Source: Prevotella sp. (GTDB taxonomy: Bacteria; Bacteroidota; Bacteroidia; Bacteroidales; Bacteroidaceae). From it: a stretch of DNA of 35,935 bases. The notes under the pieces were generated by a model. That model made no database searches, was not told where the DNA came from, and saw only the letters and a list, made by a program, of their open reading frames with translations. Position 1 is the stretch's first letter. The number at the start of each line of letters is the position of its first letter. The DNA is taken from contig JAGAWQ010000006.1 in assembly GCA_017941345.1 (NCBI GenBank), positions 1 to 35,935 on the forward strand, read 5' to 3'. Below, piece after piece: positions 1 through 35,935 of this stretch. A program made the position numbers and the translations under genes.

Positions 1-41
1 TGAAGTGAACCCAGAAAGTTGGACACAACTGAAAGGTTCAA

Positions 42-578
42 ATGAAAAAAGAATTTAGTTTAGAAGAAAAGATGTCCGCAATTGGGTTTGTGTTCCAAGG
101 CGAGTCAGCCCGTTCCGTGTCCCGTAGACTCCACTTAGGCCATCATATTCTATATGAGTGGATAGAGAGTTACAAACTCCTTGGCATTGAAGGTCTAAAA
201 TTAAAGCTGAAGAAGAAAAAGAGGCTTTCATATGAAGAAAAATGCAAAATTGTTCGTGAATATCAGGAAAGTGAATTAACTTTGTTCCAGCTTTCAGCCA
301 AATATCAATTGTCAAGCTCGATAATTGGCAATTGGGTTAAATTGGTTGAGCGAAATGGATTTGAAGCACTGGAATCTCGACGATCCAGGCATTTCCAAAC
401 TGGTGAGCATATGGTTAAACGACTACCAAAAGAAGAGTACGAGAAGGAGAACGAGCGTCTTCGCAAGGAGAACGAACGCTTAAGACTGGAGAATCTCCTG
501 CTAAAAAAAGTGAGAGCCTTAGTCGAGGAAAGAGAAGCCCGAAACAGAGCGATTGGGCATGGGCCATCGAAGAACTAA
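42..578 (+). CDS. IS3-family transposase OrfA (helix-turn-helix subunit)
   Basis: This 178-aa basic protein has two helix-turn-helix-like segments, at about residues 5-50 and 60-115. A leucine-zipper-like coiled coil (about residues 130-160, rich in KEN/ERLR repeats) follows, as in OrfA of IS150-type elements, where it binds the terminal repeats and multimerises. A slippery run of seven A followed by G (503-510) falls near the end. In frame 0 it reads Leu-Lys-Lys-Val. A -1 slip there enters the orfB frame and would make the OrfAB transposase. The tail beyond the slip site is the short unshifted end. The ATG at 42 lies just inside the left repeat. Confidence 0.92.
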   Translation: MKKEFSLEEKMSAIGFVFQGESARSVSRRLHLGHHILYEWIESYKLLGIEGLKLKLKKKKRLSYEEKCKIVREYQESELTLFQLSAKYQLSSSIIGNWVKLVERNGFEALESRRSRHFQTGEHMVKRLPKEEYEKENERLRKENERLRLENLLLKKVRALVEEREARNRAIGHGPSKN

Positions 579-625
579 GGCGTAATGAACATGCGGACTT
601 AGATGTCCTGCTGGAGCTCAAGAAG

Positions 626-1414
626 ATGGCGCGTAGTACATTCTATTATCACCTCAAGCATCACAAGAAGCAAGACAAGTACAAGGAAGTAAAAGATATG
701 ATATACATCATATTCCATAAGCATAAAGGACGTTACGGATACCGGCGTATAACGCTGGAACTCCGTAAAGATGGCAGTCTTATCAATCACAAGACAGTCA
801 AGAAGCTTATGGACGAAATGGAACTGAAGAGCGAGGTGAGGAAGGTGAAATTTCACTCCTATAAAGGAGAAGTTGGCAAGACTGCGCCTAATATCATAGA
901 CAGGGATTTTACAGCTGAAAGACCTTATCAGAAGCTGGCAACAGACGTGACCCAGATGACGATAGGCGGACGCAAGATTTACCTGTCACCTATACTTGAC
1001 ATGTGCGATGGTGAGATCCTTGCATATTCAATCACAGAGAAGCCGAACATGGAAATGGTACTCGGTATGCTCAACCAGATGTACAGGCGTATAAAGCTGC
1101 CTGAGGGCGTCGTATTGCACTCTGACCAAGGATGGCACTACCAGCACATAGCCTACCAGAATAGTCTAAAGAAACATGGCATTATCCAAAGCATGTCTCG
1201 TAAGGGAAACTGTCTAGACAATGCCATGATGGAGAATTTCTTTGGTCTCATGAAGTCGGAACTGCTGTATCCAGGCAAGTACACATCAGCAGACACCTTC
1301 ATCAAAGACCTGATAGATTATATAGAATACTATAATAACGAGAGAATAAAACTGAGGCTTAATGGCATGTCGCCCGTACAATACAGGAAGATGCTTACAG
1401 CTTCGATTGTTTAA
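626..1414 (+). CDS. IS3-family transposase OrfB (DDE integrase domain)
   Basis: The 262-aa open segment carries an HTH_21-like N-terminus and an rve integrase core. The DDE triad is Asp107 (ATDVTQM), Asp167 (HSDQG) and Glu203 (DNAMMENFFG), with the 35-residue D-to-E spacing typical of IS3. The frame stays open upstream of this ATG to the slippery site at 503-510, and the intervening codons encode typical OrfB N-terminal sequence (IEELRR, then LLELKKMARSTFYYHLK). The functional product is therefore probably an OrfAB fusion from 42 to 1414 made by -1 frameshifting, not a protein started at 626. The stop lies just before the right terminal repeat. Confidence 0.92.
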   Translation: MARSTFYYHLKHHKKQDKYKEVKDMIYIIFHKHKGRYGYRRITLELRKDGSLINHKTVKKLMDEMELKSEVRKVKFHSYKGEVGKTAPNIIDRDFTAERPYQKLATDVTQMTIGGRKIYLSPILDMCDGEILAYSITEKPNMEMVLGMLNQMYRRIKLPEGVVLHSDQGWHYQHIAYQNSLKKHGIIQSMSRKGNCLDNAMMENFFGLMKSELLYPGKYTSADTFIKDLIDYIEYYNNERIKLRLNGMSPVQYRKMLTASIV

Positions 1415-1501
1415 CTGTCCAAACTTTGGGGTTCACTTCAACCCCTTGTGTCACTTTTGTGTAGTAGCCTTCAATATTAGCTGGACCGACAAGCGGCATT
1501 C

Positions 1502-1565
1502 TCTACCGTATTTCTTTGTCCACCCCTGCATTTTCTGCCCGATATATTTGCATATCTCGGAAATA
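1502..1565 (+). repeat. 64-nt dispersed repeat, copy 1
   Basis: Positions 1502-1565 match 17703-17766 with a single difference (G at 1559, T in the other copy), in the same orientation. Flanks are unrelated. It includes TATATTTG (1543-1550), and its TTTG at 1547-1550 serves as the -33 box of the promoter below. Both copies lie in intergenic DNA upstream of a rightward gene. Confidence 0.85.
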
Positions 1566-1578
1566 TTTCGTATCTTTG
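1547..1578 (+). promoter_or_regulatory. Bacteroidota-type promoter for the smalltalk/holin-like/M15 cassette
   Basis: A -33 TTTG (1547-1550) and a -7 TATCTTTG (1571-1578) are separated by 20 nt, which matches the Bacteroidota sigma factor consensus. Transcription would start near 1585, about 75 nt before the first small ORF. The -33 half lies in the 64-nt dispersed repeat. Confidence 0.7.
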
Positions 1579-1659
1579 CAATGTAGTGGAAGGGTAGTAT
1601 AATACCTTGAAGCACATGGAATTAACCCGATTTATTAACACCTTAAAAACACAACGATT

Positions 1660-1749
1660 ATGAACAAAACATGGAAAATGGTGCTCCAGGCACTCAGTTA
1701 CTTCGTCAGTCTTCTCCTCGGCGCTGCTGGTGGTGCCACAATGATGTAG
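1660..1749 (+). CDS. Smalltalk-like 29-aa membrane peptide
   Basis: This ORF of 29 codons begins MNKTWKMVLQ and continues with one hydrophobic segment rich in Leu, Ala and Gly. The length, the Met-Asn-Lys-x-Trp-Lys start and the single helix resemble the 'smalltalk' peptides of Bacteroidales, which usually sit just upstream of a peptidoglycan amidase or peptidase gene. Here a two-helix membrane protein follows after 3 nt, then a broken M15 peptidase, which is the same kind of context. An A-rich leader (cttaaaaacacaacgatt) precedes the ATG. Function is unknown for the family. The match is by pattern and context only. Confidence 0.6.
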   Translation: MNKTWKMVLQALSYFVSLLLGAAGGATMM

Positions 1750-1752
1750 GCT

Positions 1753-1977
1753 ATGGAAAACACAGGATTCAAAATCTCTCAGTACGCTTGTGCGGTGCTG
1801 CTCATCGTGAGCAGCATCGCGCTGGTGGCGTATCAGGTGGTCGAAATCAGCGACGTGGCCTCCGGACTGCTCTACTACGTGGCGCAGTCGTTCCTGCTGG
1901 CAGGCTCCATCTTCGGACTCGACCAGTATGTCAGAATCATTAAACGGCAATACCATGAAAGAAACACAAATCAATAA
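1753..1977 (+). CDS. Small two-helix membrane protein, holin-like
   Basis: This 74-aa protein has two predicted transmembrane helices (about residues 10-30 and 36-57) and a charged C-terminal tail (IIKRQYHER). It starts 3 nt after the smalltalk-like peptide and overlaps the start of the M15 peptidase remnant by 23 nt. The topology and gene order resemble a holin next to an endolysin, or a small membrane protein that helps export a cell-wall enzyme. No family-defining motif is recognised, so the holin role is an inference from size, topology and neighbours. Confidence 0.55.
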   Translation: MENTGFKISQYACAVLLIVSSIALVAYQVVEISDVASGLLYYVAQSFLLAGSIFGLDQYVRIIKRQYHERNTNQ

Positions 1978-2371
1978 CATCCGGCTCTCAGCCCATTTTC
2001 AGCTGAACGAGTTCCTCCGTCTGGACAAATATCCGGACAACGTCCCCACCATCTACCAGTTTGCCGCTATGGTCTACGGTTGTTAGCATCTGCTTGAGCC
2101 AGCCCGCACGGAGGTAGGTCCCATCATCATCAACTCCGGTTTCCGCAATCCCCGCGTCAATGCCCTGGTTGGCGGTGTCCGTAACTCGCAGCATCTGATG
2201 GGTCAGGCTGCCGACATCCGTCCCAAGGACCCACAGCAGTTCCAGCACTTTGTCGATAACCGGACCTACATAACGGGAAAACAGCTCTCTCACGTGAAAT
2301 ATTCCTCCAAAAGGAGTGATTCTCTCAGATTTTATTTGTACTTTTGCCATGCCATTGATGATTTTGCTTGA
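1955..2371 (+). pseudogene. Broken M15-family peptidase (D-Ala-D-Ala carboxypeptidase-like)
   Basis: The frame from the ATG at 1955 reads as an M15A/M15_3-type peptidoglycan peptidase: FQLNEFLR near the start, then EPARTEVG, INSGFRNPRVN and the zinc-site motif SQHLMGQAADIRP, in which His and Asp of HxxGxxxD would bind zinc. A TAG stop at 2084-2086 interrupts it between the N-terminal segment and the catalytic core. After about 2260 the sequence no longer resembles the family and runs to an early stop at 2369-2371. The gene therefore carries both an internal stop and a lost C-terminus. It probably derives from a phage or mobile lysis-type cassette. Confidence 0.75.
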
Positions 2372-2417
2372 CTTGATTTGCAGCACTAAGGTAAGTGAAA
2401 AATCTGACATGGCAAAA
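2326..2417 (+). repeat. Crossed pair of inverted repeats upstream of the GH106 gene
   Basis: CAGATTTT (2326-2333) and TTTTGCCATG (2342-2351) are each matched by their reverse complements, AAAATCTG (2399-2406) and CATGGCAAAA (2408-2417). The order is a, b, a', b', so both stems could form only as a pseudoknot-like fold, or the pair records a small inversion. A TACTTTTG -7-like box (2339-2346) lies inside. The rest of 2372-2517 has only a 34-codon ORF from 2409 with no recognisable relatives. Confidence 0.5.
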
Positions 2418-2517
2418 TCCTGGGCCGCTCGGCTCTGCCGCTTGACACAGCAAGAACTTTTTGTTGCTCAGGAACTTGTAAAGAAAGTTAAACTAAAATG
2501 CTGCGGAATTTAGGTCA

Positions 2518-4974
2518 ATGAAGAAAATTGCGTGTTTATTTTTGGTATGTGTGTCTGCTGTTATGGCAGTTGCACAGAGATATCGGAATGATTTTATTTC
2601 GCCGACTGACGGGCAGCGTTCATTGATAATATGGCAATGGATGGATGGGCTTGTCAGTAAGGAGGCTATCACGAAAGATCTGGAGGCTTTCAAGGCTGCT
2701 GGACTATCTGGCGTACAGAATTTTCAGATTGGCGGTGACCAGCAAAGCAGGATCGGTGACCCCACCTGCGCTATCGGTTCAGAGAAATGGAAGTCTATGA
2801 TGCGTTGGACGATGGATGAGTGCCAGCGTCTCGGACTCACCTTCGGTACCCACAACTGCCCCGGATGGTCATCAAGTGCCTACGGAACAGTGACACCGGA
2901 ATATAGCATGCAGAAACTTGTGTTCTCAGAAACAAAGATGCCCGACACAGCTGTTGGCAAAGGCAAGAAAAAACCTATCTTTATTAGTGTCGCACTCCCT
3001 CGTCCAAAGGTTGACGAAAAATACAACTATTACGAAGACATCTGCCTCTTGGCACTTCCTGACGACAGCATTGTCATGAAGGAAAACATAATAGACCTGA
3101 CACAGTATTTTGACAAGTCATCTCAGATAGCAAACGTTCCTTCTGCCCTTGCCAAAGACATTTCCGGGTATAGCCTTCTGCGTTTCGGACACACGACAAA
3201 CGGAAAGACCAACGAAGCACAAGCCCCTCTGTCGGGACAAGGGCTGGAGTGTGACAAGATGAACAGGGTGGCTGTAAAGGCCTTTTGGGATGCATATCCA
3301 CAGATGCTCATAGACATTGCAGGACCTCATGCCGGCAAAACGTTTAATATAATAGAGATAGACAGCTATGAGGCTGGCGGTCAGGATTGGAGTGTGGTTT
3401 TGCCAGATGAGTTCTTGAAACGGAAGAAATATGACATACTGCCATACCTGCCTTACATCGTAGGGCGCAACATCATCGGCAGTAAGGAAGAGTCGGCACG
3501 ATTCAAGAAAGACCTTGTAGATGTTGTCACCTCACTCTTTGCAGAAAACTATTATGGCTATATGAATCAGCTGGCACGCAAGACACCCGGTATGCAGCTG
3601 ATGATAGAGCCGTACGGTACAGGCGGGCAGAAGCCATTCCAAGTGCTCGATATCAACAAGATACTCAAGGAGGCAAACAGCGCAGTCATAGCGACAGAAT
3701 TCTGGGTAAAGCCCGAGACATGGGGTTGGAAAGACATGAAGCGTCATGAGCAGGTGATGAGAAATCTGCAACGCCCGTTGCTTGCCGCAGAAGCCTTTAC
3801 GTGCTGGCCTCTTCACGCATGGAAAGACGACCCGCAATCCTTAAAGCCGATATGCGACAAAGCCTACTGCAATGGTGTTAACAGGATGATGCTCCATGCA
3901 GGCGCCTGCAACCCATGGACAAATGTAGAGCCGGGAATGTCATTCGGCATCTGGGGCACACATTTCGTACCCAATCAGACATGGTGGAAAGCTGGTGGAG
4001 CACGCGCACTATTCGACTACATGGCACGCTGTCAGTCGCTCCTGCAACGTGGTGTGCCGACGAAACAGCAATGGAAGGGAACGGATAAGTTCATGACCTA
4101 TCAGCGCACTGACGGAGATAATGACATACTGTTCCTCTGTAATCCTACAAACGAAAGCGTATCAGACACCATTCGGCTTGCCTCCGTTGCCAAAGGCAGG
4201 AAACTGGAGATATGGGATGCATACAATCTTACTATGCAGAAGATAGACGACAGACCTATGATACTCTCCATAGAGCCGTACGGTTCAAGATTTATCATTA
4301 TCTCAGATACAGAGACATCTTCTGAAACGCCACGTCCTGAAAACCAACTGCTAACCTCACTCCCGACCAGCGACGGCAGGACAGAGATAGACAAAGGGTG
4401 GAAGGTGGCTTTTCACTATAAAGACGCTGATGACATCATTGTTGATAATGACACTCTGTTCGACTGGACGACATCCTCTGACAGCAACGTAAGATATTTC
4501 TCAGGGACAGCGACATACAGCAATTCGTTTACCATTAAGAAACTGAAGAAAGACGCACGCTATATCATCAGCTTAGGTCAAGTAAAAAACCTTGCCTCTG
4601 TAACCGTCAATGGCAAGCCCTTCCCCATTCTATGGAAGGCACCATTCCTATTGGATATCACCTCTGCCATACATAAAGGCATCAACACCATAAGCATTGA
4701 CGTTACCAACCTGTGGCCTAACCGCATGATAGGCGATGAGCAGGAGCCAGACGACATAGAATGGTCAGAACCCCTGACATACACCTATGCCCCAGGCAGT
4801 CCTACGGCAGGTCGTTATATGGCAAAGATTCCCGAGTGGCTGAGCAATGGCACCCCACGCCCCTCCAAAGGAAGAAAGACCGTCGGATGCTTCAAGTTCT
4901 TCACAAAAGAATCCCCCCTGCTTCCATCAGGATTGTTGGGTTCTATAGAACTATTGACTACGAAAACAAGATAA
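2518..4974 (+). CDS. GH106-family alpha-L-rhamnosidase-like glycoside hydrolase
   Basis: This 818-aa secreted enzyme has a signal peptide (residues 1-19, ending AVAQ). Its N-terminus is typical of GH106: a WQWMDG strand, KEAITKDLEAFKAAGLSGVQ, then HNCPGWSSS. Conserved acidic motifs IIEIDSYEAGGQDW (about 278-291) and MIEPYGTGG (about 362) are candidate catalytic or calcium-site segments. A beta-sandwich module occupies about 620-818 and ends in the usual FKFFTKESPLLPSGLLG signature. GH106 enzymes release L-rhamnose from plant pectins, arabinogalactan or microbial glycans. It is shorter than many GH106 proteins (about 1000 aa or more), but both ends look complete. Two fucosidase-type genes follow on the same strand, suggesting joint attack on a glycan with rhamnose and fucose. 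Confidence 0.85.
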   Translation: MKKIACLFLVCVSAVMAVAQRYRNDFISPTDGQRSLIIWQWMDGLVSKEAITKDLEAFKAAGLSGVQNFQIGGDQQSRIGDPTCAIGSEKWKSMMRWTMDECQRLGLTFGTHNCPGWSSSAYGTVTPEYSMQKLVFSETKMPDTAVGKGKKKPIFISVALPRPKVDEKYNYYEDICLLALPDDSIVMKENIIDLTQYFDKSSQIANVPSALAKDISGYSLLRFGHTTNGKTNEAQAPLSGQGLECDKMNRVAVKAFWDAYPQMLIDIAGPHAGKTFNIIEIDSYEAGGQDWSVVLPDEFLKRKKYDILPYLPYIVGRNIIGSKEESARFKKDLVDVVTSLFAENYYGYMNQLARKTPGMQLMIEPYGTGGQKPFQVLDINKILKEANSAVIATEFWVKPETWGWKDMKRHEQVMRNLQRPLLAAEAFTCWPLHAWKDDPQSLKPICDKAYCNGVNRMMLHAGACNPWTNVEPGMSFGIWGTHFVPNQTWWKAGGARALFDYMARCQSLLQRGVPTKQQWKGTDKFMTYQRTDGDNDILFLCNPTNESVSDTIRLASVAKGRKLEIWDAYNLTMQKIDDRPMILSIEPYGSRFIIISDTETSSETPRPENQLLTSLPTSDGRTEIDKGWKVAFHYKDADDIIVDNDTLFDWTTSSDSNVRYFSGTATYSNSFTIKKLKKDARYIISLGQVKNLASVTVNGKPFPILWKAPFLLDITSAIHKGINTISIDVTNLWPNRMIGDEQEPDDIEWSEPLTYTYAPGSPTAGRYMAKIPEWLSNGTPRPSKGRKTVGCFKFFTKESPLLPSGLLGSIELLTTKTR

Positions 4975-4977
4975 ACT

Positions 4978-5055
4978 TCAAGACAGCCCTTGCTGCTTGC
5001 GATATTCCTGTGGTGTTGTCCCCGTTACCTTACGATACATACGTATGAAGACGCT
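4978..5055 (-). pseudogene. C-terminal remnant of an AraC-type (or hybrid two-component) regulator
   Basis: On the minus strand, codons from about 5055 down to the TGA at 4978-4980 read FIRMYRKVTGTTPQEYRK, then QQGLS and stop. This is the standard end of an AraC-family DNA-binding domain (second helix-turn-helix plus PxEYR), common in PUL regulators. Nothing upstream of about 5060 continues the domain, so only some 22-25 codons survive. The stop lies 3 nt past the stop of the convergent GH106 gene. The find implies that a regulator gene once faced the GH106 gene and was removed by a rearrangement upstream of the next gene. Confidence 0.75.
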
Positions 5056-5146
5056 ACAAGTGACGAAAATGGCAGATGATGGAGCGCATATTTTATCTGT
5101 ATGAATAAGTTACGCAAATTACACTCTAGTTTTTATGAAAAAATAT

Positions 5147-5154
5147 TAACTTTG
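5147..5154 (+). promoter_or_regulatory. -7 box of the esterase/fucosidase transcript
   Basis: TAACTTTG matches the TAnnTTTG consensus, followed by an A-rich leader up to the ATG at 5180. No good TTTG -33 box is seen at the usual distance. It would serve the coupled genes at 5180 and 7417. Confidence 0.5.
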
Positions 5155-5179
5155 CACAAGTTTTAAAAAACAATAAAAA

Positions 5180-7417
5180 ATGAAAAGGGCAATTGCATAC
5201 ACAGTCATAGCTCTCTTTTCTTTGGCTTTACAAGCAGAGAGTATCAGGGTGCTATACATAGGAGATTCTGTTACAGATGGAGGATGGGGCAACAGCGCAG
5301 GACATTCTGTCCCATCTGACAAACGTAACCAATGGGACAAGAATCATATCTTCGGACATAGTTATATGATGCTATGTGCTGCACATTTCCAAAGTACTTT
5401 GCCTGAAAATGACTACGAATTTATGAATCGAGGTATCAGTGGTGATGATCTGACAAGACTGGAGGCTCGATGGAAGAAAGATTGTGTGGCCATGAATCCT
5501 GATATACTTTCTGTGTTGATAGGTACTAATGATATTAATTATTATTTAGAAAATAAGGATTCTGATTTTGACTTCACTGATTGGGAACAGCGTTACCGAA
5601 ACTTACTAAACATGGTTCGCAACACAAATCCCAAAGTAAGATTCGTACTTGGAACTCCATTCGTGGCTAAGGTTGGAAAGATTGGAGCAAGTGAGGATTT
5701 CGCTTTACGCGATAGCATGATTCATCGTCTGTCTGACATTGTTGTCGCTATAGCAAAAGACTATAATGCTATACTTTTATGTTACGACAAGCTGTTTGCC
5801 TCACAGAAAGAAAATCATCCGCTTGTATCAATGTCTCAATGGATATGGGATGGCATACATCCTACAGCTGCTGGTCATAGGCTGATGGCTGATTTATGGA
5901 TTAAAGAATGCAGTCATCTGTTGCGTATTGACAACCGTAAAACAATTCCTGTCCCCCAAGAAGTATTGAACAAGTGCCCAGAGGGACCATATCAGGCTAC
6001 TTGGCAATCGGTTGCAGAACATTATCGCACTCCACAATGGTTCAAGGATGCTAAATTCGGTATCTTCATTCACTGGGGTGTCTATAGTGTACCAGCTGCT
6101 GGCAGTGAATGGTATCCCAAGCACATGTATAACGGTTTGAGTGCTTCGCATCGAAAAAAGTGGGGCGATCAGAAGTCATTTGGATATAAGGACTTCATCC
6201 CTCTTTTTAAAGCAGAGAAGTTTGACCCTCTACAATGGGCAGAACTCTTCTATGAGGCAGGAGCTCGCTATGTTATACCAACAGCAGAACATCATGATGG
6301 CTTCGCTATGTATGACAGTCAGTTGACACGTTGGGATGCAAAGGATATGGGACCTCACCGAGATATTATTGGAGAACTGGCAGAAGCAGTTCGCGACAAA
6401 GGTATGAAGTTCGGTGTCAGCAATCATCGCATTGAGAACTGGGACTTCATGTATCCTCTCAACATGCCACTCGATGCCACAGACCTTTTCGACCCTGACT
6501 ATGCAGACCTGTATGGGCCTCCCCAGAAGCCTATTCTACAAAGCGGAATGGGGCCAAAAGCGCTGGCAGTCCCTGCCACAGGAGGCGCGACAGAAGCTAT
6601 AATAAACGAATCGACTGAAGAAGGGCGTCATCCTCAAAGCGAAGCATTCCTTAATGAATGGGAATTGCGTGTCCATGAGATAATAGACCAATATCAGCCA
6701 GACCTTTTATATTTTGACAATGGCATCAACTATCGTTCGCTCGACCCATGGAAACTACGCATAGCACGTTACTACTATAATAGTGCATGGCAATGGGGAA
6801 AAGAGGTTAGCATACAATCGAAGTCACAGGCCTATCTGGCTGGTTCCATAATGGATTTTGAGCGTGAAAACCGTGCTCCACGAAAGCCATACGATCGTTA
6901 TTGGCAAGTTGACGACCCTATCGGAAACAAGTTTGGATACATTGAAGGCCTGAAGTTGCAGAGCGCAGAAGGTATCATACGTAATCTCATTGATAACATC
7001 TCATGTGGAGGTAACCTTTGCCTTAACGTTTCTCCTCGTAGCGACGGAACCATCCCAGGTAATCAACAACAGATACTCCTTACTATCGGAAAATGGCTTA
7101 AACAATACGGTGAGGCAGTCTATGCTACACAACCATACAAAATATTTGGTGAAGGACGTAATATCCGCTACACCTATAAGCCCTCTTCGTCTGCGAAGGA
7201 AAATGATATTGTTTATCTCTTCATCAAGCAATGGGACGGAAAACCTTTCACCATTCAGAGCATTAGTACTGATAAGGTAAAACATATCACCTCTCTTTCA
7301 AATAACAAGAAAGTTTCATTTGAGTCAACCGCAGACGGAATGCTCGTCAAAGCCACTGATGAAACTGCTGTAGGCAAGTCCGTCGCATTCCGGATTGAAA
7401 TAAAATCTTTAAAATAA
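5180..7417 (+). CDS. Fused SGNH esterase and GH29 alpha-L-fucosidase-like enzyme
   Basis: This 745-aa secreted protein (signal peptide about 1-19) joins two catalytic modules. Residues 22-250 are an SGNH/GDSL hydrolase with GDSVTDG (Ser30), a block-II glycine (NRGISGDDL), GTND (115-118) and DGIHP (Asp224, His227), so Ser-Asp-His are all present. Residues about 270-745 are a GH29 fold with WFKDAKFGIFIHWG, AEHHDGF and the nucleophile-type YFDNG (Asp513), plus a C-terminal beta module. GH29 enzymes cleave alpha-L-fucosides; SGNH domains remove acetyl or other acyl groups. A plausible role is de-acetylation and de-fucosylation of one side chain by one polypeptide. The stop overlaps the start of the next gene by one base (TAATG), so the two are translationally linked. 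Confidence 0.87.
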   Translation: MKRAIAYTVIALFSLALQAESIRVLYIGDSVTDGGWGNSAGHSVPSDKRNQWDKNHIFGHSYMMLCAAHFQSTLPENDYEFMNRGISGDDLTRLEARWKKDCVAMNPDILSVLIGTNDINYYLENKDSDFDFTDWEQRYRNLLNMVRNTNPKVRFVLGTPFVAKVGKIGASEDFALRDSMIHRLSDIVVAIAKDYNAILLCYDKLFASQKENHPLVSMSQWIWDGIHPTAAGHRLMADLWIKECSHLLRIDNRKTIPVPQEVLNKCPEGPYQATWQSVAEHYRTPQWFKDAKFGIFIHWGVYSVPAAGSEWYPKHMYNGLSASHRKKWGDQKSFGYKDFIPLFKAEKFDPLQWAELFYEAGARYVIPTAEHHDGFAMYDSQLTRWDAKDMGPHRDIIGELAEAVRDKGMKFGVSNHRIENWDFMYPLNMPLDATDLFDPDYADLYGPPQKPILQSGMGPKALAVPATGGATEAIINESTEEGRHPQSEAFLNEWELRVHEIIDQYQPDLLYFDNGINYRSLDPWKLRIARYYYNSAWQWGKEVSIQSKSQAYLAGSIMDFERENRAPRKPYDRYWQVDDPIGNKFGYIEGLKLQSAEGIIRNLIDNISCGGNLCLNVSPRSDGTIPGNQQQILLTIGKWLKQYGEAVYATQPYKIFGEGRNIRYTYKPSSSAKENDIVYLFIKQWDGKPFTIQSISTDKVKHITSLSNNKKVSFESTADGMLVKATDETAVGKSVAFRIEIKSLK

Positions 7418-9198
7418 TGAATAATATGAAATGTTTTTTGGCTATTGTGCTGGTTTGTACATTTTGTGGCAGTCAGGCACAGACATTAAAGGATGGCGAG
7501 ATGCCTCAGATGCCGGTGTTTCCGGAGATTCCTGCCCCGCTACCTGTGGGGTCAGTAAAAATGGGCAATAGCGACAGCTTTGCTGACGTACAGCTCGACA
7601 TCCCCATTACCGACGGCCCTTACAAAGCCAGTTGGGCATCAATAGAACAGAACTATCCCGGCACTCCCCAATGGCTGCGTGATGCCAAGTTCGGCATCTG
7701 GGTACATTTCGGTCCGCAAGCCGCTGGAGAGAGTGGCGACTGGTACGCGCGTAATTTATATAAGGAGGGACACAAAGCCTACAAGAACCACCTGAAGCGT
7801 TACGGTCATCCGTCAGAGGTGGGTTATAAGGAGGTGCTGCGTGACTGGAATCCCACGAAGCTCGATCCTGAGTATCTAACGAAACTCTACCAGAAGGCCG
7901 GTGCACGCTTTCTGATGATTCAGGGTGTCCATCACGACAACTATGACCTGTGGAATTCACAGTACCATCCGTGGAACTCGGTGAATATCGGTCCGAAGCG
8001 CGACATTCTGCGTGAGTGGGTCGATGCCTGTCATAAATACAATATGCGCTATGGCGTCACCTTCCACCACGAATATACATGGTGGTGGTGGCAGACGGCT
8101 TTCGGTTCAGACAAATCCGGTGAGAAGGCAGGTGTGCCCTACGACGGTCACCTCACTTTGGCAGACGGCAAAGGCAAGTGGTGGGAAGGATATGACCCGC
8201 GTCTGCTCTATGGCATCGACCTGCGTGAATACGAGACGGTTGAAGAAAAGGCACACTCACCCTGGTCACCCCCAAAGGATGGAATCTTCAGCCGCCATCT
8301 GGATTATTGCAAGTGGTATGCCACGCAGTGGGCCCTCCGTATGATGGACGTGACAGCCAACTATGACCCCGACTTCATCTATACCGATGGCACGGTACAA
8401 GGGCCGTTTACGGGTGACGGCACAGGCACAGGATATAAGTGTAACGCCATGCCGACGGTGATGGCCGACTACTACAACCGCGTGCTGAAGAAGCGCGGCA
8501 AGGTGGATGTCTTCAGCATCATCAAGTTCCGCAAACCCACGAACGGTGCTGTGAACACAGCCGAATTTGACTTCCCCGACACCATCAACGCCTCACAGCC
8601 CTGGATTCGTGAAGCCCCTGTTGGCGACTGGTTCTATGCCCCAGGGTTCACATACGATTCCGGTTCTATGATACGTTTCATCATCGAAGCCATCTGCCGC
8701 GACGGCAATGCGGCACTCAATATCCCCATGTGCCCAGACGGCAGCATTGAAGACGCCTGTGTCACCATGCTCGAAGAGGTAGGCCGTTGGATGGCTGTCA
8801 ATGGCGAAGCCGTCTATGGCAGCAAGGCATGGCACACCCTCGGCGAAGGCGAGATGGTGAATGGCAAACTGAAGAAACTGCCCGGCGGTGGTCTCGGCAA
8901 ACGACAGGCAGATTTTAAGTTTCAAGTTTCAGGTTCCAAGTTTCAGGATATCCGCTTCACCATAGGCAAGGACGGCAGCCTCTATGCCTTCACTATGGCA
9001 GTGCCAGAGGCAGGCAGTCAGGTAACCATCCATAGCCTGAAGAAAGGTCAGGAGAAGGTAAAGGACGTATCACTGTTAGGCAGCGACAGCAAACTAGAAT
9101 GGCACCAGACCCCAGACGGTCTCGTCATCACCTGCCCCAAGAAATTGGACTTCGCCACCTCGTTGGTATTCAAGATAGAGGTTAGAGGTGAGAGGTAA
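7417..9198 (+). CDS. GH29-family alpha-L-fucosidase-like enzyme
   Basis: This 593-aa secreted enzyme has a signal peptide at about 1-21. GH29 hallmarks are WLRDAKFGIWVHFGP (about 88-102), GVHHDNYDLW, NIGPKRDI and FIYTDG with the probable nucleophile Asp324. The tail is a short beta module. The start at 7417 overlaps the upstream stop by one base; a second Met three codons on is an alternative. Two 7-nt-period repeats lie in the 3' part: 8917-8947 encodes the local peptide KFQVSGSKFQ, and 9174-9201 supplies the last codons (EVRGER) and the stop. With its neighbours it probably acts on a fucose- and rhamnose-containing glycan, but substrate specificity cannot be read from sequence. Confidence 0.85.
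   Translation: MNNMKCFLAIVLVCTFCGSQAQTLKDGEMPQMPVFPEIPAPLPVGSVKMGNSDSFADVQLDIPITDGPYKASWASIEQNYPGTPQWLRDAKFGIWVHFGPQAAGESGDWYARNLYKEGHKAYKNHLKRYGHPSEVGYKEVLRDWNPTKLDPEYLTKLYQKAGARFLMIQGVHHDNYDLWNSQYHPWNSVNIGPKRDILREWVDACHKYNMRYGVTFHHEYTWWWWQTAFGSDKSGEKAGVPYDGHLTLADGKGKWWEGYDPRLLYGIDLREYETVEEKAHSPWSPPKDGIFSRHLDYCKWYATQWALRMMDVTANYDPDFIYTDGTVQGPFTGDGTGTGYKCNAMPTVMADYYNRVLKKRGKVDVFSIIKFRKPTNGAVNTAEFDFPDTINASQPWIREAPVGDWFYAPGFTYDSGSMIRFIIEAICRDGNAALNIPMCPDGSIEDACVTMLEEVGRWMAVNGEAVYGSKAWHTLGEGEMVNGKLKKLPGGGLGKRQADFKFQVSGSKFQDIRFTIGKDGSLYAFTMAVPEAGSQVTIHSLKKGQEKVKDVSLLGSDSKLEWHQTPDGLVITCPKKLDFATSLVFKIEVRGER
8917..8947 (+). repeat. Heptamer micro-repeat inside the GH29 gene
   Basis: Four consecutive 7-mers (AAGTTTC, AAGTTTC, AGGTTCC, AAGTTTC) followed by AGG. 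The period is exact. The repeat is read in frame and interrupts the C-terminal module with a KFQVSGS/KFQ pattern. Confidence 0.8.
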
Positions 9199-9201
9199 AG
9201 A
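9174..9201 (+). repeat. Heptamer micro-repeat spanning the GH29 stop codon
   Basis: Four 7-mers in phase (GATAGAG, GTTAGAG, GTGAGAG, GTAAAGA). The last one contains the TAA stop of the GH29 gene. Confidence 0.75.
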
Positions 9202-9399
9202 AGATCAGAGGGACAGATACTGTTTTAAAAACCAAAGTTTTTGGATTAAAAGTGAGGCATTTTAACAATTCTTGTCTATTGGTTGCATTTACACGCAGCA
9301 TTCATGCCCTGTTTTCAATGTAAATTGCGACAGGGCTCTGCTGTGATGTGAGATTCGATGCTTAGCGAGTTCCATAACAACAATCAGTGTATAGCGTTT

Positions 9400-9419
9400 A
9401 TCGTCTGCGGCGATTTTTT
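9400..9419 (+). terminator. Short hairpin with T-run, possible terminator
   Basis: ATCGTC (9400-9405) pairs with GGCGAT (9409-9414) around a 3-nt loop and is followed by a run of T. It lies 200 nt after the fucosidase stop. The stem is short and one pair is a G-T wobble. The rest of 9199-9484 has no gene or recognised motif. Confidence 0.35.
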
Positions 9420-9484
9420 CTGATGTTTACGGGTGCAGCCGCACTGTTTCTCCTCAGCAGTGTGCTATGTTTTATGATTATTTC

Positions 9485-9515
9485 TTTGTTATTTAAAAGG
9501 ATTTGATTAACTTTG
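9485..9515 (+). promoter_or_regulatory. Strong Bacteroidota promoter facing into the IS110 element
   Basis: TTTG (9485-9488), 19 nt, then TAACTTTG (9508-9515) is an almost ideal promoter. It points rightward at the 3' end of the leftward IS110 transposase and has no sense gene behind it. Either the IS landed just downstream of a host promoter or the promoter is now orphaned. Confidence 0.65.
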
Positions 9516-9545
9516 CAGCCATCAAGGGAAGACTGCGTTCTGCGG

Positions 9546-10657
9546 CTATTCTTCAGCCAATGTCCCAACATCTATCCCGTGAGGCTGACCCTCAGTGGTT
9601 TCAGCCTCTTTCTTTTGCTTATCACATGCAGTTTTGTTACGTGTCGGGTCATACTTCTCTCCACTTTTCCAAAGGCTGTATATGAGCAGTAGTAGCTTGC
9701 GCATAGTGGCTGTTACTCCAATCATTTTCGACTGTGTATTCCTGTCACATAGGCGCCCATAGAAATCTTTCATCTGAGGATTACACTGAGTGCTGACAAT
9801 GGCAGGAAATAGAGTGCCGTCCTGATGTGTACGTTGCCCTGCTTTGAGATGTGGCGCTTAGGGTCTACAGGTCCCGACTGATGTGCAGGAACGTCAAGCC
9901 CTGCATATCTGGCTAACTGCTTACGATTTGTTATCAACGCAAAGCCATTAGTCTCTGCAACCACGGTAACTACAGTCATAAACCCTATGCCGTTGATGGT
10001 TGTGATACGGTCAATACGCTCTGACAGTCCGGGCTCCTGCTTGATCTTCTCGCGGATGGCCTTCTGATTACTGTCCAGCTGTTTGTCTATCTCGTTGATA
10101 AGTTTGTTATAGTGCTTGACGATGCTCTTCTCCGCTATCTCGCTGTGTGCGAGTGCCTCCAGATGGTTCCTCAACTGTGTCTTGACCTTGTTGATGTCGG
10201 CCACGAAACGCGTCATCTGTCGCAGTTCCCTATAGATAGGAGATGGCGGTGCCCAAGGTTTGAGGCGCTTGTCCAAACACCCAAGCATCCCAAGAGTATA
10301 GGCATCCATGTCATCGGTCTTTGTGAGGATGCCCTCGTACTTGGCAAACTCACGCGCCTTGTTAGGCAACACAACGCAGACGTCCAGACCGAGTTTGTTC
10401 AGATGAGCCGCCAGCTGCTCGTAATAGACGCCTGTGGGTTCCATTACATAGCGTATCGGATAGCCTTTCAGGGCCTCCTTGCGGCTCCATTTGACGAATT
10501 GGTTGAAACCAGTCTTGTCGTTGTTAAACACTACAGGGGCGGTAGAGCATCCCTGATCGAACTCATACATACACAGGCAGGCCGTGAACGTACCCTTTGC
10601 AATGTCGATTCCCACGCACTGCATAAACCACTTGCCAGGTTCGAAATTCGGTTTCAT
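9546..10657 (-). pseudogene. IS110-family transposase/recombinase, frameshifted
   Basis: The first 284 codons (from 10657) form a DEDD recombinase with Asp18 (VGIDIAKG), Glu73 (VMEPTGVYYEQLAAHL), Asp115/Asp118 (KTDDMDA), and then a C-terminal domain with the candidate catalytic serine Ser261 (AHQSGPVDP). After TALYF the frame breaks. Restoring one C in the CC pair at 9805-9806 (minus-strand reading) gives PAIVSTQCNPQMKDFYGRL, which continues in frame to the stop at 9546. A single-base deletion in a C-run is therefore the lesion, either real or a sequencing error. The start could also be the internal Met12 (MQCVGIDIAK), closer to the usual family start. Confidence 0.88.
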
Positions 10658-10674
10658 ACGGTTTGAATTTTGAG

Positions 10675-10970
10675 TTAATAATGTTGATGATTATAGCCTC
10701 AAATCCTCACCGCCTTTCCTCTTGTATATACTCTGAATCATCCTCTGCCATACCTGAGCGATGTCCTCTGATACTTCGTCCTGGCTCCAAAGATCTGAAA
10801 ACAAGGGTGGAAGTTTGTCCTGTTTTACGACATAGCCTATGCTTATCTAGGTACCAGCCTTCTCACCCTCGACGGCATAAATCTCTAGCAAAGCTACAAA
10901 ACTTAAACCGTATTACATCCATCTGCAAGAATTATTTCATGAAAATGGAACAATCTCTATAATCGGATGC
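10675..10970 (-). ncRNA. Candidate bridge-RNA region of the IS110 element
   Basis: About 300 nt of non-coding sequence lie 5' of the recombinase, where IS110-group elements encode the bridge RNA that pairs with donor and target DNA. A TACCTTTG -7 box on the minus strand (10977 to 10970) would start transcription leftward into it. A perfect stem CATAG-G-CTATG (minus strand, about 10830-10840) is the clearest local fold seen. The RNA itself and its loops are inferred from position. Confidence 0.4.
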
Positions 10971-10977
10971 AAAGGTA
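10970..10977 (-). promoter_or_regulatory. -7 box at the left end of the IS110 element
   Basis: TACCTTTG on the minus strand, followed by GCATCC. No TTTG -33 box is seen at the right distance. It is a near mirror image of TAACTTTGCAGCC at 9508 on the other side of the IS. Confidence 0.45.
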
Positions 10978-11021
10978 AGAGGTACCAGTCCCCTGGTTCA
11001 CGAATTTGCTCCAGTTGGTCT

Positions 11022-11333
11022 TCAGCGACCATCAGTTGCCGTATAGATATCGATTCCATCTTGCTCTATTTGTTTTTTGAAGAAAGGACGAATGTGGCGA
11101 TGATTCGCAATAAGGTCAACATCGCAACCAAGCAAACTCTTCAAATATTGTGATGCTTCTATGTAATTGAAGAATTTGGGAGGCATAGTAACAAAGAGGT
11201 CAACATCGCTTCCTTCCTTATGACTATTCCTTGCCACAGAGCCGAAAAGGCGCATAGAAGAAATCCCATACCGCGAACGAAGCTCGCTAGCATGTGAACT
11301 CAGAATATCTATACATTCAGCTCGTGTAATCAT
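11022..11333 (-). CDS. MntA-type minimal nucleotidyltransferase, orphan antitoxin
   Basis: This 103-aa protein has the minimal nucleotidyltransferase signature GSVARNSHKEGSDVDLFV: Gly31-Ser32, then Asp43 and Asp45 as metal-binding residues. In the MntA-HepT toxin-antitoxin family such proteins AMPylate and silence a HEPN RNase encoded immediately downstream. Here no HEPN gene follows. A short open frame overlapping the end of this gene (ATG at about 11034, reading leftward) has no HEPN features and closes within the IS110 non-coding region. The partner has probably been lost, perhaps with the IS insertion. A -7 box TATCTTTG (minus, 11363 to 11356) with a CTTG -33-like box 20 nt upstream precedes the gene. 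Confidence 0.8.
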   Translation of the reverse strand: MITRAECIDILSSHASELRSRYGISSMRLFGSVARNSHKEGSDVDLFVTMPPKFFNYIEASQYLKSLLGCDVDLIANHRHIRPFFKKQIEQDGIDIYTATDGR

Positions 11334-11355
11334 AGCTTTATATCATTTTACGTTG

Positions 11356-11387
11356 CAAAGATATGGATAATAATCGAAAAAAGCAAG
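11356..11387 (-). promoter_or_regulatory. Promoter of the MntA-type gene
   Basis: On the minus strand CTTG (11387-11384), 20 nt, TATCTTTG (11363-11356). The -33 box differs from TTTG at one base. Transcription would begin about 10-15 nt before the ATG at 11333. Confidence 0.55.
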
Positions 11388-11455
11388 AAAAAGCGCTTTT
11401 TTCTTTGGACGGCAAGCCCTTCTTATATTTTTAGGTACGGTAACATGAAGCGAAA

Positions 11456-11502
11456 CGACTCATAAATCTGGAGGTCCCAGGTTCAAGCCCTGGCTGGTCC
11501 AC
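11456..11502 (+). pseudogene. 3' fragment of a CAU-anticodon tRNA, probable attachment-site scar
   Basis: The sequence holds an anticodon loop (CTCATAA, anticodon CAT), the 3' anticodon strand, a variable loop, a complete T-arm (CCAGG, TTCAAGC, CCTGG) and the 3' acceptor strand CTGGTCC. The bases 5' of the loop (GAAACGA) cannot pair with ATCTGG, and no D-arm or 5' acceptor strand is present, so this is a 3' half only. A perfect terminator follows. This is the pattern left when an element integrates at the 3' end of a tRNA gene: the duplicated 3' end marks the far junction. The element would then lie to the left of 11456. Confidence 0.75.
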
Positions 11503-11512
11503 ACTGAAAATC

Positions 11513-11545
11513 AAGGAGTTGCGAGAAAATCGCAGCTCCTTTTTC
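11513..11545 (+). terminator. Rho-independent terminator behind the tRNA fragment
   Basis: AAGGAG-T-TGCGA (11513-11524) pairs with TCGCA-G-CTCCTT (11530-11541) around GAAAA, with one G-T pair, followed by a T-run. This 12-bp stem is the natural end of the original tRNA transcript. Confidence 0.85.
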
Positions 11546-11549
11546 TTTG

Positions 11550-11658
11550 TTTTGCGAACACCATGCGAACACGGAGCACATTTACAACAACATTCTGAAC
11601 TCCCATTATGCTTGGTTTTCCAGTCTGGTGTTCGCAAAATGCCGTTTTTGTGTTCGCA
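11550..11658 (+). repeat. Four-copy TGCGAACAC array, two direct and two inverted
   Basis: Copies lie at 11553-11561 and 11564-11572 (forward) and at 11628-11636 and 11650-11658 (reverse). The outer pair extends to a perfect 14-bp inverted repeat, TTTTGCGAACACCA (11550-11563) against 11626-11639. It sits directly after the tRNA fragment and its terminator. GGTTCAAGCCC from the tRNA T-arm (11480-11490) recurs at 11662-11672. The layout suggests recombinase arm or core sites. Confidence 0.7.
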
Positions 11659-11768
11659 AATGGTTCAAGCCCCTGATGGCATTGTTCTAAAAAGCACTTT
11701 ATATATAATTAAATAGGTAAGAACATCAAAAAAACAAGATTTCCGTGTTCTAATTCATGGAAAAAGTG

Positions 11769-11776
11769 TACCTTTG
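11769..11776 (+). promoter_or_regulatory. -7 box that fixes the start of the AraC-type gene
   Basis: TACCTTTG followed by GCATCCGT and the ATG at 11784. Transcription would begin almost at that ATG, so the earlier ATG at 11757 lies upstream of the transcript start. No clear -33 TTTG is visible. Confidence 0.5.
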
Positions 11777-11783
11777 CATCCGT

Positions 11784-12881
11784 ATGACATACGACCTGCA
11801 AACACTACTGCTGATAGAAGTCGACACGATAGCCGCGCTGGCAAGTCTGGTTTGTGGTGTGCTGATTTGGCGCAACCGGCGAGGAGTGCCTGACCGTTCG
11901 CGCATCTTCCTATTTCTGATTGTGCTCACCGCCCTGCCCCTCATCATGAAGGTGGCGTCGCTGATGATACATGGTCTCAACAACCGTTTCGTCGAGGTAC
12001 TCCCCATCGTACCTACATTGATGGGAGTGATAACCGTTGCGCTGATGCTGCTCTATGCAGTAGAGGTGATGCGCCCCAACTGGCTTAAATGGCGGCATCT
12101 TCTGATGTTCTTCTCGCCACTGGTATGCATCTTGGTGCTGTCCGTGGTGTTCAAAGGGCAGTTTACAGTGCTCCATTCCTCTACCGACCTCATGCAACAT
12201 ATCGGCGAGCCGAACGTCCTATTACGTCTGCTGTTCAACCTGACGGCACTGTTCATCTGCCTGTCGCTGCTATGGCTACCATACAAATGGCAGGAGTCGA
12301 GTGCATCGCGCCGCTGGGTCATCACCTACGTCTGTTTCATCTTCGCTATCGGAGCCATGTTCCATACATGGACGCTGACGCTCTCGATGCCCATTCACAT
12401 CCTACATAACCTGACTCCTGCTCTCTTCATCGTCTATTACACGTGGTACGAGCTGCATGAGCGCGTCCTTCCTGTGCCGATGGAAGAGGTTGAAAAAACT
12501 ACCTCCCCCACCGCCATTACGCCTTCCGACAATCTGTGGCAGCGCATTTCCGACATTCTGCACGATGAACAGCTTTGGCGTAATCCTGATCTCTCGCTCG
12601 ACATGCTTTGCGAGCGCATCGGTTCTAACAAGGACTATGTTCTACAGAGCTTCCGTCAAAATGCCAATACCACATTCAGCGATTACGTTAATCGTCTTCG
12701 TGTTGACTATATGGTCGCCGAACTGATGGCTCATCCGTTCCAGAGCCATAAAGAGCTGTATTTCCGTGCAGGATTCCGCTCCAAGACGGCAGCATTCACC
12801 AACTTCAAGAAGTATAAGCTGCTCTCTCCATCTGAGTTCTTAGCGGCCGAACAAGCTAAAAACGCCAGCAAGACACCATAA
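11784..12881 (+). CDS. Membrane-anchored AraC-type transcription regulator
   Basis: The protein (365 aa from the start at 11784) has a hydrophobic N-terminal half with about six to seven predicted helices (roughly residues 8-235). A linker and an AraC-type DNA-binding domain follow (about 260-355: LSLDMLCERIGSNKDYVLQSF, then YFRAGFRSKTAAFTNFKKY and SPSEFL). It is a 7TM-like sensor fused to a helix-turn-helix output, a layout seen in many Bacteroidales regulators. The ORF can be extended nine codons to 11757, but the TACCTTTG box at 11769-11776 lies inside that extension. It stands just before the three-lipoprotein cluster on the same strand. Control of that cluster is a reasonable guess. Confidence 0.8.
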   Translation: MTYDLQTLLLIEVDTIAALASLVCGVLIWRNRRGVPDRSRIFLFLIVLTALPLIMKVASLMIHGLNNRFVEVLPIVPTLMGVITVALMLLYAVEVMRPNWLKWRHLLMFFSPLVCILVLSVVFKGQFTVLHSSTDLMQHIGEPNVLLRLLFNLTALFICLSLLWLPYKWQESSASRRWVITYVCFIFAIGAMFHTWTLTLSMPIHILHNLTPALFIVYYTWYELHERVLPVPMEEVEKTTSPTAITPSDNLWQRISDILHDEQLWRNPDLSLDMLCERIGSNKDYVLQSFRQNANTTFSDYVNRLRVDYMVAELMAHPFQSHKELYFRAGFRSKTAAFTNFKKYKLLSPSEFLAAEQAKNASKTP

Positions 12882-12914
12882 AACACGCCTCTGTAACGGG
12901 CTGATAATCAGTCT

Positions 12915-12952
12915 ATAGAAAATTCGGAACCACAAATAGAAAATTCGGAACC
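12915..12952 (+). promoter_or_regulatory. Two 17-nt direct repeats spaced 21 nt, possible regulator site
   Basis: ATAGAAAATTCGGAACC occurs at 12915-12931 and again at 12936-12952. The 21-nt spacing equals two helical turns, as expected for two protomers of an AraC-type protein on one DNA face. The second copy runs into the terminator stem that follows, so binding or folding could be coupled. Confidence 0.55.
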
Positions 12953-12983
12953 GCCCTTTTCGGCCGCGGTTCCGACTTTTTTT
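12945..12983 (+). terminator. Strong Rho-independent terminator after the AraC-type gene
   Basis: TCGGAACCGC (12945-12954) and GCGGTTCCGA (12966-12975) are perfect reverse complements around an 11-nt loop, followed by C and seven T. It ends the regulator transcript, or acts as an attenuator ahead of the lipoprotein genes. Confidence 0.85.
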
Positions 12984-13021
12984 GTATCTTAGTGGACTTA
13001 ATATGGTTTAATAATGAGACG

Positions 13022-14176
13022 ATGAAAACAAAACAATTCTTCTACACGCTTGCGGCATCGGTGATGCTGGCAGCAATGGGCGGGCTGATGACGGCCTGCA
13101 CATCGAACGACGACAATCCTGTTACTCCAGAACAGGAAGAGACCAACCCCGCCGTGAACGAACTGCTGACAGACTTCGTGAAGACAGTCTCGGGCATCGA
13201 GAAGTACCAGCAGTCGCAGGCCGACTACGCCAACCCCGACAACTGGCTTATAGCCGAAAGCGACGGGCAGCAGGATGCGGACGTTATCTACTTCTACCCC
13301 TCGAACTATACCCCCGCAGCGGGCGAGCCCAGCATCGGCGACATCGACAACGCCGGGATGCGGCAGGGCGCACAGGACATCTACCAGCGACAGGCCACAG
13401 CCTTCAAGACCTCGTGCAACATCTTTGCGCCTTACTATCGTCAGGTGGACGCCACTTTCTGCCTCAATCTGACTACCGAGCAGGAGTGGAGTCTCATCCG
13501 CTATCAGGCTTCGCAGGACTTGAGCCGCGCCCTCGACTACTATTTTAAGCATTGGAACAACGGCAAGCCCTTCATCCTGGCAGGACACTCACAGGGTTCC
13601 GAAAACCTCTTGGCCCTCTTGCAGGACTACTTTCATCAGGACGAAGCCCACAAGGCACTGCTGAAGGGTATGGTGGCGGCCTACGCCATTGGCTTCAGCG
13701 TCACCGACGAGTATCTGGCTGCGAATCCCGACATCCCCTTTGCCGAGTGGCATAACGATACGGGCTGCATCGTCTCGTGGAACACCGAAGGCCCCGCCAA
13801 CAAGGGCAAGCACAACGCAGTAGTAAAACCTCATGTCCACAGCATCAACCCCATCTATTGGGTACTGGACGACACCTACGTACCCGCCTCCGAGAACCTC
13901 GGTTCGCTGACCAGCGTGGAGGAGGGCATTGTGGAGCCTGGCATTGCCGACGCGCAGCTCGACCTGGAGCGCGGTGTAGTGGTCGTCTCCACCGAGGCCG
14001 CCAAGCCCTTCGCCATCCCCGCAGCCATGCAAGACCTCTTCGGCCCTGAGTCATACCACGGCCAGGACTACGGCTTCTTCTACGGCGACCTCCGTCGCAA
14101 CGCCGAGATGCGCATCGCCAGCTGGTTCTCCGACATACAAAAAAGACCGGGTTGGCCGCCCGATATTACGCTCTGA
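13022..14176 (+). CDS. DUF3089-type alpha/beta-hydrolase lipoprotein
   Basis: The protein is 384 aa from the ATG at 13022, which aligns with the starts of the two following paralogous leaders; a longer frame begins at 12992. Its lipoprotein signal ends LMTAC (Cys26), followed by TSNDDNP, an acidic stretch like the surface-export signal of Bacteroidota. The mature part resembles the DUF3089 family: YFYPSNYTP, a region of conserved Tyr and Asp residues, and the nucleophile elbow GHSQGS (Ser190), with a candidate His late in the protein. The family is alpha/beta-hydrolase-like with unknown substrate. Its leader is shared almost base for base with the next two genes. GC content is clearly higher than in the left third. 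Confidence 0.75.
   Translation: MKTKQFFYTLAASVMLAAMGGLMTACTSNDDNPVTPEQEETNPAVNELLTDFVKTVSGIEKYQQSQADYANPDNWLIAESDGQQDADVIYFYPSNYTPAAGEPSIGDIDNAGMRQGAQDIYQRQATAFKTSCNIFAPYYRQVDATFCLNLTTEQEWSLIRYQASQDLSRALDYYFKHWNNGKPFILAGHSQGSENLLALLQDYFHQDEAHKALLKGMVAAYAIGFSVTDEYLAANPDIPFAEWHNDTGCIVSWNTEGPANKGKHNAVVKPHVHSINPIYWVLDDTYVPASENLGSLTSVEEGIVEPGIADAQLDLERGVVVVSTEAAKPFAIPAAMQDLFGPESYHGQDYGFFYGDLRRNAEMRIASWFSDIQKRPGWPPDITL
13043..13122 (+). repeat. 80-nt shared lipoprotein-leader module, copy 1
   Basis: The segment encodes residues 8 to about 34 of the leader and is identical to 15702-15781. It differs from 14251-14330 at one base. Identity includes synonymous positions while the downstream coding sequence is unrelated. 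Confidence 0.9.
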
Positions 14177-14229
14177 GGCGACATATGACACTGAGAATAA
14201 GACATCAATAACAAAAAAACTATATGACG

Positions 14230-15639
14230 ATGAAAACAAAACGATTTCTTTACACGCTTGCGGCATCGGTGATGCTGGCAGCAATGGGCGGGCTGGTGAC
14301 GGCCTGCACATCGAACGACGACAATCCTGTGTCGCCAAGTGACAACAACAACCCGTGGGAGGCTAACGACTTGTCGTTCGACCTCGGCACAGCCAAGATG
14401 GGCGTGAAGCTGGTGGAGGGCGGCGAGTGCGCGTTGCAGTTCGAGCGCGACGGCGAGACGAATACCGTCACAGGCACGCTCAGCGACTACTACATCGGCC
14501 CCGTGGAGGTGAGCAACAAGGTGTGGGCTGCCGTGATGGGACAGAAGCCCGAGGGGCAGACCAACGACGGCGACATGTATCCCGTGACGATGGTAAGCTA
14601 CAACGACATCGCAGGCCTGGGCGGTTTCCTGGAGAAGCTGAACGCGATGGTGAAAGACCAGTTGCCCGAGGGCAAGCAGTTCATGCTGCCCACCCCGCTG
14701 CAGTGGCAGTACGCTGCCCAGGGCGGCAAGAAAAGCAAGGGCTACACCTACAGCGGCTCTAACACCATCGGCGATGTGGCGTGGTATAAGGATAATTCCG
14801 ACGCTACGATTCATCCCATCGGCCAGAAGCAGGGCAACGAACTGGAGCTTCACGACATGAGCGGCAACGTGAGGGAGCTGACAAGTAGGTCGCTCAACGA
14901 CGGAAAAATCATCGTATTTGGCGGCGACTGGACAAGCGATGCGCAGTCGTGCAATGTCAAACTGAGCATCTTCGATGCCTCGGCAACGGCTTCTGAGAGC
15001 CTTGGCTTCCGCCTCGTGCTGGCAGACGTCCCGCAGCCCGAAGCCATAGACCTCGGACTGCCCAGCGGCACGAAGTGGGCCAACATGAACGTAGGAGCCT
15101 CGAAGCCCGAGGACTACGGGCTGTACTTCGCGTGGGGCGAGACCGTGGGATATAGCAGCGACACCGGCGACGGTCACAGGTTCGATTGGGAGAACTACAA
15201 ATGGTGCAACGGGTCGGGGAAGACACTGACGAAGTACTGCACCACAAGCGACTATGGCACGGTGGATAACAAAATGGTGCTCGACTTGGAGGACGACGCC
15301 GCCTACTTGAATTGGGGCAACAAGTGGCGCATGCCCACTATCACTGAGATACAGGAACTGCTCGACAACACCACCTCTGAGTGGACCACGCAGAACGGCG
15401 TGTATGGCCGCAAGTTCACGAGCAAGTCCAACGGTAACGCCGTTTTCCTGCCTGCCGCCGGCTACCGCTACGGCTCGCGCCTCCGCAACCAGTCGACGGA
15501 CGGCTACTACTGGTCGTCATCGCTCTCCGAGTCGGGCCAGGACTTCGCGCTTTACCTCAGCTTCGACTCGGGAAGCCAGGGCACGTACGGCGAAGACCGC
15601 TACTACGGGTACTCCGTCCGCCCCGTGCTCCGCAATTAG
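14230..15639 (+). CDS. FGE-sulfatase-like plus FISUMP/DUF1566-like surface lipoprotein
   Basis: The start at 14230 aligns with the other two leaders; an in-frame ATG lies 6 nt earlier. Cys26 is the lipobox cysteine. Residues about 45-265 are an FGE-sulfatase/SUMF1-like C-type-lectin fold (VEGGECALQFERDG, LPTPLQWQYAAQGG, GNELELHDMSGNV). The usual WEW after GNV is replaced by REL, so a formylglycine-generating activity is unlikely. Residues about 275-469 match the 'major paralogous domain' type (AIDLGLPSGTKWANMNVG, WRMPTITEIQELL) and end GYYWSSS to GYSVRPVLRN. Such C-termini are typical ligand-binding surfaces, and in some relatives are targets of diversity-generating retroelements. No reverse transcriptase lies in this window. 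Confidence 0.78.
   Translation: MKTKRFLYTLAASVMLAAMGGLVTACTSNDDNPVSPSDNNNPWEANDLSFDLGTAKMGVKLVEGGECALQFERDGETNTVTGTLSDYYIGPVEVSNKVWAAVMGQKPEGQTNDGDMYPVTMVSYNDIAGLGGFLEKLNAMVKDQLPEGKQFMLPTPLQWQYAAQGGKKSKGYTYSGSNTIGDVAWYKDNSDATIHPIGQKQGNELELHDMSGNVRELTSRSLNDGKIIVFGGDWTSDAQSCNVKLSIFDASATASESLGFRLVLADVPQPEAIDLGLPSGTKWANMNVGASKPEDYGLYFAWGETVGYSSDTGDGHRFDWENYKWCNGSGKTLTKYCTTSDYGTVDNKMVLDLEDDAAYLNWGNKWRMPTITEIQELLDNTTSEWTTQNGVYGRKFTSKSNGNAVFLPAAGYRYGSRLRNQSTDGYYWSSSLSESGQDFALYLSFDSGSQGTYGEDRYYGYSVRPVLRN
14251..14330 (+). repeat. 80-nt shared lipoprotein-leader module, copy 2
   Basis: It differs from copies 1 and 3 at one base (G for A, changing Met to Val). Identity with copy 3 continues into the next bases, GTCGCCAAGTGACAACAAC. 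Confidence 0.9.
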
Positions 15640-15680
15640 TCGCATCAACATCCATCAATAACATTCACCCCGACTGAGAT

Positions 15681-17309
15681 ATGAAGAAAAAGAAACTATT
15701 CTACACGCTTGCGGCATCGGTGATGCTGGCAGCAATGGGCGGGCTGATGACGGCCTGCACATCGAACGACGACAATCCTGTGTCGCCAAGTGACAACAAC
15801 AAGTGGGGAGCCGCGCAGTTGGAGTTCGACCTCGGCACGACCAAGATTGGCGCCAAATTTGTTGAGGGCGGCACATACTCGATGCAGTACGAGCGCGACG
15901 GCGAGACGAAGACCGTCACGGGCACGCTCAGCGACTACTACATCGCCCCCGTAGAACTGAGCAATCGCGTGTGGGCTGCCGTGATGGGCTCGAAGCCTGA
16001 GGGACAGACCAACGACGGCGACATGTACCCCGTGACGATGGTGAACTACTACGACATCGCAGGCCCTGGCGGATTCCTCGAAAAGCTGAACACGATGCTG
16101 AAAGACCAGTTGCCCGCAGGCAAGAAGTTCGCCCTGCCCACCGAGGCGCAGTGGCAGTATGCGGCCATGGGCGGCAAGCAGTCGAAAGGCTACAAGTACA
16201 GCGGCTCCAACACGCTCGACGACGTGGCATGGTATAAGGACAATGCCGGCGGCACTACGCACCCCATCGGCCAGAAGCAGGGCAACGAGCTGGAACTCCA
16301 TGACATGACGGGCAACGTCTGGGAGTGGATACGCGATCGCTTTGTATTTTTCGATGAGCTGCCTGCCTCACAGGGTACTGACTATGTCTGCCAAGCCGAA
16401 AGCCCCTACTGCGTGCATCGCGGCGGTTGCTATCTGTCACCCGAAGAATCACAGGCAATGTCCTTCCGCGACTGGTTGCCGATGAACTCCAGATACGATA
16501 ATATCGGTCTGCGCCTCGTGCTCACCGATGCCTTTGAGCAGGAAAACCTCGTAGAGCCTATACAGCCCGAGAAAGCCTTTCAGATGAGTGCTATGGGAGA
16601 GTACGGTTTGACGCTCGCCCTGACGCTGGTTGAAGTGAAGGGCGGCACGTACTCGATGCAGTACGAGCGTGACGGTGTAACGAAGACTGTCACAGGTACA
16701 CTCTCTGATTATTACATCGGACAGTACGAAGTAGATAACGACATGTGGTATGCCGTCATGGGCACCAAGCCCGAAGGCCAGACCAAGAGCGGCGGTTTCT
16801 ACCCCGTTAGCAACGTCAGCTATGAAGAGATAACCAAGCCTGGTGGCTTCCTTGATAAAGCAAATGCCCTACTTGCTGACCAACTGCCCAAGGGCATGAA
16901 GCTGATGCTGCCCACCGAGGCGCAGTGGCACTATGCCGCCATGGGCGGACAGAAGTCCAAGGGCTACACCTACGCTGGCTCGAACACGCTGGCCGACGTG
17001 GCTTGGTATGCTGACAACGCCGACGGCACCACCCACCCCGTTGCCTCGAAGCAGCCCAACGAACTCGGACTCTACGACATGAGCGGCAACGTGTGGGAGT
17101 ACAGCAGCGACTGGTATGCCGAGCTTGCCGATTTGCCAGCAGAGCAGGGTACCGACTACACAGGTCCCGCTACAGGCACATTGGTAGTGAATCAGGGAGG
17201 CGGATATAAATCTACAGCAAACAATCTTCCACTCATTCATCGCGACTGGATAAATCCTCAAGCATCGGACAATCTGCCAACTCGCGGTTTCCGCCTCGTG
17301 CTGAAATAA
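15681..17309 (+). CDS. Lipoprotein with two tandem FGE-sulfatase-like domains
   Basis: This 542-aa lipoprotein has the shared leader and lipobox Cys26. Two homologous SUMF1/FGE-sulfatase-type domains follow, at about 42-285 and 315-542. Each carries VEGGTYSMQYERDG (VKGGTYSMQYERDG in the second), LSDYYI, LPTEAQW, AAMGG and HDM/YDMxGNVWE followed by a terminal RLVL. The domains match each other and the first domain of the upstream gene, pointing to internal duplication. These are probably secreted binding or matrix proteins, not enzymes: no Cys pair of true formylglycine-generating enzymes is seen. The gene starts 41 nt after the upstream stop and closes a three-gene set. Confidence 0.8.
   Translation: MKKKKLFYTLAASVMLAAMGGLMTACTSNDDNPVSPSDNNKWGAAQLEFDLGTTKIGAKFVEGGTYSMQYERDGETKTVTGTLSDYYIAPVELSNRVWAAVMGSKPEGQTNDGDMYPVTMVNYYDIAGPGGFLEKLNTMLKDQLPAGKKFALPTEAQWQYAAMGGKQSKGYKYSGSNTLDDVAWYKDNAGGTTHPIGQKQGNELELHDMTGNVWEWIRDRFVFFDELPASQGTDYVCQAESPYCVHRGGCYLSPEESQAMSFRDWLPMNSRYDNIGLRLVLTDAFEQENLVEPIQPEKAFQMSAMGEYGLTLALTLVEVKGGTYSMQYERDGVTKTVTGTLSDYYIGQYEVDNDMWYAVMGTKPEGQTKSGGFYPVSNVSYEEITKPGGFLDKANALLADQLPKGMKLMLPTEAQWHYAAMGGQKSKGYTYAGSNTLADVAWYADNADGTTHPVASKQPNELGLYDMSGNVWEYSSDWYAELADLPAEQGTDYTGPATGTLVVNQGGGYKSTANNLPLIHRDWINPQASDNLPTRGFRLVLK
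15702..15781 (+). repeat. 80-nt shared lipoprotein-leader module, copy 3
   Basis: Identical over 80 nt to copy 1 at 13043-13122, although the preceding codons (KKKKL against KTKQF) and the downstream domains differ. Confidence 0.9.
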
Positions 17310-17321
17310 GAGTCTTCATCC

Positions 17322-17359
17322 CACGGGGTGGTTCTACATAATAGCGAATCCACTCCGTG
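17322..17359 (+). terminator. Hairpin after the lipoprotein cluster
   Basis: CACGGGGTGG (17322-17331) pairs with CCACTCCGTG (17350-17359) with one G-T pair and an 18-nt loop. The T-run comes 17 nt later, so the hairpin may stabilise a 3' end more than terminate. Confidence 0.4.
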
Positions 17360-17399
17360 TAAAACAGGTCATTGATCTTTTTTTCACGTGGGTCAGGGG

Positions 17400-17660
17400 A
17401 CTCTTTGACTCACTCAAATAATTGCCGAGACTGCCAAATAAATAGTGGTTTTTTATTAGTATAGAAGAGATTTCACCATCATTTACTTGCAATTATGATA
17501 CAAATTTCGTATCCCTAAAATCCGCAACTAATAGTGATGCTGACTAATTTTGCAGTTTGCTTCTCCATCTGACGACAGTCTTGCCAGTACCGACGTGATT
17601 ATGCATGGGTCATGCCCAGTTTCCCCTTACCCCGTCAGGCATTACAGGGGCTTATTTCTT
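17400..17660 (-). ncRNA. Candidate leftward non-coding RNA
   Basis: A near-ideal minus-strand promoter (17697-17667) points leftward into about 350 nt without a plausible gene, ending at the 3' side of the lipoprotein cluster. The first 100 nt of the predicted transcript can fold: CCCC...GACGGGG, then GGGCATGACCCATGC with a GCATG/CATGC stem. A rightward TAATTTTG (17545-17552) also occurs. The 3' end is not evident. This RNA is inferred from promoter quality and fold potential. Confidence 0.4.
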
Positions 17661-17666
17661 TGCCTG

Positions 17667-17697
17667 CAAAGATAGGAATTAATTTCAAAACGGCAAA
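17667..17697 (-). promoter_or_regulatory. Strong leftward promoter without an ORF
   Basis: On the minus strand TTTG (17697-17694), 19 nt, TATCTTTG (17674-17667). Both boxes match the Bacteroidota consensus exactly. Confidence 0.65.
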
Positions 17698-17702
17698 GAA
17701 AA

Positions 17703-17766
17703 TCTACCGTATTTCTTTGTCCACCCCTGCATTTTCTGCCCGATATATTTGCATATCTCTGAAATC
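17703..17766 (+). repeat. 64-nt dispersed repeat, copy 2
   Basis: One mismatch against 1502-1565, same orientation, 110 nt upstream of recF. Confidence 0.85.
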
Positions 17767-17862
17767 TCTTGCCCCTTGCTCCTTGCCCCTGATGTTTCGC
17801 TTGCGAAACTTAAATAAATAAGAAAAAACGGGGTTTTATTCTCGTTTGTCTCACTTATTTTG

Positions 17863-17870
17863 TAATTTTG
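17863..17870 (+). promoter_or_regulatory. -7 box of recF that decides its start
   Basis: TAATTTTG lies 8 nt before the ATG at 17879. The longer frame from 17846 would begin upstream of the transcript, so 17879 is preferred. The nearest TTTG (17845) is only 14 nt upstream, shorter than usual. Confidence 0.5.
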
Positions 17871-17878
17871 CAGTCGCA

Positions 17879-18967
17879 ATGATACTCAGGAAGCTATCGA
17901 TACTCAATTATAAGAATATTGCTGAGGCTACGCTGGAGCTGTCGCCCAAGATGAACTGCTTCATTGGCAGGAACGGGATGGGTAAGACCAATGTGCTGGA
18001 TGCGATATATTATTTGTCGTTCTGTCGGTCGGCAGGCAATCCCATTGACTCGCAGGTCATCCGACATGAGGAGCCATTCTTTATGCTGGAGGGAAACTAT
18101 GATGAGGACCTTTGTATATCGGTAGCCATGAAGCGTGGCACGAAGAAGCACTTCAAGCGGAACAAGAAGGAGTATAAGCGGCTGTCGGAGCATATCGGAC
18201 TGATTCCGCTGGTGGTTGTGGCTCCATCAGACACGCTGCTGATAGAAGGAACCAGCGAGGAGCGCAGGAAGCTGATGGATATGGTCATCTCGCAATATGA
18301 CCGTTCGTATATTGACGCTCTGGCACGCTATAACAATGCCCACCAACAGCGCAACACGCTGCTGAAAATGGAAGACGAGGAACCCGACCCGCTGCTGATG
18401 CAACTCTGGGAGGAACAGATGGCAGAATCGGGTGAGGAGCTCTATCAGAAGCGGAAGGCTTTTGTGGACGAACTGGAGCCTATTTTCCAGGACTATTACC
18501 AGCGCATATCAGGTGGACAGGAGCGGGTAGGGCTGAGCTATGTCTCTCATTGTCAGCGCGGTCCGCTGCTGGAGGTGATACAGCGCGACAGGATGAAAGA
18601 CCGTGCGGTGGGCTATTCGCTGCATGGTGTGCATCGCGACGACCTGGAGTTTACGTTGGATGGACATCCCATGCGTCGCGAGGGTTCGCAGGGACAGAAC
18701 AAGACCTACGTGATAGCCCTGAAATTGGCGCAGTTTGACTTTCTGAAACGCACGGCATCGCAGACTACACCCCTGTTGTTGCTCGATGATATCTTTGACA
18801 AGCTGGATGCAGAACGCGTGGAGCAGATTGTCAGGCTGGTGTCGAGCGACAGTTTCGGACAGATATTTATTACCGATACCAATCGCGACCACCTGGACCA
18901 GATTCTGCGCAGCTCAGCATTGGACTACAGGATTTTCCACGTAGAAAACGGAAAGATTAATGTTTAA
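17879..18967 (+). CDS. recF: RecF, DNA repair and replication protein
   Basis: This 362-aa SMC-like ATPase has Walker A GRNGMGKT (30-37), an ABC-type signature region SQGQNKTYVIALK (about 270) and Walker B LLLLDDIFDKLD (about 310). RecF helps load RecA on gapped DNA in the RecFOR pathway. The start at 17879 gives the canonical MILRKLSILNYKN N-terminus, while the longer frame adds 11 residues unlike the family. The last 8 nt overlap the DUF721 gene, the usual recF-DUF721 pair in Bacteroidales. Confidence 0.95.
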   Translation: MILRKLSILNYKNIAEATLELSPKMNCFIGRNGMGKTNVLDAIYYLSFCRSAGNPIDSQVIRHEEPFFMLEGNYDEDLCISVAMKRGTKKHFKRNKKEYKRLSEHIGLIPLVVVAPSDTLLIEGTSEERRKLMDMVISQYDRSYIDALARYNNAHQQRNTLLKMEDEEPDPLLMQLWEEQMAESGEELYQKRKAFVDELEPIFQDYYQRISGGQERVGLSYVSHCQRGPLLEVIQRDRMKDRAVGYSLHGVHRDDLEFTLDGHPMRREGSQGQNKTYVIALKLAQFDFLKRTASQTTPLLLLDDIFDKLDAERVEQIVRLVSSDSFGQIFITDTNRDHLDQILRSSALDYRIFHVENGKINV

Positions 18968-19250
18968 GAGGGACGTACAACAGATTAAGGAGCTGATTAT
19001 GCAGGCGATGCGTGAACAGGGACTGGAAACTCCGCTGAAGCAGAAGCGGCTGGTGGAGGCTTGGCCAGAGGTGGCGGGTCCGCTGATTATGCGCTATACG
19101 CTGAACACCTATATTTACAACCAGACGTTGTATGTCCGACTGTCGAACCCGGCATTGAGGGCTGACCTGTCGATGCGTCGCCAGGAGTTCATGCAGAAGC
19201 TGAATGCTGTCGTTGGCGAACAGGTGATTACTGATGTGCGTTTTGGCTGA
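18960..19250 (+). CDS. DUF721 (DciA-like) protein
   Basis: This 96-aa protein carries the DUF721 core: LVEAWPEVAGPLI, then YVRLSNPALRADLSMRRQEFMQKLN. DUF721 proteins include DciA, which helps load the replicative helicase in bacteria without DnaC-type loaders. In Bacteroidota the gene typically follows recF, as here with an 8-nt overlap, so it is probably co-translated. Its 3' end overlaps the convergent cyclo-ligase gene by 23 nt. Confidence 0.88.
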   Translation: MFKRDVQQIKELIMQAMREQGLETPLKQKRLVEAWPEVAGPLIMRYTLNTYIYNQTLYVRLSNPALRADLSMRRQEFMQKLNAVVGEQVITDVRFG

Positions 19251-19767
19251 TGACGCAGTCCATCATGATGTCATGGGCGTCAGCTGGCACGTCATCAACC
19301 AACTGCCAAGGGAAACACAATCCGATTTTATAAGCACCAGGAATCAGGGGCAGGAACCGGTCGTAATACCCTTTGCCTCGTCCTAACCGATGACCTTCAG
19401 CATCGAAGGCCACGCCAGGAACGACGGCTACGTCGATAGCGTCATAATCAGTAAAATGAGGTCCGGTTGGTTCCATGATGCCAAAGGCTCCAGACTGCAA
19501 GCTGTCAGCACCGGTATAGAGGCGCAGCTCCATGTCGGTATCGCTGACGACACGCGGCAACAGGATGGTCTTGCCTTGGGCGACGAGCCGGTCGAACAAG
19601 GGATTAATCTGTACCTCGTCGGGCAGGGCGCTATATAATAATAAGGTACGTGCGCCAGCAAAGTGGATGTTCGACTGAAGGGCAGCTATCAGAGCAGATG
19701 ATTCGGCTGCGGAGTATTCTTGTTTCCGCAGTCGAATCAGCTGTCGTAAAGCCTTCTTGCTCGTCAT
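19228..19767 (-). CDS. 5-formyltetrahydrofolate cyclo-ligase (MTHFS)
   Basis: This 179-aa enzyme has the family motif GHRLGRGKGYYDRF (125-138) and the N-terminal KKALRQLIRLRK segment. It converts 5-formyl-THF to 5,10-methenyl-THF with ATP in cytosolic one-carbon metabolism. The start codon overlaps the stop of the S41 protease gene by 4 nt (ATGA), placing it last in a four-gene leftward operon. The 3' end runs 23 nt into the convergent DUF721 gene. Confidence 0.93.
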   Translation of the reverse strand: MTSKKALRQLIRLRKQEYSAAESSALIAALQSNIHFAGARTLLLYSALPDEVQINPLFDRLVAQGKTILLPRVVSDTDMELRLYTGADSLQSGAFGIMEPTGPHFTDYDAIDVAVVPGVAFDAEGHRLGRGKGYYDRFLPLIPGAYKIGLCFPWQLVDDVPADAHDIMMDCVISQNAHQ

Positions 19768-21422
19768 GCTGCCTTGCTTTGTGGCTTCTCTTCTTTCTTC
19801 TCAGGGGCCTGTGGGAAGGCCTTGCCCTCGCGGAACACCTTGATGGTCTCCAGGATGGCAGGGTCGTCGCTATTGAGATACTCCATCCACGCCTGTTCGC
19901 TGAGCATGTTGTAGATGATGCGGCTGTAGAGGTAACGCTCCAGCAACTTGTGCGAGCGTTGTATCATAAGGTTGCGGCGCTTCAGCCCGTTCTTGTCGGC
20001 AAAGGTGGCAAAGCGGTCTACAATGTTCTGCGACTTCAGGTAGGCAGCCATTTGGTCGGCAGTCTGATACTGGCTCAGCTTCTGACGGTTCTCGTCCGTA
20101 TAAGTGAAACAGTACTGGATGATGAGTCCGCTCATCGACGCTTGTTTGTAATATGACGTCACGTCGGTAGTATCCTCGGCAATAAAAATGTCGGGGGTGA
20201 TGCCGCCACCGCTGTAGACAGGACGTCCGTTGTTGGTGTGGAACTCAGGCCCTTCGTGCTTGATGCTGTCCTGCGAGAAGAACTCACCATGCTGATAGCG
20301 TGTCAGCAGGTCTTCTTCATAATCCTTGTTGTCGCCAGCCGTATAGGGCTTCTGGATGCAACGTCCCGAGGGTGAATAGTAGCGGGCAATGGTCAGGCGA
20401 ATCATCGACTGGTCGTTGAAGGCAATGGGTTGCTGAACCAGTCCCTTGCCAAACGAGCGACGTCCGATGATGGTGCCTCGGTCGTTGTCCTGAATGGCAC
20501 CAGCCAGAATCTCTGAGGCTGACGCAGAGCCTTCGTCTATGAGCACAACCAGCGGTATCTGCTGATAGGAACCACGTCCGTCGCTGCGATATTCCTGACG
20601 CGGCGACTTGCGTCCTTGCGTATAAACGATGAGCTTGTTCTTAGGCAGGAACTCGTTGGCTATCTGGACTGCCGACTGCAGGTAGCCACCGGTATTGCCG
20701 CGCAGGTCGATGGTCAGGTTCTTGAAACGCTCCTGCGACAGGCGAGCCAGGGCGATGAGCAGTTCGGGGTAGGTGTTCTCGCCAAAGTTCTTGATGCGGA
20801 TATATCCCGAGTTGTCGTCCAGCATATAGACCGCCGTGACACTCTTGGTAGGTATCTCGCCACGTGTCACGACGATGTCGCGAATCTTCTTCTCGCCAAA
20901 GCGCATGATGCCCAGCTTCACCTTCGTGTCCTTAGGACCCTTGAGGCGGTGCATGGCCTCCTCGTTGGTCAGCGTCTTACCCGTAAAAGGCTTGTCGTCG
21001 ACCTTCACAATCTTGTCGCCGGCAATGACACCAGCCCGCTCGGCAGGACCATTGCCAATGACCTGCTGCACATGGAGCGTGTCGTGACGGATATTGAACT
21101 CGATGCCAACACCTGAGAACGAGCCACGCAAATCGTCGTTAGCCATCTGCACATCCTTGGCGGGAATATAGACGGAGTGGGGGTCCAGCTCCGACAGAAT
21201 CTGAGGCATGGCCTTCTCTACCAAATCGTTCACGTTGACCGTGTCAACATACTGGTCGTCAATGATATGCAGCAGATTGTTCAACTTATTGCTGCTCGAA
21301 TTGATGATGCTCAGACGGTTGCCTGAGAAATGGTTGGCATAGAAGGTGCCGATAAAGATACCCATCACCACGCACAAAGCCATGATGAGTGGCATGAAAC
21401 GACTATTTTTTCTTTGATTCAT
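19764..21422 (-). CDS. S41-family C-terminal processing protease (CtpA/Prc type)
   Basis: This 552-aa protein has an N-terminal membrane anchor (about 9-30), a PDZ domain (about 95-185, GVGIEFN then NGPAERAGVIAGDKI) and the S41 core. The core shows LTIDLRGNTGGYL, the serine motif DEGSASASEILAGA (about 292-305) and the catalytic lysine in RRSFGKGLVQ (about 320). A helical C-terminal domain follows. The protein is exported and degrades or trims periplasmic proteins. It lies 40 nt downstream of the dCMP deaminase and overlaps the cyclo-ligase by 4 nt. Confidence 0.93.
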   Translation of the reverse strand: MNQRKNSRFMPLIMALCVVMGIFIGTFYANHFSGNRLSIINSSSNKLNNLLHIIDDQYVDTVNVNDLVEKAMPQILSELDPHSVYIPAKDVQMANDDLRGSFSGVGIEFNIRHDTLHVQQVIGNGPAERAGVIAGDKIVKVDDKPFTGKTLTNEEAMHRLKGPKDTKVKLGIMRFGEKKIRDIVVTRGEIPTKSVTAVYMLDDNSGYIRIKNFGENTYPELLIALARLSQERFKNLTIDLRGNTGGYLQSAVQIANEFLPKNKLIVYTQGRKSPRQEYRSDGRGSYQQIPLVVLIDEGSASASEILAGAIQDNDRGTIIGRRSFGKGLVQQPIAFNDQSMIRLTIARYYSPSGRCIQKPYTAGDNKDYEEDLLTRYQHGEFFSQDSIKHEGPEFHTNNGRPVYSGGGITPDIFIAEDTTDVTSYYKQASMSGLIIQYCFTYTDENRQKLSQYQTADQMAAYLKSQNIVDRFATFADKNGLKRRNLMIQRSHKLLERYLYSRIIYNMLSEQAWMEYLNSDDPAILETIKVFREGKAFPQAPEKKEEKPQSKAA

Positions 21423-21462
21423 GATTGCTTTATTTCATTTTTACCATTATTCCGAAGTATCG

Positions 21463-21888
21463 TTAATCGCCCAGGTAGACCACCTCTATTCCTGCGCGCT
21501 CCAGCAGTTCGATGCCATCCGTCAGGCGGTATTTCTCGCCATAGACCACGCGGCGGATGCCCGACTGGATGATGAGTTTGGCACACTCAATACAGGGTGA
21601 GGCCGTGATGTAGATGGTCGCTCCGTCGGAGTTGTTGTTCGAACGGGCCAGCTTGGTGATGGCGTTGGCTTCAGCATGCAGCACGTAGGGTTTCGTCACG
21701 TTGTTGTCGTCTTCACACACGTTCTCGAAACCGCTTGGCGTGCCATTATAGCCGTCGCTGATAATCATGCCATCCTTCACCACCAAGGCACCAACCTGAC
21801 GGCGCTGGCAGTAGGAATTCTCTGCCCAGATGCGGGCCATGCGCAGATAGCGCAAGTCCAGATTATGTTGTTTTGCGTTTGATACCAT
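21463..21888 (-). CDS. Deoxycytidylate (dCMP) deaminase
   Basis: This 141-aa cytidine-deaminase-fold enzyme has zinc motif HAEANA (His71, Glu73 as the proton shuttle) and PCIECAK (Cys99, Cys102). It deaminates dCMP to dUMP for thymidylate synthesis. The N-terminal DLRYLRMARIWAENSYCQRRQVG is characteristic of the family. Its start overlaps the end of the peptidase gene by 26 nt, so translation is coupled. Confidence 0.93.
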   Translation of the reverse strand: MVSNAKQHNLDLRYLRMARIWAENSYCQRRQVGALVVKDGMIISDGYNGTPSGFENVCEDDNNVTKPYVLHAEANAITKLARSNNNSDGATIYITASPCIECAKLIIQSGIRRVVYGEKYRLTDGIELLERAGIEVVYLGD

Positions 21889-23914
21889 TTCTCTTTAATA
21901 ATGCGTCTATTGTGGGTTCGCCGCCACGGAAACGCTTGTAGAGCTCCATGGGGTGTTCTGTTCCTCCCTTGCTCAGGATATTGTCGCGGAACGACTGGGC
22001 CGTCTTCTGGTCGAAGATGCCACGTCGCTTGAATACGCTGAAGGCATCAGCATCCAACACCTCAGCCCATTTGTAGGAATAGTAGCCTGCCGCATAGCCT
22101 CCCGCCATGATGTGCGAGAACTGAACCGTCATACAGGTGTCCTTCAGCTGTTCGCCGATGATGGCTTTCTTCCACGCCTGTTTCTCGAAGGTGATGATGT
22201 CATCGGTAAACTCGTCCTTCTTGGTGTAATACGCCATGTCGAGCAGTCCGAAGCTGACCTGACGCAGACAGGCTGTCGCCGCCATGAAGTTACGGCTCTT
22301 AACGATGCGCTGAATCAGTTCGTCGGGCAAGGGTTCGCCTGTCTGATAGTGGAAGGCGAAGGTGCGCAGGAACTCCTTCTCGACGGCGTAGTTCTCCATG
22401 AACTGCGAAGGCAGCTCGACGAAGTCCCACCAGACGTTGGTTCCTGAGAGTGACTCGAAACGGGTGTTGGCAAACATGCCGTGCAGCGAGTGACCGAACT
22501 CATGGAGGAAGGTCTCCACCTCGCCTAATGTCAACAGCGCAGGCTTGTCCTCTGTAGGTTTGGTCAGGTTCATTACCACCGAGACATGTGGACGGACATT
22601 CTCGCCCTTACGGTCGATATATTGTCCTTGGTACTCCGTCATCCAGGCACCGCCCTGTTTGCCCTTTCGCGGATGGAAGTCGGCATAGAAGACCGCCAGA
22701 TAGGAGCCGTCCTTGTCGAACACCTCGTAGGCCTTCACATCGGGGTGATAGACGGGGATGTCCTTGTTCTCCTTGAAGGTGATGCCATAGAGTCGGTTGG
22801 CCAGCCCAAAGACACCATCGATGACCTTCGACAGTTCGAAGTAGGGACGTAGCATCTCCTGGTCCAGATTGAATTTCTTCATCTGCAACTTGTGGCTGTA
22901 GAAGCCAGCGTCCCAGGGATAAACTTTCTCTATATCCTTATTGGCTATTTTCAGCAGTTCTGCCTTTTCCTGCAACGCCGTAGGCTTATATGCCTCAATA
23001 AGGTCGTCGAGCAACCGATAGACATTGCGGGACTTGGAGGCCATGCGACGCTTCAGCACATAGTCCGCATAAGTCTTGTAGCCCAGCAGTTGGGCAATCT
23101 CACGACGCAGATTGATGAGTCGCTTGCAGATGTCGAGGTTGTTCTCGCTGTTGTCGTGGGTACACTCGGTATTGCGCGCCATATACATCTGCTTGCGCAG
23201 TTCGCGCTGGGTAGAATACGTCATGAAAGGCGAGTAGGAGGGCATATCGAGGGTGAACACCCAGCCCTGCTTCTCCTGTTCCTTGGCTGCCAGGGCTGCG
23301 GCCTCACGAGCCGTATCAGGCAGTCCGTCGAGTTGTGCCTCGTCGGTGATATGCAGCTGGAAGGCCTTGTTCTCTTTGAGCAGATTCTGCGAGAACTGCA
23401 GGGAGAGCATCGAGGCTTCCTCGGTCAGTTGGCGCAGGCGTTCCTTGCCCGCCTCGTCGAGCAGCGCACCACTACGCACAAATCCTTCGTAGCAGTTGTC
23501 GAGCAGTTGTTTCTCCTCAGGCGTCAACTTGCGATGATGCAGGTGCACCTGACGGATACGCTCGAACAGACGAGGATTGAGGCGCACATCGTTGGAGTGT
23601 TGCGTCAGGATGGGTTGCATCTTCTGAGCCAGCGCATCCATCTCGTCGTTGGTCTCGGCAGACAACATGTTGAAGAATACCGTCGACACCCTCGACAGCA
23701 GGTCGTAATAGCCCTCGTCCTCCTCCGTATTGATTATCGTATTGTCGAAGGTAGGCTTCTCGGGATTGTTGATGGTCTTCTCTATCTGCTCATTGTCACG
23801 ACGGATGCCCTCCATGAAGGCTTCCTCGTAGTCCTCCAGCCGGATACGGTCGAAAGGCACGGTATCGTGTGGAGTATTGTAGGGTTCAAAAAACGGATTC
23901 TTACGCTCGCTCAT
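21863..23914 (-). CDS. dcp: M3-family peptidyl-dipeptidase (Dcp-like)
   Basis: This 683-aa M3 metallopeptidase carries the zinc motif LHEFGHSLHGMF (about 466-477) and a downstream glutamate ligand in DFVELPSQF. Dcp removes C-terminal dipeptides from oligopeptides. No signal peptide is seen (MSERKNPFFEPYNTPH), suggesting a cytoplasmic enzyme. Length fits the family (about 680 aa). It heads a leftward operon; a minus-strand TAACTTTG box (23946 to 23939) lies 25 nt upstream of the ATG. Confidence 0.93.
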   Translation of the reverse strand: MSERKNPFFEPYNTPHDTVPFDRIRLEDYEEAFMEGIRRDNEQIEKTINNPEKPTFDNTIINTEEDEGYYDLLSRVSTVFFNMLSAETNDEMDALAQKMQPILTQHSNDVRLNPRLFERIRQVHLHHRKLTPEEKQLLDNCYEGFVRSGALLDEAGKERLRQLTEEASMLSLQFSQNLLKENKAFQLHITDEAQLDGLPDTAREAAALAAKEQEKQGWVFTLDMPSYSPFMTYSTQRELRKQMYMARNTECTHDNSENNLDICKRLINLRREIAQLLGYKTYADYVLKRRMASKSRNVYRLLDDLIEAYKPTALQEKAELLKIANKDIEKVYPWDAGFYSHKLQMKKFNLDQEMLRPYFELSKVIDGVFGLANRLYGITFKENKDIPVYHPDVKAYEVFDKDGSYLAVFYADFHPRKGKQGGAWMTEYQGQYIDRKGENVRPHVSVVMNLTKPTEDKPALLTLGEVETFLHEFGHSLHGMFANTRFESLSGTNVWWDFVELPSQFMENYAVEKEFLRTFAFHYQTGEPLPDELIQRIVKSRNFMAATACLRQVSFGLLDMAYYTKKDEFTDDIITFEKQAWKKAIIGEQLKDTCMTVQFSHIMAGGYAAGYYSYKWAEVLDADAFSVFKRRGIFDQKTAQSFRDNILSKGGTEHPMELYKRFRGGEPTIDALLKRNGIKRKTT

Positions 23915-23938
23915 ACTAACGTTATTCTAATTAAGGTG

Positions 23939-23946
23939 CAAAGTTA
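23939..23946 (-). promoter_or_regulatory. -7 box of the dcp operon
   Basis: TAACTTTG on the minus strand, 25 nt before the dcp start. No matching -33 TTTG is seen. Confidence 0.5.
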
Positions 23947-24008
23947 CAATAAATTACCGAAACCGCGTCATGATTAAAAAGAATTAACGTTATGGGAATG
24001 TGTGGCTG

Positions 24009-24671
24009 CTACATGAGCAGGCGTTCGAGCATGGGTATTTCGATGCGTCCTCGATGCAGGGTAATCATCTGGTCGGCTTGCATCCCGTTCAACGCATTGC
24101 TGATGTCCAGCCGGCTGTCGTTCAGCTCGTCGGCTATCTGTTGCATCAGGATGTAGAACGTCTTGGCCCCTGCGGGATAGATGCATCGCGAGAAGAAGAA
24201 ACGGATGATGCGCTCGCGTAGCGACTTGGGTGCAGAGCGCCAGGCTCGATGCTCCAGCCGCTGGGCATGGACTGCCAGGAGGTTGAACATGTTGAGACGG
24301 AACACGAGCTGCGTCTCCAGCAACAGCATCACCTCCTGCTTGTCGAGTGTGATGAGGTTACAGGGCTCAAGGGCTTTGAATGTTGACGTGTAGCTTTGCG
24401 AGAGTCCGAAGATACGTTCAGGTTGCAGGGTATAGGGGGCATTGATGCGTTCTACGACGCGACAGCTGTGGTCATCGCTCAGCGTCTCACACTCCAGCAT
24501 GCCGTTGGTCAGGAAATACAGGTGTGTACACTTGTCGCCATCACGAACCACACGCTTGCCGGCGGCCACCTTCGAAAATCCGAACTTGGTATGGGTCACC
24601 ACCTCCATCAGGTCGGCACGACTCATACCTTGGAAGAGGGTAAACTGCAACAGCTGGTCGTAGATGGTCAT
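24009..24671 (-). CDS. Crp/Fnr-family transcription regulator
   Basis: This 220-aa regulator has an N-terminal cyclic-nucleotide-binding-type beta-roll (about 15-125) and a C-terminal winged helix (about 150-215, LMQQIADELNDSRLDISNALNGMQ). It lacks the cysteines of Fnr that bind an iron-sulfur cluster and a clear cAMP-binding Arg-Ser pair, so the ligand is unknown. The start overlaps the apbE stop by 4 nt. It is the last gene of a six-gene leftward operon. Confidence 0.88.
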   Translation of the reverse strand: MTIYDQLLQFTLFQGMSRADLMEVVTHTKFGFSKVAAGKRVVRDGDKCTHLYFLTNGMLECETLSDDHSCRVVERINAPYTLQPERIFGLSQSYTSTFKALEPCNLITLDKQEVMLLLETQLVFRLNMFNLLAVHAQRLEHRAWRSAPKSLRERIIRFFFSRCIYPAGAKTFYILMQQIADELNDSRLDISNALNGMQADQMITLHRGRIEIPMLERLLM

Positions 24672-25669
24672 TGCTCAATCTTGTCTTTTAGCGAAGGGGA
24701 GTACCATACCTTGTTTACGCCCTTGTCATCGTAGATGAAGTAGACCATTAGGTCAGGATTGCGCTCCAGGACCTCTCGTGCCTTGTCGAGTCCCATGACC
24801 ATAAAAGCGGTGGCGTAGGCATCAGCCTTGGCACATTGGTTGCATAGTACTGTGGCTGAGAGGATGTTATGCTGAACGGGACGACCGGTCTTGGGGTCGA
24901 TGGTATGCGCATATTTGCGTCCGCCCTTATAGTAGAAGTTACGATAGTTACCACTGGTAGCCATCGCCTTGTCCGTGACGTTGAGTACCGTCTGCAAGTC
25001 GTTGCCCACATGCAGCGTGTCGTCGGTAGGCTTGGTGACGCCAATCTTCCAGGGCACACGCTTCTCGCTGATGCCGCGTGTCACCACCTCGCCACCAATC
25101 TCGACAAGATAGTTGGTGATGCCTTTCTCGTCGAGCAGACGGGCTACCACATCCGTGCCATACCCTTTGGCGATGGCTGAGCAGTCGAGCATGATGCGAG
25201 GGTCTTGCTTCTGGATGGTCTTACCGTTGTAGCTCACCTTCTGGTATCCGACAAACTGGCGCAGCGAGTCGATGGCATGAGTGGTAGGCTCCTGTCCGTG
25301 TTTGAATCCGAAGCCCCAGATATTCACCAGCGGGGCTACGGTGATGTCGAAGGCTCCCTGGGTGTCCTGACTAATCTGCTGAGCCAGCTGGAACACGTCG
25401 AGAAACATCTTGTCGGGCTTTACCGCCTCGTTGTTGTTAATCTTCGAAATGGTGCTCTGCTCGTTGAACATCGACAGGGCAGCATCGACCTCTTTCAGCT
25501 TGGCTACCACCTCGGCATGCAGGTCGTCATCATACTGGTACGTCACATGATAGGTGGTACCGAAGATGAGACCAGAGCACTTCTGGTAGGGCATGGACTG
25601 CTGCTGCCGTATGATGAGTACCGTACCTACGATGAGCAGCACGAGGAAGGGGAGTTGCCACTTTTTCAT
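24668..25669 (-). CDS. apbE: FAD:protein FMN transferase (ApbE)
   Basis: This 333-aa exported protein has an N-terminal membrane segment (about 5-20) and ApbE motifs: MFNEQSTISKIN, GAFDITVAPLVNIWGFG, DCSAIAKGYGTDVV, YLVEIGGEVVTRG and the C-terminal TATSGNYRNFY-like and KADAYATAFMVMG segments. ApbE attaches FMN covalently to Thr residues of respiratory proteins such as Nqr or Rnf subunits. It overlaps genes on both sides by 4 nt. Confidence 0.92.
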   Translation of the reverse strand: MKKWQLPFLVLLIVGTVLIIRQQQSMPYQKCSGLIFGTTYHVTYQYDDDLHAEVVAKLKEVDAALSMFNEQSTISKINNNEAVKPDKMFLDVFQLAQQISQDTQGAFDITVAPLVNIWGFGFKHGQEPTTHAIDSLRQFVGYQKVSYNGKTIQKQDPRIMLDCSAIAKGYGTDVVARLLDEKGITNYLVEIGGEVVTRGISEKRVPWKIGVTKPTDDTLHVGNDLQTVLNVTDKAMATSGNYRNFYYKGGRKYAHTIDPKTGRPVQHNILSATVLCNQCAKADAYATAFMVMGLDKAREVLERNPDLMVYFIYDDKGVNKVWYSPSLKDKIEQ

Positions 25670-26361
25670 ATATCAATGATGACGTTGAAGTTGGCTGCCA
25701 GACAGTCTTTGTCGTTAGTGCCGAAGCCCGGCACATACCACGTGGTGCCGTAGTCGCCCTCCTTATGGACTATGCGCCGCTTGTAACGTACGCTCCAGCC
25801 CAGATGGAACGGACCGAAAATCTTGGCATCGATGCCAATGACGGCTTCGAGCCAATGCATGTTGCAAGGCATGTCGTGGATAGCGAATTGCGTCTTGCTC
25901 TTCCATACGGGGTCAGGCAGATTCTCGCGGATGATGTCGACCTTATATGACGTGAAAGCGTAACGGAATCCGGCATACATGCGGTTGGCCTGATGCTTGT
26001 TCTTCAGGATGTTCCAGTCCATACCAATACGGAAGTAGGGGGCTGTGGTCTTGTAGGTCAGATGGGTCACCTCGTCGTTCTCGTGATTGGCACGTCCGAG
26101 ACCCAGTTCGAAGATAGGGAACCATTGGTCGTGCAGATTGATGCGCAGGGCTCCTTCGTATTGTCCGTGGTCACCAAAGGTCAGCATGGCAGCACCTACG
26201 AGGTCGAACGAAAGGGAGAAGCCCCGGAATAGGGGTATGGAGTCTTTTTCCATGCGAAACATCTTCAGTTGCGCATGGGCAGGTGTGGCGTTGCCAAGGA
26301 GCAGCACCATACTAATCAAGGTCGCCGAAATATATCGCGAGATGGTCTGTCGATTGGTCAT
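25666..26361 (-). CDS. DUF6048-like outer-membrane beta-barrel protein
   Basis: This 231-aa protein has a signal peptide ending TPAHAQ (about residue 30) and alternating aromatic/polar strands typical of a small outer-membrane barrel (GFSLSFDLVGAAMLTFG, RINLHDQWFPIFELGLG, GWSVRYKRR). Its end is NFNVIIDI. Partnered DUF6452-like and DUF6048-like genes are common in Bacteroidales. The start lies 50 nt inside the upstream lipoprotein gene. That long overlap is accepted because only this Met gives a full signal peptide. No catalytic role can be assigned. Confidence 0.75.
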   Translation of the reverse strand: MTNRQTISRYISATLISMVLLLGNATPAHAQLKMFRMEKDSIPLFRGFSLSFDLVGAAMLTFGDHGQYEGALRINLHDQWFPIFELGLGRANHENDEVTHLTYKTTAPYFRIGMDWNILKNKHQANRMYAGFRYAFTSYKVDIIRENLPDPVWKSKTQFAIHDMPCNMHWLEAVIGIDAKIFGPFHLGWSVRYKRRIVHKEGDYGTTWYVPGFGTNDKDCLAANFNVIIDI

Positions 26362-26815
26362 AAGTCACATTTGGATTTAAGATTACCACGGAGTCGATGT
26401 AGTCGCAGTCGTATCTTACCGACGAAATGTTGTGGAAGAAGGAGGCCTGGCAGTCGACGGATTCGAAGTGTGGGTAGTTCTCTTTCTTGACATATAGAAC
26501 GCCAAGGTAGGCAATACCCTTATGTGCCGTTGTCGTGTCTGTCCTGAAGAGATAGAAGGTGTCCTCGGGTTGCATATAGCTGGCGGGCAGGTCGAAGCCT
26601 GCAAGACCTGTCATGGCGTTGCGCAACAGCGTGTCAGTTCCGTCAGCCCGCCTGGTGGTAATCCAGAGCGTGTCGGTGTCTAACCCTTTCGCATCCATAT
26701 CGGGTCCGATGACGATGATATTGTAATCAGCGGTATGGTACAGGGGACAGTCAATGGATGTACACCCCATGACAAGAGCCGTCAACAGCACGAGCAGTCC
26801 TACTATTTTCCGCAT
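26312..26815 (-). CDS. DUF6452-like lipoprotein
   Basis: This 167-aa lipoprotein has lipobox LVMGC (Cys18). The mature part is beta-rich, with no enzyme motif. It overlaps the following barrel gene by 50 nt and the preceding glycosyltransferase by 13 nt. The pairing with a DUF6048-like barrel suggests a shared envelope function, unknown in detail. Confidence 0.72.
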   Translation of the reverse strand: MRKIVGLLVLLTALVMGCTSIDCPLYHTADYNIIVIGPDMDAKGLDTDTLWITTRRADGTDTLLRNAMTGLAGFDLPASYMQPEDTFYLFRTDTTTAHKGIAYLGVLYVKKENYPHFESVDCQASFFHNISSVRYDCDYIDSVVILNPNVTYDQSTDHLAIYFGDLD

Positions 26816-27774
26816 CTGATTTCCTCCTCTATCTGATAGTCGTTGCGCCCGGCACTATTGCGGCTGATGAGATCGCCCAGGAATCCGGCCAGGAACAGCT
26901 GCGTACCAATCATCATCATCGTCAGGGCGATGTAGAAGTAGGGTGAGTTGGTGACCAGACGCATGGGGATGCCGTTGTAGAGTGCCCATGCCTTCTCAGC
27001 ACCCAGGAAGAAGGCTGCAAGGAAACCTATCATGAACACGATGGTGCCCAGGAATCCGAACACGTGCATGGGCTTCTTGCCAAAGGTGCCCAGGAACCAG
27101 AGCGTCAGCAGGTCGAGATAGCCGTTGACAAAGCGGTTCCAGCCCATGAACTTCGACTTGCCGAACTTGCGGGCTTGATGGTGTACAGGCTTCTCGGCAA
27201 TCTTGTCGAAACCGGCATTCTTGGCCAGATAGGGCATGTAGCGATGCATCTCGCCATACACCTCGATATTCTTCACCACCTCATGGCGATAAGCTTTCAG
27301 TCCGCAGTTGAAGTCGTGCAGGTTCTTGATGCCGCTCACCTTACGTGCGGTAGCGTTGAACAGCTTGGTGGGAATGGTCTTCGACAGGGGGTCGCCCTGC
27401 TTGCGGTTCTGCTTGTAGCCGCTCACCAGGTCGTAGCCGTCTTCCTTAATCATGCGGTACAGCTCGGGAATCTCGTCGGGCGAGTCCTGCAGGTCGGCAT
27501 CCATCGTGATGACCACGTCGCCCAGGGCCTCCTTGAAGCCGCAGTAGAGTGCAGGACTCTTGCCATAGTTGCGACGGAACTTGATGCCCTTCACATGTTC
27601 TGAGCGGGCTGCCAACTCGGTAATCACATCCCACGAATGGTCGGTAGAACCGTCGTTGACGAAGATGACCTCGAAGCTGAACTTGTTGGCCTCCATCACG
27701 CGCTCTATCCACGAGTAGAGTTCGGGCAGCGATTCGTCCTCATTAAAAAGAGGTATAACTACTGATATATCCAT
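26803..27774 (-). CDS. GT2 glycosyltransferase with two C-terminal membrane helices
   Basis: This 323-aa enzyme resembles the DPM1/GtrB/ArnC group. An N-terminal GT-A domain carries VVIPLFNEDESL, FVNDGSTDHSW, ITMDADLQDSP (DxD-like) and DFNCGLKAY. Two transmembrane helices follow at about 232-255 and 268-292. Such enzymes usually transfer a sugar from a nucleotide donor to undecaprenyl phosphate at the inner membrane. The ATG at 27774 directly follows a heptamer repeat block that fills the gap to the upstream gene. Confidence 0.9.
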   Translation of the reverse strand: MDISVVIPLFNEDESLPELYSWIERVMEANKFSFEVIFVNDGSTDHSWDVITELAARSEHVKGIKFRRNYGKSPALYCGFKEALGDVVITMDADLQDSPDEIPELYRMIKEDGYDLVSGYKQNRKQGDPLSKTIPTKLFNATARKVSGIKNLHDFNCGLKAYRHEVVKNIEVYGEMHRYMPYLAKNAGFDKIAEKPVHHQARKFGKSKFMGWNRFVNGYLDLLTLWFLGTFGKKPMHVFGFLGTIVFMIGFLAAFFLGAEKAWALYNGIPMRLVTNSPYFYIALTMMMIGTQLFLAGFLGDLISRNSAGRNDYQIEEEIRCGK

Positions 27775-27815
27775 TAACTTTTATCTTTTAACTCTTAACT
27801 TTTAACTTTCAACTC
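27774..27815 (+). repeat. Six-unit heptamer repeat at the DUF4199/GT2 junction
   Basis: Six 7-mers in phase: TTAACTT, TTATCTT, TTAACTC, TTAACTT, TTAACTT, TCAACTC. The block runs from the last codons and TAA stop of the DUF4199 gene to the ATG of the GT2 gene (minus-strand sense), so it forms the whole 20-nt gap. Confidence 0.9.
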
Positions 27816-28337
27816 CCTTCTCTGCATCAGCGCAGCAATTGGCGCTCCCAGGAATATGCCTGTCGTAATGTTGATGGTCAGCATGTTCAGCGCGTAGTCT
27901 ATGGGGCGCATGTTAGCCAGCTCCTTCAGCCCTTCGTCCATCTGTTGACGCATGCCGTAGATGTCCATCATCTTCCGGCCTTCCTCGGAGTTCAGCATCT
28001 TGTTGAACGTGCCCAGTAGATAGCCTTGGTCGATGTAGGCGAAGTAGACGTAGATGACTACTGCCAGCAACAGACCGGCATAGAAGAAACTCAGTATCAG
28101 ATAGGCATAGCCACGCCCGAAGGAGATGATGCCCTCACGTGCCTGGTCGCGAAAATGACGCAACCTGTTGGCTGCGAAGAAGGGGGAGGTCACAAGCAGC
28201 AGCATAGCAGCCAGGCCAAGGGTGGGGTTGGCCAGCCCTTGTATGTAGCATATAAAGCTGCCAATCCACATCAGCGACAGCAGGGCGCCGTCCTGTCGGG
28301 CAAATGCTTTCAGTTGTACGTATTCTTGTGGTGTCAT
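27795..28337 (-). CDS. DUF4199 four-helix membrane protein
   Basis: This 180-aa protein starts MTPQEYVQLKAFA, with four membrane helices (about 20-40, 42-60, 75-100, 145-165) and the DUF4199 pattern RHFRDQAREGIISFGRGYAY. Function is unknown. A longer frame starts at a TTG (28349), but that TTG is the end of the TACCTTTG promoter box, so the ATG at 28337 is chosen. The last residues (ELKVKS) and stop are encoded by a heptamer repeat. It is the first gene of the leftward operon ending at 24009. Confidence 0.87.
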   Translation of the reverse strand: MTPQEYVQLKAFARQDGALLSLMWIGSFICYIQGLANPTLGLAAMLLLVTSPFFAANRLRHFRDQAREGIISFGRGYAYLILSFFYAGLLLAVVIYVYFAYIDQGYLLGTFNKMLNSEEGRKMMDIYGMRQQMDEGLKELANMRPIDYALNMLTINITTGIFLGAPIAALMQRRELKVKS

Positions 28338-28346
28338 TTCTGCCTG

Positions 28347-28354
28347 CAAAGGTA
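28347..28354 (-). promoter_or_regulatory. -7 box of the DUF4199-GT2-apbE-crp operon
   Basis: TACCTTTG on the minus strand, 9 nt before the ATG at 28337. No good TTTG -33 box is present; TTTC occurs 17 nt upstream. Confidence 0.5.
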
Positions 28355-28392
28355 CGAATAAATTTGTAAATGAAAAAAAATATTAGCAATCA

Positions 28393-28425
28393 TTTGCTGT
28401 TTCTCGAAAATTATTTGTACCTTTG
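28393..28425 (+). promoter_or_regulatory. Promoter of the SRP RNA/tRNA-Thr unit
   Basis: TTTG (28393-28396), 21 nt, TACCTTTG (28418-28425). Transcription would begin near 28432. Confidence 0.7.
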
Positions 28426-28445
28426 CAGCCGCTTACGAGCAAAAA

Positions 28446-28541
28446 CGGGCAGTCCTGTACGGCCAGCTCCCTCGGAATCCCCCAGGATGGGAACATAGCA
28501 AGGGTACTTGGTTGTAGCGGCGCGATGCAGATAGCTGCCCA
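28446..28541 (+). ncRNA. ffs: Signal recognition particle RNA (4.5S type)
   Basis: The apical domain is CAGG-ATG-GGAA-CAT-AGCA (28482-28500): a GGAA tetraloop on a short stem, flanked by the conserved CAGG/AGCA internal loop that Ffh recognises. The outer ends GGGCAG (28447-28452) and CTGCCC (28535-28540) pair, giving a rod about 95 nt long, the size of small bacterial SRP RNA. A strong promoter lies upstream and tRNA-Thr begins 4 nt downstream, so they are probably cut from one transcript. Confidence 0.85.
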
Positions 28542-28544
28542 CCC

Positions 28545-28618
28545 GCCTCTTTAGCTCAGTTGGCCAGAGCACGTGATTTGTAATCTCGGGGTCGTTGGTT
28601 CGAATCCGACAAGAGGCT
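28545..28618 (+). tRNA. tRNA-Thr (anticodon TGT)
   Basis: Acceptor strands GCCTCTT (28545-28551) and AAGAGGC pair. The D-arm GCTC/GAGC is present, the anticodon loop is TTTGTAA (anticodon TGT) and the T-arm is GTTGG-TTCGAAT-CCGAC. The anticodon stem has one T-T mismatch. CCA is not encoded. It lies directly after the SRP RNA. Confidence 0.93.
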
Positions 28619-28621
28619 CAG

Positions 28622-28730
28622 AAGAAATGAGAAATGAAAATGAAAGAAATGAGAAATGCTTTATTGGCGTTTCTCATTTTCGATTAACCCATTTCTTTCA
28701 TTCCTTTCATTTCTTTCATTTCTTTCATTC
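28622..28730 (+). repeat. Purine/pyrimidine short-period repeat between tRNA-Thr and mutS2
   Basis: After the tRNA come 7- to 8-nt units (GAGAAAT, GAAAATG, AAAGAAAT). Next to the mutS2 stop come 9-nt units (TTTCTTTCA type). The two blocks are reverse-complementary, with a central 13-bp hairpin, AAATGAGAAATGC (28647-28659) against GCGTTTCTCATTT (28667-28679). It may act as a two-way transcript end between the convergent units. Confidence 0.65.
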
Positions 28731-31400
28731 CTACTCCAAGTCTACGACGGTAATTCCTGCACCACCAAATTGTACATGCTCGTCTTTGGCACGTACCACG
28801 TTGGGTACCGTGTTCAGATATTGACGAATCAGCTGACGCAGGATGCCGGTACCCGTACCATGAAGAATGCGAACACGCGACATACCTACCAGTATGGCAT
28901 CGTCGAGGAAGTGCATCACGGCGTCCAGAGCCTCGTCACCACGCATGCCTCTGACATCTATGTCCTGATGGAAATTCTGCTTCCGGTCTTCTATCGTCGA
29001 GCGTGTCACCTTCGAGGTCTGAATAGCCAAGTGGGCATGCTTATCGGCTGACGACTGAGCCTCAGCCTGCCGCTTTTCCGTTCTTTCCAATTGTTCCAAC
29101 TTTACCTTGCTTCGCAGTCCGCCAAAGATGACCGTCACCTGCTTGCCCTGTATGGCTTCTATCTCGCCGATGCTGCTTGTGCCTTTTATGCGAACGCTGT
29201 CACCCTTTTCCAAAGGACGATTACTATCGTTCAGCACCGCCTTAGCACGTTCTGCCAGTTTCTCGCTAACCGCCTTCTGCTGCTCGTCCTTCTTCTCCTT
29301 CCGCTGGGCTTTGCGCGCCTTGCGTTCCTCCATCTGGCGCAGCTTCTTGGCAAAGTCTTCTTCGCTCATCAAGCCCTGCGTATCTGTCTCAGCCACCTGC
29401 TCACGGAACTGCTGCAGCTCCTCGCGAATCAGTCGTGTCTGCTCCTTTTCAGCCTGAGCCTCACGGATTTCGCGGATGGCATTCTCTATCTTGCGGTTCG
29501 CCTCCTTCAGCAGGTCGTCAGCCTGTTGCTGGGCACGCTTCAGAATCTGCCTGCGCTCACGTTCTATCTCCTCCAGATTGGTCTCATAGCGCTGAATGCT
29601 ACCCTCCAGCGATTTCTCGTGCTGATGAATCGTCTGGCGCTTGCCCTCCCAGTAACGCTTGTCACGAACGATGTCCTGCAGGTATTTGTCGCTTTGGATA
29701 TACTCAGAACCCACGATGTCTGAGGCGTCTTTGATGACCTCCTCGGGAATACCCGTCTTGCGGGCTATCTCGATGGCGAATGAGGAGCCTGGCTGACCGA
29801 TGCTCAGTTGGAACAAGGCCTGCATCTGGTGGCGGTCGTAGAGCATCGCACCATTCACCACACCAGGATGGTCCTCGGCAAAGTGCTTCAGATTCTGATA
29901 GTGGGTCGTGATGACACCGAAGGTCTCTTTCTGCCAGAACTGCTTCAGCACGGCCTCGGCAATAGCGCCGCCGATAGTGGGCTCCGTGCCGCCACCAAAC
30001 TCGTCGATGAGCAGCAGCGTCTTAGCATGGGCCTGCTTCATCATGTTCTTCATGTTCAGCAGATGGCTCGAATAGGTGGACAGGTCATCGGCTATCGACT
30101 GCTCGTCGCCAATATCAATCATGATGTCCTCAAAGAGTCCGCAGGTGGAGCGGTCGCCAACGGGTATCGACAGCCCGCATTGCAGCATATACTGCAGCAG
30201 ACCTACCGTCTTCAGACATACTGACTTGCCGCCCGCATTAGGACCAGAAATGATAAGGAGACGTCGGTCTTGCGTCAGTATGATGTCCAATGGAACGGCT
30301 TTTTTGTCTTGCCGCTCCAACGAACGGCGCAGCAGCGGATGGATGGCACGAATCCAGTCGATGTGGGGCTCTGCCTTCACTTCGGGCTCGAAGGCCTGCA
30401 TCTGCTCAGCCATCTCAGCCTTCGCTTGTATCAGGTCTATCTCCGCCAGGAATTGATACGAGTCGAGCACCTCTTGCACGTGGGGGCGCAACTCGTCAGA
30501 GAACACAGTCAATATGCGGATAATCTCACGACGTTCGGCTGCCTCCAGCTCGCGCACCTTGTTGTTCGCTTCCACCACCTCAGCAGGCTCGATGAATACG
30601 GTCTTTCCTGTAGCCGACTCGTCGTGTACGATGCCGTTAATCTTACGTTTCAGACCTGGTGCTACGGGAATCATCAGTCGTCCGTCGCGCATGGTGGGAG
30701 CCACGTCTTGTGCTACCAGTCCTTCGCGCTGAGCCGAGTGCAATATAGTATATAATGTACGCGAAATCGAACCTGCCGTCTGCTCCATGTCGTGACGGAT
30801 GCCTGCCAGCGTCATCGATGCTGAGTCCTTGATTTTTCCGAATTTATCCAGTATCGAGTCGATACGCCGAATCATGGCAGGAAATGTCAGCACGTCCTCA
30901 GCCAGGCGGTGGAGGGCAGGGTAGGAGAAGGTTGAGGGTTGAGGTAGGAAGGACGATGTGTTCCTACGGAAGTTGGAAGTATCAAGGTCGATGTTGGAAG
31001 TAGACTTCGTACTTTGTACTTCGTCCTTCGACCCCGCTACATCGTCCTTCGTCCTTCCTCCTTCGTCCTTATTAAGAAAATTCACGATTTTCCCAATCGT
31101 CTCCAGCGACCGACGCAAGTCCCATAGCTCGTCCTCCTCCAGATGGGTGTTCTCCAGTCGGATGCGAGCCACCGACTCACGCACGTCGAAGAAATAGTTC
31201 ATCTCAGGCTTTTCCGTGTCCTGCATCAGACGGCGCATCTCTCGCACCTGCTCCAGCCACTCGTTCACCACAGCGGCATCCGTAGAGTAGGCAATCTCGT
31301 CCACTTTCTCCTTGCCCAGCGTGCTCAGACAATAGCCCTTCAGCAGCTGTCGTATCTCGTCAAATCCTATCTTCGATTCAAAGTTCTTTGGATAAATCAT
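28731..31400 (-). CDS. mutS2: MutS2 endonuclease/ATPase
   Basis: The protein is 889 aa from the ATG at 31400. It has an N-terminal core, a MutS-type ATPase with Walker A GPNAGGKS (about 380) and Walker B LLLIDEFGGGTEP, a long Glu/Arg/Gln coiled coil (about 590-720) and a C-terminal Smr domain (DVRGMRGDEALDAV, then LHGTGTGILR). MutS2 acts on recombination intermediates or on collided ribosomes in other bacteria. The longer frame starts at a TTG inside the TACCTTTG promoter box, so 31400 is preferred. Residues about 110-157 are a low-complexity insert (KDEGGRTKDDVAGSKDE) encoded by heptamer repeats and unlike the family. Confidence 0.95.
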   Translation of the reverse strand: MIYPKNFESKIGFDEIRQLLKGYCLSTLGKEKVDEIAYSTDAAVVNEWLEQVREMRRLMQDTEKPEMNYFFDVRESVARIRLENTHLEEDELWDLRRSLETIGKIVNFLNKDEGGRTKDDVAGSKDEVQSTKSTSNIDLDTSNFRRNTSSFLPQPSTFSYPALHRLAEDVLTFPAMIRRIDSILDKFGKIKDSASMTLAGIRHDMEQTAGSISRTLYTILHSAQREGLVAQDVAPTMRDGRLMIPVAPGLKRKINGIVHDESATGKTVFIEPAEVVEANNKVRELEAAERREIIRILTVFSDELRPHVQEVLDSYQFLAEIDLIQAKAEMAEQMQAFEPEVKAEPHIDWIRAIHPLLRRSLERQDKKAVPLDIILTQDRRLLIISGPNAGGKSVCLKTVGLLQYMLQCGLSIPVGDRSTCGLFEDIMIDIGDEQSIADDLSTYSSHLLNMKNMMKQAHAKTLLLIDEFGGGTEPTIGGAIAEAVLKQFWQKETFGVITTHYQNLKHFAEDHPGVVNGAMLYDRHQMQALFQLSIGQPGSSFAIEIARKTGIPEEVIKDASDIVGSEYIQSDKYLQDIVRDKRYWEGKRQTIHQHEKSLEGSIQRYETNLEEIERERRQILKRAQQQADDLLKEANRKIENAIREIREAQAEKEQTRLIREELQQFREQVAETDTQGLMSEEDFAKKLRQMEERKARKAQRKEKKDEQQKAVSEKLAERAKAVLNDSNRPLEKGDSVRIKGTSSIGEIEAIQGKQVTVIFGGLRSKVKLEQLERTEKRQAEAQSSADKHAHLAIQTSKVTRSTIEDRKQNFHQDIDVRGMRGDEALDAVMHFLDDAILVGMSRVRILHGTGTGILRQLIRQYLNTVPNVVRAKDEHVQFGGAGITVVDLE
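30930..31070 (-). repeat. Heptamer repeat blocks forming an in-frame insert in mutS2
   Basis: Plus-strand reading: GGTTGAG twice (30930-30943); CTTCGTA, CTTTGTA, CTTCGTC, CTTCGAC (31005-31032); CGTCCTT, CGTCCTT, CCTCCTT, CGTCCTT (31043-31070). Between them GTTGGAAGTA occurs twice. The insert keeps the reading frame. Confidence 0.85.
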
Positions 31401-31404
31401 GCCA

Positions 31405-31436
31405 CAAAGGTACAATTTTTCTGCATCATGTGCAAA
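31405..31436 (-). promoter_or_regulatory. Promoter of mutS2
   Basis: On the minus strand TTTG (31436-31433), 20 nt, TACCTTTG (31412-31405), 4 nt before the ATG. The transcript would be nearly leaderless, or the start slightly downstream. Confidence 0.65.
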
Positions 31437-31450
31437 AAGTTCATTTAAAA

Positions 31451-31482
31451 TTTGGTTAATTCAGAAAAACTTCGTACTTTTG
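31451..31482 (+). promoter_or_regulatory. Promoter of tRNA-Ser
   Basis: TTTG (31451-31454), 20 nt, TACTTTTG (31475-31482). It is divergent from the mutS2 promoter, with 14 nt between the two -33 boxes. Confidence 0.7.
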
Positions 31483-31509
31483 CATCCGCTTTCGGACAAA
31501 ACGAGCACT

Positions 31510-31594
31510 GGAGAGATGGTAGAGTGGTCGATTACAGTAGTCTTGAAAACTACCGTACCGAGAGGTACCGGGGGTTCGAATCCCTCTCTCTCCG
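31510..31594 (+). tRNA. tRNA-Ser (anticodon TGA)
   Basis: This is an 85-nt type II tRNA. The acceptor GGAGAGA pairs with TCTCTCC, the anticodon stem GTAGT/ACTAC holds loop CTTGAAA (anticodon TGA), the variable arm is GTACC-GAGA-GGTAC and the T-arm is GGGGG-TTCGAAT-CCCTC. Discriminator base G. CCA is not encoded. Confidence 0.95.
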
Positions 31595-31603
31595 CTGATA
31601 AAT

Positions 31604-31645
31604 CCGCGTAACTAATTGGTCGTCAATAAGTTACGTGGTTTTTTT
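31604..31645 (+). terminator. Terminator of tRNA-Ser
   Basis: CCGCGTAACT (31604-31613) pairs with AGTTACGTGG (31629-31638) with one G-T pair, followed by seven T. Confidence 0.82.
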
Positions 31646-31705
31646 ATTTCTCCGTTACCCAAAATCAGACCCAAATCTCATCCAAAACTCGGAGAATTCT
31701 GAAAA

Positions 31706-31975
31706 TAGCAATTCCTAAACTATCTGTTTACTTTCCTCGACCATGAGGGTGTGCCGCATCACAACAATAGCAGCGAAGGGGCAATCAGAATCCTGAAGGT
31801 GAAGACCAAGGTCTCAGGCGGATTCAGGACACAGGCAGGCGCTGACCAGTATGCATGTTTCCATTCTATACTGGAGACTGCTAAGAGAAATGGCAAATCA
31901 AAGTTCGGAACGCTCTACCAACTGATCATTGAGGACAATCCTAACAGTAGCTTTATCGAAACTATGACTTCTTAG
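31706..31975 (+). pseudogene. C-terminal remnant of an IS66-like transposase
   Basis: The frame reads FLDHEGVPHHNNSSEGAIR, then KVKTKVSGGFRTQAGADQYACFHSILETAKRN, which matches the C-terminal end of IS66-type transposases (the NNxSE motif with its catalytic-type Glu, then SGxF). Upstream the frame fades at about 31700 into the region after the tRNA-Ser terminator, so only some 90 codons remain. A GTG at 31751 is the first possible start, but there is no sign that it is used. The remnant sits just downstream of a tRNA gene, a common landing zone. Confidence 0.72.
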
Positions 31976-32018
31976 GAGGTACGATTGGTACCACCTAAAA
32001 AGTCATGGGTACATGACT
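31964..32018 (+). repeat. Nested palindromes at the end of the transposase remnant
   Basis: Arms of 19 nt (31964-31982 and 31988-32006) pair at 17 positions around GATTG. The second arm runs straight into a 7-bp perfect hairpin, AGTCATG-GGTA-CATGACT (32001-32018). The first arm includes the remnant's stop codon. Confidence 0.75.
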
Positions 32019-32082
32019 GAGTAGTTACGCTTTCTCGATGATGAGGTTAAAGGAACAAAAGCGCGCGCAATAAAAAGTAAAA

Positions 32083-32113
32083 AGAGCAGGTACGCATCTC
32101 GAGTACCCGCTCT
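32083..32113 (-). terminator. Terminator of the SusD/DUF5123 operon
   Basis: Read leftward, AGAGC-G-GGTAC pairs with GTACC-T-GCTCT around a 9-nt loop, with one mismatch, followed by TTTTTACTTTTTATTG. It lies 60 nt past the lipoprotein stop. Confidence 0.75.
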
Positions 32114-32172
32114 GAAAAGGATTTTAATAAACTAAACTAACTTACAAAAAAACAAATCAAATATGTTATTTC

Positions 32173-33816
32173 TTACCACCAGCGGGGGTCGCCAGCGACG
32201 CCTTTTCCCTTGAAAGTGACACCTTCCTTCAGATGGAAGTTCAGATTCTGCGGATCTTCGAACAACTGGTCAGTTGTAAGATCGAGGTGTATGGCGTTGG
32301 TGAACTTACGACTATCCTCGGGGAAGTCGCCGGTCAGGTAACAGCCGGAGAACTCGAGCCAGCCAGAATAGTCCTGATAGCCGTGGTTCATCTTCTGACC
32401 ACCATTGGGACCACAGAAAATACTATTAGTGACAACAGCCTCCTTGGGTGCCCGTTTGTTGTCGGCACGAATCCATTTTTGAAGCTTGGTGGTGTAGTTG
32501 CAGAAGATGCAGCGTTCGAATTTGAACAAATCTATCTGACAACGTAGATCCATCATCTGGTCGCCAATCTCCTTGAGTGTGCTGTTGGTGATACTGATAG
32601 TCTCCATCACACACGAATTCTTACCGATGTTCAACATGCCATAACCACTGGTTCCCACATTATTGATGATGCAATCGTCAATGGAAATCTGTCGGAAGGT
32701 TACTCCATCGTTATTGATATAGAGCAGGGTACGTGGGATGTTGCGAATTTCGCAGCCCTGGAAGCTGAAGAGATCGACACTGTTCTTGTCGGGGTTGAAC
32801 CAATAGGCCTCGCCCATCTTGTCATCCATCACGACAGACTGGAAGCAGATATTACCCTTGTTGCCTGACAGTCTGAGACCCTTGATCATGTTGAGTACCG
32901 GCTTCTGTCCATTGACAACCTTACCAGCGAAGTAGACATTGACAGCATTTTCCGGTATGCGCAATTGGTTCGGGATATCGTATTCCTGACCTCCTGTGAA
33001 GACAAGTGTCACCGTCTCTTCAGTAGCCTCAGTCAGTAAGGTCAGCAGGTCGTCACCAGGATTGACCTCAATGGTCTGACCTACAGCAGAACCGAGTGTA
33101 CGGAACTTCCACGTGCCACGCAGGAACTCACCGTTCAGAATCTGTGCAATATAGTTGGTTCCCGGAGTCAGATCGCTCACCAATGTTTCACCGGCACGTT
33201 GCATATCGGCAGTCAGGTTGACGGTTTGCAGCCAAGTGGTATCCTTCTCCTGTATCTGACCGACTCTCAATGTTGAGACGGTTTTGTCGGCCTCCCATTT
33301 GAAGTTGACATCTGTGATGCCAGGGGTAACAGACGTGAAAATCTGCTCGGCAGGAGTCATAAAGCTCAGACCGAACCATCCAGACTCTGTACCTTTATTC
33401 TCGTTTACAGCCTTGACACGAACTGAGTAGCGGGTAGTGCCATAGAGGTCCTCAAACAATTTCAGATACTCCGTCTGCACAGCCGTCTTTCCAGGGCTAT
33501 AAGGCGTCAGCGTGTCAGCCATCACCTCCTCTGTACGGATAATCTCGGCAAACTGCATACTGTCGAGACTGAACTCAAACACATATTTTGTTGCCTCAAT
33601 AACACCGTTGAACTTCAGCACCACCGATGTAGGATGCGTCTCCTCCAGTTCAAAATGGGTGGTGCGGTAGAGACGTTCATAACTTGGATCTATGGGCCAC
33701 TCGTTGGCATTCTCTGTGCAACTGGCCAAGAGGTAAGAGGTAAGAAGTAAGAGGTAAGAGAATACTTTTACTGCCAGTCTCTTAGCATTACTTTTTTTGT
33801 TTATCTTGGTAATCAT
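32173..33816 (-). CDS. Surface lipoprotein with FN3-like and DUF4957/DUF5123-like beta-helix regions
   Basis: This 547-aa lipoprotein has its lipobox at LLASC (Cys33), followed by TENANEWP. Residues about 45-150 and 155-240 look like fibronectin III-type domains. Residues about 245-547 show the repeated short strands of a right-handed beta-helix (FSFQGCEIRNIPRTLLYI, ISITNSTLKEIG) and the DPRWW-type end seen in DUF4957/DUF5123 proteins of pectin-type PULs. It probably binds glycan at the cell surface next to the SusCD pair. The hydrophobic core of the signal peptide (SYLLLLT, SYLLAS) is encoded by a heptamer repeat. It lies 34 nt after the SusD gene. Confidence 0.8.
   Translation of the reverse strand: MITKINKKSNAKRLAVKVFSYLLLLTSYLLASCTENANEWPIDPSYERLYRTTHFELEETHPTSVVLKFNGVIEATKYVFEFSLDSMQFAEIIRTEEVMADTLTPYSPGKTAVQTEYLKLFEDLYGTTRYSVRVKAVNENKGTESGWFGLSFMTPAEQIFTSVTPGITDVNFKWEADKTVSTLRVGQIQEKDTTWLQTVNLTADMQRAGETLVSDLTPGTNYIAQILNGEFLRGTWKFRTLGSAVGQTIEVNPGDDLLTLLTEATEETVTLVFTGGQEYDIPNQLRIPENAVNVYFAGKVVNGQKPVLNMIKGLRLSGNKGNICFQSVVMDDKMGEAYWFNPDKNSVDLFSFQGCEIRNIPRTLLYINNDGVTFRQISIDDCIINNVGTSGYGMLNIGKNSCVMETISITNSTLKEIGDQMMDLRCQIDLFKFERCIFCNYTTKLQKWIRADNKRAPKEAVVTNSIFCGPNGGQKMNHGYQDYSGWLEFSGCYLTGDFPEDSRKFTNAIHLDLTTDQLFEDPQNLNFHLKEGVTFKGKGVAGDPRWW
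33728..33760 (-). repeat. Heptamer repeat encoding a signal-peptide core
   Basis: Plus-strand units AAGAGGT, AAGAGGT, AAGAAGT, AAGAGGT and AAGAG. In the gene they give the heptapeptide pattern SYLLLLT/SYLLASC, about residues 20-33. Confidence 0.85.
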
Positions 33817-33825
33817 ATTTCTCCA

Positions 33826-33853
33826 TTTTCAATTATCAATTCTCAATTGTTTA
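33826..33853 (+). repeat. Heptamer repeat at the SusD/lipoprotein junction
   Basis: Units TTTTCAA, TTATCAA, TTCTCAA, TTGTTTA. In the leftward gene direction the block begins with the TAA stop of the SusD gene and ends 10 nt before the ATG of the next gene. Confidence 0.82.
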
Positions 33854-35899
33854 TTCCACGCTATGGTCGTAACCATAGGAGTTCTTCAGGAATCCATTCG
33901 ACTTATAGATGTCATCGTAATAGATAGAGTAGAAGTGGCGATAGTTGCAAACCTTATTACCCATCGTGTAGGTGACCAGTTTCTCCTGTATCTGTGAACC
34001 ATACTGCAATTGGCCCAGCAGTGAGCTGTAATCATAGCTGGCACGCAGGCCAGTGGCGCAGAGCAAGATGCGTACCGAACGGTTGACCACATCGTCCTGA
34101 TTATTCTCCTTGCGAACCCATGTCAGTTCTTTGTACTGATCGGGATCGGGATTAGCATTCAGCTGACGATAGAAATTCACCGATGCTATATCGACCTCAG
34201 GATAGCCACTTGTTCCCACTTGCATCTTGTAGTACACCTTATCAGGGAACTGGTTGGGCTCGTAGGTCTTGTCGAAAATCTTGACCGTCTGCTGACCGTC
34301 GTAGATCTTCACCAATGCCTCCTTCATCTCCTCAATCTTCTTGTCGAGCAGTCCCCAGCGTACAAGGTCCAGCTTGCGGATACCCTCTCCACCAAACTCC
34401 CAGGCACGCTCATTGACAATGGCATTGAAGAAGTCGCTGTCGTAGTTCTTTACCTCGGGAGAGCCAGCACCGAAGGCACGCTCACGCACCTTCTCCAGTG
34501 CCTGACGGGCAGACATTCCTGCCGTAGCACTTTGGGCGTCGGCACCCTCCAAGGCATTACGAGCCTCAGCAAACATCAGCAGCACATCGCTGTAACGCAT
34601 CAATATCCAATTGATGCCTGTGTTCGGTCGACCACTTGCAGCCTTGGCCAGTGTCTTATAAGCATCATTGGTCCAGAAGTAGCACCACTTGCCCAGATGT
34701 ACGTTCAGCAGGTCGCCACGCATCTGCTCACCCAACTGGTTGCTCTCTTTTGTGAATTTAGGCCACCAGCAAGCATAGTCGCGACGCTGGTCAGAGGGTG
34801 TGAAGGAATAGAAGTAGTAACCATTGGTGGCCACGTAGCTTGCCCCCCATCCGGTGTTGCCAAAGCCGATATTTCCATCCATCTCACGTCCCATCAGTGT
34901 ACCGACGTCACCACTATATCCCAGACCGTTGGCCACCTCAAACATGTTTTCACCATATCCGTTGTAGTCCAAGTGGCACACCGTACGCCAGATGTCACCA
35001 TAGTCAGGATCCAACTGGTGGGGATTCTGTGCGTCACCAATAATCTCGGCACACTGCTGCTCAGCAATCTTGTAGTAGTCCTGCCAATTCTTGACGCGAC
35101 CTACGTAAAATCCGTTCATTTCGCCCATGCCGTCAACTCCTGCAGGGTAATGCTCGATGTTCGAGTCGTCAGTAAACTGATTGCCGTCACGAATGCTCCA
35201 TCCGCCAGCAAACAAAGCGATACGAGCCAGCAGTCCCTTGGCAAAACCTTTCGTAATACGCTCACAGGTATAATCGCCAACCTCACCCATCCAAGGCAGA
35301 TAGCCAATGGCTTCCTGCATGTCGCGCACCAGTGCCGCATAAATCTCGTCACGACTGGTCTTTCCTGCATAGACATTGCTGAGGTCACTCTCCGACGTTC
35401 CTTCCTTATAGGGTATGTCGCCCCAGCGGCGCACCAGTTCGAAATAGGCCATTGAGCGCAGTGTCAGTGCTTCACCCAAATAGCGCTGCATCGTTTTATT
35501 ACCACTTTTGAATGCGGAAGAATTGCGGATACCCTCCACAGCAGTAGCTGCACGTTCTGCCATCTTGAAGATATACTGCCATTGCACGGTGTGATTGTAC
35601 CAATCACTATAGTAATTGGCTGCTCCCGTGTCGCTGGTCAGTTCCTTTGAAGGATCGCTGTTGTAGCCACTGGCCAACTCAATATCACTGACACCCTGCC
35701 AGTTGACCGACATTTTCTGTCCATAGACGTAAGTACCTGCCAAATCGCTGTAGACGCCCATGATGGCCGAACGAGCCATTCCCTCGTTCTCGTAAATCAC
35801 CTGCGACGTCTGCTGTGAAGGCGACTCCGTGTCCAGGAAATCGCTGCAAGCGGTTAATCCGCAGGCCATGCATATTATATAAAATATCTTTGTTTTCAT
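33851..35899 (-). CDS. SusD/RagB-family starch-binding-type outer-membrane lipoprotein
   Basis: This 682-aa lipoprotein starts at 35899; the longer frame from 35923 adds a MKREKRKI tail encoded by the heptamer repeat and spoils the signal peptide. Lipobox LTAC (Cys18) is followed by SDFLDTESPS, a standard SusD opening. TPR-type helices include YLGEALTLRSMAYFELVRRWGDIPY (conserved in SusD/RagB), and the C-terminus contains NERAWEFGGEGIRKLDLVRWG. SusD proteins cap the SusC TonB-dependent transporter and bind glycans. susC should lie just upstream, outside the window. The downstream lipoprotein belongs to the same operon. Confidence 0.93.
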   Translation of the reverse strand: MKTKIFYIICMACGLTACSDFLDTESPSQQTSQVIYENEGMARSAIMGVYSDLAGTYVYGQKMSVNWQGVSDIELASGYNSDPSKELTSDTGAANYYSDWYNHTVQWQYIFKMAERAATAVEGIRNSSAFKSGNKTMQRYLGEALTLRSMAYFELVRRWGDIPYKEGTSESDLSNVYAGKTSRDEIYAALVRDMQEAIGYLPWMGEVGDYTCERITKGFAKGLLARIALFAGGWSIRDGNQFTDDSNIEHYPAGVDGMGEMNGFYVGRVKNWQDYYKIAEQQCAEIIGDAQNPHQLDPDYGDIWRTVCHLDYNGYGENMFEVANGLGYSGDVGTLMGREMDGNIGFGNTGWGASYVATNGYYFYSFTPSDQRRDYACWWPKFTKESNQLGEQMRGDLLNVHLGKWCYFWTNDAYKTLAKAASGRPNTGINWILMRYSDVLLMFAEARNALEGADAQSATAGMSARQALEKVRERAFGAGSPEVKNYDSDFFNAIVNERAWEFGGEGIRKLDLVRWGLLDKKIEEMKEALVKIYDGQQTVKIFDKTYEPNQFPDKVYYKMQVGTSGYPEVDIASVNFYRQLNANPDPDQYKELTWVRKENNQDDVVNRSVRILLCATGLRASYDYSSLLGQLQYGSQIQEKLVTYTMGNKVCNYRHFYSIYYDDIYKSNGFLKNSYGYDHSVE

Positions 35900-35902
35900 A
35901 AT

Positions 35903-35935
35903 TTTTCTCTTTTCTCTTTTCACTTTTCACTTTTC
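35903..35935 (+). repeat. Heptamer repeat upstream of the SusD gene (reaches the window edge)
   Basis: Units TTTTCTC, TTTTCTC, TTTTCAC, TTTTCAC and TTTTC. In the gene direction this is a GTGAAAA/GAGAAAA ladder ending 4 nt before the ATG, presumably filling the susC-susD gap. Confidence 0.85.

Follow-up and report, generated by a model that had tools for sequence, protein, structure and literature searches.

The window analysed here, a 35,935-nucleotide stretch of a rumen Prevotella genome, contains nine arrays of period 7 at a score of at least 10, compared with a mean of 0.017 and a maximum of one in 60 third-order Markov windows. There is thus an excess of short tandem arrays among which period 7 predominates, and the letters of the array unit vary between sites and between species. 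We consider it reasonably probable that these are heptameric, sometimes octameric, minisatellites that slip in whole-unit steps, spread by copying from array to array and are kept where their length is harmless. Copy number would change by replication slippage in whole units, with polymerase slippage as the presumed cause of the step of 7, and arrays would also spread within a genome by copying between arrays, presumably through template switching. Retention would be expected where a change in length does no harm, as in operon junctions, gene ends and divergent or convergent spacers, and a few tolerant protein segments would also keep arrays, 21 nt preserving the frame. Where arrays tightly fill an operon junction, the A/G-rich strand is presumably retained as mRNA by selection or by a process linked to transcription; this strand would give an open leader ahead of the next start, and the upstream gene would terminate either just ahead of the array or at the first T-R-A stop that the array presents in frame.

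Arrays were detected with Tandem Repeats Finder and a match/mismatch scan, and gene calls and start positions come from our own hexamer-based caller. The blocks listed by an earlier sequence-only reading of the window are all present where that reading had placed them (Table 1), and the array at 17768-17790, which its list lacks, is the ninth of period 7. Three arrays had been described as filling an operon junction from stop to start. This description is verified for 27774-27815 and 33825-33848, but 35903-35935 is located at the contig end. The arrays at 8913-8947, 30930-31070 and 33728-33760 lie in frame within genes, as judged by eye.

Table 1. Short-period arrays of the window (genes named by Pfam)
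Feature	Position	Strand	Context
Heptamer array, sense AAAAGTT/AAAAGAT/AAGAGTT/GAAAGTT	27774..27815	-	From within the DUF4199 3' end to GT2 ATG; supplies the upstream TAA stop and encodes the last residues, ELKVKS, of the DUF4199 protein
Heptamer array, sense AATTGAG AATTGAT AATTGAA	33825..33848	-	Between SusD-like stop and DUF5123 start
Heptamer array, sense GTGAAAA/GAGAAAA	35903..35935	-	Upstream of SusD-like gene; reaches contig end, far side unreadable
In-frame heptamer array, sense CTCTTAC	33728..33760	-	Encodes FSYLLLLTSYLLASC near DUF5123 protein start
Heptamer arrays, sense GGACGAA-type then pyrimidine-rich blocks	30930..31070	-	In frame within mutS2
Inverted pair of short-period arrays	28623..28730	.	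Purine arm first (28623-28658, near period 7 with indels), pyrimidine arm second (28690-28729, period 9)
Heptamer array TAGAGGT	9176..9198	+	GH29 fucosidase 3' end; contains the gene's own TAA
In-frame heptamer array, DFKFQVSGSKFQ	8913..8947	+	Within GH29 fucosidase gene; frame by eye
Heptamer array CTTGCCC, 3.3 copies	17768..17790	.	Between called genes

A small SRP RNA (RF04183) and a tRNA at window positions 28440-28618 on the plus strand converge with mutS2 on the minus strand, and the inverted array pair between them could serve as a two-way terminator. An IS110-family transposase gene (PF01548, PF02371) at 9770-10657 is found near the 3' array of the fucosidase gene.

Other periods are rare in the window, with one array of period 9 and none of periods 5, 6, 8, 10 or 11. 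A 412-kb sample of the home genome, composed of the window and 20 stretches of which 10 were picked for matches to AACTTTT (the large contigs C163 and C185 were likewise found via that match list), contains 56 arrays of period 7 against zero in one Markov control. The same sample has 6, 9 and 22 arrays of periods 6, 8 and 9, and 47 and 45 at the multiples 14 and 21. Period 7 also ranks first, with 16 arrays, in 20 additional home-genome stretches (197,632 bases; 15 picked by contig number and 5 continuing C163 and C185), where the runner-up is period 9 with 6. A scan of these samples, rather than of the whole genome, therefore finds period 7 outnumbering the other periods, as the sequence-only reading had anticipated. 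Its statement that the period is always 7 fails, given the period-9 arm at 28690-28729 and the period-8 arrays of relatives.

Among named genomes, the nearest relatives belong to Prevotella and Prevotellaceae and many come from rumen, in agreement with Prevotella as the source. Of 151 genomes of the family, 42 match three copies of AACTTTT with at most two mismatches, and the matches range from 0 to 124 per genome; reversing the pattern yields a different heptamer, which other genomes contain in abundance. Of 80 genomes of the phylum, 19 match one AATTGAA pattern, 12 of these only once. Among 38 stretches taken from relatives, 34 were readable and 8 of these have period-7 arrays at a score of 12. 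Tandem repeats of period 22 are also present in relatives (L141, L142, L148, L163 and others), often one per 20-kb stretch.

The arrays are enriched in noncoding DNA. The density of array bases is 4.6-fold higher there than in coding DNA in the less biased home-genome subset (L001-L010 and L121-L140, given separately for this measure), 7.8-fold higher in the whole home-genome sample and 22-fold higher in 80 relatives' loci, these loci, all around one operon, being the 80 top-ranked of at least 591 named matches to a GT2 query. Equal frequency at random positions, which would have counted against the original proposal, is thus not what these samples show. The more specific expectation of enrichment at stop/start junctions is not borne out. 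Period 7 ranks first among the periods in 28 of 266 co-directional regions of the home genome and 50 of 588 in relatives, in 3 of 29 and 2 of 26 convergent regions, and in 1 of 26 and 3 of 11 divergent regions, respectively, such that the co-directional rate is no higher than that of other short intergenic regions. Operon junctions are frequent array sites because such junctions are numerous.

The mutS2 gene of the window has a 50-aa segment that consists largely of heptamers, and 13 aa are found there in 10 of the 22 loci compared by tblastn. In two relatives, L049 and L079, this mutS2 site is likewise occupied by a heptamer array, built from other units and, in L079, short. The protein segment encoded by the array at 33728-33760 reads like the hydrophobic core of a lipoprotein-like signal peptide at the start of the DUF5123 protein.

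Array turnover can be read at orthologous junctions. Among 66 species in which DUF4199 and GT2 genes are adjacent, 21 have arrays at the junction, heptameric in 15 and octameric in 6. Their units include AATGAAG, AGTGAAC, AATTGAA, AGAAGTA, AGTTGAT, AACATTG, AGTTCAA, GTGAAAAA and others, a few of which are common to two species; the unit therefore changes at orthologous junctions. Across the eight junction types represented by at least 30 species, arrays of period 5-11 are found in 72 of 477 instances, related species not being independent rows, and the periods are distributed as 48 of period 7, 16 of period 8, 4 of period 9, 2 of period 10 and one each of periods 6 and 11. Array-bearing junctions are longer (P < 0.05) in 5 of the 7 testable junctions, and the length of the C-terminal tail is little changed. 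Octamer arrays (CGGAATAA, TCGAAACA) are present at the g7-g8 junction in 5 of 34 species (L045, L047, L055, L079 and L084).

Two pairs of sister species differ in array length by whole units. The arrays of L052 and L055 differ by exactly 7 nt, or one unit, and those of L051 and L054 by 35 nt, or five units, amid near-identical flanks. These whole-unit differences form the pattern of slippage and support it as the process of length change, the comparisons being between species rather than within one. Two details fit less simply. The L052 and L055 arrays are identical outside the gap though their flanks carry several substitutions, which neutral slippage does not predict. At the L051/L054 junction a more distant third species, L073, differs by one gap of 14 nt and another of 17 nt, and the 17-nt gap is no multiple of 7. 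Seeding of an array by local sequence was considered and rejected: the unit is nearer to the same junction in other species than to other junctions (51 of 64, P 3e-7), yet no nearer to that junction in array-free species than composition predicts, the same-minus-other distance being -0.233 against -0.177 for permuted units (P 0.18).

The units differ from place to place, as the sequence-only reading had noted, but they do not vary freely, and a few families recur. Its rough purine-strand pattern holds in a refined form, in that 134 species-distinct units align to T-R-A-R-A-R-N with T at 97%, the next R at 87% and the following A at 94%, the remaining positions being looser. This alignment contains 3.74 bits of information over mean composition, against a mean of 2.77 and a maximum of 2.85 in 20 letter-permuted controls that were aligned with fewer restarts. 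The commonest home-genome units are AAAAGTG, AAAAGTT, AATTGAT and AAATGAG.

There is sharing of units within a genome beyond composition. Units are identical after rotation in 53 of 276 pairs of home-genome junctions, where letter-permuted units give a mean of 4.6, and in 30 of 903 pairs of relatives' junctions (2.5 expected on the same null). Within genomes, units match in 37 of 147 pairs whose arrays lie over 600 nt from each other; the null, which takes no account of phylogeny, averages 19.6 and reaches at most 39 (P 0.0012). Arrays called inside genes were left out of these sharing counts. For the 21 close array pairs the match is inverted in 14 and direct in 4. The inverted pairs (n=16, several of them orthologous) include 11 with a clear order, purine-then-pyrimidine in 10, and 5 that are balanced. 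Inverted heptamer arrays whose arms have a common unit are also located between divergent motifs upstream of the DUF4199 gene (L045 894-1010, L051 3841-3960, L066 5216-5330 and others), flanked by TACCTTTG, which we take to be a promoter-like motif.

An 11-nt tag is carried along with one unit family. A GTGAAAA-type array followed by TTTGCTACCGC is found at four unrelated places of the home-genome sample, which account for all four copies of that 11-mer there, and in 5 of the 80 relatives' loci, where a sixth match (L107) has no array. Unit sharing, the common units of inverted pairs and the recurrence of this tag at unrelated places together make some copying between arrays within a genome likely. 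The earlier claim that ordinary copying does not explain the arrays is accordingly half right: slippage is backed by the steps between sister species, but units recur within the genome beyond composition and an array with its 11-nt tag recurs at unrelated places. A stronger version of copying, in which short arrays are actively written in trans among unrelated loci and onto the opposite strand and junctions are repeatedly replaced, appears to us unlikely.

REP and BIME elements are small palindromes dispersed between genes in alternating orientation. The arrays might likewise be arms or remnants of small dispersed palindromic elements moved by an enzyme, a reading that we regard as doubtful. 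In several relatives two array-tag halves face each other across a core of about 27 nt and form a long palindrome. The 38 loci recovered in tag searches include 11 distinct full palindromes of the form array-TTTGCTACCGC-core-GCGGTAGCA, one of which has a predicted fold of -77.5 kcal/mol (z -17), and 11 of the 151 genomes match the string GTGAANNNTTTGCTACCGC, one of them as many as 28 times. The purine-then-pyrimidine order of the inverted pairs is consistent with such elements as well. However, the tag is present on only 4 of the 74 arrays of period 7 or 8 in a 610-kb home-genome sample, and in the home genome only half elements and no full palindromes were seen. In one of the 11 genomes with GTGAANNNTTTGCTACCGC (G025, locus L187) the match lies within a gene and has no array, and no other 9-mer with at least four G/C was found to be common to three home-genome array flanks. 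A Y1 transposase was considered as the mover of the tag and rejected, having matches in 11 of 28 genomes without tracking the tag, and none in G000 (a 60% complete MAG) or in G113, which has 20 tag matches. Length steps of 7 are also not what transposition produces. The tag composites resemble REP/BIME in being dispersed intergenic palindromes, but they have no consistent Y1 transposase and heptamer arrays form their outer stem.

The palindromic composites of L189-L213 (in L189 at about 1459-1530) consist of an array, TTTGCTACCGC, a core of about 27 nt, GCGGTAGCAAA and an inverted array, and on contig G127:C44 the palindrome arms have a direct spacing of 46 nt. Among the 80 relatives' loci, 32 arrays have TGCAAAGGT in their flanks, and one orthologous promoter region accounts for many of these.

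Returning to minisatellites, arrays at tight operon junctions have a preferred orientation relative to the genes. We define a tight junction, by a filter of our own, as one where the array ends at most 30 nt before the start codon and begins at most 40 nt after the stop codon; 28 of 43 co-directional home-genome arrays (period 7 or 8) and 59 of 131 in relatives pass, and many arrays are located outside tight junctions. The purine-rich strand is the sense strand in 27 of the 28 home-genome tight junctions (13 of 13 on plus-strand genes and 14 of 15 on minus-strand genes) and in 48 of the 59 of relatives. This bias is weaker among co-directional arrays that fail the filter (9 of 15 and 47 of 72). 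The upstream stop codon falls within the array in 19 home-genome tight junctions and 0-9 nt ahead of it in the other 9, and 56 of 59 stops of relatives lie in the range -22 to +9. The array thus often supplies the upstream stop and the last residues of the protein. On the downstream side, the array end lies in a range from 3 nt beyond the start codon to 6 nt ahead of it in 16 of 28 home-genome and 35 of 59 relatives' cases; extending the range to 15 nt ahead gives 22 of 28 and 46 of 59, these junctions having been picked by the filter.

The composition of home-genome junction arrays is A 57%, G 18%, T 22% and C 2%, compared with 16.5% C in 82 array-free gaps. Low C was dropped as a hallmark of junctions, since on the purine strand it is 2.3% in home-genome junction arrays and 3.1% in non-junction arrays, and 7.5% and 6.9% in relatives; it is a property of the arrays and gives no evidence for a leader role. 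Nor do we claim an unstructured leader. The predicted fold of the start region is weaker with arrays overall (-2.60 against -5.01, P 7e-6), but the best-sampled junction gives -2.10 against -2.37 and one junction is reversed (-8.70 against -6.65). Hairpins at array edges were dropped as well: among 51 home-genome arrays, 4 have one at the 5' edge and 2 at the 3' edge (1.3 expected), and the corresponding figures for 168 arrays of relatives are 6 and 1 (3.9 expected).

A further reading, which we find quite improbable, is that each unit contributes its T-R-A stop, such that the array halts ribosomes in all frames before the next start and favours reinitiation. Because 7 and 8 are coprime with 3, an array would present stops in all three frames. 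The consensus unit of tight junctions has a stop on the sense strand in 27 of 28 home-genome and 48 of 59 relatives' cases, as opposed to 8 of 28 and 12 of 59 on the antisense strand. Stops in tight junctions are also retained slightly above a base-matched null (pooled 421 against 408.5, sd 5.2, P 0.009; P 0.11 for the home genome and 0.036 for relatives separately), stop positions are less variable than other unit positions (Wilcoxon P 0.038 and 0.020), and 45 of 51 distinct junction units contain a stop, against 40.0 when permuted (P 0.034). However, period-7 units outside junctions are equally stop-rich (84 of 90 against 76.3 permuted), distinct period-8 junction units have no excess (15 of 20 against 15.8), and non-junction arrays, which show no excess of stop retention on the purine strand, have in the home genome a stop excess on the pyrimidine strand also (P 0.032). 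Stops arise largely from the composition of A-rich units with one T.

The distribution of periods decides against three-frame stopping as their source. Periods 7, 8, 9 and 11 occur in the ratio 145:29:17:5 at co-directional sites, and 39:6:3:11 when convergent, divergent and locus-edge noncoding sites are pooled (the neighbouring genes of locus-edge sites being unknown). Period 7 leads in the pooled sites that are not called co-directional and the explanation is thus rejected, with the caveat that period 7, with 8 arrays, does not outnumber period 11, with 11, at convergent, divergent or edge places of the home genome. Period-11 arrays of the home-genome sample are confined to these places, with zero at co-directional sites. 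Translation may act as a filter on the arrays, and nothing here indicates that their period is determined by it. The sense orientation in tight junctions and the slight excess of stops hint at a selected role for arrays at junctions.

Another reading, very improbable in our view, is that an RNA- or DNA-binding protein whose footprint is 7 nt recognises the arrays as runs of binding sites. The regular spacing, the sense strand preference at tight junctions, the common T-R-A-R-A-R core and the Csp heptamer footprint cited in passages of PMC4679880 would suit such a protein, but there are several unit families per genome, orthologous junctions carry different units, and arrays also lie within proteins and beside promoter-like motifs.

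The Prevotella arrays have the traits of heptameric LSSRs or minisatellites, with one unit length far beyond chance and, in two sister pairs, copy change by whole units (7 nt and 35 nt). In 2007 Mrazek reportedly described long simple sequence repeats in which heptanucleotide units are over-represented, and is said to have proposed polymerase slippage. The passages that cite this work (Mrazek 2007, cited in PMC4679880 and PMC4692102) describe an overall heptamer excess attributed to slippage, and Bacteroidetes fall outside the ten top genomes for units of 5-11 nt; these citing passages make no mention of the junction orientation, unit turnover and tags found in Prevotella.

A close known case is that of the TAACTGA direct repeats described in Beggiatoaceae, in some Cyanobacteria and in five Bacteroidetes (MacGregor 2015, PMC4679880). 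According to the sections of that paper describing them, these repeats are like the present arrays in being 7-nt, direct and mostly intergenic with a unit that contains both TAA and TGA; in the main genome they mostly lie several nucleotides or less upstream of start codons, and the corresponding junction is shorter and free of repeats in some related Bacteroidetes. The paper also notes other heptamer repeats beside those of TAACTGA, and S1, Csp or CsrA-like proteins were suggested to bind the TAACTGA repeats. That system is described there as having one fixed unit, with related heptamers rare in the main genome. In contrast, the Prevotella arrays comprise many families, swap units at orthologous junctions and include octamers and in-frame coding arrays, and TAACTGA is not among the commonest home-genome units.

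The GGGAATC and GGGGA(T/C)T heptamer repeats of Xanthomonas and Nostoc (Rehm 2015, PMC4692102) are, in the passages concerned, similar to the present arrays in intergenic excess, inverted pairs and variation of length and sequence at the same genes of two related species. Their consensus is G-rich and quadruplex-forming, whereas the Prevotella arrays are A-rich, C-poor and of several families. Among the matches listed for open-licence literature, no title reports heptamer arrays in Prevotella, and those matching the tag strings are unrelated by title. Heptamer-rich bacterial genomes are already known; new in the present case are a unit that differs among species at orthologous junctions, a T-R-A-R-A-R core of restricted form, the orientation set by genes in tight junctions, the coding arrays and the tagged palindromes.

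These arrays shape protein ends and linkers, supplying stop codons, an apparent signal-peptide core and a MutS2 linker. If arrays were indeed written in trans, transcription would set their orientation, some copied arrays would carry the TTTGCTACCGC tag, and species would possess their own sets of heptamer leaders at the same genes. The frequency of 7-nt units among bacterial repeats has long called for an explanation. The many orthologous sites of this one clade differ in array presence, unit and length, and slippage, copying and selection can therefore be separated in it.
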